Shown here piece after piece: positions 1 to 64,000 of a stretch of DNA of 64,000 nt. The notes beneath the pieces are model-generated. The model was given only the letters and a program-made list of their open reading frames with translations. It made no database searches and was not told the DNA's origin. The DNA comes from an uncultured Alphaproteobacteria bacterium. Lineage in GTDB: Bacteria; Pseudomonadota; Alphaproteobacteria; Methylaequorales; Methylaequoraceae. The position numbers were made by a program, and so were the translations under genes. The first letter of the stretch is position 1. Each line of letters starts with the position of its first letter. The stretch covers positions 1 through 64,000 of the forward strand of contig CACCYL010000007.1 in assembly GCA_902550225.1 (NCBI GenBank). The letters run 5' to 3'.

Positions 1-153
1 TATTCTATTTCTTACACCTCTTGTTCTTTCAAAAGAATTTTTTGGTGATTTACATTCATAAAATACTCCATCAATATTAATTCTTTTTTTTCCATAAGAT
101 TCATCAATAAACAAAATGGTTATAAAAATTATAAAAACATAATGCAGAATCAT
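1..153 (-). CDS. Putative secreted protein, 3' end outside window
   Basis: The reverse strand reads open for 51 codons from an ATG at 153 to the window edge. The start MILHYVFIIFITILFIDES is a short basic-free hydrophobic stretch typical of a signal peptide or membrane anchor, followed by a polar region (GKKRINIDGVFYECKSP). Its ATG overlaps the TGA of a glmS-like 3' tail (GAATGA), the same arrangement as the gene directly after glmS at 3311. I do not recognise the family. Too little is visible to assign a function, and the short length makes the call uncertain. Confidence 0.42.
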   Translation of the reverse strand, partial: MILHYVFIIFITILFIDESYGKKRINIDGVFYECKSPKNSFERTRGVRNRI

Positions 154-206
154 TCAACTGTCATCCAATTCACAAACTCTGTAGGTTGATCATCAGATTT
201 TAACAC
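150..206 (-). repeat. Degenerate copy A of the glmS 3' end
   Basis: Read on the reverse strand this translates as VLKSDDQPTEFVNWMTVE followed by TGA. The true glmS end is VLKGTDVDQPRNLAKSVTVE. The shared pattern is VLK, DQP and a final TVE, and the DNA shares ttgatca and neighbouring bases with the real gene. No start codon precedes it in frame, because a stop lies at 240-242. It is best read as an old attachment-site remnant from an insertion at the glmS 3' end. Confidence 0.6.
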
Positions 207-272
207 ATTTTTCACAGGTTTATAAATAGGAAATGTTTTTCATTTAATATAATATTTATTATACTTTATAAA

Positions 273-629
273 ATGTCGAACTTTATAAAAAAGCTTATTA
301 ATGGATATAAAATGTCAAATTTTGTAAAAAAGTTTATTAAGGAGCTAGATGAATGTATAAAACAAGAATATTCAGGTATAGATATATTTTCCTTACCAGC
401 TGATTTTCATGATGATAACTTTGAAATAACTCCAATATTTCAAACATATGTCCTTGATGAAGATCATGATAATGAGTTCACAATCCTAAAAATCAGTTCA
501 AAGTATAATAATATATCTTATTTACGACTAATGTTTGGTGATGGAAGAGTTATTCTTGGAAGGTCAGACCCAACACAAAATCTAAAAACCTTAAAGTTCA
601 AAACAGATGAAGGTTGGTCAAAACTTTAA
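273..629 (+). CDS. Hypothetical protein, 118 aa
   Basis: This open frame of 118 codons lies on the plus strand, opposite to its neighbours. The first 13 codons (MSNFIKKLINGYK) are repeated almost exactly as the next 13 (MSNFVKKFIKELD), a 39-base tandem duplication, so translation could start at 273 or at the second ATG at 312. The rest is acidic and soluble (LPADFHDDNFEITP, LMFGDGRVILGR), with no membrane segment. I do not recognise a family. It sits between two glmS-tail remnants in the accessory zone and is probably cargo. Confidence 0.55.
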   Translation: MSNFIKKLINGYKMSNFVKKFIKELDECIKQEYSGIDIFSLPADFHDDNFEITPIFQTYVLDEDHDNEFTILKISSKYNNISYLRLMFGDGRVILGRSDPTQNLKTLKFKTDEGWSKL

Positions 630-640
630 TGAAAGTTTTT

Positions 641-733
641 TCATTTTTGTAACTTTCTTAATTCAGTACAAATATTTAAATATGAATTATGTCTCTCAGA
701 TTGATCAGGAGAAATTGACGTCAATTTTTTCAA
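641..733 (-). pseudogene. Truncated paralogue of the 103-aa gene at 1649-1960
   Basis: From the stop at 641 the reverse strand reads ...SISPDQSERHNSYLNICTE-LRKLQK, matching the C-terminus of the intact gene (SIPSDQSERHHSYLNVWTE-LRKLQK). The nucleotide match is about 70 bases long and continues into the same T-rich end. The N-terminal three quarters are missing, so this is a 3' fragment left by duplication or by an earlier insertion of a related module. Confidence 0.75.
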
Positions 734-763
734 TGTTGGGATTGAAATATCCCACCTTCAAGA

Positions 764-802
764 TTACTCCACAGTGACTGGTTTGTTTTGATTGAACATC
801 AT
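764..802 (-). repeat. Degenerate copy B of the glmS 3' end, 12-codon mini-ORF
   Basis: The mini-ORF MMFNQNKPVTVE-stop starts at an ATG that overlaps the stop of the 257-aa gene (ATGA). Its end matches the glmS C-terminus (DQPRNL..SVTVE), and the 18 bases at the glmS stop differ at only four positions. Part of the DQPRNLA segment is deleted. It is read as a remnant attachment site rather than a working gene. Confidence 0.5.
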
Positions 803-1572
803 GATTTACCACTATCTTTAAATTCAATATACATCTTATTCTTTATAATCATATTAATGAACTCTTCCTTTTTTGGACCGTTATATTTCCTTTTTTTACT
901 GTCTAATTTAAAATTATTCCAGAAATCATTAACATAGTCATAATGTGATACACCATTTTTACTTGTAACATCATCAAATATTTTACTCCATTTTTCATCA
1001 ATCTGAGAATCGGTGAACTTATCTAAAAATAGGTGGATACATTCAAAAATTAGATCTGCTGCTGTGTATTTAATTGATTCATGCCAAAAAATAATTTTTG
1101 TAGGTAGGGATTCTTCTAGAGTTGATATTCCAAAAAATGAAGAATCTGAGAATATCTGTGTTAGGACAAATCTATATATTACAGAAATGTCATTTGAATT
1201 ACATCTGAGAATAATTTCAGGTTCCTGCTCATCGTCATGATAAATAAAATATCTATAATTGTCACCAATATCCAGAATAGCAATATCGCTAAAATAAGAC
1301 ATTGGTCCAATGGATAGGAATTCAAAAGATATTAATCTTTCAAAAAAAAAATTATTATATTCAACTAATAGATGATGAAGTTTATTCTCTTCTAAAAAAT
1401 TATAATCAGTTTTATCTAAGTCTTGCTTAATTTCATCCTTCAAAAGATGAGCATGTATTTTATCAAACGACAATGGATCACTGAAAACTGTGATACTTTT
1501 AGTAGCATAGTTAATGGTTCGTCCTTTATGAGAGTCGATACACTGAGACATATGAGAGATTAATTTATTCAT
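799..1572 (-). CDS. Hypothetical protein, 257 aa (accessory)
   Basis: This is a full-length soluble-looking protein with no signal peptide or membrane segment. Aromatic and acidic residues are frequent (YFIYHDDEQEPEIILRC, FWHESIKYTAADLIFECIH). The C-terminal part is basic (LDSKKRKYNGPKKEE). Its ATG overlaps the TGA of the glmS-tail mini-ORF upstream, and its TGA overlaps the ATG of the next such mini-ORF, so it is bracketed by two glmS remnants. I recognise no domain. A defence or stress function would fit the hotspot location, but the protein itself gives no evidence for it. Confidence 0.65.
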   Translation of the reverse strand: MNKLISHMSQCIDSHKGRTINYATKSITVFSDPLSFDKIHAHLLKDEIKQDLDKTDYNFLEENKLHHLLVEYNNFFFERLISFEFLSIGPMSYFSDIAILDIGDNYRYFIYHDDEQEPEIILRCNSNDISVIYRFVLTQIFSDSSFFGISTLEESLPTKIIFWHESIKYTAADLIFECIHLFLDKFTDSQIDEKWSKIFDDVTSKNGVSHYDYVNDFWNNFKLDSKKRKYNGPKKEEFINMIIKNKMYIEFKDSGKS

Positions 1573-1652
1573 CTAATTATCAAAATACCCAACCAAAAAT
1601 ATTCCACTGTCAAAAAGTTTACAAGGTTTGTAGGTTGATCAAATTTTTTCAT
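1569..1652 (-). repeat. Degenerate copy C of the glmS 3' end, 27-codon mini-ORF
   Basis: The frame MKKFDQPTNLVNFLTVE continues for ten more residues (YFWLGILIIR) to a TGA. The section DQPTNLVNFLTVE matches the glmS end DQPRNLAKSVTVE. Its ATG overlaps the stop of the 103-aa gene and its TGA overlaps the start of the 257-aa gene, so translation could pass along the row by reinitiation. The DNA shares tgtaggttgatca with copy A. It is probably the distal boundary of the youngest insertion at glmS. Confidence 0.6.
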
Positions 1653-1960
1653 TTTTGTAACTTTCTTAATTCAGTCCAAACATTCAAGTACGAGTGATGT
1701 CTTTCTGATTGATCAGAGGGAATAGAATTTTTAAAATTATCATAAGTAATACCTTCTACAATATTTTTAAGTTTATTGGATACATTAGTTTTTTTTATAT
1801 AAGACCGATACTTATAATCTGAATTTTCCATTTCAAACACATCAGAGTCTGGGAAAACTTTTTCTATATCCCCTTTTATTCTTGAACGAACTAATAACTC
1901 ATCTTTATTATTTCTATTTTCAACTATTGATAAAAAAGAATTATTTAGAAATACCCACAT
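1649..1960 (-). CDS. Conserved hypothetical protein, 103 aa
   Basis: The start at the ATG at 1960 (MWVFLNNSFLSIVENR) is preferred to the TTG twelve bases upstream. It begins the protein at MW, as in similar small proteobacterial proteins that I recall with an MWLFLNxAFLSIV start. Features are VRSRIKGDIEKVFPDSDV, a SDYKYRSY segment, and a charged tail with SERHHSY. It is soluble with no known catalytic motif. It lies 24 bases after the HNH endonuclease gene, and a truncated second copy occurs at 641-733. The function is unknown; the repeated position at module ends suggests a module-associated gene. Confidence 0.65.
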   Translation of the reverse strand: MWVFLNNSFLSIVENRNNKDELLVRSRIKGDIEKVFPDSDVFEMENSDYKYRSYIKKTNVSNKLKNIVEGITYDNFKNSIPSDQSERHHSYLNVWTELRKLQK

Positions 1961-1984
1961 TATACTTTTCAATTATTTTTAATT

Positions 1985-2914
1985 TCATTTTTTTCTATGT
2001 CTTATTAAATATTTAATCATTCCTTTTGAAACATTTATTTTTATATCTTTTCTTAGACCTAACTTTATCACATTTTTTTGGTTTAATTTTTTTGAAATCA
2101 AAAGTTCACCATTATCTTTAAAAGAAATTAAATATCTATCAAAAAGGGAGTCAAAAATCGGTGATAATAATATTCCATTCTCAGGATCCAATCTCTCTTT
2201 ATCTGTTGATTCTGACCAACGGACAATATGAGATGAAATTAAAATGGATTTAATATCTATTCCTGTAATTGGACACATTCCATTCCATTTGTCTATTATT
2301 TGTTGTCTATAATAACCTTGACCAACTCTTGAAGTAACCATTCCTTTTCTTTCAGTCTTATCAGGTTTTTTATATTCTTTTTTTCTTTTATCTGAAATAA
2401 TCCCTTTCATTGATATTTTTGAACTGGTTTTCATTCCTATTTTTAATGGGTTCCATAGGTAAATATCAATTAGGTCATCGTTTTCAGTAAAATCATCATA
2501 GTCAACACTTTGAAATATTATGTGGACAGGATTGGATGTTTTTTCTTCATGAGAATGATAAATCAACTTCCCACAATAAACAAAAGGTAGAGTTACATTT
2601 TTAATTTTTGGATTAACTCTTACAAATAAATGTGGTGTAACATTTCCACTCACAATTTCTTGTATTTTAGGACTATCGATATTTTGTGTTGTTTGAGAGT
2701 CCCAATGAAAAAAATCTCCTTCAAAAAAATCATTAAAATGAAATTTCTTTTCTTTATCTTTTTTTTCAAGGTCAACAAAGAAAAGTGATGAACTAGAATT
2801 TTTACAATTAAAAATTCCTTCCCGAACAAAAGAAAGGTTTGGTTGATCTAACAGACTTGATAGATCCTTTTTGGAATATTTACTTCCTAAATCTAAAACT
2901 TTCTCAGGTTCCAT
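1985..2914 (-). CDS. HNH endonuclease with DUF3427-like N-terminal domain
   Basis: The C-terminal third carries an HNH nuclease core: CPITGID at residue 214, SSHIVRWSES with the His at 229, and RLDPENGILLSP followed by FDSLFDRYLISF. This is the pattern of HNH proteins linked to restriction. Residues about 90-160 (PHLFVRVNPK..., PVHIIFQSVDYDDF, DIYLWNP) resemble the DUF3427 module found with nucleases and helicases; that assignment is by memory and less certain. The likely role is cutting foreign or modified DNA. It sits in the glmS-proximal insertion with a 103-aa partner downstream. No methylase is adjacent. Confidence 0.8.
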   Translation of the reverse strand: MEPEKVLDLGSKYSKKDLSSLLDQPNLSFVREGIFNCKNSSSSLFFVDLEKKDKEKKFHFNDFFEGDFFHWDSQTTQNIDSPKIQEIVSGNVTPHLFVRVNPKIKNVTLPFVYCGKLIYHSHEEKTSNPVHIIFQSVDYDDFTENDDLIDIYLWNPLKIGMKTSSKISMKGIISDKRKKEYKKPDKTERKGMVTSRVGQGYYRQQIIDKWNGMCPITGIDIKSILISSHIVRWSESTDKERLDPENGILLSPIFDSLFDRYLISFKDNGELLISKKLNQKNVIKLGLRKDIKINVSKGMIKYLIRHRKK

Positions 2915-2984
2915 TTTCTAATCTCAAAAATAAATCCACAATGTTCCAAATATAAGAATATCGATTAAAGTAACTTTTGTAAAA

Positions 2985-3311
2985 CTACTCATAAACCAAC
3001 TCACTCCTTATTATTTCACCTAACTTACTTTTATTCTTTTCTAAATGTCTATTATATTTCTTTATTAACTCAAACACTAAACTTGGAGAAAAATTTTTTC
3101 CTCTATAACTCAATAGATTAATTTGATTAAAATATTGACTTATCATTTTATAAGTATGACCACATTCTCTAAAAAAAATAATCTTATCGATCAACATTTT
3201 TTGATATGGAGAGTATGGATAAGAATTCAGTCTTATGTTTGATATCTTATAGTGAATTCTGAGGGTTATGTTTGTATAATCTCTAAAACTATACATACAA
3301 AACGAAATCAT
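2985..3311 (-). CDS. Small protein with recombinase-like helix-turn-helix
   Basis: The protein has 108 residues. The middle (SPYQKMLIDKIIFFRECGHTYKMISQYFNQ, split here only for description) and RGKNFSPSLVFELIKKY follow the pattern of the small HTH found after serine-recombinase catalytic domains (IA..LN..G....RGK.F....V..I). No catalytic domain is present. The start ATG lies inside the glmS stop (GAATGA), so it is probably translated by reinitiation after glmS. Being the first gene inside the hotspot, it could be a DNA-binding accessory protein of the element, but this is inference. Confidence 0.6.
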   Translation of the reverse strand: MISFCMYSFRDYTNITLRIHYKISNIRLNSYPYSPYQKMLIDKIIFFRECGHTYKMISQYFNQINLLSYRGKNFSPSLVFELIKKYNRHLEKNKSKLGEIIRSELVYE

Positions 3312-5128
3312 TCCACGGTTACTGATTTAGCTAAATTTCTTGGTTGATCAACATCGGTACCTTTCAAAACTCCGACATAATAAGACAACAGTTGCACTGG
3401 TAATGTAAAAATAATTGGTTGAACAAACTCATGAAGATTTTTTAAAACTAATCTCTTAAGATTTTTATCATCGATCTCTTTGTCCCCGTTAGTATCAGTT
3501 ATTAATATAACTTTTCCTCCGCGTGCTAAAATTTCTTGCATATTAGAAATATTTTTTTCAAATAAAGTATCTTTAGGTGCTAATACAATTACAGGAACTT
3601 TATCATCAACCAGTGCAATTGGACCGTGTTTCATTTCGCCAGAAGCGTATCCCTCAGCATGAATGTAAGAAATTTCTTTTAATTTTAATGCACCCTCTAG
3701 TGCAATTGGAAATAAATGTCCTCTTCCCAAGAATAAAACACTTTTTGCATTTACTATTTGCTTACTTAATTTCTTGACATGCCCTACTAAATTAAAAACA
3801 GATGACATATTTGAAGGAATTTCCAAAAGTTTTTCAGTCAATTTTTGTTCATTGGAACTGTTAATCGTTTTTCTCTCTCTTCCAGCTATCAAACATAAGC
3901 ACGCTAAAACACTTAGTTGTGCAGTGAAAGCTTTAGTTGATGCAACACCAATTTCTGGACCCGCTTCAATAGTTATGAAATTGTGTGATTCTCTTGCAAT
4001 ACTACTCTCTGAATTGTTGACAATACTAAATATTTTACTGTCGTTTTTCTTTGCAAATTTTAAAGCTGCCAGCGTATCTGCAGTTTCACCAGATTGTGAA
4101 ACAAATATTGAAAGTGTATTCTTTGATTTAACGTAGGTTTTGTATCTAAATTCTGATGCTAGATAAGAATTTGCATTCAAATTTAAATATTTTTCAAACC
4201 AATAAGTTGCCGTTTGACATGCAAAGTAAGACGTTCCACATGCAATAAAATCTATTTTTGAAATTTGTTTCCAATCAACCTTTAAATCAAGAATATTTAT
4301 CTTTTTTTTTATAGGATCAACAAATCTTGATAAAGAGTCTCCAATAATAAGTGGTTGTTCAAAAATTTCTTTTTGCATGTAATGATTAAAATTCCCTTTA
4401 TCAAGGTTTGATCCTGTGAACGAAGATAATGTTATATTTCTCTTAACTTTTTTAAATTCTTTATTATAAATTTCAAATTTATCTTTCTCAATTACAACGC
4501 TATCTCCTTCATCCATAAATATAATCTTTTGAGTAAAAGGCGCTAGAGCTAATGAATCAGATCCTAAATAAGTAGTTTTATCTGATAAACCAAGTGCTAA
4601 TGGACTTCCTCGTCTTGCGCCTGCTAATAAATTAAAGTTTTTAAAAAGTATTGCTATAGCGAATGCACCCTCTAAGTATTGTAAAGTATTTTTTATTGCA
4701 TTCCTTGGAGTGTTTAATCTCAACTCATAACTTAGCAAATGAGCTATAACTTCACTATCAGTTTGAGATTTAAAAATGAATCCTTTATTTTTCAACATTT
4801 TCTTAAGTTGTGAGTAATTTTCAATTATTCCATTATGAACAATCGAAACATTTTCAGAAACATGGGGATGAGCATTACTTGTTGATGGTACACCGTGAGT
4901 AGCCCATCTTGTATGACCAATGCCAATATTTCCAAAGAGTTCATTAGTTTTTATTTTTTTATTTAGATTCTCTAACTTACCTTTAGCTCTTATAGTTATG
5001 ATCGAGTTACTATTATTTAGAACTGAGATACCAGATGAATCATATCCTCGATATTCAAGCTTTGAGAGTCCCGTTAAAATTGGATTAATTACTGGATTAT
5101 TAGAAAAAATACCAAAGATTCCACACAT
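3308..5128 (-). CDS. glmS: Glutamine-fructose-6-phosphate aminotransferase (isomerising)
   Basis: GlmS makes glucosamine-6-phosphate from fructose-6-phosphate and glutamine, the first step toward UDP-GlcNAc for peptidoglycan and LPS. At 606 aa it is full length. The mature N-terminus CGIFGIFS gives the Cys nucleophile of the glutaminase domain; GHTRWATHG and HNGIIEN follow. Two SIS domains carry CGTSYFA and SQSGETADT, and the C-terminus is DVDQPRNLAKSVTVE. Its start overlaps the glmU stop by one base (TAATG), so glmU-glmS form an operon. No glmS ribozyme fits in the one-base junction. The 3' end is the reference copy for the remnants at 150, 764 and 1569. Confidence 0.97.
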   Translation of the reverse strand: MCGIFGIFSNNPVINPILTGLSKLEYRGYDSSGISVLNNSNSIITIRAKGKLENLNKKIKTNELFGNIGIGHTRWATHGVPSTSNAHPHVSENVSIVHNGIIENYSQLKKMLKNKGFIFKSQTDSEVIAHLLSYELRLNTPRNAIKNTLQYLEGAFAIAILFKNFNLLAGARRGSPLALGLSDKTTYLGSDSLALAPFTQKIIFMDEGDSVVIEKDKFEIYNKEFKKVKRNITLSSFTGSNLDKGNFNHYMQKEIFEQPLIIGDSLSRFVDPIKKKINILDLKVDWKQISKIDFIACGTSYFACQTATYWFEKYLNLNANSYLASEFRYKTYVKSKNTLSIFVSQSGETADTLAALKFAKKNDSKIFSIVNNSESSIARESHNFITIEAGPEIGVASTKAFTAQLSVLACLCLIAGRERKTINSSNEQKLTEKLLEIPSNMSSVFNLVGHVKKLSKQIVNAKSVLFLGRGHLFPIALEGALKLKEISYIHAEGYASGEMKHGPIALVDDKVPVIVLAPKDTLFEKNISNMQEILARGGKVILITDTNGDKEIDDKNLKRLVLKNLHEFVQPIIFTLPVQLLSYYVGVLKGTDVDQPRNLAKSVTVE

Positions 5129-6432
5129 TATTTTTTTTTATTTTTTTTGATTAATTCAGATTTTCGATAAACAACAGTTTCTATAGGAACATCCTTATTA
5201 ACAACAGTTCCAGCTCCAACTACAGATCCTTTTTTTATATTTAACGGAGCAACTAAAGAAGTATTTGACCCAATAAAACAGTTTTTACCAATAATGGTTT
5301 TATTCTTTCTAAAACCATCATAGTTGCAAGTAATTGCACCAGCACCAATATTACTACCACTATTAATAATTGAATCTCCGACATATGATAGATGAGAAAT
5401 TTTTACATTCTTATCAACTTTTGATTTCTTTATTTCAACAAAATTTCCAATTCTTGAGTTTTCTTTAATTTCAACACCGTCTCTGATTCTTGCATATGGA
5501 CCAATAATAGTGTCATTAGAAACAATTACATTGTCAAGATAACTAAAACTTCTCAAAGTCACCCGATCTTTGATTTTTACTTCCAAACCAAAATAAACAT
5601 TTGGTTGTATGGTAACATCTTTGCCAATTTGAGTATCGTAACTAAAAAAAATTGTTTCAGGGGCCACCATTTGAACACCTTTAGATAAATAGTAATTCCT
5701 TTTTATCTTCTGAAATTCAAAATTTACTCTTGCTAGATCCTTCATACAATTAACACCTAATGTCTCAATGAAATCACAAGAAAAGTGATCTATTGAGAGA
5801 TTTTTATTTTTAAAAATTTCAACTAAATCTGTTAAAAAATACTCTTTTTTTTTATTATTATTTTTAATTAATTTTAAGTTTTCAATAAGTCTTTTTGTTT
5901 TAAAAATCATTATTCCAGAATTACATATATTAGAGTGTTTATCTTTTGTAATTTCACTATTTTCAACTATCCCAATTAATTTTTTATTTTCAAATTTTAA
6001 TTTTCCATAAGAATTCGTCTCATTATCTGGGATCATTGAAATAACACATAAATCTAAATTATCTTTATGAAATTTTTTCAAAGATTTTTTTAATGTCTTT
6101 TGTGAAATTAATGGTGTGTCTCCACATAAAACTAGAGTGGTATTAGAATTCTTTGTACTTTCATCTAATGAAGAAGTTACAGCATCTGCTGTACCATTTT
6201 GTTTGATCTGTGTTGAAAAAGTTATTTTTCTATATTTACTTTTTATTTCACTTTTAAATTGTGAAAATGAACTTGCAATTACAACTTTTACCTTAGCATC
6301 TTTAAAAGAATTTATTGAATCTAGAATATGAAAGAGCATCGGATAATTCCCAACCTCATGCAAAACTTTAGGTTTTGCGGATAGCATTCTTGAACCTTTT
6401 CCCGCTGCTAAAACAATTATAGATAAAGACAT
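5128..6432 (-). CDS. glmU: Bifunctional GlcN-1-P acetyltransferase / GlcNAc-1-P uridylyltransferase
   Basis: GlmU acetylates glucosamine-1-phosphate and couples it to UTP to give UDP-GlcNAc. The N-terminal nucleotidyltransferase begins LAAGKGSRM with LCGDTPL further on. The C-terminal left-handed beta-helix has hexapeptide repeats and the acetyltransferase region (GAITCNYDGFRKNKT). At 434 aa it is slightly short at the C-terminus compared with the ~450-aa family norm. It is the first gene of the glmU-glmS operon, divergent from gph. Confidence 0.96.
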   Translation of the reverse strand: MSLSIIVLAAGKGSRMLSAKPKVLHEVGNYPMLFHILDSINSFKDAKVKVVIASSFSQFKSEIKSKYRKITFSTQIKQNGTADAVTSSLDESTKNSNTTLVLCGDTPLISQKTLKKSLKKFHKDNLDLCVISMIPDNETNSYGKLKFENKKLIGIVENSEITKDKHSNICNSGIMIFKTKRLIENLKLIKNNNKKKEYFLTDLVEIFKNKNLSIDHFSCDFIETLGVNCMKDLARVNFEFQKIKRNYYLSKGVQMVAPETIFFSYDTQIGKDVTIQPNVYFGLEVKIKDRVTLRSFSYLDNVIVSNDTIIGPYARIRDGVEIKENSRIGNFVEIKKSKVDKNVKISHLSYVGDSIINSGSNIGAGAITCNYDGFRKNKTIIGKNCFIGSNTSLVAPLNIKKGSVVGAGTVVNKDVPIETVVYRKSELIKKNKKK

Positions 6433-6441
6433 TAAGTAAAC

Positions 6442-6470
6442 TTGAATTTAAAAATTAAATTAATATTATA
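6442..6470 (+). promoter_or_regulatory. Possible sigma-70 promoter for gph
   Basis: A TTGAAT element at 6442 is followed 16-17 bases later by TATTAT/ATTATA at 6464-6470, in the 67-base gap between divergent glmU and gph. The base composition makes chance matches common, so this is only a candidate. Confidence 0.3.
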
Positions 6471-6499
6471 ACATTTTTTTTACAGAGAAAATTCTTTTT

Positions 6500-7156
6500 A
6501 TGAATAAAAAAATAAAATGTATACTAATTGACTTAGATGGTACAATTCTAAATAGTGGGCCTGATCTTATTGATTCTTTAAATTTTGTTTTAAGAAATCA
6601 AAATATAAAACCCATTGAAAGAGGAATTATTGGTTCATTAGTAGGTGGTGGAGCTAAAGCAATGATTATCCGGGCTTATCAAAACCAGAAACTTAAACCT
6701 CCCCCAAACATAGACTCATTAATAGAAGAATTTTTAGAATTTTATTTTGAGAATTGTAGTAACAGATCATTTTTATATCCAAATGTTTTTAATACTCTAA
6801 AAAAGCTAAAATCAAAATTCAAGATTGCTCTATGTACTAATAAAAAACAATTTATTACTGAGAAGATTCTTATAGATTTTAAAATTAAAGATTTTTTTGA
6901 CTGTGTGTTAGGTTCTAACTCCAATATCAAACTTAAGCCGGATACAGAAATGTTGGAATATTGTTTAAGTGAATGTCATGTTGCACCTGAACAAGCAATT
7001 ATGATTGGAGATAGTAGTAATGACATTATACCTGCAAAAACTTTAGGTATGAAATCAATTTACGTAACGTATGGTTACGGAAAAATAGAAAATTCAATCA
7101 AGCCAGATTATGTTATAGATTGTTTTAATGAAGTATTAAAAGTTATCAAATTTTAA
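6500..7156 (+). CDS. gph: Phosphoglycolate phosphatase (HAD family)
   Basis: This 218-aa HAD hydrolase has motif I DLDGTILNSGPDL, motif II LCTNK, and motif III/IV KPDTEML with MIGDSSNDI. The cap domain is of the Gph/PGPase type, which removes 2-phosphoglycolate formed by DNA repair or RuBisCO. HAD substrate assignment from sequence alone is approximate, and another small phosphosugar is possible. It is divergent from glmU and overlaps a small convergent ORF at its 3' end. Confidence 0.85.
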   Translation: MNKKIKCILIDLDGTILNSGPDLIDSLNFVLRNQNIKPIERGIIGSLVGGGAKAMIIRAYQNQKLKPPPNIDSLIEEFLEFYFENCSNRSFLYPNVFNTLKKLKSKFKIALCTNKKQFITEKILIDFKIKDFFDCVLGSNSNIKLKPDTEMLEYCLSECHVAPEQAIMIGDSSNDIIPAKTLGMKSIYVTYGYGKIENSIKPDYVIDCFNEVLKVIKF

Positions 7157-7271
7157 TTCTTTCAGTAAAAAAAAGATTAATTTCGTTTAAACCCTTATAA
7201 ATGGTTAGAACAGCAATTATCAAAGCACAAATTGCTATCATATATAAGTACTTATGAAATCTAGGATCCAT
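7146..7271 (-). CDS. Small membrane protein, 41 aa
   Basis: The frame starts MDPRFHKYLYMIAICALIIA and runs on VLTIYKGLNEINLF. It has a short polar head, one hydrophobic helix (about residues 9-26) and a polar tail. It fills the otherwise empty 222-base gap after gph and overlaps the end of gph by 11 bases. The codon and residue pattern looks coding, and a GTGGAT stretch lies upstream as a weak ribosome site. I do not recognise it. It could be a small subunit of a membrane complex. Confidence 0.55.
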   Translation of the reverse strand: MDPRFHKYLYMIAICALIIAVLTIYKGLNEINLFFTERIKI

Positions 7272-7378
7272 TTTTTTAGTATCCACATTAAATCGTTAAA
7301 TGTAAGTTAATTCTTATTAAATTTAGTGATATTGAATATAAGCTTTAAAGTTATTTTATTTTTTCATATATTAGCTCA

Positions 7379-8341
7379 ATGAGAAAAAATGTTTTAAAAG
7401 AGTCCGAAGATTCACTTAAAAAAGCAGTTTTATTTCTTAAAAATGAAAAATTAGTTTCTATTAAAACTGAGACTGTTTACGGGCTTGCTTGCGAATCTAG
7501 TAGTAAAATAGCAATTCAAAAAGTTTATGGTCTTAAGCAAAGACCATTATTTAATCCATTAATCATTCATGTTGACTCAATTGACTTAGCAGAAAAAATT
7601 TCTTTTATAAACAATGATTCAAGAGAAATAATGAGAGAATTCTGGCCAGGTCCTATAACATTGATTTTAAATAGAAAAAAAAATAATCTAGTTCATGACT
7701 TTGCGGTTTCTGGACTTGATACTATTGCTGTAAGAATTCCTTCCTCAAAATTTGTTTTAAAATTAATTAGTAAACTTAACAAACCAATTGCTGCGCCTAG
7801 TGCAAACGAAAGTGGCTATATCTCTGCTACGGACGCTGATCATGTAGTTGATTCATTTGGTGAAAAAGTTGATTTGATTATTGATTCAGGAAGAACCGAA
7901 TATGGAGTAGAGTCAACTATCTTAGATATGACAACCAATCCTTACGAAATAAAAAGATTAGGTGTGATAGATTATAAAACAATCAGAAAAAAGTTAGGCA
8001 AGAAAGTTAAAAACTTAAATTTCAATTATAAAAGAATAATACGCCCAAATTCACCTGGGCAAATGCTTAGACACTACGCTCCTAAAACTCCACTAAAATT
8101 AAATATTGATAAACCAAATTTGGATGATGCCTTTCTTAATTTTGGAAATAAAAAATTAATCTCACATCAACCCTCATTGAATCTTTCTAAATCTTCTAAT
8201 TTAAAAGAAGCCGCATTCAACTTATTTTATTTTCTAAGAAAGTTAGACAAATGTTCAAAACAAAGAATTGTTGTTGCTCCTATTCCAAATAAAGGCATTG
8301 GTAAAACAATTAATGAAAGACTCAAAAGAGCCTCATTATAA
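7379..8341 (+). CDS. tsaC: L-threonylcarbamoyladenylate synthase (Sua5 type)
   Basis: The protein makes threonylcarbamoyl-AMP from threonine, bicarbonate and ATP for t6A at position 37 of ANN-decoding tRNAs. At 320 aa it is the long Sua5 form: YrdC domain at about 10-200 (KTETVYGLACES, LKQRPLFNPLI, PSANESGYIS) and a C-terminal Sua5 domain after the linker SPGQMLRHYAPKTPL. The next gene starts immediately after the stop, so they are cotranscribed. The partners TsaB, TsaD and TsaE are not in the window. Confidence 0.93.
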   Translation: MRKNVLKESEDSLKKAVLFLKNEKLVSIKTETVYGLACESSSKIAIQKVYGLKQRPLFNPLIIHVDSIDLAEKISFINNDSREIMREFWPGPITLILNRKKNNLVHDFAVSGLDTIAVRIPSSKFVLKLISKLNKPIAAPSANESGYISATDADHVVDSFGEKVDLIIDSGRTEYGVESTILDMTTNPYEIKRLGVIDYKTIRKKLGKKVKNLNFNYKRIIRPNSPGQMLRHYAPKTPLKLNIDKPNLDDAFLNFGNKKLISHQPSLNLSKSSNLKEAAFNLFYFLRKLDKCSKQRIVVAPIPNKGIGKTINERLKRASL

Positions 8342-9736
8342 ATGAAAAAAGACGACCTTATTAAACTCATAAACAAACTTCATCCCTCTGAGTATTCAAC
8401 TGAGTCTAAAGTTTTAAAAAAACATTGCATTGATTGGAGAGGAGAATATGAAGGCAAATCTCAGTTGATAATTTTTCCGAAATCTGTAAAAAAGATCTCA
8501 GAAATTTTAAATTTCTGTCAAAAAAAAGCTATTGCTGTTGTACCACAAGGAGGAAATACTGGATTGGTCGGAGGGGCGGTCCCAAGAAAAAGGGGAAATG
8601 AAATAATAATTAATTTATCCAATTTAAATAAAATTAGAGATATTGATCTTATTGGAAACTCTGTAACAGTAGAAGGAGGGTGCATCTTAGATATTATTAA
8701 AAATAAACTAGAAAAGTATGATCTTGAATTTCCTTTATCTATGGGTTCAAGAGGAAGTTGTCAAATAGGAGGTAATATCGCCACAAATGCTGGTGGATTG
8801 AATGTAATAAAATATGGAACAATAAGACAAAATATTTTAGGAATAGAAGCCGTTCTTCCTGATGGAAGAATTTATAGCTCTCTTAAAAATGTAAGAAAAA
8901 ATAATACCGGTCTTGATTTAAAGCATCTTTTAATTGGTTCAGAAGGAACGTTGGGAATTATTACTGCAGCAACAGTTCAATTATTTCCGTTGCCAAAAGA
9001 AAGGACAGTTCTTTGGGCTTCATTTAAAAATTTTTCAAAAGTCTTAAATTTTTACAAATATATTAATAACAAATTTAAAGATTTAATAACAAGTTTTGAA
9101 TTCATGAATAAAGAATCAATTGAGGTTTTGGAAAAACATGAATGTAAAGTAGTTAATTTAAAGAAAAATCAATGTTACTGTCTTGTTGAATTTTCAAATT
9201 TTAATAAAATAAATGACTTTAACAACTTTATTTTTGCAAAAATTGATTTCAATGATTTAGATACTGATGATTTAATTTTATCCAAGTCTGATAACGAAAA
9301 TAAGAAACTATGGAATTACAGGGAATCTATTCCACTTGCTGAAAGGAAGGAGGATTTTATAATTCCACATGATATTTCAATTCCACTTACTAATATTTCA
9401 GAGTTTGTAAAAAGAACTACAAAAAGTATTAAAAAATATTTAAATGGTTCCAAGATAATAAATTTTGGGCATTTGGGAGATAATAATTTACATTTCAACG
9501 TTTTAATTCGTGAACAACAAAATTTGTCAAGAAAATCAATTCGTAACTCTATAAATAAAATAGTTTTTGATAATGTGAAGATTTTTGGTGGAGCAATCAG
9601 TGCTGAACACGGAATCGGGCAACTCAGAAAAGACGAGCTAAAAAGAAATAAAGAAGTTTTTGAATTAAATAAAATGAGAGATATAAAAAAAATATTTGAT
9701 CCTCAAAACATTCTGAATCCTGGGAAAGTTTTTTAA
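8342..9736 (+). CDS. FAD-binding 2-hydroxyacid dehydrogenase (GlcD / D-2-hydroxyglutarate dehydrogenase type)
   Basis: The 464-aa protein has the PCMH FAD-binding domain (VPQGGNTGLVGGAVP, GSRGSCQIGGNIATNAGG, GSEGTLGIITAATV). The C-terminal domain is of the FAD-linked oxidase type (NFGHLGDNNLHFNVL, GGAISAEHGIGQLR, FDPQNILNPGK), whose His residues bind metal and substrate. The family oxidises D-2-hydroxyglutarate, D-lactate or glycolate. The complete two-domain single-chain form favours D-2-hydroxyglutarate or D-lactate, but the substrate is unproven. It overlaps the convergent glycosyltransferase gene by four bases. Confidence 0.9.
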   Translation: MKKDDLIKLINKLHPSEYSTESKVLKKHCIDWRGEYEGKSQLIIFPKSVKKISEILNFCQKKAIAVVPQGGNTGLVGGAVPRKRGNEIIINLSNLNKIRDIDLIGNSVTVEGGCILDIIKNKLEKYDLEFPLSMGSRGSCQIGGNIATNAGGLNVIKYGTIRQNILGIEAVLPDGRIYSSLKNVRKNNTGLDLKHLLIGSEGTLGIITAATVQLFPLPKERTVLWASFKNFSKVLNFYKYINNKFKDLITSFEFMNKESIEVLEKHECKVVNLKKNQCYCLVEFSNFNKINDFNNFIFAKIDFNDLDTDDLILSKSDNENKKLWNYRESIPLAERKEDFIIPHDISIPLTNISEFVKRTTKSIKKYLNGSKIINFGHLGDNNLHFNVLIREQQNLSRKSIRNSINKIVFDNVKIFGGAISAEHGIGQLRKDELKRNKEVFELNKMRDIKKIFDPQNILNPGKVF

Positions 9737-10641
9737 TCTAAAAAATCATTGTAGATTTGATTTGCTCTTTTACAGTTTTCTAAAACATTTGAATTGAAAT
9801 AAAAAAATCCTTTAAGATACAACAAAAACCACTCTGAAAAAAAGCTGGACTTATTAAATCTTTTTGCGAATCTCCAGGCTCTTGCTGTTAACCTTCTTTG
9901 TGCATAAAGTTTATATTTACTTTCTAATTCAGGGTTGTCTGCAAGAAAAAGTTCTAGAGCTTTTGAAACTCTATATATTTGGTTGTTTTTTTTCTCAGAA
10001 ATTTGTCCAGGTGCAACTAATGGAAGTATAGCTGTCGGAAAATTTAGCCTAGCAAACTTTCCTAATATCGAAAGTTTAAGTGTAAGAGAATATTCTTGAC
10101 TAAATTTTATTCTCTCGTCGCAACCTCCTACTTTTTTACACAAATCTGTTCTGGCCAAAAATTGCGATGGATTGAACATTGAATTTCTCATCGCCTTTTT
10201 GATAGGATTATTAATGACCGTATAGTTTCTTTTATCAAAATTTTCAAAAATATTTATGTTATTTAAGTTTTTTACTTTTCTTTGAAGACCATAAACTAAG
10301 ACCAAATCAGTATTATTTTCAAGAATATTTAATAGAGCATCGGTTGTTTCACTTAAAATAATGTCGTCTGCATCAAGAAATTTCAAATATTTCATTCTAG
10401 CACTTTTTATTCCTTTATTTGTAGCATTAGCAGATCCAAAATTTTTTTGTCTCAAAATTCTTGTATTCTCTAAATCTTTTGTTAGGGATGAAATTATTTC
10501 ATATGAATTGTCAGTTGACCCGTCATCAACAAAAATAAATTCGCGTTCAAATTCTCCAGACTGATGTTTGAGACATTCGATCACATTTTTTAAAAAAGAG
10601 GATTTGTTGTATACAGGGATTATAAAAGATACAGAACTCAT
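9733..10641 (-). CDS. Family 2 glycosyltransferase
   Basis: The 302-aa GT-A protein opens SVSFIIPVYNKSSFLKNV, with VDDGSTDNS, a KFLDADDII metal-binding motif and a later NPSQFLARTDL...CDERIKFSQEY region. It transfers a sugar from a nucleotide donor, probably in surface polysaccharide synthesis; the acceptor is unknown. Its start overlaps the stop of the upstream lipoprotein by one base (TAATG), so both belong to one transcript together with tRNA-Phe. Confidence 0.88.
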   Translation of the reverse strand: MSSVSFIIPVYNKSSFLKNVIECLKHQSGEFEREFIFVDDGSTDNSYEIISSLTKDLENTRILRQKNFGSANATNKGIKSARMKYLKFLDADDIILSETTDALLNILENNTDLVLVYGLQRKVKNLNNINIFENFDKRNYTVINNPIKKAMRNSMFNPSQFLARTDLCKKVGGCDERIKFSQEYSLTLKLSILGKFARLNFPTAILPLVAPGQISEKKNNQIYRVSKALELFLADNPELESKYKLYAQRRLTARAWRFAKRFNKSSFFSEWFLLYLKGFFYFNSNVLENCKRANQIYNDFLD

Positions 10642-11336
10642 TATTTAAAACTCATCAAGTTTTTGGTTAAAGTCATATTACCAAAAGCTGATGCATTCGT
10701 ATTTTCGCTACGAACTTGCTGAATTAATCCAATATTATTACAAAGAATTTCATGATTCTTAACTTCTACGTTTATGGGGCCAGATCGTGTATCTCCTATA
10801 AACTTTGTATTACCTGAGCCTACAATCTCAATACAATCGTCATATGTTGTGTTCTTAATTCTAAATTTTTTGTGTCTTTTTTTTATTTTATAATTCATTT
10901 CCAATTGTGATCTTGGCTTAACATTTAATAATGGAGGTTGAAAACCTCTTACTAAGAATAGTTGTTCTTTAACTGTCCATTCTTTCTGTTTGAAATTGAG
11001 ATCTGGATAGATGATTTTTTTTACGGGTTCGTCAATACCGTCTGAAAAAGTAAGTATTACTGAAGTTCTTTCAACCTTTCCATCTTTAATTTCGTATGAA
11101 TAATAACTACCATCTGAATAAAGTTTTGAGAATTCCTCAACTTTATTTTTTTTTGCCTGGTGGAAATTTGTTATCATAATTCTTTTATTACTACTTTTAC
11201 CAGTATAGGACGATTTAATTGCAACTGAGTATACCCATTTTAGACCGTAGGTTGAGGGAAAATAATCTTTTTGACTAAATTCACAGGACTGAATCAATAC
11301 AAGTAATATAATTATAAGAGATTTACTGTTTAACAT
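10641..11336 (-). CDS. Putative outer-membrane lipoprotein, paralogue of 37036-37731
   Basis: The signal peptide has a lipobox-like end (LVLIQSC, Cys18). The 231-aa protein shares its length and plan with the lipoprotein at 37036. Both begin the mature part with YFP.....W.Y, contain a C-I---G-G-TKFIGD core, and end with a G-GLI--VR segment followed by L-G---TK/TQ. It therefore belongs to a two-member family of probable beta-rich periplasmic lipoproteins. Its ATG lies 7 bases after the tRNA-Phe CCA, and it is followed by a glycosyltransferase gene. The function is unknown. Confidence 0.8.
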   Translation of the reverse strand: MLNSKSLIIILLVLIQSCEFSQKDYFPSTYGLKWVYSVAIKSSYTGKSSNKRIMITNFHQAKKNKVEEFSKLYSDGSYYSYEIKDGKVERTSVILTFSDGIDEPVKKIIYPDLNFKQKEWTVKEQLFLVRGFQPPLLNVKPRSQLEMNYKIKKRHKKFRIKNTTYDDCIEIVGSGNTKFIGDTRSGPINVEVKNHEILCNNIGLIQQVRSENTNASAFGNMTLTKNLMSFK

Positions 11337-11343
11337 AAGATAG

Positions 11344-11419
11344 TGGTGCCCAGGGGAGGAATTGAACCACCGACACAGCGATTTTCAGTCGCTTGCTCTA
11401 CCAACTGAGCTACCTGGGC
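11344..11419 (-). tRNA. tRNA-Phe (GAA)
   Basis: A complete cloverleaf with encoded CCA: acceptor GCCCAGG/CCTGGGC, D-loop with AGTTGGTAG, anticodon loop CTGAAAA (GAA), and T-loop TTCAATT. One T-stem position is a T-T mismatch (GGTGG against CCTCC). It lies directly upstream of the lipoprotein gene and is probably processed from the same transcript. Confidence 0.97.
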
Positions 11420-11479
11420 AAAATAATTAATTAAATAATAAGATTTTTTAGCATTATAATACATTTTAAGAAACAAAAA

Positions 11480-12058
11480 TTATAACTCTGGATTTTTTAA
11501 TATTTTATATAACTCTGGAATTGATATTCCAACTACGTTTGTATAACAACCACGAATTTTTTTTACAAATCGCGAACCTAAACTTTGAAGTGCGTATCCA
11601 CCCGCTTTTCCAACACCGTCTTCTAAAACTTGTTTTGTAATTTCGCCATCTAAAATCTTATTAAAATAAACTTCTGTTTTTGAAAATTTTCTAAAAGCTT
11701 TTCCAGAAGTTGACAAAACACACAAACCACCATAAACAAAGTGTTTTCTTCCTGAAAGAGTTTGTAAATAACTTTTTATCTCACTCATTGAGCTTGTTTT
11801 ATGAAAAATTTTTCCTGCGCGCATCACCATGGTATCTCCCGCAATAACTAATGAATTTTTATTATTTTTTGTTTTTATGGAACGAGCTTTAAGCTCTGAT
11901 AGATCTAGGACTGACTTTGAATAGGGTTTTTTCCATTTAAAATTTTCTTCATCAACCTTATGATTTTCGCACACAATATTCTTCAATCCCAAGAGATTAA
12001 TAAGTTCTATCCTTCTCTTAGATTGAGAAGCTAGAATTATTTTACGACCCTCTATCAA
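11480..12058 (-). CDS. maf: Maf-like nucleoside triphosphate pyrophosphatase
   Basis: This is a 192-aa member of the Maf/HAM1-like family, which hydrolyses non-canonical or dTTP/UTP-type nucleotides to monophosphates. Visible motifs are ASQSKRRIELI (substrate-binding SxSxRR), AGDTMV, and GKAGGYALQSLGSRFV near the end. It follows infA by four bases and is probably in one operon with it. The subfamily (YhdE dTTPase or YceF 7-methyl-GTPase) cannot be settled by eye. Confidence 0.92.
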   Translation of the reverse strand: MIEGRKIILASQSKRRIELINLLGLKNIVCENHKVDEENFKWKKPYSKSVLDLSELKARSIKTKNNKNSLVIAGDTMVMRAGKIFHKTSSMSEIKSYLQTLSGRKHFVYGGLCVLSTSGKAFRKFSKTEVYFNKILDGEITKQVLEDGVGKAGGYALQSLGSRFVKKIRGCYTNVVGISIPELYKILKNPEL

Positions 12059-12062
12059 AAAA

Positions 12063-12281
12063 TTATTTGTGTCTAAATGTGATTCTTCCCTTTGTGAGAT
12101 CGTAAGGGGTCATTTCTACTGTTACACGATCACCAGCCAGAACTCTGATCCTAAATTTTCTCATTTTTCCTGCTGTGTGGGCAATTATTTCGTGATCATT
12201 ATCAAGTAAGACTCTAAACATAGCGTTAGGTAACAGTTCTTTAACTGTTCCTGTAAATTCCATTAATTCGTCTTTAGCCAT
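12063..12281 (-). CDS. infA: Translation initiation factor IF-1
   Basis: The protein is 72 aa, the usual length, with a single S1/OB fold: [42 protein letters not shown] and the end [15 protein letters not shown]-1 binds the 30S A site and helps IF-2 and IF-3 select the start codon. It is followed by maf and preceded by hisD with eight bases between, so it may share the murA-hisG-hisD transcript. Confidence 0.98.
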
Positions 12282-12289
12282 ACAAATGA

Positions 12290-13585
12290 TTATTTAATTA
12301 TTCTGCATTCTATTGATAAAGCATGAGCTTGTAAACCCTCTTCATATGCAAGATTAACTGCATCTTTTCCAATTCTGGTTAAATTTTTTTTGTTACATTC
12401 AACAACAGACGATCTCTTTAAATAATCCAATAAGTTTAATCCAGAAGAAAATCTTGCAGTTCTGTCTGTGGGTAAAACATGGTTGGGGCCAGCAACATAA
12501 TCACCTACTGCCTCTGGTGTGAAACGTCCTAAAAAAATAGCACCGGCATTCCTGATTTTTTTTAGAAATCTTTTTGGTTTTTCAACTGCAATTTCTAAAT
12601 GTTCAGGTGCAATTTTATTTATTAATTCAAATGATTTATTTAGATCGTCACAAATAATAACTGCTCCAAAATTCTTCCAACTTGACCTGGCAATCTTTCT
12701 TCTATTTAATTTTCCAAGTAAACTGTTGATACTTTTAATTACTTTTTCAGAAAAATTTTTGTCATCAGTAATCAATATAGATTGGGCTAATTCATCATGC
12801 TCAGCTTGAGCTAATAAATCTATAGCTATGTGGTCAGGGTTATTTTTTGAATCAGCAACAACCAATACTTCTGATGGTCCAGCAATCATGTCAATTCCGA
12901 CAGTCCCGAAAAATTGTTTTTTGGCAGATGCAACATAAGCATTACCTGGACCAAAAATTTTATCCACCTTATTAATTGTATTGGTACCTAAAGCTAAAGC
13001 TGCTATTGCTTGTGCACCCCCAATTTTATAAACTTCGTTTATTCCTAAAAGTTTACAGCAAGCTAAAACTAAGGAATTAGTTTCTCCATTTACAGCTGGA
13101 ACTGTAACGACTATTCGTTTAACTCCTGCAACAATGGCAGGAACCGCGTTCATTATCAAAGAAGACGGATATGCCGCTTTACCTCCAGGAACGTATAGAC
13201 CAACTGATTCCATAGGATTCCAAATAGCTCCAAGCACTACACCTTCTTTATCTTTATACATTATGTTCTTGGGCATCTGTTTTTTATGATATGCCTTAAC
13301 CCTACTTATAGCTTTATTTAGAGAAAACTTTGTTCTAGACGAAAGATCTTGGAAACATTTTTCAAATTCAGAGTCTTTAACAATCAAATCTTTGGTCTTT
13401 TTAAAATTAGACTTATCGAGTTTATTTGTTAACCTTAGCAAAGCATTATCTGAATTTTTGCGAACGTCATTGATAATCTTTGATACGATATTATCTATTT
13501 TTTCATCATCTTTATCGCGTTTCTTGAGCAAATTATCAAATTTTATTTTAAAATCATTTTGTTTCGTATTTAATATTTTAACCAT
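12290..13585 (-). CDS. hisD: Histidinol dehydrogenase
   Basis: HisD carries out the last two oxidations of histidine synthesis, histidinol to histidine with two NAD. The 431-aa chain includes [17 protein letters not shown], the [12 protein letters not shown] segment, [14 protein letters not shown] with catalytic and zinc residues, and ...APEHLEIA.. toward the end. It overlaps hisG by eight bases, consistent with translational coupling. Other his genes are not in the window. Confidence 0.97.
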
Positions 13586-14225
13586 TAATTATCCTTGAAA
13601 ATTTAGTTATTATTTTTGAAATTTCTGAATTCATAATTTTATAAGAAATTTTATTTACAATTAATTTAGAGGTGATCTCAAGTAAGACATCAGATTCTTT
13701 TAAATTGTTTTCTTGCAGCGTTCTACCTGTTGAGACTAAATCCACAATTGTCGAACAAATTCCTAATCTCGGTGCAAGTTCTATTGCTCCATTTAATTTA
13801 ATACATTCAGCTCTTACACCCCTATTAGCAAAAAAATTGATTACTGTATTTTTATATTTTGTAGCAACCATAATATGACCATTACTCTGTAAGTTGTCTT
13901 TATTAACGTTAATTTTTTTTGCTACTGACAATCTACATTTTCCAATTCCTAAATCTAAAACATTGTGAATTTCATCGTAATCAAACTCATTGAGGACATC
14001 ATCCCCTGCTATTCCTATTTGTGCCGCTCCTAATGCTACAAACGTTGCAACATCAAATGCTCTAACTTTTATTATTGATAAGTTTTTTTTATTTGTACCA
14101 AACATAAGTTTCCTACTTTTATCATTAAAAAATTCTTGTTCTGGTTCAATGTCAACTTTTTTCAAAAGAGGAATAAGCTCATTTAAAATTCTACCTTTTG
14201 GTACTGCTAAAATAATATCCCTCAA
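13578..14225 (-). CDS. hisG: ATP phosphoribosyltransferase, short form
   Basis: HisG condenses ATP and PRPP, the first and feedback-controlled step of histidine synthesis. The conserved protein starts at LRDIILAVPKGRI, so I place the start at the TTG at 14225. It overlaps the murA TGA as TTGA and is preceded by AAGGGTGA as a ribosome site. A longer frame upstream lies inside murA. At 215 aa it is the short form, which in known systems needs a HisZ regulatory partner; HisZ is not in the window. Motifs seen are GIAGDDVL and DLVSTGRTLQEN (PRPP binding). Confidence 0.93.
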   Translation of the reverse strand: MRDIILAVPKGRILNELIPLLKKVDIEPEQEFFNDKSRKLMFGTNKKNLSIIKVRAFDVATFVALGAAQIGIAGDDVLNEFDYDEIHNVLDLGIGKCRLSVAKKINVNKDNLQSNGHIMVATKYKNTVINFFANRGVRAECIKLNGAIELAPRLGICSTIVDLVSTGRTLQENNLKESDVLLEITSKLIVNKISYKIMNSEISKIITKFSRIING

Positions 14226-15490
14226 GACTTCACCCTTTTTATTTGTGCACCACACAATTTTAATTTTTGCTCCAAATTTTCATATCCTCTATCTAAATGA
14301 TATACTCTATTAATTGTTGTTTTTCCGTCAGCCATTAAAGCTGCTATTACTAGACATGATGAAGCTCTTAGGTCTGTTGCCATTACCTCTGCTCCTCTAA
14401 GTTTTTTACATTTCTTCACAATAACCTTTGAACCAATTTGCTTTACATTTGCTCCCATTCTAATTAATTCACCAATATGCATAAACCTATTTTCAAAAAT
14501 ATTTTCAATAATTTCTGAGCGACCTTTTGTTTTTAGCAAAGAAGAAGTTAATTGTGCTTGTAGATCAGTTGGAAATCCAGGGTATTCTTTTGTTTTGACT
14601 ATCAAGGAAACTTCTGAATTTTTTTTTTTTTTTATCAGTAAATTTTTGCCATTATCATTTTTTTTAAGTTGTAGTGACTTTAGTTGTTTAAAAATTTTAA
14701 TCAAATGATCACAGATTTCGTTATTTACATTTTCTAGTTTTACTATTCCTCCACAGCCAAAGACACATAATATATAAGTGCCTGATTCAATTCTGTCAGG
14801 CATAATTTCATATGAACAACTTTTAAGTTTTTTAACTCCATCAATTACAATTTTTTTTGTGCCAAAGCCTTTTATATTCGCACCCATTCTAATAAGTAAT
14901 TTTGATAAATCAGTTATTTCAGGTTCTTGTGCAGCATTAGTAATAATAGTTGTTCCTTCGGCCAATGTAGCTGCCATAACAATATTTTCAGTTGCACCAA
15001 CAGAAATTTTGTTAAGATTTATATTTGCACCTTTCAATCTCCCATCTATAAACCCAGCTACATATCCATCTTCAATTTTAAAATTAACTCCCATTCTTTC
15101 TAGACCATCCAAATGCAGGTTTACTGGCCTATTCCCAATGGCACAACCTCCAGGAAGAGAAACTTTGGCTTCACCGTATCTTGCTAGTAATGGGCCTAAA
15201 ATTAAAAAGGAAGCTCTCATTTTTCTAACTAAATCATAATGAGCTAGTAATGATCTTGGAGTTGAGGATGTTAAATCTATTTTATCCTTCTTTTTGTTTA
15301 TTTTTACATTCAAAGACTTTAATAATTCAAGCATTGAAAAGATATCAGAAAGATTCGGGACATTGGAAACTGAAATTTTCTCTTCAGTTAATAAAGAAGC
15401 AGCTAAAATTGGAAGTGCAGAGTTTTTAGATCCGCTAATTCTTATTTTTCCATTAAGGGATTTTCCTCCAATTATTTCTATTTTATCCAT
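14222..15490 (-). CDS. murA: UDP-N-acetylglucosamine 1-carboxyvinyltransferase
   Basis: MurA adds enolpyruvate to UDP-GlcNAc, the committed step of peptidoglycan synthesis, and uses the product of the nearby GlmU. The start at 15490 (MDKIEIIGGKSLNG) gives 422 aa, the family norm; a longer frame would overlap dcd. Conserved segments are ISGSKNSALPILAASLL, LPGGCAIGNRPVNLH (with the catalytic Cys), AAQEPEITDL, YPGFPTDLQAQ and the end ENLEQKLKLCGA. It leads a run murA-hisG-hisD-infA-maf. Confidence 0.96.
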   Translation of the reverse strand: MDKIEIIGGKSLNGKIRISGSKNSALPILAASLLTEEKISVSNVPNLSDIFSMLELLKSLNVKINKKKDKIDLTSSTPRSLLAHYDLVRKMRASFLILGPLLARYGEAKVSLPGGCAIGNRPVNLHLDGLERMGVNFKIEDGYVAGFIDGRLKGANINLNKISVGATENIVMAATLAEGTTIITNAAQEPEITDLSKLLIRMGANIKGFGTKKIVIDGVKKLKSCSYEIMPDRIESGTYILCVFGCGGIVKLENVNNEICDHLIKIFKQLKSLQLKKNDNGKNLLIKKKKNSEVSLIVKTKEYPGFPTDLQAQLTSSLLKTKGRSEIIENIFENRFMHIGELIRMGANVKQIGSKVIVKKCKKLRGAEVMATDLRASSCLVIAALMADGKTTINRVYHLDRGYENLEQKLKLCGAQIKRVKS

Positions 15491-15491
15491 T

Positions 15492-16046
15492 TTATAATTT
15501 CGGAAGAGTGACTCCCTCTTGAAACATATACTTTCCTTTTCTGTCTGCATAGGACAAATCGCAAACATTTTCTCCCTTAAAAAATAAAAATTGAGCTGCA
15601 CCTTCGTTTGCATATATTTTGGCAGGTAGTGGAGTAGTATTTGAAAACTCTAATGTTACATGACCTTCCCATTCAGGTTCAAGAGGTGTTACATTAACAA
15701 TAATTCCACACCTTGCATAAGTTGATTTACCAACACATATCACAAGAGTTTCTTTTGGAATTTTAAAATATTCAACAGTTTGCGCTAGCGCAAAGCTATT
15801 TGGTGGTATAACACAAGCGTCAACATTTCTATCAACAAAGCTTGATTCTGAAAAACTTTTTGGATCAACAGTTGCGGAATTAACGTTAGTAAAAATTTTA
15901 AAATTCTTAGAAACTCTCGCATCGTAACCATAAGACGAAAGACCATAAGATAGGACATTTTTTTTTTCCAATTTATCTATAAATGGATCAATCATTCCTT
16001 TTTCTTCTGCCATTTTTCTTATCCAAGAATCAGGCATTATACCCAT
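15492..16046 (-). CDS. dcd: dCTP deaminase
   Basis: Dcd converts dCTP to dUTP for thymidylate synthesis. The 184-aa chain has the dUTPase-like trimer fold: [62 protein letters not shown] and [14 protein letters not shown] strong AAGGAG ribosome site lies inside the overlapping small ORF upstream. The neighbouring MazG-like gene could act on the same nucleotide. ThyX, which uses dUMP, is at 54-55 kb. Confidence 0.96.
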
Positions 16047-16125
16047 TTTTTTTCTCCTTTCTTTTAATTAAATTTTTTCTTAAAGCGGCAGAAAGTTTTT
16101 CAAATTTGTTCTTATTTTTCTTCAT
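16030..16125 (-). CDS. Small basic protein, 31 aa
   Basis: The frame [20 protein letters not shown] ends [11 protein letters not shown]. It is lysine-rich with an amphipathic helix pattern, has a GAGTG ribosome site upstream, and overlaps the dcd start by 17 bases. It carries the dcd Shine-Dalgarno within its own 3' end. It may be a small coupled gene, or a leader ORF for dcd. Short length makes chance possible. Confidence 0.38.
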
Positions 16126-16142
16126 CTAACACTCTTTTGAAA

Positions 16143-16493
16143 CTATCTTTTTAATTTATTGTATTTTGTTGATATTCCTTTGGATAAACTAATAGGGTAC
16201 TTTCTTTTATTTTTTTTTATTTTTTCAATACATACCTTCTCTATATCAATTTTCGCAATATCTACGAATCTTAGTAAATATAACATAACGTCTGCAACTT
16301 CTTCCTCAATAAGACTTTTAATTTTTTTCTTAAACCAAAAATTGGAATTTTCATTTTCCCACTGAAAGATTTCTAGGAGTTCCGACGATTCTAAATTAAT
16401 TGAAATTGCAATATTTTTAAGGTTATGAAACTTTTCCCAGTCTCTTTTCTTAGCGAATTCTCTTAATTCTTTTTGTATTTTTAGTTCATTCAT
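16143..16493 (-). CDS. MazG-like nucleotide pyrophosphohydrolase (dCTPase type)
   Basis: The 116-aa all-alpha protein has the metal-binding ExxE...ExxD arrangement of the dCTPP1/MazG-like family: RDWEKFHNLKNIA, ESSELLEIFQW, and EEEVADVMLYLLRFVD. Relatives cleave dCTP or modified dCTP to dCMP, which fits its position next to dcd. It is divergent from the glutamate-synthase-like gene. The exact substrate is inferred. Confidence 0.88.
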   Translation of the reverse strand: MNELKIQKELREFAKKRDWEKFHNLKNIAISINLESSELLEIFQWENENSNFWFKKKIKSLIEEEVADVMLYLLRFVDIAKIDIEKVCIEKIKKNKRKYPISLSKGISTKYNKLKR

Positions 16494-16644
16494 TTCTTAG
16501 AACTTTCGATAAATATAAAATAATGAGTTTGATTGGTTATACTTATACAACACTTAATCTAAAATATAAAACATAAATGTAACCAAAAATTAATTTAAAA
16601 AATTGACTTTTAAAAAAATATTTTATTTTTAAAAAAATTTGTTA

Positions 16645-18273
16645 ATGTTCAATTGTATGATCGATTTAATTTGGGGAAGATATTCGTTACTGTTTTACTT
16701 ATTTTTATTATCAGTAATATCGGGTATTGCTGGATTTTTGAATTCAAATTTCTTTGTAATCTTCTTATTTAGTTTTTTGTTATTTATCATTTCATTAAGT
16801 GATTATATGCAAAAAAAAAGATCAATATTATCAAATTTTCCACTTCTAGGTAGGTTTAGATTTTTTTTAGAAAGTATAAGACCTGAACTAAGGCAATATT
16901 ACTGGGAAACCGATGATGAAGAGGTTCCATATTCTCGCAACCAGAGGAGTATGGTTTATCAAAGATCAAAAAATATTGACGGTGTAAGACCTTTTGGTTC
17001 ATTAGAAAAAATGTATGATGACGATTTCGTTTGGTTAAATCATTCCATTACTCCATCTTCAATTGCAAATAGTGACTTTAGAACAAAAGTTGGAATTGGG
17101 AAAAATTCATACAACATGTCTGTACTCAATATTTCAGGCACTTCCTTCGGAGCAATTTCTCCGCCAGCGATAACATCATTAAATAAAGCTGCAAAACTTG
17201 GAAAATTCGCACATAATACTGGAGAGGGTTCAATGTCAAAGTATCATGTAAAAGGTGGAGGTGATACCATATGGCAAATTTCATCAGGATACTTTGGTTG
17301 TAGAAAAAAAAATGGAGATTTTTGCCCACAAAATTTTTCAAAAATAGCAAAAAAAGAACAAGTTAAAATGATAGAAATAAAAATTAGTCAGGGTGCAAAA
17401 CCTGGACACGGAGGGATGCTTTTAGCTGCTAAAGTAACTAAAGAAATTGCTGAAACAAGGGGTATATCAATAGGAAAAGATTGTATATCACCTGCAAAAC
17501 ATAAAGAATTTTCAAATCCAAATCAGCTAATAGATTTTGTTAAAAAACTCAGAAAACTCTCTGGCAATAAACCTGTAGGAATTAAGATGTGTGTTGGTCA
17601 CCCTTGGGAGTTAGTATCAATTGTCAAAACAATGTTTTTAAGAAAAGAATATGTTGATTTTATTACAATTGATGGTGCTGAAGGAGGTACAGGAGCAGCA
17701 CCGGCAGAGTTTACTGATCACCTTGGATCACCACTTAAAGATGCTATAGTTTTTGTAGATAATGCTTTAGTTGGATCCAATCTTAGAGAAAGAGTTAAGA
17801 TTGGAGTTTCAGGAAAAATAGTTTCGGCATTTGATATTGCGCATATGTGTTCTTTAGGAGCAGATTGGATAAATATGGCAAGACCATTTATGTTTTCAAT
17901 TGGTTGCATACAATGCAGATCTTGTCACACAGGCGAATGTCCAACAGGCATCGCAACCATGGATCCAATGAGATATAGAGCAATTGATATTGATGATAGA
18001 TCTCAAAGAGCTTTTAATTTTCATAAGAATACATTGTTTGTTTTTAAAGAATTACTGGAATCAGTTGGAGTAAAACATCCCTCAGAGCTTAATAGAAGGC
18101 ATATTGTTAGAAGATTATCAGAGAGCGAAATTCGGTTAGCTGATCAAGTTTATCCAAAAGCAGAAAAAGGTGAATTAACAAAAAAAGGTAAGCTAAATAT
18201 TGAAGATCCAAGACTAAATGTGTATTGGAACAAAGTTTCTTCGAAAAGTTTTAATTACATTCAAAAAAATTAG
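16645..18273 (+). CDS. Membrane-anchored FMN-binding glutamate synthase family protein
   Basis: Two N-terminal hydrophobic helices (about residues 10-28 and 32-48) are followed by a GltB-like FMN domain: GTSFGAISPPAI, NTGEGSMSKYH, KISQGAKPGHGGML, IDGAEGGTGAAPAEF, and a Cys cluster CIQCRSCHTGECPTGIA that could bind 3Fe-4S. The family is related to the large glutamate synthase subunit but lacks the glutaminase domain. Its physiological reaction is not established. The start could be 16639 (TTG), 16645 or 16657; none has a clear ribosome site. Confidence 0.88.
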   Translation: MFNCMIDLIWGRYSLLFYLFLLSVISGIAGFLNSNFFVIFLFSFLLFIISLSDYMQKKRSILSNFPLLGRFRFFLESIRPELRQYYWETDDEEVPYSRNQRSMVYQRSKNIDGVRPFGSLEKMYDDDFVWLNHSITPSSIANSDFRTKVGIGKNSYNMSVLNISGTSFGAISPPAITSLNKAAKLGKFAHNTGEGSMSKYHVKGGGDTIWQISSGYFGCRKKNGDFCPQNFSKIAKKEQVKMIEIKISQGAKPGHGGMLLAAKVTKEIAETRGISIGKDCISPAKHKEFSNPNQLIDFVKKLRKLSGNKPVGIKMCVGHPWELVSIVKTMFLRKEYVDFITIDGAEGGTGAAPAEFTDHLGSPLKDAIVFVDNALVGSNLRERVKIGVSGKIVSAFDIAHMCSLGADWINMARPFMFSIGCIQCRSCHTGECPTGIATMDPMRYRAIDIDDRSQRAFNFHKNTLFVFKELLESVGVKHPSELNRRHIVRRLSESEIRLADQVYPKAEKGELTKKGKLNIEDPRLNVYWNKVSSKSFNYIQKN

Positions 18274-18379
18274 TCTATAATTTATTTCTTTTGTAAAAAA
18301 ATCTTTTAGTTAAAGTATAATTTTCTATTGGACATGATGAGTCAATTATTATTTAAAAAAAATTTCTTCAATTTTTCTA

Positions 18380-18453
18380 GCCCTCTTAGTTTAATAGTAA
18401 AACAGGGTCTTGGTAAGACTCAGCCACTGGAGCGTAACCAGTAGAGGGCACCA
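18380..18453 (+). tRNA. tRNA-Thr (GGT), atypical loops
   Basis: A perfect 74-base cloverleaf with encoded CCA: acceptor GCCCTCT/AGAGGGC, D-stem GTTT/AAAC, anticodon stem GGGTC/GACTC around TTGGTAA, T-stem ACTGG/CCAGT. The anticodon GGT reads ACC and ACT (threonine). The D-loop AATAGTA lacks the GG pair, and the T-loop AGCGTAA lacks the universal TTC, so the usual elbow contacts cannot form. tRNA-Phe in the same window is normal. The downstream symporter gene starts two bases after the CCA. Confidence 0.75.
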
Positions 18454-18455
18454 TA

Positions 18456-19667
18456 ATGAAGAAAAGTTTAACAGAAAAAATATTTATTGGTTTTGTATCA
18501 GGAATAATTTTTGGTTTATTATTAGGAATAATTTCTATTCCTTCATTATATGAAGACCAAATTGTACTATTTCTCTCATTTGGTGGTGACGTTTTTCTCA
18601 AATTGATCAAAATGCTAGTTGTTCCTATTGTTTTTTTTTCATTGATAAATGGTGTCGCGAATCTTCAAAATATCAGTTCTTTAGGAAGAATTGGCATAAA
18701 ATCTATATCTATATATATAACTACAACCTTTTTAGCAATATCAATTTCTCTATTTTTTGCAAACTTATTCCAACCAGGTAATGAAATAGACACAAACTTT
18801 GAAGCAAATAATATTAATGTTTCTAATCCTCCATCATTTTTAGAAATTTTATTAAATATAATTCCAAACAACCCCTTTGATTCATTGGTAAGAGGAGAGA
18901 TGTTACAAGTAATTTTCTTTGCAATTTTAATTGGGGGGGCTTTATCATCTACAAAAGAAAGCAAAACTTTAAAAAAATTTTTTGTTGATTTTAATAATAT
19001 TATCATGAAGGTACTTTCCTTTGTAATGTTAGTTGCTCCTGCAGGTATTTTTTGCCTCATTGCTAAAACTTTCGCAACACAAGGCTTATCTTCAATTATT
19101 GAATTAATTAAATATTTTCTTCTTGTTATTTTTGTTCTTTTTTTTCATGCTTCAGTTGTTTATCTTCCAGTAATTAAATTCTATGGAAATTTAAATTTAA
19201 AAAAGTTTTTCTCTGGAATCAAAGAGGCATTATTGTTCTCTTTTTCAACATCTAGTAGTAGTGCAACAATACCAATCACACTACAATGTGTTAAAAATCA
19301 ATTTTCCGTAAAAGAAAATATTGCATCTTTCACAATTCCGCTCGGAGCAACAATTAATATGGATGGAACTGCAATTATGCAAGGAGTAGCAACAGTTTTT
19401 ATTGCGAATTTATACGGTATTGATTTGTTTTTTACTGATTATGTTTCGATAATCTTAACCGCTACACTCGCTTCAATTGGAACTGCAGGAGTACCTGGTG
19501 TAGGTATTATAATGTTAGGTATGGTTTTAAATCAAGTTGGCTTACCATTAGAAGGTATCGCTATCGTTATGGGTGTAGATAGATTTTTAGATATGTTGAG
19601 AACATGTGTTAATGTTACTGGTGATGCAATGGTCTCGATTGTAATAAATAAAAGTGAAAAAAAATGA
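18456..19667 (+). CDS. DAACS-family cation symporter (glutamate/aspartate or dicarboxylate)
   Basis: The 403-aa membrane protein has eight predicted helices and the two re-entrant hairpin motifs of the GltP/GltPh family: FSTSSSSATIPI and GTAGVPG, with NMDGT and DRFLDMLRTCVNVTGD. The Arg in the last motif is the residue that binds a side-chain carboxylate in aspartate/glutamate carriers, so an acidic substrate is more likely than serine/threonine. The only candidate ribosome site (GAGGG) lies in the 3' acceptor strand of the tRNA upstream. A 59-aa ORF follows with an ATGA overlap. Confidence 0.9.
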   Translation: MKKSLTEKIFIGFVSGIIFGLLLGIISIPSLYEDQIVLFLSFGGDVFLKLIKMLVVPIVFFSLINGVANLQNISSLGRIGIKSISIYITTTFLAISISLFFANLFQPGNEIDTNFEANNINVSNPPSFLEILLNIIPNNPFDSLVRGEMLQVIFFAILIGGALSSTKESKTLKKFFVDFNNIIMKVLSFVMLVAPAGIFCLIAKTFATQGLSSIIELIKYFLLVIFVLFFHASVVYLPVIKFYGNLNLKKFFSGIKEALLFSFSTSSSSATIPITLQCVKNQFSVKENIASFTIPLGATINMDGTAIMQGVATVFIANLYGIDLFFTDYVSIILTATLASIGTAGVPGVGIIMLGMVLNQVGLPLEGIAIVMGVDRFLDMLRTCVNVTGDAMVSIVINKSEKK

Positions 19668-19843
19668 GATGGTTTGAGATTGAGTTGGAAATTCCTATTT
19701 ACGGGAAAAGCTTCGAAATTGTCCAAGCATTTGACTCTGAAACAGCAATTCAAATTGCAATTAAAAAAACTGTTAATCAATACAATATACTAAGTCAAAG
19801 TGTTTCAATAGTTTTTGTTAAAGAAATTAATAATCAAATTTAA
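19664..19843 (+). CDS. Small conserved-looking protein, 59 aa
   Basis: The frame begins MRWFEIELEIPIYGKSFEIV and continues QAFDSETAIQIAIKK. It suggests a small beta-alpha-beta fold with alternating hydrophobic residues. Its ATG overlaps the symporter stop (ATGA), pointing to coupled translation. It converges on pyrC with a 17-base overlap. I do not recognise a family. The hydrophobic pattern suggests a soluble protein without membrane helices. Confidence 0.6.
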   Translation: MRWFEIELEIPIYGKSFEIVQAFDSETAIQIAIKKTVNQYNILSQSVSIVFVKEINNQI

Positions 19844-21146
19844 GTTTTTGTCCTTGTGGGACAGGAATAACTTCATTTTCAGACATAGCTACCTTTCCAT
19901 TTACAATTGTGAAAATAGGTATACCTTTGACAACCACATTATCGTAGGGCGTCCACTTTGATTTACTTTGAATCCAATTATTTGTAATTCTAAATTTTTT
20001 ATTCATATCAATAACAGCTAAATCTGCATCATACCCGATATCAATTCTTCCTTTATTTAGAACTTTGTATATATTACAAGGATTGGTGCATAGCAGTCTA
20101 ACTACGTCAAAAATTGAAAGTTTATTTTTGTTAACAAAATCAAGCATTATTGGAAGTAATGTTTGAACTCCTGGCATACCGGATGGAGAGTTAGGATAAT
20201 CTTTGCTTTTTTCTTCCAATGTATGTGGGGCATGATCTGAACCAATTACATCAATAACTCCAGTTTGGACTCCTTGCCAAATAACCTTTGAGTGACTTTT
20301 ATCTCTTATGGGAGGATTCATTTGTGCGAGTGAGCCCAACCTTTCATAACATTCTTGGCTGTGGAAAAATAAATGTTGCGGTGTTGCTTCGCATGTAGCA
20401 ATATCTTTATTGGATTTTAACAAATCAACTTCATTTGCGGTTGATAAGTGCAGGATATGTATTTTTTTCTTTGAAGCTCTTGCAGCTTTTAAAAGCCTAG
20501 TAGTACTCATTACAGCTGATTCAACATCTCTTATAACAGGATGATCTGAAACTAAAATTTTTTTATTTAAGAAATCTTTTTTTCTTTGTTTTAATCTGTA
20601 TTCATCTTCACTATGAACTGCAACAGTCTTTCTTGCGCGCTTTAATATTTTAATTATGCTTTCATCATCTTCTACTAATAGATCACCTGTAGAGGATCCC
20701 ATAAAAATCTTTACACCGCAACAACCTGAGAAACTTTCTAATTCATTTATTTCCTCTATATTTTCTCTTGTAGCTCCTATAAAAAAACTGAAATTACAAA
20801 AACCATTTTTCTCAGCAATTTTAAATTTATTAGTAAGTTCTTCAAGATTTGTAGTAGGTGGTTTCGTATTTGGCATTTCAAAAATTGAAGTTACGCCACC
20901 TAAAACAGCACCCATTGTACCATGAAAAATATCTTCTTTGTGTGTTAATCCAGGTTCTCTAAAATGAACTTGAGTATCAATTGCACCTGGAATAACTAAC
21001 AAGTTTTTTATATTGATAATCTTTTGAGATGAACTTCTACTTAAATCTCCTATAGCACTAATTTTGGAATCACAAATTCCAATGTCCAACTCTTCAATTT
21101 TATTATTAGGTAAGACAACACTTCCACCCTGTAAAATTATATCCAA
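19827..21146 (-). CDS. pyrC: Dihydroorotase, type I
   Basis: The 439-aa amidohydrolase cyclises carbamoyl-aspartate to dihydroorotate in pyrimidine synthesis. Motifs are DTQVHFREPGLTHKEDI, FEMPNTKPPTT, VHSEDE, LHLSTANEVD, CEATPQHL and GSDHAPHT with the catalytic Asp. The first metal motif is QxH where classical type I enzymes have HxH; I recall the same form in other alphaproteobacterial members. The family also includes inactive DHOase homologues, so activity should not be assumed. Confidence 0.88.
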   Translation of the reverse strand: MDIILQGGSVVLPNNKIEELDIGICDSKISAIGDLSRSSSQKIINIKNLLVIPGAIDTQVHFREPGLTHKEDIFHGTMGAVLGGVTSIFEMPNTKPPTTNLEELTNKFKIAEKNGFCNFSFFIGATRENIEEINELESFSGCCGVKIFMGSSTGDLLVEDDESIIKILKRARKTVAVHSEDEYRLKQRKKDFLNKKILVSDHPVIRDVESAVMSTTRLLKAARASKKKIHILHLSTANEVDLLKSNKDIATCEATPQHLFFHSQECYERLGSLAQMNPPIRDKSHSKVIWQGVQTGVIDVIGSDHAPHTLEEKSKDYPNSPSGMPGVQTLLPIMLDFVNKNKLSIFDVVRLLCTNPCNIYKVLNKGRIDIGYDADLAVIDMNKKFRITNNWIQSKSKWTPYDNVVVKGIPIFTIVNGKVAMSENEVIPVPQGQKLKFDY

Positions 21147-21169
21147 TCAAACTCCTATTCTTATATAAC

Positions 21170-22912
21170 TTAATTACAGTCCGCCAGAATATCAAAAAAA
21201 TTCCCTCTTTTCTTTATACCCTTGATATTTACAAGATACCAAGAGGTAAAGAATATTATATGCCAAAGAGGTTTAACAAATTTTTTATTTGTTCTTATAG
21301 AATTGCAAATTTTTACTAACTCGTCTTTTGAAAAATATTCTTTCAAAAAATCTTGTTTCAATAACAATTCCCGTAAAAAATTGATTTTCTTTGGGATCCA
21401 TTCGTATATTGGAACCGTAAAACCTTTTTTTTTTTCAAAAAAATTATAATTTTGTATATTTGAATTTAAAAACTTCCTTATGTAAAATTTACTTACACCA
21501 TTATAAATTTTCTCTTTATCACTAATGTAAAAAAGTTTGTTAAACAATTTTTTATCTATAAATGGGGTTCTTCCTTCCATCGAAAATGTCATTAAGCATC
21601 TATCCAATTTTATAAGAAGATTATTAGGTAACCAATTGTAGTAATCAAAAAGTTGAAAACTTTGTAGTCTGGTAACCTTGTTCTTTAAAAAAAAACTATT
21701 AAGATTTTTTAACTCGTACTCCCAGTTTTGAAACTTTTTACTACCAAGTACATCATTAAATACGCCTTTTGGTAAATAATCTTTTTTCCCAAACAATACT
21801 CTTTGACTTTTTTTATATCGTCCGTACCCTCCAAACAGTTCGTCACCTCCTTCACCCGTTAAAGCAACTTTATATTTTTTTGAAGCGATTGAAGCTAGTT
21901 TAAGGGTCGGTAAAATTGCGTAATCAGCAACTGGCTCATCAATTTTTTCAGCTGCTAAGAAAATCCAATTCCAAAAATCATCTTCAGAAAATTTGACTTT
22001 TACTAAATCTACATTATAGGTTTGAGTTATTTTTTCTAAATTTTTAGAAGTATCTTTATCAAAAGAGATTGAATATGCAGTAACATTCTCTTTTTTGAGT
22101 TGATGTACATAATGTAAAAGAAGCATTGAATCAATTCCACCTGAGAAAAAAATACAATAAGGTACATCACTTCTAAGATGACTTGATACAGATTCTCTAA
22201 GGCTTTTATCTAAAGAAGCAATTAATTCAGCATCATTAATACTTTTCTTTTTCTGAGTAAAAGAACTAAGAAAACTTTTTATTATCTTACCTCTTTTAAT
22301 TACAAGAATTTGTCCAGGCGCAACTCTCTGAATTCCTTCATATAATGTTTCAGTTCCAGAAGAGTATTGCAATTGCATATATTCAAATAATTTCCAAATA
22401 TTTATATTAGGTATTGTTTTTTTTAATGAAACAATTGGTTTAGTTTCTGAACAAAATGCAATTCCGTTTTTCATCAAACTATAATAAAGAGGCTTGATAC
22501 CAAATTCGTCTCTACCAATAATCACTTCGTCACGTTTTTTATCATAAATTATAAATGCATACATGCCTCTTAAAAGTTTTAATCCATCAATCCCATTGCG
22601 TTCATATAATGCCAAAATTGACTCAGAGTCGGAATTTGTGACAAATTTATATGTTCGATTTTTTTTTCTTATTTCAGGGTCATTGTAAATTTCACCATTA
22701 GCCACTAAAACATATCTCTTATTTTGAATTGGCTGATTGCCTCCTTTTATGTCTACAATAGACAATCTAGTATGAATTAAATCCAAATGTGGATTTTTAA
22801 AAAATCCTGTATTTTCTGGACCTCTGTGAAAGAGATATTTTTCTGTATTAAAAAATCGTTTTGAAATTTTTTTATTAGGTTTGATATATGAAAAACCAGC
22901 TATTCCGCACAT
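21170..22912 (-). CDS. asnB: Asparagine synthase (glutamine-hydrolysing)
   Basis: The 580-aa protein has the Ntn glutaminase domain with Cys2 (CGIAGFSYI, HRGPENTGF, LVANGEIYND) and a C-terminal ATP-pyrophosphatase domain (FFSGGIDSMLLLHY, LTGEGGDELFGGYGRY). It amidates aspartate, or a sugar acid in some glycan pathways. It is the last gene of the glycosyltransferase operon and overlaps the upstream GT4 by 13 bases. That context makes a role in a modified surface sugar or peptide as likely as bulk asparagine supply. Confidence 0.92.
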   Translation of the reverse strand: MCGIAGFSYIKPNKKISKRFFNTEKYLFHRGPENTGFFKNPHLDLIHTRLSIVDIKGGNQPIQNKRYVLVANGEIYNDPEIRKKNRTYKFVTNSDSESILALYERNGIDGLKLLRGMYAFIIYDKKRDEVIIGRDEFGIKPLYYSLMKNGIAFCSETKPIVSLKKTIPNINIWKLFEYMQLQYSSGTETLYEGIQRVAPGQILVIKRGKIIKSFLSSFTQKKKSINDAELIASLDKSLRESVSSHLRSDVPYCIFFSGGIDSMLLLHYVHQLKKENVTAYSISFDKDTSKNLEKITQTYNVDLVKVKFSEDDFWNWIFLAAEKIDEPVADYAILPTLKLASIASKKYKVALTGEGGDELFGGYGRYKKSQRVLFGKKDYLPKGVFNDVLGSKKFQNWEYELKNLNSFFLKNKVTRLQSFQLFDYYNWLPNNLLIKLDRCLMTFSMEGRTPFIDKKLFNKLFYISDKEKIYNGVSKFYIRKFLNSNIQNYNFFEKKKGFTVPIYEWIPKKINFLRELLLKQDFLKEYFSKDELVKICNSIRTNKKFVKPLWHIIFFTSWYLVNIKGIKKRGNFFDILADCN

Positions 22913-23952
22913 GATTTTATTATTCTCCTAAAAAAACTTAAATATCTTGAAACTATAACTTCTTCAGAATAACTTTTTTTGTAAACATTATAAGCATTCA
23001 TAACAATTTTTCTTTTTAATTTTTTATCTGAATTCAAATTCTTAATCTTACTCACTAAATCAAATATATTATCTTTTTCAAATTTAATTCCAGTCGTTTT
23101 ATGTTTTACAATTCTACCTGGACCACCAACATCTGAAACAACTACTGGTATTTTATGTGCCCACCCCTCTATCACAATATTTCCAAATGGCTCATGTCTG
23201 GACGGGCATACAAGAATAGAGCATTGATTTAAAAATTCTGATATGTTATCACTCCATTCGAGAATTTTAACTCTTGACATTAAATCAAATTTTTTAATTA
23301 AAATTTCGTATTGAGATTTCAATTCACCCTCTCCAACAATAAATAATCTGAATTTAGGTAAAAAAGGCATTGCCTTTATAAGAATATCTATAGCCTTATT
23401 AGGATGAAATCTACCCATACAAAGAATAATTCTATCTTTATTAATTTTTGATTTTGTTTTATCTATTTTATTTTGAGAAACAAAGTTAGGTATAAATTCA
23501 ACCTTATTTGTATCCCATCCTTTTGATATTACATATTTCTTCAAGTCAGAAGTATTTGTAATTAAATAATCACATTTTGTATAATTTTTAATTTTATAAT
23601 ATCCCCCTAATCTGCCAACAGTTATTTCATTGTTAATTTTTATATTAGGAATTACACTAGATGCCCTATTCATCCAACTTAAAAGGATATTTGGTTTATA
23701 TTCCCTAATAATTTTTTCAATTTTAAATGTACAAAATGGGTTTAATTTATGAAAAAAATTTATTTTTTCTATTTCATCTATTCCATCTATAAATTTTTTC
23801 GATCTATTTCTATTGTTTCGTATTATTATTTTTTGCTCAATTTTGTCACATCTTTCAAAAGATAAAGCGAGTCTCTCAAAAAACAGCTCGGCACCTCCAT
23901 ATTTAGAACCAGAAATTATATTTAATATTTTTATTTTAGGACTTTTAACCAT
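22900..23952 (-). CDS. Family 4 glycosyltransferase
   Basis: This GT-B fold protein has an N-terminal SGSKYGGAELFFERLA donor-loop region and the C-terminal GT4 signature (LVCPSRHEPFGNIVIEGWAHKIPVV, split in sense around the catalytic Glu). The ATG at 23952 is chosen over a TTG seven codons upstream. It overlaps the previous GT4 gene by 22 bases. It probably adds a hexose to LPS core or another surface glycan. Confidence 0.9.
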   Translation of the reverse strand: MVKSPKIKILNIISGSKYGGAELFFERLALSFERCDKIEQKIIIRNNRNRSKKFIDGIDEIEKINFFHKLNPFCTFKIEKIIREYKPNILLSWMNRASSVIPNIKINNEITVGRLGGYYKIKNYTKCDYLITNTSDLKKYVISKGWDTNKVEFIPNFVSQNKIDKTKSKINKDRIILCMGRFHPNKAIDILIKAMPFLPKFRLFIVGEGELKSQYEILIKKFDLMSRVKILEWSDNISEFLNQCSILVCPSRHEPFGNIVIEGWAHKIPVVVSDVGGPGRIVKHKTTGIKFEKDNIFDLVSKIKNLNSDKKLKRKIVMNAYNVYKKSYSEEVIVSRYLSFFRRIIKSCAE

Positions 23953-24965
23953 TTTTTTGCAATTTGTGTCCAATTGTAATAATTTTTATGCTTTAGCGAC
24001 TCGATATTCATTCTTTGCCATAAATTGTCGTTATTGAGTAAATTAATTGTACTAAAACAGAAATCTTTATCATCTTCACATACGAAACCTGTTTTTTTAT
24101 TTATTACCCTTTCCTTTAAACATCCATAATTTCCTACAACAGCAGGAACACCAAGCATTTGGGATTCTGCCACTGCCATGCAAAATGTTTCATCATCACT
24201 ACCTTTATAAACAAATACTCTTGATGATTCTATTTTTTTAAAAAGCTTTTTTCTTTCAATTGGTTTATGAATAACAATTCCTTTATTTTTTAATGATTTT
24301 GCTTTTATAAGAATTTCTTTGATCTTTTTTGAATGTTTTCTACCAAAAGATCCATAAGTTTCAAAACCAGAATAAATATTCAATTTAGCATTTTTACAAT
24401 TTGGAAAAATATTTTCTTCCCATTGAGTCAATAACCATTCCAAACCTCTCATAGGGTTAGATGTAAATATTGCATCTTTATTTAAATTTTTAGTTCTTTT
24501 TTTTTGAAAAAGATAATCATCAATTCCATAAGGTATTACAATTCTTGCTTTAGCAGGAGCCCACCAAGGATAAGATTTTAGATGATATATACTTGAAAAA
24601 ATAATTTTGAATTTATGTACAAATAATTTTGACAAATATCTGTATTTCAGAAGATATTTAGCAGGGTTATGAATCCAAAAAATTCTTTGTTTACATTCTT
24701 TTCTGAAATTAAGATATTTATCACCCCTATTAATCACCAAAACGTCAAAATCTTCATATTCCAATTCTTTTCCAATTCTTTTCCATTTAACACCGTTTAT
24801 TAAACCTTCGTTAATACAGTTATTATAAACAGTCACCTTTAATCCAAGTTTAGCTAAACTTTCTACAAGCGAAACAAAAGCTACTTCTGCACCACCAAAT
24901 GGCTTTTGTCTTAAAACTAGTGAATCAAATTCAACTCCATTATCTATAAATAAAACCCTAGTCAT
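23931..24965 (-). CDS. Family 4-like glycosyltransferase
   Basis: The start at 24965 (MTRVLFIDNGVEFDS) gives 344 aa and keeps the overlap with the upstream GT2 to eight bases. KPFGGAEVAFVSLVESLAKLG is the usual donor-side motif. SRVFVYKGSDDETFCMAVAES with SQMLGVPAV is the GT4 E(x7)E-like region. It sits between GT2 and the second GT4 in the same direction, consistent with stepwise core-sugar assembly. Confidence 0.88.
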   Translation of the reverse strand: MTRVLFIDNGVEFDSLVLRQKPFGGAEVAFVSLVESLAKLGLKVTVYNNCINEGLINGVKWKRIGKELEYEDFDVLVINRGDKYLNFRKECKQRIFWIHNPAKYLLKYRYLSKLFVHKFKIIFSSIYHLKSYPWWAPAKARIVIPYGIDDYLFQKKRTKNLNKDAIFTSNPMRGLEWLLTQWEENIFPNCKNAKLNIYSGFETYGSFGRKHSKKIKEILIKAKSLKNKGIVIHKPIERKKLFKKIESSRVFVYKGSDDETFCMAVAESQMLGVPAVVGNYGCLKERVINKKTGFVCEDDKDFCFSTINLLNNDNLWQRMNIESLKHKNYYNWTQIAKKWLKVLK

Positions 24966-25710
24966 TCTTCTCTTTATATTTAAGATATGAAAATATCGGG
25001 TAAAGAGAAGCAACTAGTGCTATTAGAAATCCAATGTGTTTTTCTTTGTAGCCTTTTCTTAAAAAAAAACATTTCCAAAATCTCGAAAAAATTCTTCTAA
25101 CATTTCTATTGAGTGATTCACTTTTTTTGTAGTTGACAAGATCTAATGCTTTTGCAGAAGAATAAGAATCTAGTTTTACGAAAAGATCAAAGACACTCTT
25201 ACAATAGAAATGATGAAGTTTGTTTTTAAGTTTTTTTCCTTCTTTACCTACTAATTTTATTTTAGGATGCACTCTCTGGTTTCCCCAGACTTTTTTGTTT
25301 CTTTTAAAAAGTCCAGAATAAGCAGATTTTCCAAAATAAGCTCCCCACCCATACACAATTTCTTTCTTACCAATAAAATTTTTCACTGGAATTGTGTGCC
25401 AATCACTGTAACTTGAATTGATTGTTTCTAAAATTTCTTTTGAAAGTTTCTTAGGCACTCTTTCATCAGCGTCAATTTCTAAAATCCACTCCTCTGAGCA
25501 TTTACTAATACCGAAATTTCTTCTTTTTCCCTCAACATTCCATTTTCCACAGAAAAATTTTCTTGTATATTTTTTTACTATTTTTTCTGAGTTGTCTGTA
25601 CATTTATCTAAAATTACAACTATCTCATCGGCAAATTTAACTGATTTCAAACATTCTTCTATTTGTTTTTCTTCATTATTAATTACAATTAAAACCGATA
25701 ATTTTTTCAT
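24958..25710 (-). CDS. Family 2 glycosyltransferase, WaaE/KdtX-like
   Basis: The 250-aa GT-A enzyme opens LSVLIVINNEEKQIEECLKS, with DEIVVILDKCTDNSEKI, GKRRNFGISKC, and the metal-binding ILEIDADERV. Residue spacing and RVHPKI-LVG follow the WaaE/KdtX group, which adds a glucose to the inner core of LPS. Its ATG overlaps the GT9 stop by one base. Confidence 0.88.
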   Translation of the reverse strand: MKKLSVLIVINNEEKQIEECLKSVKFADEIVVILDKCTDNSEKIVKKYTRKFFCGKWNVEGKRRNFGISKCSEEWILEIDADERVPKKLSKEILETINSSYSDWHTIPVKNFIGKKEIVYGWGAYFGKSAYSGLFKRNKKVWGNQRVHPKIKLVGKEGKKLKNKLHHFYCKSVFDLFVKLDSYSSAKALDLVNYKKSESLNRNVRRIFSRFWKCFFLRKGYKEKHIGFLIALVASLYPIFSYLKYKEKND

Positions 25711-26678
25711 TAATCATTCACTAAATTTTTCATAACGTTTTCAAAAACTTTTTGTGTTTTTATATCCATCATCAATGAGCCACATTTTTTCGAATCGAAC
25801 CCTTTATAACCCATTAATTCATGAGGAGTCTTCGTACTTGAAATGACAATATTTGCTTTTCCCCATGGTTTGTATTTAAATTTATCACTTGGTCCAAAAA
25901 GACCAAATGTTTTAATATTTGCTAAGGCAGCCATATGCATTAATCCAGAGTCATTTCCTATAAATAAATTACAGTGTTTCATTATATTAAATATTTCAAT
26001 AAGGGTAGATTTTCCAAATAAATCTAGAATAAAATTCTTTTTCTTTTCAAGTATATTTCTCACTAAATATTTCTCATTTGCTGGACCAACAAACAAAAAT
26101 AAAGATTTTCTGAAATAGGGTTGTTTGTGTAAAATATTTACTAATTCTAGAAACCTTTCAGAGGGCCACGTCTTACCAATCCAATTTGCAGTTGGAGCAA
26201 TCATTATTAATTTATGATTTTTTCTTAATTTTAGAATTTCTCTGAGATTATCATCCTTAAAATTCAACATAGAATTAATTTTAATTGACGGATTAATTAT
26301 TTTACCAGTAACAGATTTAGTGATCTCTTCAACTTTGTGATTTTTTTTTTTTTGATTTTTTTTTTTATAAATATATTTGTATTTTGATAATAGAAACAAA
26401 CTTATACCTGTACCTCTTAAATCAATAATATACTCCCATTTAATAAAAATTAATTTAAACCACAATAAAAACCAGTGATATGCAAATTTTCTTTTGTTCA
26501 AAGTAATTAAATGATCTATATTTTCACAATACTTAAACAACTCTGACGGCACTTTCCCACAAACTAGTGTAATTTTATTAGTAGATTCTTTTTTAAAGAA
26601 CTGATGAAGACCAGACGACATAATTGAATCACCCAACCTATTCGATGATATAATGAGTATATTTTTAGTTTTATTCAT
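25710..26678 (-). CDS. Family 9 glycosyltransferase (heptosyltransferase type)
   Basis: The 322-aa GT-B protein opens NILIISSNRLGDSIMSSG, as in ADP-heptose:LPS heptosyltransferases. It has IAPTANWIGKTWPSERFLEL and the C-terminal FIGNDSGLMHMAALANIKTFGLFGPSD motif region. It adds a heptose or similar sugar to lipid A-core. It is the promoter-proximal gene of the glycan operon running to asnB and is divergent from ygfZ. Confidence 0.92.
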   Translation of the reverse strand: MNKTKNILIISSNRLGDSIMSSGLHQFFKKESTNKITLVCGKVPSELFKYCENIDHLITLNKRKFAYHWFLLWFKLIFIKWEYIIDLRGTGISLFLLSKYKYIYKKKNQKKKNHKVEEITKSVTGKIINPSIKINSMLNFKDDNLREILKLRKNHKLIMIAPTANWIGKTWPSERFLELVNILHKQPYFRKSLFLFVGPANEKYLVRNILEKKKNFILDLFGKSTLIEIFNIMKHCNLFIGNDSGLMHMAALANIKTFGLFGPSDKFKYKPWGKANIVISSTKTPHELMGYKGFDSKKCGSLMMDIKTQKVFENVMKNLVND

Positions 26679-26713
26679 ATTGTTAAATTATAAAAATTTA
26701 ATAAATTAGTATA

Positions 26714-27577
26714 ATGTTTAACAAAAAAGAATTTCACAAACTTGAAAATAAATCAATAATCAAAATCTTTGGTAGAGATAAATTCTCTTTTATTCAAGGA
26801 ATAGTATCAAATGACGTAGAGATTTTAAAAAAAAAAAGTTCAATTTATTCATCAATCCTCTCTCCTCAAGGAAAATTTATCGTAGATTTCTTCTTATCGG
26901 TTTATAAAGAATTTATTTTATTGGAGTTAAATGAAGATCAAAAAGATCATGTCGTAAGAAAACTAGAAATTTACAAGTTAAGGTCAGATGTTTATATCGA
27001 AGAAGAGAGGACAATAAGTGTTTTTCTAATCTCAAATGATTCCGAAGAAAATTTAAAACAATTAAAGAATGATTATTTCTGTTTTGAGGACCCTAGATTC
27101 AAAAGTTTATTTAAAAGAATTTATATATTTAAAAATTCTAATAAAATTGATTTAGATGAATATAATCTAAAGAAAATATCATGTTCAGAATATAACGATT
27201 TGAGACTCAAACATTCAATTCCTGATTTTAAATACGACATTATTGAAAATAAATCTCTTTTACTGGAGATGAGATTTGACGAGTTAAACGGTATTTCTTG
27301 GACCAAGGGTTGCTACATGGGACAAGAAATAACTGCGAGAATGAAATATAGAAATCTTATAAAGAAAAAACTTTTTAAAATTAAAATAAACTTTAAAAAA
27401 AAGATTAGTGAAGAAATTAAGTTTAATGAGGAAGTGGTTGGTTATATAACGAGTCATAATTATAAAGAAGGTTTAGCTTATATTAATTTAAAGTCTATAA
27501 ATGAATTTTTTAAAAAAAATTTAATTAGTGGCGACTCAACTATAAGGTTAGAAAAAATTTGGTGGAGTTGCGATTAA
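26714..27577 (+). CDS. ygfZ: YgfZ/IbaG-type folate-binding Fe-S maintenance protein
   Basis: The 287-aa GcvT-like protein carries the diagnostic K-G-C-Y-x-G-Q-E motif (TKGCYMGQEITARMKYR). The N-terminal FSFIQGIVSNDVE and the SPQGKFIVDFF segment are also typical. YgfZ proteins use tetrahydrofolate and help build or repair certain Fe-S enzymes. It is a single gene between divergent and convergent neighbours. Confidence 0.92.
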   Translation: MFNKKEFHKLENKSIIKIFGRDKFSFIQGIVSNDVEILKKKSSIYSSILSPQGKFIVDFFLSVYKEFILLELNEDQKDHVVRKLEIYKLRSDVYIEEERTISVFLISNDSEENLKQLKNDYFCFEDPRFKSLFKRIYIFKNSNKIDLDEYNLKKISCSEYNDLRLKHSIPDFKYDIIENKSLLLEMRFDELNGISWTKGCYMGQEITARMKYRNLIKKKLFKIKINFKKKISEEIKFNEEVVGYITSHNYKEGLAYINLKSINEFFKKNLISGDSTIRLEKIWWSCD

Positions 27578-27581
27578 GTAA

Positions 27582-28481
27582 TTAAAAATTAAATTTACTC
27601 TTTAACTCTTTAAGCTTTGAAAAGGGTGAGTTTTTATAAGAAACATTCTTTTTTATTCTTTCAAGTCCTTTGTTCCCAAAATCTTTTGATATACAACTGT
27701 AAAGCCAGTTAATATCCTGATTTATTCTTAATTTATCTAATCTTTTATTTTCATTTAACCACTTCCATCTCAAGTTTAACTCATCAAATAAATTATCAAA
27801 ACCAATATTTTGAGCAGATGAAGTTTTAATAATTCTTATTTCCCAGTCATTTTGACTTTGAAAATAAGCTTTACTTCCTGATAAATCAGAATATGTAATT
27901 TCAGATAAATTCTTAATGTCGCATTTTGTTACAACTACGATATCAGGAATCTCGAAAATTCCAGATTTCATGAACTGTATTGAATCTCCGCTACCTGGTT
28001 GTACTCCTAAAATTACTGAATCTGAGAGATTTTTAATAAAAGTTTCCGATTGACCAACCCCAACGGTTTCAATAATAAGAAAATCAAACATTGCTCTCAT
28101 TACTACCATTGAAGGATAAGTTAGTTCTGATATCCCCCCTAAAAAACTTTTTGATGCCATAGATCTCACGAATACATTATTATCAGAGGGATTCAACATT
28201 AGTCTAGTTCTGTCTCCCAATAGAGCTCCGCCTGACCTTTCTGATGAAGGATCAATAGCAATAATTCCGACAGATCTATTCTTCTTTCTGATGTGCTTTA
28301 CCAATTTATCAATCAAAGAAGATTTTCCAACACCGGGGGCTCCCGTAATTCCAATAACATGGGCTTTTGATTTAGAATGAAATTTGTCAAGTTTAGAAAT
28401 CATTTCTTTTGAATCAAAATTGGTCTCAACTTGTTCCAAGAGATTTGACAGTTCAATTTTTTTTTTTAAATTCTTTGCCAT
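27582..28481 (-). CDS. meaB: MeaB/ArgK-type G3E GTPase (methylmalonyl-CoA mutase chaperone)
   Basis: The 299-aa protein has a Walker A motif GITGAPGVGKSSLIDKL, DPSSERSGGALLGDR, IIETVGVGQSE and VVVTKCD (G4). The family loads and protects B12 in acyl-CoA mutases. No mutase gene is in the window. It begins at the last base of glyS (TAATG) and so joins the glyQ-glyS transcript. Confidence 0.93.
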   Translation of the reverse strand: MAKNLKKKIELSNLLEQVETNFDSKEMISKLDKFHSKSKAHVIGITGAPGVGKSSLIDKLVKHIRKKNRSVGIIAIDPSSERSGGALLGDRTRLMLNPSDNNVFVRSMASKSFLGGISELTYPSMVVMRAMFDFLIIETVGVGQSETFIKNLSDSVILGVQPGSGDSIQFMKSGIFEIPDIVVVTKCDIKNLSEITYSDLSGSKAYFQSQNDWEIRIIKTSSAQNIGFDNLFDELNLRWKWLNENKRLDKLRINQDINWLYSCISKDFGNKGLERIKKNVSYKNSPFSKLKELKSKFNF

Positions 28482-30508
28482 TAAATTTCAAGTAAGGAAA
28501 ATCTGTAATTATCATTTAAAACTTGATGAAGCTTATTGATCAGGATCTTTCTATTTGTTCTAATTTTTAAGTTATCATCATTAACTATAACATTGTCAAA
28601 AAAAACGTTGATTGTATCGCTTAATTGACAAAGATAATTAAAATTTTCAAAAATAAAGTCATGTTTTGATTCATCAATATTTTTTTTTATATGATCAATT
28701 AGGTTATAAAAATTTTTTTCTTCTTCTTTTTTTAATAAATTAACTTCAACACTTTGATTTTCTATATCTTCATTTAAGGAATTTAGTCTTTTGAAGGCTT
28801 TGAGAAAGTTTTTTCCGTCTCTTGAGTTATATAGTTCTGTCATTTTCTCAGCTCTTATGAAGATTGCATATGGATTAAACTCTCTGTCAATGGACGCTAG
28901 TATAATATCATTTCTGAACCCCATTTCCTTAAAAAGATTGACAGTTCTTTTTTGAAAAAAATCAAATAAAAAACTAAACTCAATTTTTAAATTTAAATTT
29001 TGAACTAAATATAAATTTTTATGAAAATCAAAAAGTTCAGAAAAATTTAGGTTGATTTTCTTATCTATGCATATCTTAATTATAGATAATGTTGATCGGC
29101 GGATACCAAATGGGTCACCAGCACCGGTCAAACTTTCTTTTGACACAAAATAACCAAGAATAGAATCAAACTTCTGGGATATCGATAGTATATAAGTTAA
29201 AAAATTATCGTATGACTTGGAGAACTCATATTCGTATTGATCTGAGAAAGCTTGAGAAACAGTTTTTGGGAAATTTTCAAAATTTGCTAAAAACCCCCCA
29301 ACTTTGCCCTGTAATGATGGAAATTCTTTTACTAAATCTGTGGCTAAATCAGTATTAGAATATATTAAATAATTTTCAAATTGATTATTATTCTTTCCTA
29401 ATTTTTCATATATAAACTTTAAAACATTATTAATTCTTTTGGCTCTATCATAAAGTGATCCTGTTTGTTCATAGAAAATTATTTCTTTCAGCTGATTTAA
29501 TCTATTAATTAAACCTTTCTTTTTGTCTTCATATATGAAAAAGGATGCATCACTAAATCTTGCTTTCAGAACATTTAAGTTTCCTTCAACCAGTTTATTA
29601 TCTTTTTTAACTTTGATTCCAGATACAAATCCAAAAAAATTTGAAAGTTTATTATTTGTTTCTTTAAAAATAAAATAATCTTGTTTGTCTGACATAATAT
29701 TTTTTAAGAGAAATTCTGGAATTTTAAAAAATTTGTTATCAAAAGAACCAAAATATACATTAGGAAATTCAACGGAATTTGAAATCCGCTTTAATAAAGC
29801 AGAGTCATTAATAAATTGAAGATTATTTTTTTTGCAAAAAGCATCTATTTTTTTGAGGATAAGTTTTTGTCTATCTGAACTATCGAGCATAACAAAGGTT
29901 TTTCTTAATTTTTCTTGATAATTTAAATAGTTACTATAGAGAATTTTTTTTTCTTCAAAATGATAATTTCCAAATGTAAAGTTATTAGAATCAAGACCAG
30001 CAAATTTTATCTTTAATAATTTATTATTGTAAATGCAGAGGATATTTTTAATTGGTCTTATCCACCTATCATTATGGCAACCCCATCTCATTGATTTAAC
30101 CCACTTGATAGATTGTAAAATTATTGGTGTTTCTATTTTTAGAATATCTGAAGTATTTTTTTTCTTTGTCTTTTTCTTAAAGACAAAATAAGACTTATCT
30201 TTGATAACTTTTGTTTCTAATTTTTTTACATTTACAAGATTGTTCGACTTTAAAAAACCTTGAATTGCTTTTTGACTAGCATCTACTTGCGGTCCTCTAA
30301 CTTCGACTTGTTTAGAATTTGTATAATTATTTAAACCATTTACATAGACTCCAACTCTTCTAGAGGTCGAAAAAGTAAGTAAATCTTTATATTTAATTTC
30401 ATTATCTTCGAGAATTTGACAAAATAGTTTTTCAAATTGATTTTCAATTAAACTTTGCGCTGAGGATGGTATTTCTTCCCCATAGATTTCAAGAATAAAG
30501 TCAGACAT
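28481..30508 (-). CDS. glyS: Glycyl-tRNA synthetase beta subunit
   Basis: At 675 aa this is the usual size for the beta subunit of the alpha2beta2 enzyme. It opens DFILEIYGEEIPSSAQ and has GPQVDASQKAIQGFLKSN, SMRWGCHNDRWIRPI, EQTGSLYDRAKRI and GAGDPFGIRRSTLSI. It binds tRNA-Gly and works with GlyQ. It overlaps glyQ by eight bases, allowing balanced expression. Confidence 0.97.
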   Translation of the reverse strand: MSDFILEIYGEEIPSSAQSLIENQFEKLFCQILEDNEIKYKDLLTFSTSRRVGVYVNGLNNYTNSKQVEVRGPQVDASQKAIQGFLKSNNLVNVKKLETKVIKDKSYFVFKKKTKKKNTSDILKIETPIILQSIKWVKSMRWGCHNDRWIRPIKNILCIYNNKLLKIKFAGLDSNNFTFGNYHFEEKKILYSNYLNYQEKLRKTFVMLDSSDRQKLILKKIDAFCKKNNLQFINDSALLKRISNSVEFPNVYFGSFDNKFFKIPEFLLKNIMSDKQDYFIFKETNNKLSNFFGFVSGIKVKKDNKLVEGNLNVLKARFSDASFFIYEDKKKGLINRLNQLKEIIFYEQTGSLYDRAKRINNVLKFIYEKLGKNNNQFENYLIYSNTDLATDLVKEFPSLQGKVGGFLANFENFPKTVSQAFSDQYEYEFSKSYDNFLTYILSISQKFDSILGYFVSKESLTGAGDPFGIRRSTLSIIKICIDKKINLNFSELFDFHKNLYLVQNLNLKIEFSFLFDFFQKRTVNLFKEMGFRNDIILASIDREFNPYAIFIRAEKMTELYNSRDGKNFLKAFKRLNSLNEDIENQSVEVNLLKKEEEKNFYNLIDHIKKNIDESKHDFIFENFNYLCQLSDTINVFFDNVIVNDDNLKIRTNRKILINKLHQVLNDNYRFSLLEI

Positions 30509-31346
30509 TTTTTTTTACTAATTTGCAACAACTTTGAACTAGAGATCTAATTCTTAAAATATATGCTTGTCTCTCTGAAACAGATACTAATCCTCGAGAG
30601 TCTAATAAATTAAAAGAGTGACTAGCTTTTATACATTGTTCATAAGCTGGTATTGGTAGTTTATTTTCGATTAAAGTTTTTGCACTTTCCTCATGGTATT
30701 TAAATGAATTGTACAAATGGTTCTTTGAAGCAAGCTTAAAGTTGAAAAAAGACATTTGTTTTTCATTCTCTAAATACAAATCACCATAGGTCATACCGGA
30801 ATCGTTAACTTTGATTTTGTAAACACTATCAACATTTTGAACAAAGGTCGCGATTCTTTCGAGACCATAAGTTATCTCTAAACACACAGGATTAACGTCT
30901 ATACCCCCTATTTGTTGAAAATAAGTAAACTGACTTATTTCCATTCCATTACATTGAACTTCCCAACCTAGTCCTGTAGCTCCAAGAGTTGGGCTTTCCC
31001 AATCATCTTCTACAAATTTAATGTCATTTAAATTCTTATCAATGTTAATAGATCTTAAACTTTCTAAATACATCTCTTGAGAGTCACTTGGACTAGGCTT
31101 AATTAAAATTTGTAGTTGATAGTAATGTTGAAGTCTATTGGGATTTTCTCCATATCTTCCATCAGACGGTCTTCTACAAGGTTGAAGGAAAATAGCACTC
31201 CAAGGTTCTTTGTCTATTACTTTGAGTACTGTAGCTGGATGAAAAGTGGCTGCTCCCATTTCCATATCATATGATTGAATCTGGATACAACCTTTCTTCT
31301 TCCAAAACGAATTAAGATTATCTATAATTTCTTGGAAAGTTAACAT
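30501..31346 (-). CDS. glyQ: Glycyl-tRNA synthetase alpha subunit
   Basis: The 281-aa catalytic subunit opens TFQEIIDNLNSFWKKKGCI and has GAATFHPATVLKVI, QPCRRPSDGRYGENPNRLQHY, and LGWEVQCNGMEISQFTYFQQ. It activates glycine. It starts the operon glyQ-glyS-meaB, divergent from the prenyl synthase. Confidence 0.98.
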   Translation of the reverse strand: MLTFQEIIDNLNSFWKKKGCIQIQSYDMEMGAATFHPATVLKVIDKEPWSAIFLQPCRRPSDGRYGENPNRLQHYYQLQILIKPSPSDSQEMYLESLRSINIDKNLNDIKFVEDDWESPTLGATGLGWEVQCNGMEISQFTYFQQIGGIDVNPVCLEITYGLERIATFVQNVDSVYKIKVNDSGMTYGDLYLENEKQMSFFNFKLASKNHLYNSFKYHEESAKTLIENKLPIPAYEQCIKASHSFNLLDSRGLVSVSERQAYILRIRSLVQSCCKLVKKNV

Positions 31347-31442
31347 AATAAAAATTTAATTTAAAATTGGATTTTAGAATACTATATCTTTAGTCACTGT
31401 GATTAAAAAAAAAAAATATTTTCAATTTTTTAAAGCTTCAAA

Positions 31443-32453
31443 ATGAATATAATTAACTTAAATAGAGAAAATCAAAATACCCCCCTTGATATCTTTATGA
31501 AATGGCTTGAACCTGATATTATCAAAATAAATCAATCCATTCTAAAAAATCTTTTAGGAAGTGAACCGCTAATCTCGGATTTATCAAATCATATCATTGG
31601 TTCTGGTGGAAAGAGAATAAGGCCTCTTTTAACCATTGCGTGCTCTAAACTGTGCAATTACATTGGAACTAGACACATTGAACTTGCATCGGTGATTGAG
31701 TTTATCCATACAGCAACTTTATTGCATGATGATGTGGTAGATAATAGTAAAAAAAGACGAGGAAAATCTTCAGCCAATTTTATTTGGGATAACAAATCTA
31801 GCATCCTGGTAGGAGATTATCTTTTGAGTAAAGCTTTCAGAATATTAATAAATGAGGGATCAATTGCTTGTTTAGATATAATTTCAAAGGCTTCAGTCAA
31901 AATTTCAAACGGCGAAGTTAAACAATTGGTTTCAATAAAAAACCTTCACACAAACGAGTCTGAATATCTAGATATCATAAATCATAAGACCGCCGAATTA
32001 TTCTCTGCTGCATGTCAAATAGGTGGAGAAGTAAGTGAAATAAGTTCAGAGAAAAAAAAATGTCTAGCTGAATTTGGAACTTTTCTCGGAATGGCATATC
32101 AAATTATAGATGACTCTCTAGATTATTTTTCAGACTTTAAAACCTCTGGTAAAAGTTCGGGAAATGATCTAAAAGAAGGTAAGATGTCACTTCCCCTTAT
32201 ACTTTGTTACAAGAGATGCGATAAAATTGAAAAAAAAATAATAGAATTAACCATTACTAAAGACAAAATCAATAATAGTGATTTTCTAAAGATAAAAGAT
32301 TTAATGACGAAATATGATATTAGGCAAGCCTGTGTAAAAAAAGCAAGACATTTTTCTACAATGGCAATGGACAGTCTAGGAATTTTCTCAGATTCCGCGG
32401 AGAAAGAAAAACTCGTAAATTTAGTTGATTATTTAACATATAGAACAAAATAA
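31443..32453 (+). CDS. ispB: Polyprenyl diphosphate synthase (octaprenyl type)
   Basis: The 336-aa trans-prenyltransferase has both aspartate-rich motifs (LLHDDVVDNSKKRRG and IIDDSLDY) plus GSGGKRIRPLL and LVGDYLLSKAF. It makes the long isoprenoid side chain of ubiquinone. Chain length cannot be fixed by eye. The next genes, a small membrane protein, a COQ8-like kinase and a COQ9-like protein, point to a quinone-related group. Confidence 0.94.
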   Translation: MNIINLNRENQNTPLDIFMKWLEPDIIKINQSILKNLLGSEPLISDLSNHIIGSGGKRIRPLLTIACSKLCNYIGTRHIELASVIEFIHTATLLHDDVVDNSKKRRGKSSANFIWDNKSSILVGDYLLSKAFRILINEGSIACLDIISKASVKISNGEVKQLVSIKNLHTNESEYLDIINHKTAELFSAACQIGGEVSEISSEKKKCLAEFGTFLGMAYQIIDDSLDYFSDFKTSGKSSGNDLKEGKMSLPLILCYKRCDKIEKKIIELTITKDKINNSDFLKIKDLMTKYDIRQACVKKARHFSTMAMDSLGIFSDSAEKEKLVNLVDYLTYRTK

Positions 32454-32481
32454 TTTGGAATGATAATTGCAAATATTTTCT

Positions 32482-32601
32482 ATGGACAAATATAATCAGT
32501 TTGAACTATCAAGCTATTTCAAGGCAAAAACTTTAGAATTTCTTTCAAAGAATTACATATTTATTTCATTAATTTTCATTCTATTGATTATTTTCGTTTA
32601 A
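32482..32601 (+). CDS. Small membrane protein, 39 aa
   Basis: The frame MDKYNQFELSSYFKAKTLEF leads into one hydrophobic helix (NYIFISLIFILLIIFV) at the C-terminus. It resembles a tail-anchored small protein. It occupies the gap between the prenyl synthase and the COQ8-like gene, with a T-rich tract just after the stop. Location in the quinone gene group hints at a small partner of a membrane enzyme, but no homologue is recognised. Confidence 0.5.
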   Translation: MDKYNQFELSSYFKAKTLEFLSKNYIFISLIFILLIIFV

Positions 32602-32631
32602 TTTTTTTTTTTTTTCATTAACTTATCACTT

Positions 32632-33963
32632 ATGGATGAGATTAATAAATTTTCAAAAAGAGTAGCGAGATACGCTAACCTCGGAACATCTGCTGGAAGT
32701 ATTGCTTTAAAGTTTTTAGGGACAAGATTATTGAATCAAGAACATGAGAAAAATGCTGAAGATCTTAAAAATATTCTAGGAAATTTAAAGGGACCTATAA
32801 TGAAAATTGCGCAACTTTTATCAACAGTTCCTGACTTACTTCCAGAAGAATATGTAAACGAATTAACAAAGCTACAGTCAAATGCTCCACCTATGGGTTG
32901 GAATTTTGTAAAAAGGAGAATGAAAAACGAACTTGGATTTGATTGGCTTGATTCTTTTGACTCTTTTGAAAAAGAACCATTTGCTGCAGCTTCTCTAGGT
33001 CAAGTTCACAGAGCTGTTTATAAAGGGGAAAATGTTGTATGTAAATTGCAATACCCTGATATGAATTCTATTGTTGATGCAGACGTAAACCAACTAAAGC
33101 TAATTTTTTCAATTTACAAAAAAATTGATACAAGTATTGACACTTCGGAAATTCAAAAAGAAATTAGCGTTAGAATAAAAGAAGAATTAGAGTACAAGCA
33201 AGAACAAAAACACATCCAATTATTCAATCTCATTTTTAATAAATTTAATGAAGTAAGAATACCTAAAGTTTACAAGGAAATCTCTACCAATAGATTAATT
33301 AGTATGAATTTCTTGCCAGGAAATAAACTTCTTCACTTTAAAAAATATCCTCATGCTGTTAGACAAAAAATAGCTAAAAATATGTTTACAGCATGGTACT
33401 ATCCATTTTATAAATATGGTGTCATCCATGGAGACCCACATTTAGGAAATTATTCTTCAGATAAAAATGCAAATATAAATCTTTTAGATTTTGGCTGCAT
33501 AAGAATTTTCAAACCATCTTTTGTAAAAGGTGTTATCGATTTGTACCATGCAATTAAAGACAATGACACTGATCTAGCCATCCATGCATATGAAAGTTGG
33601 GGGTTTGAAAACATTTCTAAAGATTTAATTGATGTTTTAAATATTTGGGCTAAATTTCTTTACTCACCCTTAATGGAAAATAAGTTAAGAAAAATGCAGG
33701 ATACAAATTCTTCTACCTACGGAGCAGAAGCTGCCTCAAAAGTTCACAGGGAATTAAAAAAAATTGGAGGAGTAAAACCTCCAAGAGAGTTTGTTTTTAT
33801 GGACAGAGCAGCTATTGGGCTTGGCTCAGTATTTCTCCATTTAGATGCGAAACTTAACTGGTATAAATTATTTCATGAATTAATTGATGGATTTAACGAG
33901 AATATCTTAAAAAAAAGACAAAAAGATGCAATAAAAGAGGCTAAAATGGAGTATACGTTTTAA
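32632..33963 (+). CDS. ABC1/COQ8-family atypical kinase
   Basis: The 443-aa protein resembles COQ8/ADCK3: a KxGQ-type segment (LKGPIMKIAQLLST), the Ala-rich loop AAASLGQVHRAVY in place of the glycine loop, KLQYPDM with the catalytic Lys, HGDPHLGNY and LLDFGC. These proteins support ubiquinone synthesis through ATPase activity at the membrane. The neighbouring prenyl synthase and COQ9-like gene agree. It converges on the COQ9-like gene with a 23-base overlap. Confidence 0.92.
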   Translation: MDEINKFSKRVARYANLGTSAGSIALKFLGTRLLNQEHEKNAEDLKNILGNLKGPIMKIAQLLSTVPDLLPEEYVNELTKLQSNAPPMGWNFVKRRMKNELGFDWLDSFDSFEKEPFAAASLGQVHRAVYKGENVVCKLQYPDMNSIVDADVNQLKLIFSIYKKIDTSIDTSEIQKEISVRIKEELEYKQEQKHIQLFNLIFNKFNEVRIPKVYKEISTNRLISMNFLPGNKLLHFKKYPHAVRQKIAKNMFTAWYYPFYKYGVIHGDPHLGNYSSDKNANINLLDFGCIRIFKPSFVKGVIDLYHAIKDNDTDLAIHAYESWGFENISKDLIDVLNIWAKFLYSPLMENKLRKMQDTNSSTYGAEAASKVHRELKKIGGVKPPREFVFMDRAAIGLGSVFLHLDAKLNWYKLFHELIDGFNENILKKRQKDAIKEAKMEYTF

Positions 33964-34525
33964 AATCAAGTGCAATTTTCTCTGAGAAAGTAAGAAGCTT
34001 GTCCAACTCAGACATGGTTTTTGACAACTCATCTGAATCATCCTCAAGCCAAATCATAAAAATATAGCTATAAATAAGAAAAATTGATTTTTTCTTAAAG
34101 ATATCAAAAAATGAATCGTTAAGTGCATTTGTGAGTTCTAAATAAAAATCTAATGAGTTCATTACATTTTTTGCGACAGATTTAGCTACTAAAGGATCGG
34201 ATTTAAATGAACTTTTAATACTTTTAAGGGAATTTCTATATGGTTGCATAAACTCTAATCTTAGCATAATTAATTCAAACAAATTGTCTTTTACCGAAGT
34301 GCTTGTTAGCTCCTCAAAATCGAAACTTTTTTCAACTTTGATATCAATCATTTTTGAGAATTCGTCCAGAATAGTGACTTCAGACTTAAAAAAAATTTTT
34401 ATTTCGTTTATTGGAATTTTTTCTGTATCTGAGAGTTTTTGTAAAGAAAATGACTTCCAACCGCTTTTTTCAATTATATTGAAAGAAGATTTAACTAAAT
34501 TAAACTTTTTATCTGATGATTTCAT
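33941..34525 (-). CDS. TetR-fold protein, COQ9-like
   Basis: The 194-aa all-helical protein has an N-terminal TetR-type HTH (VKSSFNIIEKSGWKSFSLQKL, IPINEIKIFF) and a C-terminal region with LFELIMLRLEFMQPYRNSLKSI, typical of alphaproteobacterial TetR/COQ9-like proteins. It could be a lipid-binding ubiquinone factor or a true repressor. A 22-base inverted repeat upstream (34565-34586) favours DNA binding, whereas the convergent COQ8-like neighbour favours a COQ9 role. Confidence 0.75.
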   Translation of the reverse strand: MKSSDKKFNLVKSSFNIIEKSGWKSFSLQKLSDTEKIPINEIKIFFKSEVTILDEFSKMIDIKVEKSFDFEELTSTSVKDNLFELIMLRLEFMQPYRNSLKSIKSSFKSDPLVAKSVAKNVMNSLDFYLELTNALNDSFFDIFKKKSIFLIYSYIFMIWLEDDSDELSKTMSELDKLLTFSEKIALDFKTYTPF

Positions 34526-34564
34526 ACAATTAAGTTGTAAATGAAATATTTATATATATTCTCT

Positions 34565-34586
34565 ATTTACAAATATTAATGTAAAT
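34565..34586. promoter_or_regulatory. Inverted repeat, possible TetR-type operator
   Basis: ATTTACA at 34565-34571 and its perfect complement TGTAAAT at 34580-34586 are separated by eight bases. A third half-site, TGTAAAT, occurs at 34536-34542. It lies between the divergent COQ9-like/TetR gene and apt, 40 bases upstream of the former. The AT-rich background weakens the case. Confidence 0.4.
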
Positions 34587-34657
34587 TTATGGTATATTTC
34601 AACATTTTTTCTAGTTTTACCAACTTTTTAAAGAAATTTTAATATCTTTTTTGTATT

Positions 34658-35170
34658 ATGCAAATCGAGGAAATTGAATCTTGTATTAGTAAAGTCCCAG
34701 ACTTCCCAGAACCTGGAATTCTTTTTTATGATATTTCTACTTTAATCTCAAACAACAATGCTTTTAAAGCTTCTATAAAATATCTTGAAGCTCTCGCCAA
34801 AAACTATGAATATGACTTAATAGCAGGGATTGATGCGAGAGGGTTTATATTTGCATCTTCTTTAGCATTAAACTTGAATAAAGGAATCGTTATGGTTAGA
34901 AAAAAAAACAAACTTCCCGGACAAGTTGTTAGTTTAGAATATGATTTAGAGTACGGAAAAGATACCCTAGAAGTAAATTTAAAACTTCAGGCAAAGAAAA
35001 TAATTATTGTTGACGATCTTTTAGCAACTGGTGGAACAGCACAAGCAGCTTGTGAACTTTTAAAAAAAGCGGGAGCAACAGTTTCTTGTTTTATTTCTTT
35101 AATTGAGTTAAATTTTCTTAATGGAAGAAAAAAAATTGATGTTCCAACTGAAACATTGATTAGATATTAA
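34658..35170 (+). CDS. apt: Adenine phosphoribosyltransferase
   Basis: The 170-aa type I phosphoribosyltransferase salvages adenine to AMP using PRPP. Motifs are FPEPGILFYDISTL, the base-recognition GIDARGFIFASSLA, RKKNKLPGQV, and the PRPP loop IIVDDLLATGGTA. It is the first gene of the rightward run leading into the ExbB-like operon, 20 bases away. Confidence 0.96.
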   Translation: MQIEEIESCISKVPDFPEPGILFYDISTLISNNNAFKASIKYLEALAKNYEYDLIAGIDARGFIFASSLALNLNKGIVMVRKKNKLPGQVVSLEYDLEYGKDTLEVNLKLQAKKIIIVDDLLATGGTAQAACELLKKAGATVSCFISLIELNFLNGRKKIDVPTETLIRY

Positions 35171-35190
35171 ACTAATTTTATGAGAAAAAC

Positions 35191-35901
35191 ATGACTAGAG
35201 CACACAAACTATTTTTAAAATGGCTATTACAGTTTAGCTTGATGTCGTTTTTTATTTTTTTTATCTTTGATCAAGGACTAATTATTAAAATAGTAAGCTC
35301 TGATAAAAGTTATATTACTAGTTTTATATTAGTTCTATTTTTTGTGATTAGTATGCATTGCTTTTATCATACTTTTATTATCTCAGATGAACTTAATAAG
35401 GCACATATTATAAAAAAAAGTCTTTTGGACGAAAATGTCAAGTTGAGAATTATTGAAGGATCATTAATTCTTACCTCAAAAGGTGAAATATCCAACGGAA
35501 TTGTTAGAGACTATTTTAAAGACTTAATAGGTTTGAAAAAAAATGGAGCTACATCGCACGTTCAAATATTAGATAGTTATGTGAAAAAAACAGTTGGATT
35601 TTACGAATTTGGATGGTTTTGTTCAGATATAATGCTTAAACTAGGCCTTATAGGAACAGTTATTGGTTTTATAATTATGTTAGGATCTTTATCAGACATT
35701 ACAACTTTTGATGTTACTCTTCTTCAGGGAGTTCTGACAACAATGGGTAGTGGGATGGGAGTTGCTTTATATACTACTTTGTCAGCGTTGGTGGCTGGTG
35801 TAATGGTGGCTGTTCAGTATTATAATCTTGAGAGTGGATGTGAAGAATTATTTTCAGTATTAAACCAAATTTCTGAAGTAAGTATAGATAATAGTTTATA
35901 A
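35191..35901 (+). CDS. MotA/TolQ/ExbB-like proton channel subunit
   Basis: The 236-aa membrane protein has two N-terminal helices (about 11-27 and 42-58), a long cytoplasmic region, and two C-terminal helices with the family motifs LGLIGTVIGFIIMLG (151-165) and TMGSGMGVALYTTLSALVAG (184-203). Such proteins form the pentameric channel around ExbD/MotB-type partners. The next gene provides an ExbD-like helix with a charged residue. The powered process is unknown; no TonB, TolA or flagellar gene is nearby. Confidence 0.88.
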   Translation: MTRAHKLFLKWLLQFSLMSFFIFFIFDQGLIIKIVSSDKSYITSFILVLFFVISMHCFYHTFIISDELNKAHIIKKSLLDENVKLRIIEGSLILTSKGEISNGIVRDYFKDLIGLKKNGATSHVQILDSYVKKTVGFYEFGWFCSDIMLKLGLIGTVIGFIIMLGSLSDITTFDVTLLQGVLTTMGSGMGVALYTTLSALVAGVMVAVQYYNLESGCEELFSVLNQISEVSIDNSL

Positions 35902-36497
35902 TGTCGTATTCAGGAAGAAGACTTAGGGCTGACCCTTTCACTGATTTACTTTTCAACATATTACTATCTTTCACACTTTTAATGTTTCTTGCTATTATTT
36001 TCATGAACCCAATACCAAAAACGGGTGTTATAAATCCAAAGGCCGAATATATTATAACAGTGAGCTGGAAAGATAATAATCCTGATGATGTAGATACTTA
36101 TGTTCAGAGTCCAACTGGTGATCTGATATGGTTCAGGGGTAAAGAAGCAGGTTTCGTTCATTTAGACAGGGATGATAGGGGTCTTTTAAACGATACAATT
36201 GAAATTAACGGTGAAAAAGTTCAGAATCCACTAAATCAAGAGGTTGTAACGATAAGGGCAGTCGTACCAGGTGAGTACATAGTAAATATTCACTATTATG
36301 CAACTAAGACTAATCAACCGGTAGACGTAAACGTTAAAGTAGAAAAAGTTAATCCTCAGCTTGAAGTAATTTATTACGGAACAATTAACTTAGAAAAAAA
36401 AGGTGTAGAAAAAACTGCAACAAGATTTAATATTACACAAAACGGTAAGGTAACTATTTCAGGTAATTTATTTAAAAAATTAGTTCCTGAAAATTAA
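35901..36497 (+). CDS. ExbD-like anchor with YfaP/DUF2135-like periplasmic domain
   Basis: The 198-aa protein has a short cytoplasmic head, Asp15 at the start of a single helix (DLLFNILLSFTLLMFLAII, 15-33), and a periplasmic beta domain. The helix with its leading Asp recalls the proton-carrying helix of ExbD/TolR/MotB. The domain has DDVDTYVQSPTGDLIW and HLDRDDRG, resembling the DUF2135/YfaP pattern. It starts on the last base of the ExbB-like gene (TAATG), so the pair is strictly coupled. The fusion of an ExbD-like helix with this domain is unusual as far as I know. Confidence 0.75.
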   Translation: MSYSGRRLRADPFTDLLFNILLSFTLLMFLAIIFMNPIPKTGVINPKAEYIITVSWKDNNPDDVDTYVQSPTGDLIWFRGKEAGFVHLDRDDRGLLNDTIEINGEKVQNPLNQEVVTIRAVVPGEYIVNIHYYATKTNQPVDVNVKVEKVNPQLEVIYYGTINLEKKGVEKTATRFNITQNGKVTISGNLFKKLVPEN

Positions 36498-36510
36498 AGG
36501 AAAGGTCAAT

Positions 36511-37032
36511 ATGAATTCAGAAATTTTTTTAATTATAATTTGCTACATTATTTTAGCATTTTTATTACTGCTGTTTAATTTAAGAACAAATTTTCATTGG
36601 ATGATAAAATCAACAATGATTGTTTTAACAACGCTCTTTTATATTTTAACTTACGATTCTTTTAAAAATTTAATAGGCTGGCCCTCAAACGATCCCTTAC
36701 CAGATAGATTCAGGTTGGTTGCAGCACAAATATACGAACCAAATGCACTTTTAAATTCTGAAGGTTCCATCTTCTTGTGGATAACAGATATGGACGATTT
36801 AGCTGGACTGAGTACGCCAAGATCACATAGCTTAAAATATAACAAAGAGGTTCACGAACGAGTTTCAAAAGCACTTGTCAGTCTTAAAAACGGCGTACCT
36901 CAGATGGGCGAAAATATAGACGAAAACAAAAAAAATATTATTTCTTCAATTTTAAAAAAAGAGAAAGCTGCTGCTGTAAGTTCAAAATTAAATTTTTTTG
37001 ATATGCCAAATCAATTACTTCCAGAGAAATAA
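36511..37032 (+). CDS. Hypothetical membrane protein, 173 aa (ExbB/D-like operon)
   Basis: Two hydrophobic helices (about 4-22 and 31-49) are followed by a periplasmic or cytoplasmic domain with conserved-looking GWPSNDPLPDRFRL, IFLWITDMDD and LSTPRSHSLKYNKEVHE. A good ribosome site (AGGAAAGG) precedes the ATG. I recognise no family. Its fixed place after the ExbD-like gene suggests it is a third component of the same envelope complex. Confidence 0.75.
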   Translation: MNSEIFLIIICYIILAFLLLLFNLRTNFHWMIKSTMIVLTTLFYILTYDSFKNLIGWPSNDPLPDRFRLVAAQIYEPNALLNSEGSIFLWITDMDDLAGLSTPRSHSLKYNKEVHERVSKALVSLKNGVPQMGENIDENKKNIISSILKKEKAAAVSSKLNFFDMPNQLLPEK

Positions 37033-37035
37033 ATA

Positions 37036-37731
37036 ATGAAATACATATTATTTCTTTTTATGTTAATTGGATGTTCAGAAAATAATCATAACTACTTTCC
37101 ATTAGGAAAAATTAAATCTTGGTCTTATAAAATAGAAATCGAGCCTGAAGTTGACAAAAAAACTGTATATAAAAAAACAAATCTATCATTAGGTAAAAAG
37201 AAATTAGAGTTAGCAGGAAAAAAGGAATCGTTCTATCCTTTTCTTCGCGAGGACGGTTCTATATTTTTTTATAAGCTTGAGAAAAATGGTATCTTCAGAA
37301 GTGGTTTTGCTTTTGCAAAAGACAAAAATATTAATAAAGAGAAGCAAAAAAGAATGGTACTTCCATCTCCAATTAAAATTGGAAAAAAATGGTCAGTAGA
37401 CAGCAAAACATATTTGATACTTAAAAGATATCCTTATTACGATTACAGAGCTACAACAAACTTTATGATAGATTACGAGATAATTTCAACAGATGAGATT
37501 ATTTCTACACCATCTGGGAAATTTCGTAACTGCATCTTAATTAGAGGTATCGGAAATACTAAATTTATAGGTGATAGCGAAATCGGTTCAATCTCTATTA
37601 ATATTTTATCTGAGGAGTGGTATGCTAAAGGAGTTGGATTGATAAAAAGTGTGAGGGTTGAGGAAACAGATTCGGATTTATTTGGAACAACAAAGATGAC
37701 ACAAGTTTTGGAAGGCTTTAAAGAAAATTAA
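37036..37731 (+). CDS. Putative lipoprotein, paralogue of 10641-11336
   Basis: The lipobox is LIGC (Cys13) after a short hydrophobic signal. The 231-aa chain parallels the other lipoprotein: NYFPLGKIKSWSYKIE at the mature start, a FRNCILIRGIGNTKFIGDSEIG core, and GVGLIKSVRVEETDSDLFG at the end. It begins three bases after the stop of the 173-aa membrane protein, making it the probable outer-membrane or periplasmic component of the ExbB/ExbD-like operon. Confidence 0.8.
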   Translation: MKYILFLFMLIGCSENNHNYFPLGKIKSWSYKIEIEPEVDKKTVYKKTNLSLGKKKLELAGKKESFYPFLREDGSIFFYKLEKNGIFRSGFAFAKDKNINKEKQKRMVLPSPIKIGKKWSVDSKTYLILKRYPYYDYRATTNFMIDYEIISTDEIISTPSGKFRNCILIRGIGNTKFIGDSEIGSISINILSEEWYAKGVGLIKSVRVEETDSDLFGTTKMTQVLEGFKEN

Positions 37732-37733
37732 AT

Positions 37734-38741
37734 ATGAAGTCTAGTTATATTCTTTTATTTTTTTTATTTTTATTTCTAATTTTTTACCTTGGAAAATTTA
37801 TTTTTCTTCCACTTTTTTTAGCACTTTTTTTTTATTTAATAATTAAGTCTGTAACTAATAAATTACTTTTATCAATTAACTCAAAACTTAAATTTAGCTT
37901 AAGCAAATTTAATGCTATGGCTATTATGCTGTTCACAATTTCTATTTTTTCTTATTTTTTATGGATAATTCTAGAATTAAATATTAATGCTGTCCTTCAA
38001 AAATCAAATTTATACCAAGTTAACTTTGAAAAGATATTGTTATATTTATCGAAAAAACCATTCAATTTGTTCATGGAAGAAAATGATTTTTTTGGTTCAT
38101 TCGACATGTTAACAATTTTTTCAAATATCTTGAATAGTCTGTCTTCATTTGCCGGCAACTTTGCTTTTGTAATAATTTTCATTTTATTTTTAATTTTTGA
38201 AGAAAATTATTTGAAAAAAAAAATGAATTCTGTTTTGAGTTCTTCAAACATAAAAATTCTCAACAAAATTAACTACGATATTTTTTTTTATTTTCAACTT
38301 AAAACAATTACAAGTTTATTAACTGGAATATTTACTTTCATAATTCTTTTCTTTTTAGAAAACGATTTAGCTCCGACTTTCGGTATTTTCTCTTTCTTTC
38401 TAAACTTTATTCCTTTTATAGGCTCCCTGTTATCTGTTCTTTTACCATTTATTTTTTCAGCCGTTCAATTTCTAAATTTTTTTGAACCTTCTTTAACTTT
38501 TTTTCTTCTTTTACTTATTCAAATTTACATCGGAAATTTTTTAGAACCCAAGTTAATGGGTAAAACACTTAATATAAGTCCATTAGTAATGATAATTTTC
38601 TTAACTATAATGGGAAAAATTTGGGGAGTTGCTGGAATGTTTCTGAGTGTGCCACTTTTAGTAATTATTTTGATAATTTTAAGAAATATGAAATCAACCA
38701 AAAAAATTGCAATCATCTTGTCTGAAAGAGGCGAATTATAA
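37734..38741 (+). CDS. AI-2E/PerM-family membrane protein
   Basis: The 335-aa protein has about seven helices with the family's long central region and the C-terminal signature of AI-2E/PerM proteins (ENDLAPTFGIFSFFLNFIPFIGSLLSVLLP in sense, then NFLEPKLMGKTLNISPLV). Members are proposed exporters or permeases of unclear substrate. It follows the lipoprotein by two bases and converges on rodA with a six-base overlap. Confidence 0.88.
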   Translation: MKSSYILLFFLFLFLIFYLGKFIFLPLFLALFFYLIIKSVTNKLLLSINSKLKFSLSKFNAMAIMLFTISIFSYFLWIILELNINAVLQKSNLYQVNFEKILLYLSKKPFNLFMEENDFFGSFDMLTIFSNILNSLSSFAGNFAFVIIFILFLIFEENYLKKKMNSVLSSSNIKILNKINYDIFFYFQLKTITSLLTGIFTFIILFFLENDLAPTFGIFSFFLNFIPFIGSLLSVLLPFIFSAVQFLNFFEPSLTFFLLLLIQIYIGNFLEPKLMGKTLNISPLVMIIFLTIMGKIWGVAGMFLSVPLLVIILIILRNMKSTKKIAIILSERGEL

Positions 38742-39830
38742 ATAATTTGATCCACGGTCTAAAGACAAAATTATTCCAAACCCAATAAAATAAGTCAGCA
38801 TTGATGAACCACCATATGATACTAACGGTAAAGGCAATCCAACAATTGGTAATATACCAATTACCATTGACATGTTTATGAGTGAAGCAAAGAAAAAATT
38901 CGTTATAATTCCATATCCTACAATTCTATTAAAGTTATTGTGAATGAAACTATTGGTTATATGGTATGTTATATATGTTATTAGACAGATCAAACCTATT
39001 ACAGATAAAGTTCCTAAGAACCCAAATTCTTCACCTAACATAGAAAAGATAAAGTCTGTATGCTTTTCAGGAAGAAAATCTAAATGAGATTGGGTCCCTT
39101 TAGTCCACCCTTTACCAAAAGTTCCTCCAGAACCAATTGCAATTTGAGACTGAATTATATGGTAACCTGAGCCTAAAGGATCATTTTCAGGATTAAATAA
39201 AGTTAGTATTCTTTGTTTCTGATAATCTTTTAGCCCTCCCCATAGATAAGGTGTAACTATGATTGAAAGCAACCCAGAAAATGCAAAGAATTTCCAGTTA
39301 ATTCCTGATACAAAAAAAATAACAACACTCACGAATAATATCAACATTGCAGTTCCAAGGTCTGGTTGAATTAGAACCAAGAGGAAGGGGATTGTTACGA
39401 TTAATATAGGAAGAATAAGAAAAAAATAATCTCTCGATTCTTGAAACTTCTTTTCATCAAAAAACTTAGCTAAAGAAATTATTAAGAAAATCTTCATTAT
39501 TTCGGATGGTTGAAAATTTAATCCGTAAAAATTGATCCATCTTCTTGCTCCCTTTCCAAGGTAACCATAAAAAGTTACCCACAACAATAAAACTAGTCCG
39601 ATAAAGTAAAATAGATATGCGTTTTTTTTCCAAAATTCAACATCAATTAAACTAACCAAAATCATTAAAATAAAACCAATTGTAACTTTATAGATATGAG
39701 AAATAAAAATTTTTGATTCTTCACCAAATGTCGCACTGTAAATCATTACAAGCCCTACAAAAGACAAAAAAGATATCAAAAAAATGAATAGCCAATTTAA
39801 GTTTTTTAATTTGATTATAATTTCTGTCAT
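38736..39830 (-). CDS. rodA: Rod-shape peptidoglycan glycosyltransferase RodA
   Basis: The 364-aa SEDS protein polymerises lipid II in the elongasome. It has about ten helices; motifs are GKGARRWINFYGLNFQPSE, IQPDLGTAMLILFV, GSGGTFGKGWTKGTQ and LPEKHTDFIFSMLGEEFG, with PLPLVSYGGSSML near the end. It is last in the operon mreB-mreC-mreD-mrdA-rodA. Confidence 0.97.
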   Translation of the reverse strand: MTEIIIKLKNLNWLFIFLISFLSFVGLVMIYSATFGEESKIFISHIYKVTIGFILMILVSLIDVEFWKKNAYLFYFIGLVLLLWVTFYGYLGKGARRWINFYGLNFQPSEIMKIFLIISLAKFFDEKKFQESRDYFFLILPILIVTIPFLLVLIQPDLGTAMLILFVSVVIFFVSGINWKFFAFSGLLSIIVTPYLWGGLKDYQKQRILTLFNPENDPLGSGYHIIQSQIAIGSGGTFGKGWTKGTQSHLDFLPEKHTDFIFSMLGEEFGFLGTLSVIGLICLITYITYHITNSFIHNNFNRIVGYGIITNFFFASLINMSMVIGILPIVGLPLPLVSYGGSSMLTYFIGFGIILSLDRGSNYL

Positions 39831-39833
39831 TTT

Positions 39834-41603
39834 TTAATATTTGTTTAATGCTAATTCCATTATTCTTTTAGCAATCGGAGCAGCAACTTTTGAACCGCTT
39901 CCCATATGTTCTGCAATTACTGAAAGTGAATACTTTGGTTTGTCAAAGGGTGCAAAACATGTAAATATTGAATGATCTCTAAGTTTATAGTTCAACTCTT
40001 CATTTTTAATTACACCATCCTCCCTCTCCTCTAAACTTATTCTTCTTACTTGCGAAGTCCCGGTCTTGCCAGCCATTTTATAATTACCACGTAGTTTGGA
40101 ATTGAATGCTGTTCCAGTACTGTTATTTACCACTGAAAACATTGAGGATTTGATAAATTCTAAATTTTCATTACTAATATTTAAATTTTCAAACTCTTTT
40201 TTATTTGAAATAATAGTAGGTGTTATTTTTTTCCCCGTTGCAATTCTTGCTGTCATTAATGTTATCTGAAGAGGAGTTGACAACATAAATCCTTGACCAA
40301 TGACAGTGTTTAGGGTTTCACCTTTTTGCCATTTTTCGCTTCTATTTTTGATTTTCCATTCTCGATTAGGCATAATACCTTTGAACTCATTTGGAATATC
40401 AATACCTGTAGTTTTTCCGTATGAAAATAAACTTGAAAATTTAGCAAGATCGTCTATTTCCATAGCTTTAGCTAAATTATAAAAGTAACAATCGCAAGAT
40501 TTTTCAATAGCTTCATGTAAATTTACATATCCATGACCTTCTTTCTTCCAACAATGAAATTTTCTATTACCAAGAGATATATGCCCAGAGCATAAAAACT
40601 TTTTATTCTTATTAAATTTTTGATTTTCAATAGCATGTAATGCCGTAACTAACTTATAGGTTGATCCAGGTGAATAAAGACCTGCAATACATCTGTTCAG
40701 AAGAGGATTAAATTCGTCATCTAATAATAAATTCCATTTTTTTAAGCTAATACCGTCGCTAAATTCATTATTATTAAAAGAAGGTGATGAATACAAACAA
40801 TTTACACCCCCATTTTGACAATTAATCATTACGACTGCACCTCTGATTCCTCGCATTTCATCAGATGCCTTACTTTGTATCTCACTTATTAGATTTGTTT
40901 TAATGTTTGCACCAGGTATTGCATATTTTTTATTCAACTCTTTTTTTACAGCTCCTTTTGAGTCAGTCTCGAATTTAATCCAACCATCTTTACCTAAGAG
41001 CTTTGAGTCTAACTTTTTTTCAATTCCTGAAATTCCAACTTTAAGATTTGACAGTTTAATTTTAGTTACATCCTTATTAAAGCCAACATAACCAAGGACA
41101 TGTGAAAATATTAAATCTTCTTCGTAATTCCTTACTTTTTCTTTAGTAATAATTAAAAAAGGAAATTTATTTTTCATAAATTCAAAAAATTCAAGCTCGT
41201 TCCAACTCAAATTTCTTTTAATAGTAATGAAGTCTGAAAGGTCTTGTTCATTTAAGTTACTTTTAATTGATTCCAGGTCCATTTCGGAAAAATTTATATG
41301 ACCTCTTAGTTTTTTCACATAATCATAAACTAAATTTTTCTTATCTTTAAATATACTCAATTGATAATCGATTCTATTAGAGGCTATGGGCTTATCGTAT
41401 AAATCAAAAATTGTTCCTCTTTCTGGATAAACAATTTTTAATTTGATTCTGTTTGTATCAGATAATTTACCGTATTTAGATTTTTGAAGAATTTGTAAAT
41501 AAAAAAGTTTTCCAAATACTAAAAAAGTAAAAAAGGTTTTTGAGAGTCCAAGTATAAGAGCTCTTCTTTTAATTTTTTTTTCAAAATTTACTTCTCTACT
41601 CAT
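39834..41603 (-). CDS. mrdA: Penicillin-binding protein 2
   Basis: This transpeptidase cross-links peptidoglycan with RodA. The ATG at 41603 (MSREVNFEKKIKRR) is chosen because it limits the overlap with mreD to eight bases. One N-terminal membrane helix is followed by a dimerisation domain (YPERGTIFDLYDKPIASN) and the transpeptidase domain with GSTYK (active Ser), SCDC in the SxN position and KTGTSQV. A Cys in place of the usual Asn after S-C-D is common in PBP2 sequences. Confidence 0.96.
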   Translation of the reverse strand: MSREVNFEKKIKRRALILGLSKTFFTFLVFGKLFYLQILQKSKYGKLSDTNRIKLKIVYPERGTIFDLYDKPIASNRIDYQLSIFKDKKNLVYDYVKKLRGHINFSEMDLESIKSNLNEQDLSDFITIKRNLSWNELEFFEFMKNKFPFLIITKEKVRNYEEDLIFSHVLGYVGFNKDVTKIKLSNLKVGISGIEKKLDSKLLGKDGWIKFETDSKGAVKKELNKKYAIPGANIKTNLISEIQSKASDEMRGIRGAVVMINCQNGGVNCLYSSPSFNNNEFSDGISLKKWNLLLDDEFNPLLNRCIAGLYSPGSTYKLVTALHAIENQKFNKNKKFLCSGHISLGNRKFHCWKKEGHGYVNLHEAIEKSCDCYFYNLAKAMEIDDLAKFSSLFSYGKTTGIDIPNEFKGIMPNREWKIKNRSEKWQKGETLNTVIGQGFMLSTPLQITLMTARIATGKKITPTIISNKKEFENLNISNENLEFIKSSMFSVVNNSTGTAFNSKLRGNYKMAGKTGTSQVRRISLEEREDGVIKNEELNYKLRDHSIFTCFAPFDKPKYSLSVIAEHMGSGSKVAAPIAKRIMELALNKY

Positions 41604-42093
41604 TATAACCTCTGAATCTATAGCTAAGTCTGTCAACTATAAAAAAAAATAAAGGGAATAGTGCAATACTAAAAATAAAACTAAGAGCTAAATTCTTTAT
41701 AACTATTTTATTCTCATTGAAGAAAATTATTGTAAGTGAAATAATAAATATGTAAGCCGTGAAACTGAGTATGTATTTAAACCAAGTTTCTTTAAAGTCG
41801 TTGGAAATTAAATCATTAAATTTCCTTCTGCAAGAATAATGTAACAACAAAAAAAATAAACAAGTAATTCCTACAATTCCCCCTTGTATGAGATCATAAA
41901 GTGTACTTAAAAAAAAAATAGATATGGGTGAAAACTGTTTGAAGTTAGAGCATATCCAACAATAAAAAATTGTAAAAAACATATAAGGTTTTATCATTAC
42001 TTCTTCAAAAAAATAATTAGGTGTGGATTCAAAAAAAATGAAAAATAAAACAAATAAATACGGTATTGATTTAGACACCAAATTGTAAAGCAT
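41596..42093 (-). CDS. mreD: Rod-shape determining protein MreD
   Basis: The 165-aa protein has five or six hydrophobic helices and little sequence conservation, as usual for MreD. YDLIQGGIVGITCLFFLL matches the most conserved MreD region (D...G...G). Position between mreC and mrdA confirms the call. It links MreC and the cell-wall enzymes in the inner membrane. Confidence 0.9.
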   Translation of the reverse strand: MLYNLVSKSIPYLFVLFFIFFESTPNYFFEEVMIKPYMFFTIFYCWICSNFKQFSPISIFFLSTLYDLIQGGIVGITCLFFLLLHYSCRRKFNDLISNDFKETWFKYILSFTAYIFIISLTIIFFNENKIVIKNLALSFIFSIALFPLFFFIVDRLSYRFRGYNE

Positions 42094-42104
42094 AAATGAT
42101 TTAC

Positions 42105-42944
42105 CTAATCTTCAAATACATTTGCAAAATTATATATTAAAATATTAACATAAATTGAATCCGTTTTTTTTGCAAATGGCAACACAAAAACCTCATTTAA
42201 AGTTTTTACGACTCTACCAATTTTGATCCCTTCTTTAAAATATCCAGCAGCATCAGTAGAGACCACAAGTTCACCGTGTTTCAGATCAAATTTTTTTTCA
42301 ATATGCTTTAGCTCTAATCTTTTATTTCCTCCTTGCACAAAGAAAGATTTTTTAGTGTTAACCGAGACTACTGGAACAACAGAATTTTTGTCAAAAATTG
42401 TAAGAACTTTTGAAGAGTTTTGTCCTAACTCAATAATTCTTCCCAACAAACCTTTTTCATTAAAAACAAGATCATTAATTTTCAAACCATCTTTTTTTCC
42501 AACATCTATATAAATTAAAGATCCAGCGTCTTTGTAAGCATCAATTAAAATTCTAGCTGTTATTTTTTTTACATAATCAACTTCTTGGATCTTCAATAAA
42601 TTTTTCAACCTTTGATTTTCAAGTAACAAAAAATTCTTTTTATCTAATTCTTCAGCTAACTTTTTATTTTCTTCTAACAATACTAAGTTTTTCTTTTTTG
42701 CTATCATGATTTCGTTAACATAAATTAAAGAACTATTTAAAATCTGAAAAGGTTTACCTACGGCAATAAAAATTGGTTTACAAAAAGAGATTGTTGAAAA
42801 TCTTAAAAACTTAATTGTTTTTGCATCAATCACTGAAAGTACAAAAAGTACAATTGAAAAGGAGATACAGAGTAAGACACTTAAAACATAGCTATTAAGA
42901 ATACTAGAATTAAATCCTCTACCAAAAGACGACTTGAGTACCAT
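42105..42944 (-). CDS. mreC: Rod-shape determining protein MreC
   Basis: The 279-aa protein has one N-terminal helix, a coiled coil (about residues 80-115, KKNLVLLEENKKLAEELDKK) and the C-terminal beta domain with YIDVGKKDGLKINDLVFN, GLLGRIIELGQNSSKV and VVSTDAAGYFKEGIKIG. MreC activates PBP2 in the periplasm. It lies three bases after mreB. Confidence 0.95.
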   Translation of the reverse strand: MVLKSSFGRGFNSSILNSYVLSVLLCISFSIVLFVLSVIDAKTIKFLRFSTISFCKPIFIAVGKPFQILNSSLIYVNEIMIAKKKNLVLLEENKKLAEELDKKNFLLLENQRLKNLLKIQEVDYVKKITARILIDAYKDAGSLIYIDVGKKDGLKINDLVFNEKGLLGRIIELGQNSSKVLTIFDKNSVVPVVSVNTKKSFFVQGGNKRLELKHIEKKFDLKHGELVVSTDAAGYFKEGIKIGRVVKTLNEVFVLPFAKKTDSIYVNILIYNFANVFED

Positions 42945-42947
42945 AAG

Positions 42948-43994
<1,047 letters not shown>

Positions 43995-44032
43995 TTAATT
44001 TTTTACATGCAAAATCCATAAAAATCAATAAA

Positions 44033-45613
44033 TTAAATCACATGCTTATTTAGTTTCTCGTTTGATGTTTGAAAAACTGATTTAGAGTCATTTGCTCTTT
44101 TTCTTTTCAGTATAAGCTTATTCATTGCATTTATATAAGCTTTAGCAGAAGCAACCATTGTATCGATATCGCTTCCTTGTCCTTGAACAGAAATTGATTT
44201 TTCCTCAAGTCTTACATTTACCTCAGCTTGCGCATCAGTACCTTTTGTAATCGCATTAACCTGATAAATAATCAAGTTAGCCTTATTTGGAATTAAAGCT
44301 TTTAAGGCATTAAAAATTGCATCAATCGGTCCATTTCCAACTTCATTTATTAACTTTTTTTCTCCAAAGATTTCTAATTTTAATTTTGCTTCTGCATTTT
44401 TACCTTGACCACACTTTAACGAAAGGTCAATTAAATTGATTGGCATCTTTTTTTGAAAGTTCTTTTCGCTTTCTACCATTGCATATAAATCTTCTTCAAA
44501 AACTTGTTTTTTCTTATCAGCTAAATTTTTAAACTGCTTAAAAAGTTTATTAATATTTCTTTCATCGAAGTCATACCCTAATTCATTAAGTTTAACTTTA
44601 AATGCATGTCTTCCCGAATGTTTGCCTAAGACTAGTTCAGAAGAGGACAGTCCTATTGATTCTGGTGTAATAATCTCATAAGTATTAGCATTTTTTAACA
44701 TTCCATCTTGATGAATTCCTGATTCGTGGGCAAAGGCATTCTTTCCAACTATCGCTTTATTTGGTTGGACTGGAAAACCAGTTATTGTTGAAACAAGATG
44801 AGATATAACAGTTATTTTCTTAGTATTAATATCTGTATAAAAAGGGAGCTTGTCAGCTCTGGTCTTAAGACACATTACTATTTCTTCTAAAGCTGCGTTA
44901 CCAGCTCTCTCACCAATTCCATTTACTGTACACTCAACCTGTCTTGCTCCTTCTATTATAGCAGACAAAGAGTTGGATACTGCCAGGCCTAGATCATTGT
45001 GACAATGAACAGAAATTACGGCCTTATCAATGTTTGAAACATTATTTTTAATTTTTTTAATCAAAGATGCAAACTCTTTCGGTATAGCATAACCCACTGT
45101 ATCTGGTATATTAATAGTTGTTGCGCCAGAACTAATTGCTACTTCAATACTTTTATATAAAAAGTCGAGGTTAGTTCTTGAAGCATCTTCGGGTGACCAC
45201 TCGATGTCAGAAGTATATTTTGAGGCTCTTGCGATACTTTTCTTTATCGATTCTAGCACCTCTTTCTTAGACATTCTCAGCTTATATTTCATATGCAGGT
45301 CACTTGTGGAAATAAAGGTATGTATCCTTTTTCTTTCTGCCTGCGCAAGTGCTTCGCCAGCAGTATCTATATCTTTATCCTGAGCTCTTGCTAGACCACA
45401 TATAATTGAATGATTAGATATCTCAGATACTTTTTTTACTGCTTGAAAGTCACCTTTGGACGCAAATGGAAATCCAGCTTCAATAATATCAACTTTCATT
45501 TCATTAAGTTTTGTGGCTATCTCAACTTTATCTTCAATAGACATTGAAGCACCAGCGGATTGCTCCCCATCTCTTAGAGTGGTATCAAAAATTATTATTT
45601 TATTCTTTTTCAT
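44033..45613 (-). CDS. leuA: 2-isopropylmalate synthase
   Basis: LeuA condenses acetyl-CoA with 2-oxoisovalerate in leucine synthesis. The 526-aa protein has the TIM barrel (FDTTLRDGEQSAGASM, SVHCHNDLGLAVSNSL, NGIGERAGNAALEE, KNAFAHESGIHQDGML) and the LeuA dimerisation/regulatory domain at about 395-505, where leucine feedback acts. It ends the ilvB-ilvN-ilvC-leuA operon, 12 bases after ilvC. Confidence 0.97.
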   Translation of the reverse strand: MKKNKIIIFDTTLRDGEQSAGASMSIEDKVEIATKLNEMKVDIIEAGFPFASKGDFQAVKKVSEISNHSIICGLARAQDKDIDTAGEALAQAERKRIHTFISTSDLHMKYKLRMSKKEVLESIKKSIARASKYTSDIEWSPEDASRTNLDFLYKSIEVAISSGATTINIPDTVGYAIPKEFASLIKKIKNNVSNIDKAVISVHCHNDLGLAVSNSLSAIIEGARQVECTVNGIGERAGNAALEEIVMCLKTRADKLPFYTDINTKKITVISHLVSTITGFPVQPNKAIVGKNAFAHESGIHQDGMLKNANTYEIITPESIGLSSSELVLGKHSGRHAFKVKLNELGYDFDERNINKLFKQFKNLADKKKQVFEEDLYAMVESEKNFQKKMPINLIDLSLKCGQGKNAEAKLKLEIFGEKKLINEVGNGPIDAIFNALKALIPNKANLIIYQVNAITKGTDAQAEVNVRLEEKSISVQGQGSDIDTMVASAKAYINAMNKLILKRKRANDSKSVFQTSNEKLNKHVI

Positions 45614-45625
45614 ATTTATAATATT

Positions 45626-46654
<1,029 letters not shown>

Positions 46655-47167
46655 TTATCTTCTTATGTAATCTTTACCTAATGCCATTGATACTAAGCCG
46701 GATCTAGTTAACTCAACAATATTATACACCTTCATTTTTTTTATCAAACCGGAAATTTCAGTTGGAGTGCCTGAAAATTCTATTATTATAACAGTTTTAT
46801 CTTCAAATAAAATCTTCGCTCCAATATTTTTTATATGTTTGTGAATTTTTAAAACTGTTTTCTGTTTTATATCCAATTTCATTAAAATCAACTCTTTTCC
46901 TATAAAACTTTTTAACTCCGTTATATCTATTAAATTGTGAACAGGAATGAGCTTTCTTACTTGAGCTTTAATTTGATCTATAATATTTTTTGTTCCTGAA
47001 GTTACAACAGTTACTCTAGATAGAAATCTATCAGAATCAACTTCTGATACAGATAAACTTTCAATGTTATATCCTCTTCCAGAAAAAAGTCCTACAATCC
47101 TTGCCAAAACTCCTGGTTCGTTATCAACCATAATTGAGAGAATATGTTTGGAATGAGATTCTGTCAT
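46655..47167 (-). CDS. ilvN: Acetolactate synthase small (regulatory) subunit
   Basis: The 170-aa protein has an ACT domain (HILSIMVDNEPGVLARIVGLFSGRGYNI in sense, residues 6-33) and the C-terminal IlvH domain (ELILMKLD, SGTPTEISGLI). It confers valine sensitivity on the large subunit encoded directly upstream. The ilvH name is also used. Confidence 0.96.
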   Translation of the reverse strand: MTESHSKHILSIMVDNEPGVLARIVGLFSGRGYNIESLSVSEVDSDRFLSRVTVVTSGTKNIIDQIKAQVRKLIPVHNLIDITELKSFIGKELILMKLDIKQKTVLKIHKHIKNIGAKILFEDKTVIIIEFSGTPTEISGLIKKMKVYNIVELTRSGLVSMALGKDYIRR

Positions 47168-47176
47168 TACAGCATA

Positions 47177-48937
47177 CTAAACAAGAACCATTCCTTCTTC
47201 TGAAATTTCTCCCTCTAATTTATCATTCGGACCAAGAAGCATTTGGTCATGTGTTGATCCTGAAGGTATCATTGGGAAACAATTTTCTTTTGGGTCAACC
47301 ACAACATCGCAAATTACTGGTCCTTTTATTTTGATCATTTCTTTTATAAGATCGTCCATTTCACCAGGTTTGCTGATACGTAGTCCTGTTGCTCCAAATG
47401 ATTCAGCAAGTTTAACGAAATCTGGAAGTGAATCCATATATGACTCTGAAAGTCTATTCCCATGAAGCAACTCTTGCCATTGTCTGACCATACCCATGTA
47501 GTGATTATTAAGAATAAAAATTTTTACCGGTAATCTATACTGTTTAATTGTTGACATTTCTTGGATGTTCATAAGTATAGAGGCTTCTCCAGCAACATCT
47601 ATAACTAAATCTTTAGGATGTGCAATCTGAACACCCATAGCTGCAGGCAATCCATAACCCATCGTACCTAATCCACCTGACGTCATCCAATGTTTAGGTT
47701 TATTAAATGTTAAAAATTGGGCAGCCCACATTTGATGCTGACCAACCTCAGTTGTTATAAATGGATCTAAGTGCTTAGTCAGAAAATCTAGTCTTTGCAA
47801 TGCATACTGAGGTTTAATAATTGATTTAGAATTCTTGTAATTTAAGCAATTCTTTGCTCTCCATTTATTAATTTGAATCCACCACGCAGATATTTTTTCT
47901 TTACTAAAAGATATTCTTTTATTTTCAATGTATTTGAGTGTCATTTCTAATATTTTTGATAAATCTCCCTGAATCAAAAGGTCAACATTTACACTTTTAT
48001 TAAATGAAGATGCATCTATATCCAGGTGAACTTTTTTTGATTTAGGGGAAAAACCAGAAACTTTTCCCGTTATTCTATCATCAAATCTAGCCCCAATACA
48101 GATCATCAAGTCTGATTTATTCATAGATAAATTAGCCTCGTACGTTCCATGCATACCCAACATTCCTATAAACTGATCGTCTGAAGTTGGTGTTGCTCCA
48201 AGACCCATAAGTGTTTGCGTGCATGGAAAACCAGTTATTTTGAGTAATTTCTTAAGGTATAAAGAGGCTCTTGATCCAGAGTTTATTACACCTCCACCAA
48301 CGTAAAAAATCGGTTTCTTTGATTTTTCTAAAAGATTTACAAACTTAACAATTGTATCGAATGACGGTTTTGTGTGCGGTTTATAAAATGCAAAACTTTT
48401 TGTATGCTTTTTTCCTCCATATTTTGTTTCAAATGTTTGTATATCTTTTGGTATATCAACTAAGACGGGACCAGGCCTACCGTTCTTGGCAATATGAAAT
48501 GCAGAATGAATAGACTCAGCTAATTTTGATATTTCTTTTACCAAGTAATTATGTTTAGTACACGGTCGAGTTATGCCAACAATATCAGCCTCTTGAAAAG
48601 CATCATTGCCTATCATGTGTGTAGGAACTTGACCAGAAATACAAACTACTGGAACTGAATCCATCATAGCGTCTGTTAAACCTGTAACCGTATTAGTAGC
48701 CCCCGGACCAGACGTTACCAAAACAACACCTACTTTACCAGTTGATCTTGCATAACCCTCAGCAGCGTGAACGGCTGCTTGTTCATGTCTTACAAGAATA
48801 TGCCTTATTTTATTCTGCTTAAACAGCTCATCATAAATAGGAAGTACAGCACCTCCTGGATAACCGAAAATTACTTTAACATTTTCTTGGATTAATGCTT
48901 CAATTACTATTCTTGCGCCTGATAATTTTTTCATCAT
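47177..48937 (-). CDS. ilvB: Acetolactate synthase large (catalytic) subunit
   Basis: The 586-aa ThDP enzyme makes acetolactate and acetohydroxybutyrate. FGYPGGAVLPIYDEL contains the N-terminal region; HEQAAVHAAEGYARSTG holds the ThDP-activating Glu. The FAD region includes GLGATPTSDDQFIGMLGMHG. The metal-binding motif runs VIDVAGEASILMN...NNHYMGMVRQW; its GDGS-type start reads GEAS, a variation worth noting. It is first in the BCAA operon, 42 bases after miaA, with no leader peptide or attenuator visible. Confidence 0.97.
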   Translation of the reverse strand: MMKKLSGARIVIEALIQENVKVIFGYPGGAVLPIYDELFKQNKIRHILVRHEQAAVHAAEGYARSTGKVGVVLVTSGPGATNTVTGLTDAMMDSVPVVCISGQVPTHMIGNDAFQEADIVGITRPCTKHNYLVKEISKLAESIHSAFHIAKNGRPGPVLVDIPKDIQTFETKYGGKKHTKSFAFYKPHTKPSFDTIVKFVNLLEKSKKPIFYVGGGVINSGSRASLYLKKLLKITGFPCTQTLMGLGATPTSDDQFIGMLGMHGTYEANLSMNKSDLMICIGARFDDRITGKVSGFSPKSKKVHLDIDASSFNKSVNVDLLIQGDLSKILEMTLKYIENKRISFSKEKISAWWIQINKWRAKNCLNYKNSKSIIKPQYALQRLDFLTKHLDPFITTEVGQHQMWAAQFLTFNKPKHWMTSGGLGTMGYGLPAAMGVQIAHPKDLVIDVAGEASILMNIQEMSTIKQYRLPVKIFILNNHYMGMVRQWQELLHGNRLSESYMDSLPDFVKLAESFGATGLRISKPGEMDDLIKEMIKIKGPVICDVVVDPKENCFPMIPSGSTHDQMLLGPNDKLEGEISEEGMVLV

Positions 48938-48979
48938 AATATAAGTTAAACTAAAAACATTGTTTAAACACCAAAAAAT

Positions 48980-49876
48980 TTAAATATTTTTTAATAAGTA
49001 TTTTTTTGCATCAGTAAAATCCATTTCAATAGCTTCCTTTGGTCTATTTTTAAACCAAGTAATTTGTCTTTTGGCATATCTTCTAGTTTCTTGCCTAAAC
49101 AGATCGAGTGATTCTTTAAATGTTTTGATTCCCATTAAATATTCCTCAATAACCTTAAAACCAATAGATTTATGCAGAGGATGATCGATGTTTTTTTTTT
49201 TTTTTAGAAATCTTGAAACCTCATTCACAGCATTAGACTTCATTATTTCTAAACACCTATCATCTATACTTTTATAAAGTTTACCTCGATCAACAGAAAT
49301 TGTTAGATAAATGATTTTTTTAAATACTTTTTTTGGAACTTTACCATGCCAATATGTTAAATTTTTCCCAGTTGCTATTTTGACAGTTATTGCTCTTAAT
49401 AATCTTTGTGTATCATTTCTTGAAATCTTTTTAGAATATATCTCATCAACTTGCTCAAGTTTTCTAAAAAAACCCGAGTTTCCATATTTTTTATGCAATT
49501 TTTTGATTTTTGTTTCAACTCTCGTAGGTATTTCTGGTATTGGAGCAATTTTGCCATACAAACTTTCAAGGTATAGTCCAGTTCCTCCAACAAAAATAGG
49601 AATTTTTTCTTTTGTTTGCGACAATACCTTCAAAACGTTTGTAAACCATAAACCTACGTTACATTTTTCCGGATACTCTATAAATTTAAATAAATTACAA
49701 GAATATTTTCTTATTTCTTCATTGGATGGAGCATTTGTGAGTGAAGCTAAATCGTTATAGACTTGCATACTATCTGAATTAATTATTATGCTTGGTAATT
49801 TTTTTTGAATTTCATATGCAAGCCTTGTTTTTTGCGTTGCTGTTGGTCCACCAATCAAAATCGCTAATGGATACAA
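48980..49876 (-). CDS. miaA: tRNA dimethylallyltransferase
   Basis: MiaA adds the isopentenyl group to A37 of UNN-reading tRNAs. The 298-aa protein has NSDSMQVYNDL, VGGTGLYLESLYGK, ETRRYAKRQITWF and the tRNA-binding insert. The P-loop reads GGPTATQKTRL: the second glycine of GxxxxGK[ST] is replaced by Gln (codon CAA at this point), which is unusual for the family. It sits between degP and ilvB on the same strand. Confidence 0.93.
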   Translation of the reverse strand: MYPLAILIGGPTATQKTRLAYEIQKKLPSIIINSDSMQVYNDLASLTNAPSNEEIRKYSCNLFKFIEYPEKCNVGLWFTNVLKVLSQTKEKIPIFVGGTGLYLESLYGKIAPIPEIPTRVETKIKKLHKKYGNSGFFRKLEQVDEIYSKKISRNDTQRLLRAITVKIATGKNLTYWHGKVPKKVFKKIIYLTISVDRGKLYKSIDDRCLEIMKSNAVNEVSRFLKKKKNIDHPLHKSIGFKVIEEYLMGIKTFKESLDLFRQETRRYAKRQITWFKNRPKEAIEMDFTDAKKYLLKNI

Positions 49877-49881
49877 CTCTT

Positions 49882-51339
49882 TTACTTTAATTTAAGAATT
49901 AGAAATCTTGAAAATTCACCCTCAAATACTTGTAAAAGTAATGAATCGGCATCTTTCTTAATGAAATCATCAAATATTTTCTTTGCTTGAGATGGTTCTT
50001 GAATATCTTTTTGAGCAATTTGGGAAATCACATTACCAACATTTAGTCCCGCTTTAGCAGCAAAGGAATCTCTTTTGACTGCGGTAATAACAACACCTTT
50101 AACAGATTCTGAAATATTATATTTTGATCTAGTATTTTTATTAAGACCAAGAAGCCTCAGTCCAATATCATCTATCTCGATTTCATCGCTGACAATTTCC
50201 TTATTATCACCAGCTTTCTCATTAGCGGCTGCATTAAATTTTTCCAGTTCTCCAAGCTTAACTGTAAAGGATCTTTTCTTTTTATCTCTCCAAACTTTTA
50301 CCTCGGCTTTGCTTTCAACTACTGATTCAGCAACAGTTCTTTGAAGAGATTTGACATCTTTGATTTTTTTTCCATTAAATTCTAAAATTACGTCTCCAGA
50401 TTTCAGGCCACCTTTTTCCGCTGGTTCACCAGGGTTAACCATTGAGATTAACACTCCATCTTCATTTTTAAGTCCAAGACTTTTAGCTATTTCGGGCGTA
50501 AGTTCTTGTATTCTTACACCAAGCCAACCCCTTTGGGTTTTTCCAAATTTTCTAAGTTGTTCAATGATTGGTTTTGCAAGGTTTGCAGGAATTGAGAAGC
50601 CAATGCCAACGCTTCCACCAGTGGGCGAAAAAATAGCTGTATTTATTCCTAAAACTTCACCCTCCAAATTAAAGAGTGGACCTCCGGAGTTACCTCTGTT
50701 TATGGAAGCGTCTGTTTGAATAAAACTATCGTAGGGACCAGCATTTATATCTCTGTTAAAAGCTGAAATTATCCCAGATGTGACAGTGCCACCTAGACCA
50801 AAAGGATTTCCAATTGCAAAAACTGAGTGCCCAACCCTCGCTTTGTCTGAATCAGCAAACTTTAGATAAGGTAAGGAACCTTTTGGTTCTACTTTAAGAA
50901 GTGCAATATCGGTGAGCTTATCGGTTCCAACCAATTTAGCCTCTAACTCTGTATCATCCTGAAACTTTACTTTTATTTGGTTTGATTGTTCAATAACGTG
51001 GTTATTTGTAACAATATATCCGGTTGGATCAATTACAAAGCCTGAACCTAAAGCTTGAGGACGTTCACTTTCTTGTTGATTGGGCTGTTGGGGTTGAGGA
51101 CCGAAAGGAAAACCAGGCGGGAAGTTTTTAAAAAAATCTCTAAATTGAGGGGGTATCCCTTCTAGAGGATTTTGGTTGCTATTTGTCTCTTGAGGTTTTT
51201 GAACCGTAAAAACGTTTACTACACTTGGAGATTTACTTTCAACTAAGTCAGCAAAATTATCAGATAGCGGATGGCTTTCCACGTTAAAAAAGCAGGAAAA
51301 AAAATAAAGGATCGTAAAAGTCGAGAAAATTTTAATCAT
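49882..51339 (-). CDS. degP: DegP/DegQ-type periplasmic serine protease
   Basis: The 485-aa HtrA protein has a signal peptide, a Pro/Gln-rich stretch near residues 65-95, and a trypsin-like domain with catalytic His (TNNHVIEQ), Asp (LTDIALLKV) and Ser (RGNSGGPLFN). Two PDZ domains follow at about 275-365 and 385-475. It degrades misfolded envelope proteins. Downstream of hflK-hflC, as in many alphaproteobacteria, it forms a membrane proteostasis operon. Confidence 0.96.
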   Translation of the reverse strand: MIKIFSTFTILYFFSCFFNVESHPLSDNFADLVESKSPSVVNVFTVQKPQETNSNQNPLEGIPPQFRDFFKNFPPGFPFGPQPQQPNQQESERPQALGSGFVIDPTGYIVTNNHVIEQSNQIKVKFQDDTELEAKLVGTDKLTDIALLKVEPKGSLPYLKFADSDKARVGHSVFAIGNPFGLGGTVTSGIISAFNRDINAGPYDSFIQTDASINRGNSGGPLFNLEGEVLGINTAIFSPTGGSVGIGFSIPANLAKPIIEQLRKFGKTQRGWLGVRIQELTPEIAKSLGLKNEDGVLISMVNPGEPAEKGGLKSGDVILEFNGKKIKDVKSLQRTVAESVVESKAEVKVWRDKKKRSFTVKLGELEKFNAAANEKAGDNKEIVSDEIEIDDIGLRLLGLNKNTRSKYNISESVKGVVITAVKRDSFAAKAGLNVGNVISQIAQKDIQEPSQAKKIFDDFIKKDADSLLLQVFEGEFSRFLILKLK

Positions 51340-51347
51340 TTAATTAT

Positions 51348-52217
51348 CTATCTAGCTTTACCTTTGGAGCTGTTGAAAAATTCGAGGAATTCACTGTCTG
51401 GCGATAATATCATTGTAGTTCCGTCCTCACCTAATACATTTCCATAAGCTTGCATAGATCTATAAAAAGAATAGAAGTCTGAATCTTGTTCAAACGCATC
51501 TGCATATATGTCGATAGCCTTAGATTCTCCCTCACCCCTTAATATTTCAGACTTTCTTGTTGCTTCTGCAAGAATTACAGTTTTTTCTTTGTCAGCTTCT
51601 GCTCTAATTTTTTGTGCAACTTCAGATCCTTTTGCTCTGAACTCTTTTGCTTCTCTTACCCTTTCACTAATCATTCTTTCGTAGATTGCTTGACTGTTCG
51701 CTTCCGGTAAATCTGCTCTTCTTATTCTAACATCTACTATCTCGATCCCAAAACGAGATGCTTCATTATTGACTTCAACTTTTATATTTTCCATTATATT
51801 ACCCCTTTCTTTAGATAAAAGTTCGTCAAGTGTTACGCGACCTACAACCCTTCTAAGCGATGAAATAACATTCGAGTTCAGTCTATTCCTTACACTGCTT
51901 TCATTTCCAACAGTTTTGTAAAATTCTAATGGATCAGTAATTTTAAATCTAGTAAAAGAGTCAATTAGCATTCTTTTTTTATCAACTGCTATAACCTCCT
52001 CAACAGGCAAGTCGTATTCTAGTATTCTTCTGTCATACTTTATGACATTTTGAATAAGAGGTAGTTTAAAGTGAAGTCCTGAAGATTGAACAACTCTCTT
52101 TGGTTCACCAAATTGAAGCACTAAACCTTGCTCTTTTTCATTCATTGTAAATAGAGCATTTAGTCCTACGAACGCTGAAGCTATTATGATTATATATAAA
52201 AAACTAGTTTTGCTCAT
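51348..52217 (-). CDS. hflC: HflC, modulator of FtsH protease
   Basis: The 289-aa SPFH-domain protein has an N-terminal membrane helix (FLYIIIIASAFVGLNALF), GLVLQFGEPKRVVQSSGLHFKLP, and an Ala/Glu-rich coiled-coil (VAQKIRAEADKEKTVILAEA). It forms the HflKC cage that encloses FtsH. It overlaps hflK by 14 bases. Confidence 0.96.
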   Translation of the reverse strand: MSKTSFLYIIIIASAFVGLNALFTMNEKEQGLVLQFGEPKRVVQSSGLHFKLPLIQNVIKYDRRILEYDLPVEEVIAVDKKRMLIDSFTRFKITDPLEFYKTVGNESSVRNRLNSNVISSLRRVVGRVTLDELLSKERGNIMENIKVEVNNEASRFGIEIVDVRIRRADLPEANSQAIYERMISERVREAKEFRAKGSEVAQKIRAEADKEKTVILAEATRKSEILRGEGESKAIDIYADAFEQDSDFYSFYRSMQAYGNVLGEDGTTMILSPDSEFLEFFNSSKGKAR

Positions 52218-53313
52218 TGTTTGAATTATTATTATTTATTTTTTTCTTTAGTTCTGGAAGAGGTAAGTACGGAACAACTCCGCTTCCAGCGTTATTATCC
52301 ACAATAACTTTATCTATTCTGCCTAGTGTTTTTTCAAGAGTTTCTAAATAGATTCTTTCCCTAGTAACATCCTTTGAGGTTTTATAGGAGTTGTAAACTG
52401 ACAAAAATCTTTGCGCTTCACCCTCGGCTTTTGCCACAACTTCTTTTTTATATGCTTCTGCTTCTTGAATTGTTCTTTCTGCTTCACCTCTTGCTTTTGG
52501 AATTATGTCGTTCCTGTAAGCTTCAGCCTCATTTCTTAATCTTTGTTCATCAGTTTTAGCTCTTTGAACATCCCTAAACGATTCTATTACCAACTCTGGT
52601 GGGTCGGCTTTTTGAAGTTGAACCTGAGTAACTAAAACTCCGGATTGATAATAATCTAAAACGGCTTGTACACTATTTTTTACATCCTCTTCGACAATAG
52701 ACTTTCCTTCAGATAAAATCGGATCAATAGGTGTTTGCCCAATTTTCTCTCTCATAACACTTTCGCCAATACTTTTTATGGTAATCTCTGGGTTTCTAAC
52801 ATTGAAGAGGAAATCTTTTGCATCATTAATAATCCAGAAGATTGTAAAATTTAAGTCTACAATGTTTTCATCTCCAGTGAGCATTAAAGCTTCTTCCGGT
52901 GTCTGCCTTGTTTGAGGAGTTTGAGAAAATTGAGATTGCGATGTTCTAAATCCCACCTCTATTCTGTTAACTTTTGTAACCTTGGGTTTGAACACTGACT
53001 CTATAGGAAATGGGAGATGATAATGCAAACCAGGCTCTGTGGTTCTGACATATTCGCCAAACCTTGTTACAACTCCCTGTTCATCTGTACCTACTCTGTA
53101 AAAGCCACTTAAGGTCCAAATAAAAAGAAGTATAACAACAACAAGACCTAAACTAGTGGGGTTATTCTTAGGAAACATATTTTTAAGTTTATCTTGAAAA
53201 GATTTTATATAATCATCGCCATAGCTATCTCCGCTTCCGTTAGAGCTACTTTTTTTATTTTCTCTGGGTTTTTTTCCCCAAGGACTGTTGTTATCGTTTG
53301 ATGACCAAGACAT
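52204..53313 (-). CDS. hflK: HflK, modulator of FtsH protease
   Basis: The ATG at 53313 (MSWSSNDNNSPWGKKPRE) gives 369 aa and the usual HflK start with a Gly/Asn-rich cytoplasmic head. A helix (LGLVVVILLFIWTLSGFY) is followed by the SPFH domain (VTRFGEYVRTTEPGLHYHLP) and coiled coil (NEAEAYRNDIIPKARGEAE). It is first in hflK-hflC-degP-miaA and divergent from mrp. Confidence 0.95.
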   Translation of the reverse strand: MSWSSNDNNSPWGKKPRENKKSSSNGSGDSYGDDYIKSFQDKLKNMFPKNNPTSLGLVVVILLFIWTLSGFYRVGTDEQGVVTRFGEYVRTTEPGLHYHLPFPIESVFKPKVTKVNRIEVGFRTSQSQFSQTPQTRQTPEEALMLTGDENIVDLNFTIFWIINDAKDFLFNVRNPEITIKSIGESVMREKIGQTPIDPILSEGKSIVEEDVKNSVQAVLDYYQSGVLVTQVQLQKADPPELVIESFRDVQRAKTDEQRLRNEAEAYRNDIIPKARGEAERTIQEAEAYKKEVVAKAEGEAQRFLSVYNSYKTSKDVTRERIYLETLEKTLGRIDKVIVDNNAGSGVVPYLPLPELKKKINNNNSNNEQN

Positions 53314-53411
53314 TTTTTTAATTATTGTTAATTTATATATAAGAAATGTTTTAAGCATGCAAAGAATAATTTTCTAATTTAAATTTTTTATTTTTTAATT
53401 AAAATTATGGC

Positions 53412-54188
53412 ATGATTAAAAATTTTGTGGTTGTTGGTTCAGGTAAAGGTGGGGTTGGTAAATCTACTGTTGCTGTTAATCTAGCAATTGCGCTTGCAAA
53501 TTTTGAAAAGCTAAAAGTTGGTCTTCTTGATGCGGATATATACGGTCCATCTATACATAAAATGCTTGGAATTACTGACAAACCTATTGCCTCTAAAACT
53601 AAAAAAATGCTTCCCTATGAAAAATTTTTGATTAAAGCAATGTCAATTGGTAACATGGTTCCAGATGATACAGCTATTGTTTGGAGAGGTGCAATGGCTT
53701 CAAGTGCGATCAAACAACTTTTGAATGATGTTGAATGGGGAGAATTAGATTTTTTAATTATAGACCTTCCTCCAGGTACCGGCGATATTCAGCTTTCACT
53801 TTGTCAAACTTTAAAAATTAGTGGTGCTGTAATTGTATCTACACCCCAAGAAATTTCACTCCTGGATGTCAGAAAAGCGATCAATATGTTTAAAAAAGTA
53901 AATGTACCTATTCTGGGTACTATACAAAATATGAGTTTTATAGAAATTGATAAGAAGAAAAGTTATCTTTTTGGGAAAGATGGAGTTATACAAGAATCAA
54001 AAAAACAAAAACTTAATTTCTTAGCTGAAATACCAATACTTCACGAAATTCCGGAGTCCAGTGATGCTGGTGTTCCCTTAACATCTAAGAAAAATTCTAG
54101 TATAAATGAAATTTTTAGAAAAATTGCCGACAAATTGGTAAAGTCGATTTCTAACAATACTAGTTCAGAAATTAAGATTAACAATTAA
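53412..54188 (+). CDS. apbC: Mrp/ApbC-type P-loop ATPase, Fe-S carrier family
   Basis: The 258-aa protein has the deviant Walker A motif [30 protein letters not shown] and [14 protein letters not shown]. It lacks the N-terminal DUF59 domain, and the CPxC pair found near IxNMS in many Mrp proteins is absent ([14 protein letters not shown]). Fe-S binding by that route is therefore doubtful; relatives in alphaproteobacteria often also lack the pair. It is divergent from hflK. Confidence 0.93.
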
Positions 54189-55104
54189 ATATTTTATTTA
54201 TAGTCTCTAATTCTCTTTTCGAAATATTTTTTGGAACACTTTTTCTTTTCTTGATCAATGACTTAATGTATTCGATACCATGCGATGACATCGTTAACGA
54301 ATTCAATCTGTTACTAACAAACGCCTCATAAGTAAGAGGTACCCACTTTTTTAAAATTTCCATCATAACTTCTGCATATACTCGAATCTCGTACTGAGCG
54401 TGTGGATCGAATCTTAAGGATAAAAAATGCATAAAATTATGTAGATCAATCTTCCAGTACCACTGAGTATAAGAATTAAGAGGAAGGGTCATACGCGATA
54501 ACTCCCTGGCTAATCCTTTTTTTGAATCATCAATCATTCTTCCAGATTCATCTTCATTTAAAAGTTTACTGTAATTCTCAAAGCCTATTTTAGAGTTATC
54601 TCTTATAATTTTTAAATAACTTTTAATCTCAGCACTGCTTAAGTCACCAGACCTTCCTTGATTATTAGATTTTGATTGAGGTTTAAGATTCTCGTTTTTA
54701 GGAATATAGAATTCTTTGTCTAAAATAGAATATCTTGCAGAATACTCATTTACGTTTGCAGTTCTATGTCTTATCCACTGTCTTGCAACAAAAATTGGAA
54801 GTTTAACGTGAAATTTTATTTCATTCATTTCAAAAGGCGTTGAATGTCTATGACTTATCAAATAGTTAATTAAACTTTTATCTTGATTTAATTTCTTTGT
54901 TCCTTTTCCATATGACACTCTAGCTGCTTGAACGATTGAAGTATCGTTGCCCATATAATCTATAACTCTTACAAAACCATGATCTAAAATTTTAAAAGAT
55001 TTATAAAGAATCTTCTCTAATGCTTTAACTGTAACTCTTTTAGTAGAAAAATCATTATTTCTCAATTTTTCTATTTCAGTTTTTATTTGGTTTCTTTTCT
55101 TCAT
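54178..55104 (-). CDS. thyX: Flavin-dependent thymidylate synthase
   Basis: The 308-aa enzyme makes dTMP from dUMP with folate and FAD. The ThyX motif [15 protein letters not shown] (RHRx7S) is intact. [14 protein letters not shown] and [12 protein letters not shown] are also seen. No ThyA is in the window. It converges on mrp with an 11-base overlap. Together with dcd it supplies the dUMP-to-dTMP route. Confidence 0.96.
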
Positions 55105-55369
55105 AGAATTTTAATTTTTCATAATATCTTATTCTTATACTAAAACAATTTATTGGTTTAATTTTTTTTATCATTCCTTATTATAAAGATGCTGGATTTC
55201 AGCTATGGCAATAAACGTTTGATTTTGAGCCGATACGGACCCGGGGGCGGTACCCGGCACCTCCACCATAAAAAAATTACAGTGGGGGTGAAATAGGATC
55301 GACGTGCGTGTGAATAGTCAAAAACTTTGCCCGGAATGGTACCAACGTTATCGGACTAAAATTATAAAT

Positions 55370-55402
55370 GCCAATGATAATGAAATGGCACTCGCTGCTT
55401 AA
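55370..55402 (+). other. tmRNA proteolysis tag reading frame
   Basis: The resume codon GCC begins the tag ANDNEMALAA followed by TAA TTA A. The ALAA end is a standard degron for ClpXP/ClpAP, and ANDN matches the alphaproteobacterial pattern. Confidence 0.93.
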
Positions 55403-55437
55403 TTAATTTAAGTAAGCGCGGTTATGAACACCGGGCA

Positions 55438-55490
55438 ACAGAAGTCTCATCGGCAAGGGCGGGCAATTGTTCGCCCTTGTTTGTTTTAGG
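55438..55490 (+). repeat. ssrA 3'-end repeat, native copy (C0), with terminator
   Basis: The 53-base block from ACAGAAGTCTCATCGG to TTTTAGG is the end of ssrA. It includes the terminator hairpin CAAGGGCG...CGCCCTTG (55454-55479, inner stem GGC/GTT with loop AATT) followed by TTTGTTTT. The same block occurs at 56413, 60687 and 60951. This is the expected pattern for repeated site-specific integration into ssrA. Confidence 0.93.
55454..55487 (+). terminator. Rho-independent terminator of ssrA
   Basis: The stem CAAGGGCG/CGCCCTTG is extended by G-T pairs to an AATT loop and is followed by a T-rich tract (TTTGTTTT). It lies entirely inside the repeated attachment block, so each copy brings its own terminator. 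Confidence 0.88.
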
Positions 55491-55556
55491 TTGACTCACA
55501 AAGGGTTTCAGAGGATTCACTCTTCAACAAATAAAGAAAAATTAGACGATTTAAGT

Positions 55557-55578
55557 GCGACACAGTTGCGACACAGTT
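55557..55578 (+). repeat. Tandem 11-base repeat after copy C0
   Basis: GCGACACAGTT occurs twice in a row. Comparable GC-x-x-ACA pairs lie at 56342 and 60615, near the other ssrA-end copies. They look like arm-type recombinase binding sites. Between 55579 and 55790 I see no gene. Confidence 0.55.
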
Positions 55579-55790
55579 TGGTGTGTTCTTTTTTTGTTCT
55601 AGTGTAATTAAATTTTAGATAGTCTAAACAGTTGCAAAAAATAATATCCTTTAAGCGTTGGTTTTACTAAATGTAATTTTTTGATTTAAGGGTAGTCTAA
55701 AACTAGAGTGATAGACTGAATATTAGTTTTTATATAACAACTTAATACTGGTAAAATATTGATAACAAACCAAGTATACTAAAGTAATAA

Positions 55791-56228
55791 ATGTTATTAA
55801 AAAGTGTTTTAAAAAAGATTCCAGACTTCAAAGGTGCAAATTTTCTTATTAGGGTCCCTCTTGCTATTGTGTTTATTTTACAAGGAGAATCAAAGTTACC
55901 TCTCAATATCTCTGATGCGGAATCTTATGGTTTACCGATGACTGTTTGGTTCTTTGTTGCTTGGGGTGAACTCCTTTCGGGTATTGGGTTGCTAATTGGT
56001 GGATTATTAGTCACAAAAAAACTTAATAGTTATGGAGGATTAATAACAAGATTCTGCGGTATTGTTATATGCGGTATTATGACTGGTATTATTTTGATGC
56101 AAGAACCAGAGAGTTTTTTGGACGTATTATTATATGATAATTTTCACGTAATGCTATATTGTGGAGGACTATTCTTTGCACTAAGAGGAAATAGGATATA
56201 TCTAGATGAAAATAAAGATAATCTTTGA
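55791..56228 (+). CDS. DoxX-like membrane protein
   Basis: The 145-aa protein has four hydrophobic helices. LIRVPLAIVFILQGESKL, GLPMTVWFFVAWGELLSGIGLLIG and the C-terminal helix after LLYDNFHVML fit the DoxX/DoxD-like family, whose members are linked to oxidant or thiol metabolism without a clear common reaction. It is the only gene of the first ssrA module (55491-56412), hence cargo. Confidence 0.72.
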   Translation: MLLKSVLKKIPDFKGANFLIRVPLAIVFILQGESKLPLNISDAESYGLPMTVWFFVAWGELLSGIGLLIGGLLVTKKLNSYGGLITRFCGIVICGIMTGIILMQEPESFLDVLLYDNFHVMLYCGGLFFALRGNRIYLDENKDNL

Positions 56229-56280
56229 TTACCACACCCAAATCAGAAAATGACTAATTTTATGATGTTCTAATAAAAAT

Positions 56281-56330
56281 GTTCCCAGATTACTATGGTG
56301 AAAAGTAATTCGTTCATAAATCGTTCTTAA
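56281..56330 (+). repeat. Element-end block preceding copy C1
   Basis: GTTCCCAGATTACTATGGTG and the following AAAAGTAATTCGTTCATAA closely match the block at 60830-60880. In one frame both read FPDYYxxK-stop, so they may be the 3' end of a lost element gene. Confidence 0.6.
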
Positions 56331-56341
56331 AAAACAGAAAA

Positions 56342-56365
56342 ACGCAGACACAAACGCAGACACTA
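56342..56365 (+). repeat. Tandem 12-base repeat before copy C1
   Basis: ACGCAGACACAA is followed directly by ACGCAGACACTA. Position and pattern match the pairs at 55557 and 60615. Confidence 0.55.
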
Positions 56366-56412
56366 TTTTCAAAACCCCAAGGAATAAAGAGTTTTAGACC
56401 ATACACCGAGAC

Positions 56413-56465
56413 ACAGAAGTCTCATCGGCAAGGGCGGGCAATTGTTCGCCCTTGTTTGTTTTAGG
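56413..56465 (+). repeat. ssrA 3'-end repeat, copy C1
   Basis: It is identical over 53 bases to the end of ssrA, including the terminator. The flanks CCGAGAC on the left and ACAAAGGGTTTCAGAGG on the right are also shared with other copies. It bounds the first module. Confidence 0.93.
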
Positions 56466-56586
56466 GAGACTTACAAAGGGTTTCAGAGGTTTGACTCAAC
56501 AGAAAACAAAACAAAATAAAACGAGTTAAGTACAATACACTTTTGTTTGTTCTTATTTTCTTAAAGATTTATTTTAATCTTAAAAC

Positions 56587-56630
56587 ATTGGTTCAAGCAT
56601 TAAAAATTAGGTTGTTTTGCTTGAACCAAT
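56587..56630. terminator. 13-base perfect inverted repeat, possible terminator
   Basis: ATTGGTTCAAGCA (56587-56599) and its complement (56618-56630) flank an 18-base loop, 10 bases beyond the stop of the acidic peptide gene. On the minus strand the stem is followed by GTTTTAAG, a weak T-run. A terminator is likely; a protein-binding palindrome is the alternative. Confidence 0.5.
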
Positions 56631-56640
56631 ATAATTTATT

Positions 56641-56802
56641 TTATTCTTTTTTTTCTTCAGTTGTCTCTTCTTCTTTTTCTTCAGAAGTCTCTTCAGTTTT
56701 TTCTTCTACAACTTCTTTTTTTTCTCCGTGTCCGTCCGCTCTTGTGGATTCAGAAGAAATTAAAAATGCCAAAGATAAAAATAAAAAGTAGAAATTTTTC
56801 AT
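56641..56802 (-). CDS. Small acidic secreted protein, 53 aa
   Basis: The ATG at 56802 is preceded by a strong GGAG ribosome site. The signal peptide is MKNFYFLFLSLAFLISSE with cleavage probable after TRADG or nearby. The mature part is almost only Glu, Lys and Thr (EKTEETSEEKEEETTEEKKE). The family is unknown. Such a low-complexity acidic chain could bind cations or be disordered. It is cargo of the second ssrA module. Confidence 0.65.
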   Translation of the reverse strand: MKNFYFLFLSLAFLISSESTRADGHGEKKEVVEEKTEETSEEKEEETTEEKKE

Positions 56803-57213
56803 GTATATCTCCAAAAAAAGGTTAAAACATAACACTAATAAATCTAAAATATTTATTGAAATTTATATTCTTTATGTGTGTTATAATTCAAATTAATAAT
56901 GGTCATAGTTAATAATGAGAACAGACATTTTTTCGTTTGTAATTTAAAAATTATGAAGTTAAGAGTGTTAGGCGCCTAAACCTGTCGCAAAAGGAAGGAA
57001 TAATTTTAGACGCCCATTAATATATAGTAATTAATATATCTCTGTATAAATTTTTTATGTTTATACCTATTATTACCTCTGATTATAGATTTATCTAAAC
57101 TAATTCTAATGACCTTTAAAAAAACAAAACTACGGAAATAAATTTTTACGAAATGAAATGAATTGGTAAAATGAGTATGGAAGTTAAACATAATATTACC
57201 ATTAAAAAGTCCA
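56803..57213. other. Gene-poor stretch inside the second ssrA module
   Basis: No convincing gene is seen in these 411 bases. They contain a perfect 12-base palindrome TTAGGCGCCTAA at 56968-56979 and a 10-base direct repeat ATTAATATAT at 57016-57025 and 57030-57039. Antisense frames around 57006-57331 have no ribosome site or family pattern. Confidence 0.5.
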
Positions 57214-57885
57214 ATGTTTTTGAAAAGTCATCATATTTTAACAATTTATGTTTTAATTCTTTTAATAATCGCATTTTTTGTAGGAGATACGTGGATAAGA
57301 CAATTAATAATTGGATTGCTTTTTTTTTCATTTGCTATTTATCCAAAGGTTTTTAAAAAACTAATTTTAAGGGAAAGAATGTTGCGGCAAGAAAAAATTA
57401 AAAAAGAACTTAAGGAAATGGACGGTTATTATGAAAAAGGGATAATGCATGCACATAAAAAATTAAATGAAAGGTTCAACAGAGGTGTGTACATTAACTA
57501 TTTGCTTAATTCTGAATTTATAGGAACAACTCATGAAAGATTTAATTTAATTTTAACATTACTATCAATAAGAGATGTAGATGACCCTTTATTAAAATAC
57601 AATTTAATTGATATAAACTTATATTATGAAAATAAAAAAAAATATTCCTCGCACATCAGAAATTTAACCAAAACAAAAGTTATTTTCGTCAATAAAATAG
57701 TTTTTAAAACACTAGGAGTCGAAAAAATCATGGAGTTGAATCATTCTGAAGAACTATTTTTTGAATCAGAGGTATTTAAATTCATAAAAAAAATTGATTT
57801 TAAAATTGATAAAATTAAGAATAATCATATCAAATTGATTTATGATAAAATAAAAGAAAAGAATATTTATAGTCGAAAAAAATGA
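57214..57885 (+). CDS. Hypothetical membrane protein, 223 aa
   Basis: Two hydrophobic helices at the N-terminus (about 8-24 and 31-46) are followed by a long basic, helical soluble domain (RERMLRQEKIKKELKEMDGYY, LTLLSIRDVDDPLLKYNLIDI). The family is not recognised. It is followed by another unknown gene with an ATGA overlap and then by a restriction-modification pair, so a phage-defence or anchoring role is possible but unsupported. Confidence 0.65.
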   Translation: MFLKSHHILTIYVLILLIIAFFVGDTWIRQLIIGLLFFSFAIYPKVFKKLILRERMLRQEKIKKELKEMDGYYEKGIMHAHKKLNERFNRGVYINYLLNSEFIGTTHERFNLILTLLSIRDVDDPLLKYNLIDINLYYENKKKYSSHIRNLTKTKVIFVNKIVFKTLGVEKIMELNHSEELFFESEVFKFIKKIDFKIDKIKNNHIKLIYDKIKEKNIYSRKK

Positions 57886-58484
57886 GGAAGTTTACTTTTT
57901 TAATAATTCTCTTACTAATTATTTTCTATGGCATCTTCTCAAATTACAAATCTAAAATTGAAAGAAATGCCGCAAATTTTGTTAATTCTCAAAGAGATTC
58001 TAATACTAAAAAGGAGTTTGGTTGCACAAATGATGGTGGAATAATTTCATCGTCTTACTGTAGATTTTCAGAAAAAAATTGCAGGGAATATTTTTTATCA
58101 GAGTATTTCGGTTATTTAAATAATGAAGAAATTACTCATTGCACATCTTACAAAGTTGGTGTTGATGAGGAAGGTTACGATGTAATAATGAAAATAATAT
58201 CTGACAAAGAAAAAATTAAATCTAAATTTTCAGACATTGAGAAAAAAAAAGTTCGACCTTCTGAAATTTCAGGTTTTATGTTTGGTGAAGGTTTATGTAA
58301 CAAACCCAAAGACAAATTTGATAAAACGGGTATTCGTTCTGATTATTTAAGAAATTTTGTTTGTTCTTTAAAAGAAAACAACAATGAAGTATTAGTAAAT
58401 CAATTTCAAATTAATGAAAAAAAAATTAATGTTTTCTTCTATCTTGACGAAAGAATCATCTGGATAAATTCTACTGGTTTTTAG
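57882..58484 (+). CDS. Hypothetical secreted or membrane-anchored protein, 200 aa
   Basis: The N-terminus FTFLIILLLIIFYGIFS is a signal anchor. The remainder carries six or so cysteines (GCTNDGG, SSYCRF, NCREYF, THCTSYK, GLCNKP, NFVCSLKE), as in exported proteins with disulfides. Its ATG overlaps the stop of the preceding membrane gene, so the two are probably cotranscribed and may interact. The family is unknown. Confidence 0.65.
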   Translation: MRKFTFLIILLLIIFYGIFSNYKSKIERNAANFVNSQRDSNTKKEFGCTNDGGIISSSYCRFSEKNCREYFLSEYFGYLNNEEITHCTSYKVGVDEEGYDVIMKIISDKEKIKSKFSDIEKKKVRPSEISGFMFGEGLCNKPKDKFDKTGIRSDYLRNFVCSLKENNNEVLVNQFQINEKKINVFFYLDERIIWINSTGF

Positions 58485-58669
58485 TTTTTAATTTTTTTTC
58501 ACTTTACAAATTTTCTTCACAGATACTGATTTTCTTACTATTTGAAGAAGATTAAAGGTCGTCTAAACTGTTAATAAAAGTTTATACTTCAATTCTATTT
58601 ATTTCAGTATTTTATTTGTATAATTAAGATATTAATTTCATTAATTAAAAAATTTTGCTAATTAATATT

Positions 58670-59494
58670 ATGTTCTACTTGACAGAAAAGAGTATTAAGA
58701 TAGCAAACTCTGAAAATTATCTGGATAGATTATCTGAGATTTATCCAATGATACCTGAAAAAAAAAGAGTTCTAAGTGAGAGCAAGATTAGAGAGATCCA
58801 TAAATATTTTACAGAAAGAAATAATATTGAACTTATTAAATGTTTGCTTGGATTAGACCTATTTCCAATAAAAGATTCTTATGTTGCGTTTTTAAGAACC
58901 TGTAATAAGAATAGATATAGAAAATTTGAAAAAGAAGAAAAAATCGATAATGATGTTTTTCTAAGAAACCCTAATACAGTTGATCGATTAAGTCACAGAC
59001 TTTATGATATGGGTATTGATGAGATTATTAGAAATTCAACTTTACCAAAAGAAACTAATAGACAAATAGGTCCAATGTTTAAAAATTGGATTATCGCTGG
59101 TTCTTTAGGTTATAAAGTTGTTGCAGAAGAAGAATTTTTAAATTGTAATTATGATTGTATTTTGAATACATCAGAAAAAAGAATGATGGAAATAGCAAAA
59201 AACAAATTTAACTATCAAAGAAACAAAGGATTAGATTTCTTTGCAAGAAAAAATAACAAATATATAATTGGTGAAACTAAATTCTTAACTGATTTTGGTG
59301 GTCATCAAAATGCACAATTTGAAGATGCGTCCACTCTTCTGAATGTTGATGCAAGTAATGTAGTTAAAATAAATATACTTGATGGTGTTATTTATTTATA
59401 TTCAGATGGTAAAGCGTATAAAACAATTACAGCAAGCAATAGTTATATTTTTAGCGCTTTATGTTTAAAAGAGTTTTTAGATAAGTTAAATTGA
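58670..59494 (+). CDS. Type II restriction endonuclease (PD-(D/E)xK type)
   Basis: From the ATG at 58670 the protein has 274 aa. The probable active site is GLDFFARKNNKYIIGETKF with Asp189, Glu202 and Lys204, followed by DFGGHQNAQFED. This arrangement is typical of type II restriction enzymes; I cannot name the recognition site. Its TGA overlaps the TTG start of the methyltransferase (TTGA), so a complete R-M pair is present in the second ssrA module. Confidence 0.78.
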   Translation: MFYLTEKSIKIANSENYLDRLSEIYPMIPEKKRVLSESKIREIHKYFTERNNIELIKCLLGLDLFPIKDSYVAFLRTCNKNRYRKFEKEEKIDNDVFLRNPNTVDRLSHRLYDMGIDEIIRNSTLPKETNRQIGPMFKNWIIAGSLGYKVVAEEEFLNCNYDCILNTSEKRMMEIAKNKFNYQRNKGLDFFARKNNKYIIGETKFLTDFGGHQNAQFEDASTLLNVDASNVVKINILDGVIYLYSDGKAYKTITASNSYIFSALCLKEFLDKLN

Positions 59495-60522
59495 AAAAAA
59501 ATTTGTTAATTGAATCAGAATCTATCAAGGGATTAAATTATTTGATAAGAAATTTAAAACTATCAAATAAAATTGACTTAGTATATATAGACCCCCCTTT
59601 TTCTACAAAAAACGACTTTATTATTTCGGATAAAAGAGTTTCAACCATAAGCAGAAAAAAAATTGGAAAAATTGCTTACAGCGATAAATTATCTGGAAAA
59701 AAATACTTAAACTTTATAAAAGAAAACCTAATTCTGATACATAAGTTATTGTCAGAAAGAGGGTCGATTTATTTTCATATTGATTATAAAGTTGGTCATA
59801 AGATAAAAATTATGCTTGATGAAGTATTCAGCGAAAAAAATTTTAGAAATGATATTACAAGAATTAAATGTAACCCAAAAAACTTCAAAAGACTTGGGTA
59901 TAGCAATATTAAAGACTGTATCTTATTTTATTCCAAAACCGATAACCCTATTTGGAATGAACCTAAAAAAAAGCATTCTCCAGAACAAATAAGAAACCTA
60001 TTTAAAAAAATTGATAAGGATGGACGAAGATACACCACAGTTCCCCTTCATGCGCCCGGCGAAAATGCACAACACGAAAACAAAACTTTTCAAGGATTAC
60101 AACCTCCTGAGGGAAGGCATTGGAGAGCAAGTGTAGAGAAAATTGAAGAATGGAACAATGAAGGTTTAATTGAATGGTCGAAAACTGGAAATCCAAGAAA
60201 AAAATTTTATGAGGATGAAAGCGATGGTGTAAGGTACCAAGATATTTGGGAATTTAAGGATCCTCAATATCCAAAATATCCAACTGAAAAAAACAGTTCT
60301 CTTCTCGATTTAATAATAAATACTTCAAGTAATAAAAACAGCATTATTTTAGATTGTTTTTGTGGTTCTGGAACAACTCTTAAATCAGCGCAAATGTTAA
60401 ATAGGTCATGGATTGGAATTGATCAATCAAAAGAAGCAATAAAACAGACAAAATTGAAGATTAACCAAATTGAAAGTGATTTATTTTTAAATGCAGGAAA
60501 TTTTGAATTTATAAATTTATAA
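59491..60522 (+). CDS. DNA adenine/cytosine-N4 methyltransferase (beta class)
   Basis: The 343-aa enzyme has motif IV DPPF at 34-37 near the N-terminus and the SAM motif DCFCGSGTT at 288-296 near the C-terminus, the beta-class order. Between them are TTVPLHAPGEN, EGRHWRASVEKIEEW and DIWEFKDPQYPKYPTEK, as in type III Mod-like and related adenine methylases. The TTG start overlaps the endonuclease stop. It protects host DNA from the partner nuclease. Confidence 0.9.
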   Translation: MKKNLLIESESIKGLNYLIRNLKLSNKIDLVYIDPPFSTKNDFIISDKRVSTISRKKIGKIAYSDKLSGKKYLNFIKENLILIHKLLSERGSIYFHIDYKVGHKIKIMLDEVFSEKNFRNDITRIKCNPKNFKRLGYSNIKDCILFYSKTDNPIWNEPKKKHSPEQIRNLFKKIDKDGRRYTTVPLHAPGENAQHENKTFQGLQPPEGRHWRASVEKIEEWNNEGLIEWSKTGNPRKKFYEDESDGVRYQDIWEFKDPQYPKYPTEKNSSLLDLIINTSSNKNSIILDCFCGSGTTLKSAQMLNRSWIGIDQSKEAIKQTKLKINQIESDLFLNAGNFEFINL

Positions 60523-60614
60523 TTTCACTTTTTAATATAATTCTTAGTCTTTATTATCCATAAATCGTCATTGAAAAGTTGCCCATACAGAAGTCGTGCA
60601 AAAAATGACCTCAA

Positions 60615-60638
60615 TTTGCATACAATTTTGCATACACT
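60615..60638 (+). repeat. Tandem 12-base repeat before copy C2
   Basis: TTTGCATACAAT is followed directly by TTTGCATACACT. The pattern GCATACA matches the GCGACAC/GCAGACAC pairs near the other ends. The neighbouring CAGAAGTCGTGCA..AAATGAC is shared with the block before copy C3. Confidence 0.55.
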
Positions 60639-60686
60639 TTTTGAGAAACCCAAAGTTACAAAGGGTCTTAGGACTTTAACCGAGAC

Positions 60687-60739
60687 ACAGAAGTCTCATC
60701 GGCAAGGGCGGGGAATTGTTCGCCCTTGTTTGCTTTAGG
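60687..60739 (+). repeat. ssrA 3'-end repeat, copy C2
   Basis: It matches the ssrA end at 51 of 53 positions (changes in GGGCGGGG and TTTGCTTT). Flanks ACCGAGAC and AAAGGGTTTCAGAGG are shared. It bounds the module with the R-M genes. Confidence 0.92.
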
Positions 60740-60950
60740 AACTGTCAAAAAGGGTTTCAGAGGTTTTACTCAACAAAAAATAAAAGAAAACAAAAAAATT
60801 CAATTACCACATAAATACCACAATAAAGTGTTCCCAGATTACTATGATAAAAAGTAGTCCGTGCAGAAGTCGTGCAGAAAATGACATCGATTCACAGACA
60901 CTTTTTAAGGACTCCGCAGAAACAGAGGGTCTTAGACCAAATACCGAGAC
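60740..60950 (+). other. 211-base module between copies C2 and C3, no gene
   Basis: This interval has the left flank (AAGGGTTTCAGAGG...ACTCAAC) and the right element-end block (GTTCCCAGATTACTATG at 60830) with almost nothing between. It looks like an element reduced to its two ends. No open frame of note is present. The bases from 60523 to 60686 before it are likewise only element-end sequence. Confidence 0.6.
60830..60880 (+). repeat. Element-end block preceding copy C3
   Basis: It is near-identical to 56281-56330. The frame FPDYYDKK-stop matches FPDYYGEK-stop there. The part AGTAGTCCGT.CAGAAGT recurs once more at 61346-61364 without a following ssrA copy. Confidence 0.6.
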
Positions 60951-61000
60951 ACAGAAGTCTCATGAGTAAGGGGCGGGCTGTCGCCCTTGTTTGTTTTAGG
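60951..61000 (+). repeat. ssrA 3'-end repeat, copy C3 (diverged)
   Basis: ACAGAAGTCTCAT and CGCCCTTGTTTGTTTTAGG are conserved. The centre is changed (GAGTAAGGGGCGGGCTG), with three bases lost, but the hairpin is kept. It is probably the oldest or most distal site. The right flank GAGACTCACAAAG matches the other copies. Confidence 0.88.
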
Positions 61001-61035
61001 GAGACTCACAAAGAGTTACAGAGTCCATGTTATTT

Positions 61036-61317
61036 TTAAATACCAAACCAAGAAAAAATAAAATTACCAACTACCATTAATGTATAAAAAAATACAATAC
61101 AATAAAGTAGACCGAAGAAAATGATATAAATTCCTCCAAGTAAAACACGGACTAAAGAGGTCAGTGCACTTCCAAGAAATTTAAGTTCTAAACTCATTAG
61201 AAATGAATTGACTTTGGATTTAGTTTTTTTATTCAACCAATAAACTGGATAAGTGCATATCCATAAAATTGGTAAATATAAAAAAATATACAGTGCTGTG
61301 ATTCCTAGTAAATCCAT
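61036..61317 (-). CDS. Hypothetical membrane protein, 93 aa
   Basis: About three hydrophobic segments (LLGITALYIFLYLPILWI, LTSLVRVLLGGIYIIFFG, and LYCIVFFYTLMVVGNFIF) with a basic loop KKTKSK. I do not recognise it. It lies alone between copy C3 and a partial element-end block at 61346, so it is probably accessory. Confidence 0.6.
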   Translation of the reverse strand: MDLLGITALYIFLYLPILWICTYPVYWLNKKTKSKVNSFLMSLELKFLGSALTSLVRVLLGGIYIIFFGLLYCIVFFYTLMVVGNFIFSWFGI

Positions 61318-61345
61318 ATAATTAGCCTCAATGACATTTACAAAA

Positions 61346-61364
61346 AAGTAGTCCGTTCAGAAGT
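61346..61364 (+). repeat. Partial element-end block
   Basis: AAGTAGTCCGTTCAGAAGT matches the block at 60851 with one or two changes. No ssrA copy follows. It may mark the end of a deleted module. Confidence 0.5.
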
Positions 61365-61480
61365 AGTGTTGAAAAAACAATTATTTGTAAAACTAAATTT
61401 ATATTATTATAAAAAATCTATTTTTAATTGATACTTATGAAATTTCTAGTAGACTGAGTTTTAAAAACAAAGGAAATTTC

Positions 61481-61630
61481 TTGACTAATAAGACTAATAC
61501 TGGAAATAGTTGTTGCAAGTACACCTGCTGTGCGGATGGCTGTTGTAGTGAAGGCTGCAAAACAGGAGATTGCAGTTATGGTTGTTGTAAAGACGGTTGC
61601 TGTGTCGATTTAGAAAACTGCTGTTCATAG
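61481..61630 (+). CDS. Cysteine-rich metallothionein-like peptide, 49 aa
   Basis: A TTG start preceded by AAAGGA at good spacing opens a frame with 14 Cys in 49 residues, mostly as CC pairs every five residues: SCCKYTCCADGCC, then SEGCKTGDC, then SYGCCKDGCC and ENCC at the end. There is no signal peptide. The content suggests metal binding (zinc, copper or cadmium). It lies 194 bases upstream of a Zur-like regulator on the same strand. I know no named family with this CC spacing. A modified peptide (RiPP) precursor is an alternative. Confidence 0.7.
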   Translation: MTNKTNTGNSCCKYTCCADGCCSEGCKTGDCSYGCCKDGCCVDLENCCS

Positions 61631-61824
61631 AGTTAAACAGATATAAAAATTATCATTGCAAACAATAATATTTGATGATGAAATTTAATAAATTAGTTTG
61701 AAATTCTTATTTTAAATTAGTTAATTATCTATAATATGATATACTTTGCAGCAGAAGAACAGTATTGATGTTCGAAAACTTGAAAAAGACAAAATATTAC
61801 ACATAAACTGAACAATTAACTTTA

Positions 61825-62256
61825 ATGAAAAATAAAATCTTACAAAAAGCAATCAAATTCTGTGACGAAAATAACCATCGTTTAACCGAACCAAGAAAAA
61901 GAGTTTTAGAAGTTATATCTTCTAGCAAAAAACCTATAAAAGCTTATGAGATTTTAAAAAAAATTTCAGAAATGTTCGATAACAACCCTAAACCTCCAAC
62001 TATTTACAGAGCAATAGATTTCTGGAATTCACATAATTTTATTCATAGAGTAGAAAGTCAAAACGCTTACTTTTCATGTGTTGAAGATCATTTGCACGAA
62101 GGTTCACAATTTATGATTTGTGACGAATGTGGGAAAGTTATTGAAGCACATCTCTGCGATTTACCAGAAAATATCAAACAAAGTACTAAACAAAAGGCCT
62201 TCATTCCAAAAGCATGGAACTTAGAGATAAAAGGCTTATGTGGAAATTGCTTGTAG
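61825..62256 (+). CDS. zur: Fur-family regulator, Zur-like
   Basis: The 143-aa protein has the winged-helix part (RLTEPRKRVLEVISS, PKPPTIYRAIDFW) and metal sites: HDH-type VEDHLHEGSQF and two Cys pairs (ICDECGK and LCGNC). The pattern and length fit Zur rather than Fur. It represses zinc uptake when zinc is bound. The downstream convergent genes resemble a Zur-regulated zinc operon, and the Cys-rich peptide lies upstream. Confidence 0.85.
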   Translation: MKNKILQKAIKFCDENNHRLTEPRKRVLEVISSSKKPIKAYEILKKISEMFDNNPKPPTIYRAIDFWNSHNFIHRVESQNAYFSCVEDHLHEGSQFMICDECGKVIEAHLCDLPENIKQSTKQKAFIPKAWNLEIKGLCGNCL

Positions 62257-62269
62257 AATTATATAAGGT

Positions 62270-62893
62270 TTAGTTTGCTACCAAATTAGCTTTTTTTAGA
62301 CGAAAAAAAATGTTGTAAAGATCATCTTTTGGAACTAGCTCAAGCGTTCCAGTTATATTAATAGGATCGTATGAATAAACAATCGGATCATCAGCATGTA
62401 CCTCTATAATCAAGTTGGACGATGCATGAGGGTAGTATGGACAATGAACTGGAAATGGTATTAATAAGAAGGTTTTTTGCTTTTCGTTTTGATCTAAAGG
62501 GAACATATAACCTTGAACCAGAATTTTCTTATTTGCTAATTGTTTAATTTCGTCTGTGAACTCTGGTCTCACTCCAGTCCATTCAAACCCTTCGCTATCC
62601 TCAAATGTGTACTCGTCCATTCCTGTGTCTGCGAATACCTTCCAAGGCGTTCCTCCCTCCGGTAAACTTACAAAATCATCTATACTAGAAAACATCTCGT
62701 ACATAAAATTTGGATCCTCTTGGTCTAAATCTTTAGTTGAAAATACCTCTGTAATCGTTTTGTGATTTTCAGATAAGATTTTTGCAAAATGAGCATAACC
62801 GTACACTCTATCAAAATGAATTATGGAAAAAAATAAAGCTAAGACAAATGTAAGATTTTTTAATTCTAAGTTGTTGAATTTTAACTGCTTCAT
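62270..62893 (-). CDS. DUF3299 periplasmic protein
   Basis: The 207-aa protein has a signal peptide (LTFVLALFFSIIHFD) and a C-terminal DUF3299 domain: KKILVQGYMFPLDQ, FLLIPFPVHCPYYPH and IVYSYDPINITGTLEL. DUF3299 genes occur beside MacB/LolC-type ABC transporters in zinc-regulated operons such as Vibrio zrg. It follows the permease gene by six bases. The role in metal uptake is inferred from this context. Confidence 0.8.
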   Translation of the reverse strand: MKQLKFNNLELKNLTFVLALFFSIIHFDRVYGYAHFAKILSENHKTITEVFSTKDLDQEDPNFMYEMFSSIDDFVSLPEGGTPWKVFADTGMDEYTFEDSEGFEWTGVRPEFTDEIKQLANKKILVQGYMFPLDQNEKQKTFLLIPFPVHCPYYPHASSNLIIEVHADDPIVYSYDPINITGTLELVPKDDLYNIFFRLKKANLVAN

Positions 62894-62899
62894 AAGATG

Positions 62900-64000
62900 T
62901 TATATATTTCTTGAAAGTTGATTTGCAACACTAATTTGTGATGCCTTTATCGCAGGAAATAGTGCGGCAGCAATGCCTGTTATAAAAACAATACCTATTA
63001 TAAAAATTAAATCATTTGTTAAATCAAAGCTCTCCTGAATTGTGTTTAAAGGTTTAATAACATTATTAATAATTTCAAATATTGTAATCCCAAACAAAAG
63101 CCCCAAAATCAACCCCAGTATAATTATTGTGATACCTTCAAAGATAATAATCTTAAACACCCTTTTTTTAGTGTATCCAAGTGCCCTCAGAGTAGCCAAG
63201 TCTCCCATTCTATTTTCAAGATTAGCTGCCAAACCAGCAAATATGCTCAAAGCTGCCATAAGAATTAAAATAATTGATAGAGTTGCAAAACTTTTTGAAC
63301 CCATTCCTAACATTGAAGTAAGTCGGGTAATCTCAACTGCTGGATTAGCAGCTTGCAATGAGGTTTCCTTATTTACAAATCTTGGAAGATTAATATTTGC
63401 AATTGGTGATTTTGTAGTTACTAAAAAAGCAGTTATCTCTGGAGAGTTTTTTGTATGTTCATGGGCATGTTCTTCGGCATGCTCACCGTGATCATCATCT
63501 TCTAAATTTACATTATTCTTTTTCTTATCCCCAAAATGATTGTGCTGATTAATTTCTTCAGAATGTTTACTGTGACTTTTACCATTTTGATGATGTTCAT
63601 GATTATCCTTGTTTTTAGGATGTTTGTGATGACTTTTATTATCTTCTTCTCTATCGGATTTTTTGATGGGGTTTAAATGACTGTCATTTTTATTTAAACT
63701 GTCTAATCCATGAATACTTAACACTGAGTCAACCGAAGTAATTACCAGTCTATCTATTACTGATCCAGTTTGTTTGATTTTACCAACAACTTTATATTTT
63801 TTATCTCCATGAAAATCACCACCTTCGAAGAGTCCATGTGCACCTTCGAATTCCTGATTTAAATTGAGATTTACAGATGAGCCCACTACAACTTCAAAAT
63901 CGTTTTTCCAGACGCTACCTTCCTCTAGTTTTGCGTTATAATGTTCAAGATAATTTAAAGAAGTACCAACTATTCTATGACCTTTCCAGTTGTCACCCAA
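62900..64000 (-). CDS. FtsX/MacB-type ABC permease with His-rich insert, 5' end outside window
   Basis: The frame is open to the window edge, so the N-terminus (including the first helix) is missing. Visible are a periplasmic domain (GSVWKNDFEVVVGSSV, VVGKIKQTGSVID), a segment of about 65 residues with 15 His (HHKHPKNKDNHEHHQ, HGEHAEEHAHEH), and three C-terminal helices with the FtsX motif ENRMGDLATLRALGYTKKRVF. The His cluster suggests zinc or another metal. It is upstream of the DUF3299 gene and convergent with zur. Confidence 0.85.
   Translation of the reverse strand: MGDNWKGHRIVGTSLNYLEHYNAKLEEGSVWKNDFEVVVGSSVNLNLNQEFEGAHGLFEGGDFHGDKKYKVVGKIKQTGSVIDRLVITSVDSVLSIHGLDSLNKNDSHLNPIKKSDREEDNKSHHKHPKNKDNHEHHQNGKSHSKHSEEINQHNHFGDKKKNNVNLEDDDHGEHAEEHAHEHTKNSPEITAFLVTTKSPIANINLPRFVNKETSLQAANPAVEITRLTSMLGMGSKSFATLSIILILMAALSIFAGLAANLENRMGDLATLRALGYTKKRVFKIIIFEGITIIILGLILGLLFGITIFEIINNVIKPLNTIQESFDLTNDLIFIIGIVFITGIAAALFPAIKASQISVANQLSRNI

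Follow-up and report, generated by a model that had tools for sequence, protein, structure and literature searches.

A conserved 14-cysteine metallothionein-like peptide, outside the searched protein families, in marine Alphaproteobacteria predicted to be methylotrophs

A short open reading frame in a 64,000-nucleotide stretch of contig CACCYL010000007.1 (the whole stretch is called the window below) is, as judged from sequence comparison, a genuine conserved protein-coding gene (Table 1). We consider it probable, at about 0.78, that its product is a cytosolic metallothionein-like peptide of a family absent from the searched libraries, holding about 4–5 divalent d10 ions. In the reducing cytosol its 14 thiolates would fold around these ions (Zn, possibly Cd), and the resulting metal-thiolate clusters would serve the cell in metal buffering, storage or detoxification. 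The host is a marine alphaproteobacterium of the TMED127/'Methylaequorales' lineage, genus GCA-2691245. The single-cell genome AG-892-F10 belongs to this genus ('Methylaequor') in the alphaproteobacterial order TMED127/Methylaequorales, whose members are marine bacteria with small genomes and, by prediction, obligate methylotrophs (PMC12542740).

Table 1. Features at the peptide locus, in window coordinates
Feature	Position	Strand	Remarks
14-Cys metallothionein-like peptide gene	61481..61630	+	49 aa; TTG start, TAG stop
AGGA ribosome-binding site	61471..61474	+	6 nt 5' of the TTG of the peptide gene; AGGA/GGAG in most genus relatives
Likely sigma-70-type promoter, TTGATA-N16-TAGACT	61428..61455	+	Conserved block and consensus scan
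zur-like Fur-family regulator gene	61825..62256	+	194 bp 3' of the peptide gene, same strand
DUF3299 protein, ZrgE-like	62270..62893	-	Matched to ZrgE by family; context only
FtsX-type ABC permease with His-rich segment, ZrgB-like	62900..64000	-	Context only; extends past the window end
93-aa membrane protein	61036..61317	-	Divergent neighbour; in two genera (g1, g10), adjoins the peptide gene

Rereading of the sequence confirmed the 14-cysteine frame, start codon and ribosome-binding site proposed in a preliminary description of this DNA. No in-frame start other than the TTG is possible, and the GTG or ATG starts of the relatives align with it, most of them preceded by similar purine-rich AGGA/GGAG sites. 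The cysteine fraction of 0.286 is the highest among the 364 window ORFs of at least 30 aa, the runner-up reaching 0.152, and compares with a maximum of at most 0.194 in 30 order-3 Markov simulations of the window; the binomial probability of at least 14 cysteines in 48 residues is 3e-14. Since a cysteine-rich frame by itself proves nothing, it is conservation that was decisive in accepting the ORF as a real gene.

Of the 32 genomes of the order, 17 have a homologue, and of the 13 genomes of the genus 11 have one; a single homologue is a pseudogene. These 32 genomes, often incomplete, form a single family that makes up the whole order in the genome set. One further clear relative came from a class-level sample of 385 genomes; it is carried by G134, a genome of 2.5 Mb from a different order of the Alphaproteobacteria. 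No additional relatives were detected among 398 genomes drawn from the phylum, nor in the rest of the family and order of G134, and weak partial matches in two genomes (G030 and G076) were left out of the homologue set. Whereas the preliminary description had reckoned with a possible lack of homologues retaining the cysteines, homologues are thus many and every cysteine is kept.

Members of the family are 42–52 aa long and contain 12–14 cysteines. The spacing of the window peptide, CC-x3-CC-x3-CC-x3-C-x4-C-x3-CC-x3-CC-x5-CC, is identical in 17/17 intact 14-Cys copies from two orders. All 14 cysteines are invariant, as are K13, G20, T28, G29 and S32, and TGT/TGC exchanges are seen at each of the 14 cysteine codons in these copies. 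Across 38 codons, the variable sites number 15, 11 and 37 at the first, second and third positions, respectively. The median NG86 omega is about 0.15; YN00 gave 0.67, an unstable value obtained from only 8 usable pairs of a very short gene. Cysteine-rich frames are frequent in repetitive DNA, and the window frame might in principle be a chance or antisense ORF. The pattern of change by codon position, the invariant cysteines with their synonymous third positions, and the start and ribosome site kept between species all argue against this, and we regard a chance frame as ruled out by conservation and composition. In a bare scan of viral contigs for the CC pattern, every frame recovered lay in DNA that was repetitive or biased in composition. 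A viral, phage or plasmid origin was rejected, as IMG/VR, phages and plasmids contained no homologue; a plasmid-search match to Nonomuraea (E 0.3, 39% over 30 residues) was set aside.

The TTGATA element of the likely promoter is part of a block, AATTGATACTTA, which in a 10-species alignment is kept genus-wide and partly in other genera; in the sigma-70 consensus scan itself, promoter-type matches were equally frequent in shuffled sequence. A genome-wide search found no second exact copy of the full block, and its sole 1-mismatch copy precedes a gene that looks like recJ. As genome copies are only near chance, the block was rejected as the operator of a regulon.

The peptide can be divided into two six-cysteine modules (CCx3CCx3CC and CCx3CCx5CC) on either side of a two-cysteine hinge, Cx4C. 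Neither CxC nor CxxC occurs in any family member. Histidine is present 0–1 times per member at a position that is not conserved, aromatic residues number one or two at most, and the pI is acidic in nearly all members. Small, cysteine-dense at conserved spacing and poor in aromatic residues, these peptides agree with the broad functional criteria of a metallothionein. The N-terminus is hydrophilic and, judged by sequence, devoid of a signal sequence, which points to a cytosolic location. An AlphaFold2 model (pLDDT 55) was too poor for fold comparison.

By analogy with metallothionein chemistry in a reducing cytosol, the peptide most likely binds metal. Clusters of known bacterial metallothioneins contain about 2.75–3 thiolates per ion (PMC7387436), a ratio at which 14 cysteines would suit 4–5 divalent ions. 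In Tetrahymena, the CC/CCC-rich metallothioneins of subfamily 7a are tentatively Cd/Zn thioneins and the CC-poor ones of subfamily 7b are Cu thioneins (PMC1808422). Because the peptide has CC pairs, as in subfamily 7a, and no CxC, it probably prefers Zn/Cd over Cu(I). The gene is useful yet dispensable, since roughly half of the genomes of the order, often incomplete, yielded no copy and it has become a pseudogene in one species.

Searches of Pfam, NCBIfam, PHROGs and PDB profiles and sequences gave no family match for the peptide; the sole match, to a keratin profile at E 0.065, was judged spurious. In the case of PF02069, the SmtA/BmtA family, none of 17 members matched the profile even with E values of up to 10 allowed, and the family was absent in 32/32 genomes of the order, the same search being positive in Synechococcus elongatus as a control. 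As for similarity to the solved SmtA and PflQ2 metallothionein structures, the profile search of PDB sequences was equally without a match. The early impression that the spacing is unlike that of SmtA/BmtA is supported, and the peptides appear to constitute a family of metallothionein-like sequences that is truly new. As the composition correction of HMMER is harsh on cysteine-rich sequences, a very remote homology may have gone undetected.

The regulator gene lying 3' of the peptide gene encodes a Zur-type Fur protein, as first described. Its product matches Pfam FUR (8.3e-13), the NCBIfam Zur model scores best at 98.9 bits, under its cut-off, and the best PDB matches are 7dh7, a Fur-family regulator, and E. 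coli Zur (4mtd, E 2e-20), with the CxxC pairs aligned. In 9 of the 11 locus-bearing genomes of the genus, the peptide gene is located directly 5' of zur and in the same orientation, with a gap of 104–194 bp at the loci measured, and no terminator-like stem was found between the two genes. The DUF3299 and FtsX permease genes beyond zur have their counterparts, by family, in ZrgE and ZrgB, which are encoded by the zinc uptake operon of Vibrio; Vibrio ZrgE carries the DUF3299 annotation (PMC9817125). In relatives, an ABC ATPase gene follows the FtsX-type permease gene. The promoters of these zrg-like ABC ATPase genes (L058:4290-4440, L059:4510-4660 and L060:11634-11784) share a candidate Zur box like TATAAAGGATAATCATTTATA; the sites have at least 3 mismatches to the cyanobacterial consensus and, as a set, score about 3 sd better than shuffles. 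On the other side of the peptide gene, the 93-aa membrane protein matched no Pfam or NCBIfam family. Adjacency to zur is limited to genus g1: the peptide gene is found near glmS-glmU in genera g2, g3 and g9, and near DoxX and the 93-aa membrane gene in g10. Across the order, zur is present in 13/17 genomes with the peptide gene versus 10/15 without it (Fisher p = 0.70), many of these genomes being incomplete. A Zur-box search of the peptide gene promoters with four consensus forms gave, for each form, a mean best mismatch count within about 2 sd of shuffles, the TMED127 box being possibly of a different form.

A stronger form of our preferred explanation would make the peptide a zinc-storage metallothionein under direct control of the adjacent Zur, like bmtA, which is activated by Zur in marine Synechococcus WH8102 (PMC9337993). 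Besides this precedent, the same-strand position directly 5' of zur, next to a ZrgEB-like zinc-uptake cluster and with no terminator found in between, is what such a reading would predict. It nevertheless seems unlikely to us, given intergenic gaps of this size, an adjacency seen in one genus, the lack of preferential co-occurrence, and peptide gene promoters whose best matches are close to those of shuffles, in contrast to the candidate AATGATNATCATT-like site of the ABC promoter. The zinc/Zur argument, though plausible, is weak for these reasons: Zur control of the peptide gene is not supported, and a 'Zur-linked zinc store' is unproven. The preliminary description, which had read the peptide as a small zinc-binding metallothionein, is accordingly retained in part. 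Metallothionein is the best reading of this conserved cysteine-rich gene, but the step from proximity to zur to zinc is not supported.

The same observations, namely that neither a Zur box nor a zinc operator was found and that the gene is not tied to zur beyond one genus, could be turned in favour of a copper(I) thionein resembling MymT, in which the 14 thiols would hold a polynuclear Cu(I) core for detoxification and zinc would be incidental. Thiol-dense peptides can in general bind Cu(I). However, CxC is absent, whereas the Cu-type metallothioneins of ciliates consist of CKCxxCKC units (PMC1808422), and no copper genes were recognised next to the peptide gene in any genus, which makes this reading quite improbable. 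We give still less credit to a thiol buffer or scavenger, acting in redox or on formaldehyde, in place of a metal store. With 29% cysteine the peptide would be a rich thiol source, and obligate methylotrophy, with methanol oxidised via formaldehyde, is predicted for the order (PMC12542740); the exact cysteine spacing nevertheless suggests a cluster with a defined fold rather than thiols in bulk, and roughly half of the order yielded no copy of the gene, though all its members are thought to be methylotrophs. Least probable of these is a cysteine-responsive leader peptide (attenuator) for zur, where translation of the cysteine codons would sense cysteine supply and set downstream expression. 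Polycysteine attenuator short ORFs are known from mycobacteria, and in one genus the peptide gene is indeed a cysteine-rich short ORF just 5' of a regulator gene. Relocation of the gene between genera largely refutes this idea, since wholly different genes lie downstream in the other genera and in the distant relative G134; moreover, non-cysteine residues and the exact cysteine spacing are kept end to end, and the terminator-like stem expected 3' of the peptide gene was not found. The metallothionein reading, with divalent metal, is the one that we prefer.

The gene shows several signs of movement and decay. In G134 it adjoins a tyrosine integrase gene (L049:877-2651), and this neighbour, together with the lack of a relative elsewhere in that order, suggests that it reached G134 by horizontal transfer. 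In G003, a deletion between two GGAGATT direct repeats has removed the front half of the copy at the usual locus (L062:5531-5610), which has also acquired a stop; a second copy, truncated, is present just 3' of a DoxX gene (L062:7215-7290). Another genome, G027, carries two peptide genes 1.3 kb apart (L050:7386-8989): the 14-Cys copy is located 102 bp 3' of a DoxX gene, and the other is a shortened 12-Cys paralogue. A DoxX-like gene is reported to rank among the most transcribed TMED127 genes (PMC12542740), although it may differ from the neighbour of the peptide gene. In three genera (L052-L055), the peptide gene adjoins glmS or is a few genes off. The 3' end of glmS is a known integration site of Tn7-like elements.

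In the window, three more copies of the 3' end of the tmRNA gene (55153-55452/55493), together with the flank downstream of it, lie beyond that gene at about 56356-56533, 60630-60807 and 60895-61023. These copies resemble the attachment-site scars of islands that insert themselves at tmRNA. Genes for a Tsp45I-like restriction enzyme and a DNA methylase (58655-60522) are found between them, and the peptide gene lies just past the last copy. A bolder view would be that of a mobile new metallothionein family, consisting almost entirely of cysteine pairs and free of histidine, which would be the chief buffer for divalent metal in some of the abundant methylotrophs of the open ocean and would spread between alphaproteobacterial orders in linkage with integrases. 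We put this forward tentatively, our confidence falling somewhat short of even.

Before a 2020 study of Pseudomonas, only two bacterial metallothioneins, SmtA and MymT, had a studied biological function by the count of that paper (PMC7387436). The present case, a tiny peptide with almost one-third cysteine from abundant open-ocean methanol-using bacteria that fits none of the searched families, suggests that metallothionein surveys based on known profiles miss families. At 49 aa it would also be an easily expressed test object for the relation between CC spacing and metal preference.

Three known systems can be compared with the peptide. SmtA/BmtA (PF02069), from cyanobacteria and Pseudomonas, are likewise of about 50 aa, cysteine-rich and presumed cytosolic, but they have 9 coordinating cysteines plus histidine, whereas the peptide has 14 cysteines in six CC pairs and two singles; with no conserved histidine and no CxxC, it should lack a zinc-finger lobe of the SmtA kind. 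MymT, the mycobacterial copper metallothionein, is also a short cysteine-rich bacterial peptide. Its cysteines are separated and CxC motifs are present, in contrast to the peptide, from which it is here set apart by description rather than alignment. The role of MymT is in copper (PMC7387436). The third system comprises the Cd/Zn metallothioneins of Tetrahymena subfamily 7a, which have cysteines mostly in CC clusters, regular spacing and modules (PMC1808422). Compared by description, these eukaryotic proteins differ in being far longer and in their CCC runs, C2X6 spacing and CxCCK module ends, and the resemblance is presumably convergent.
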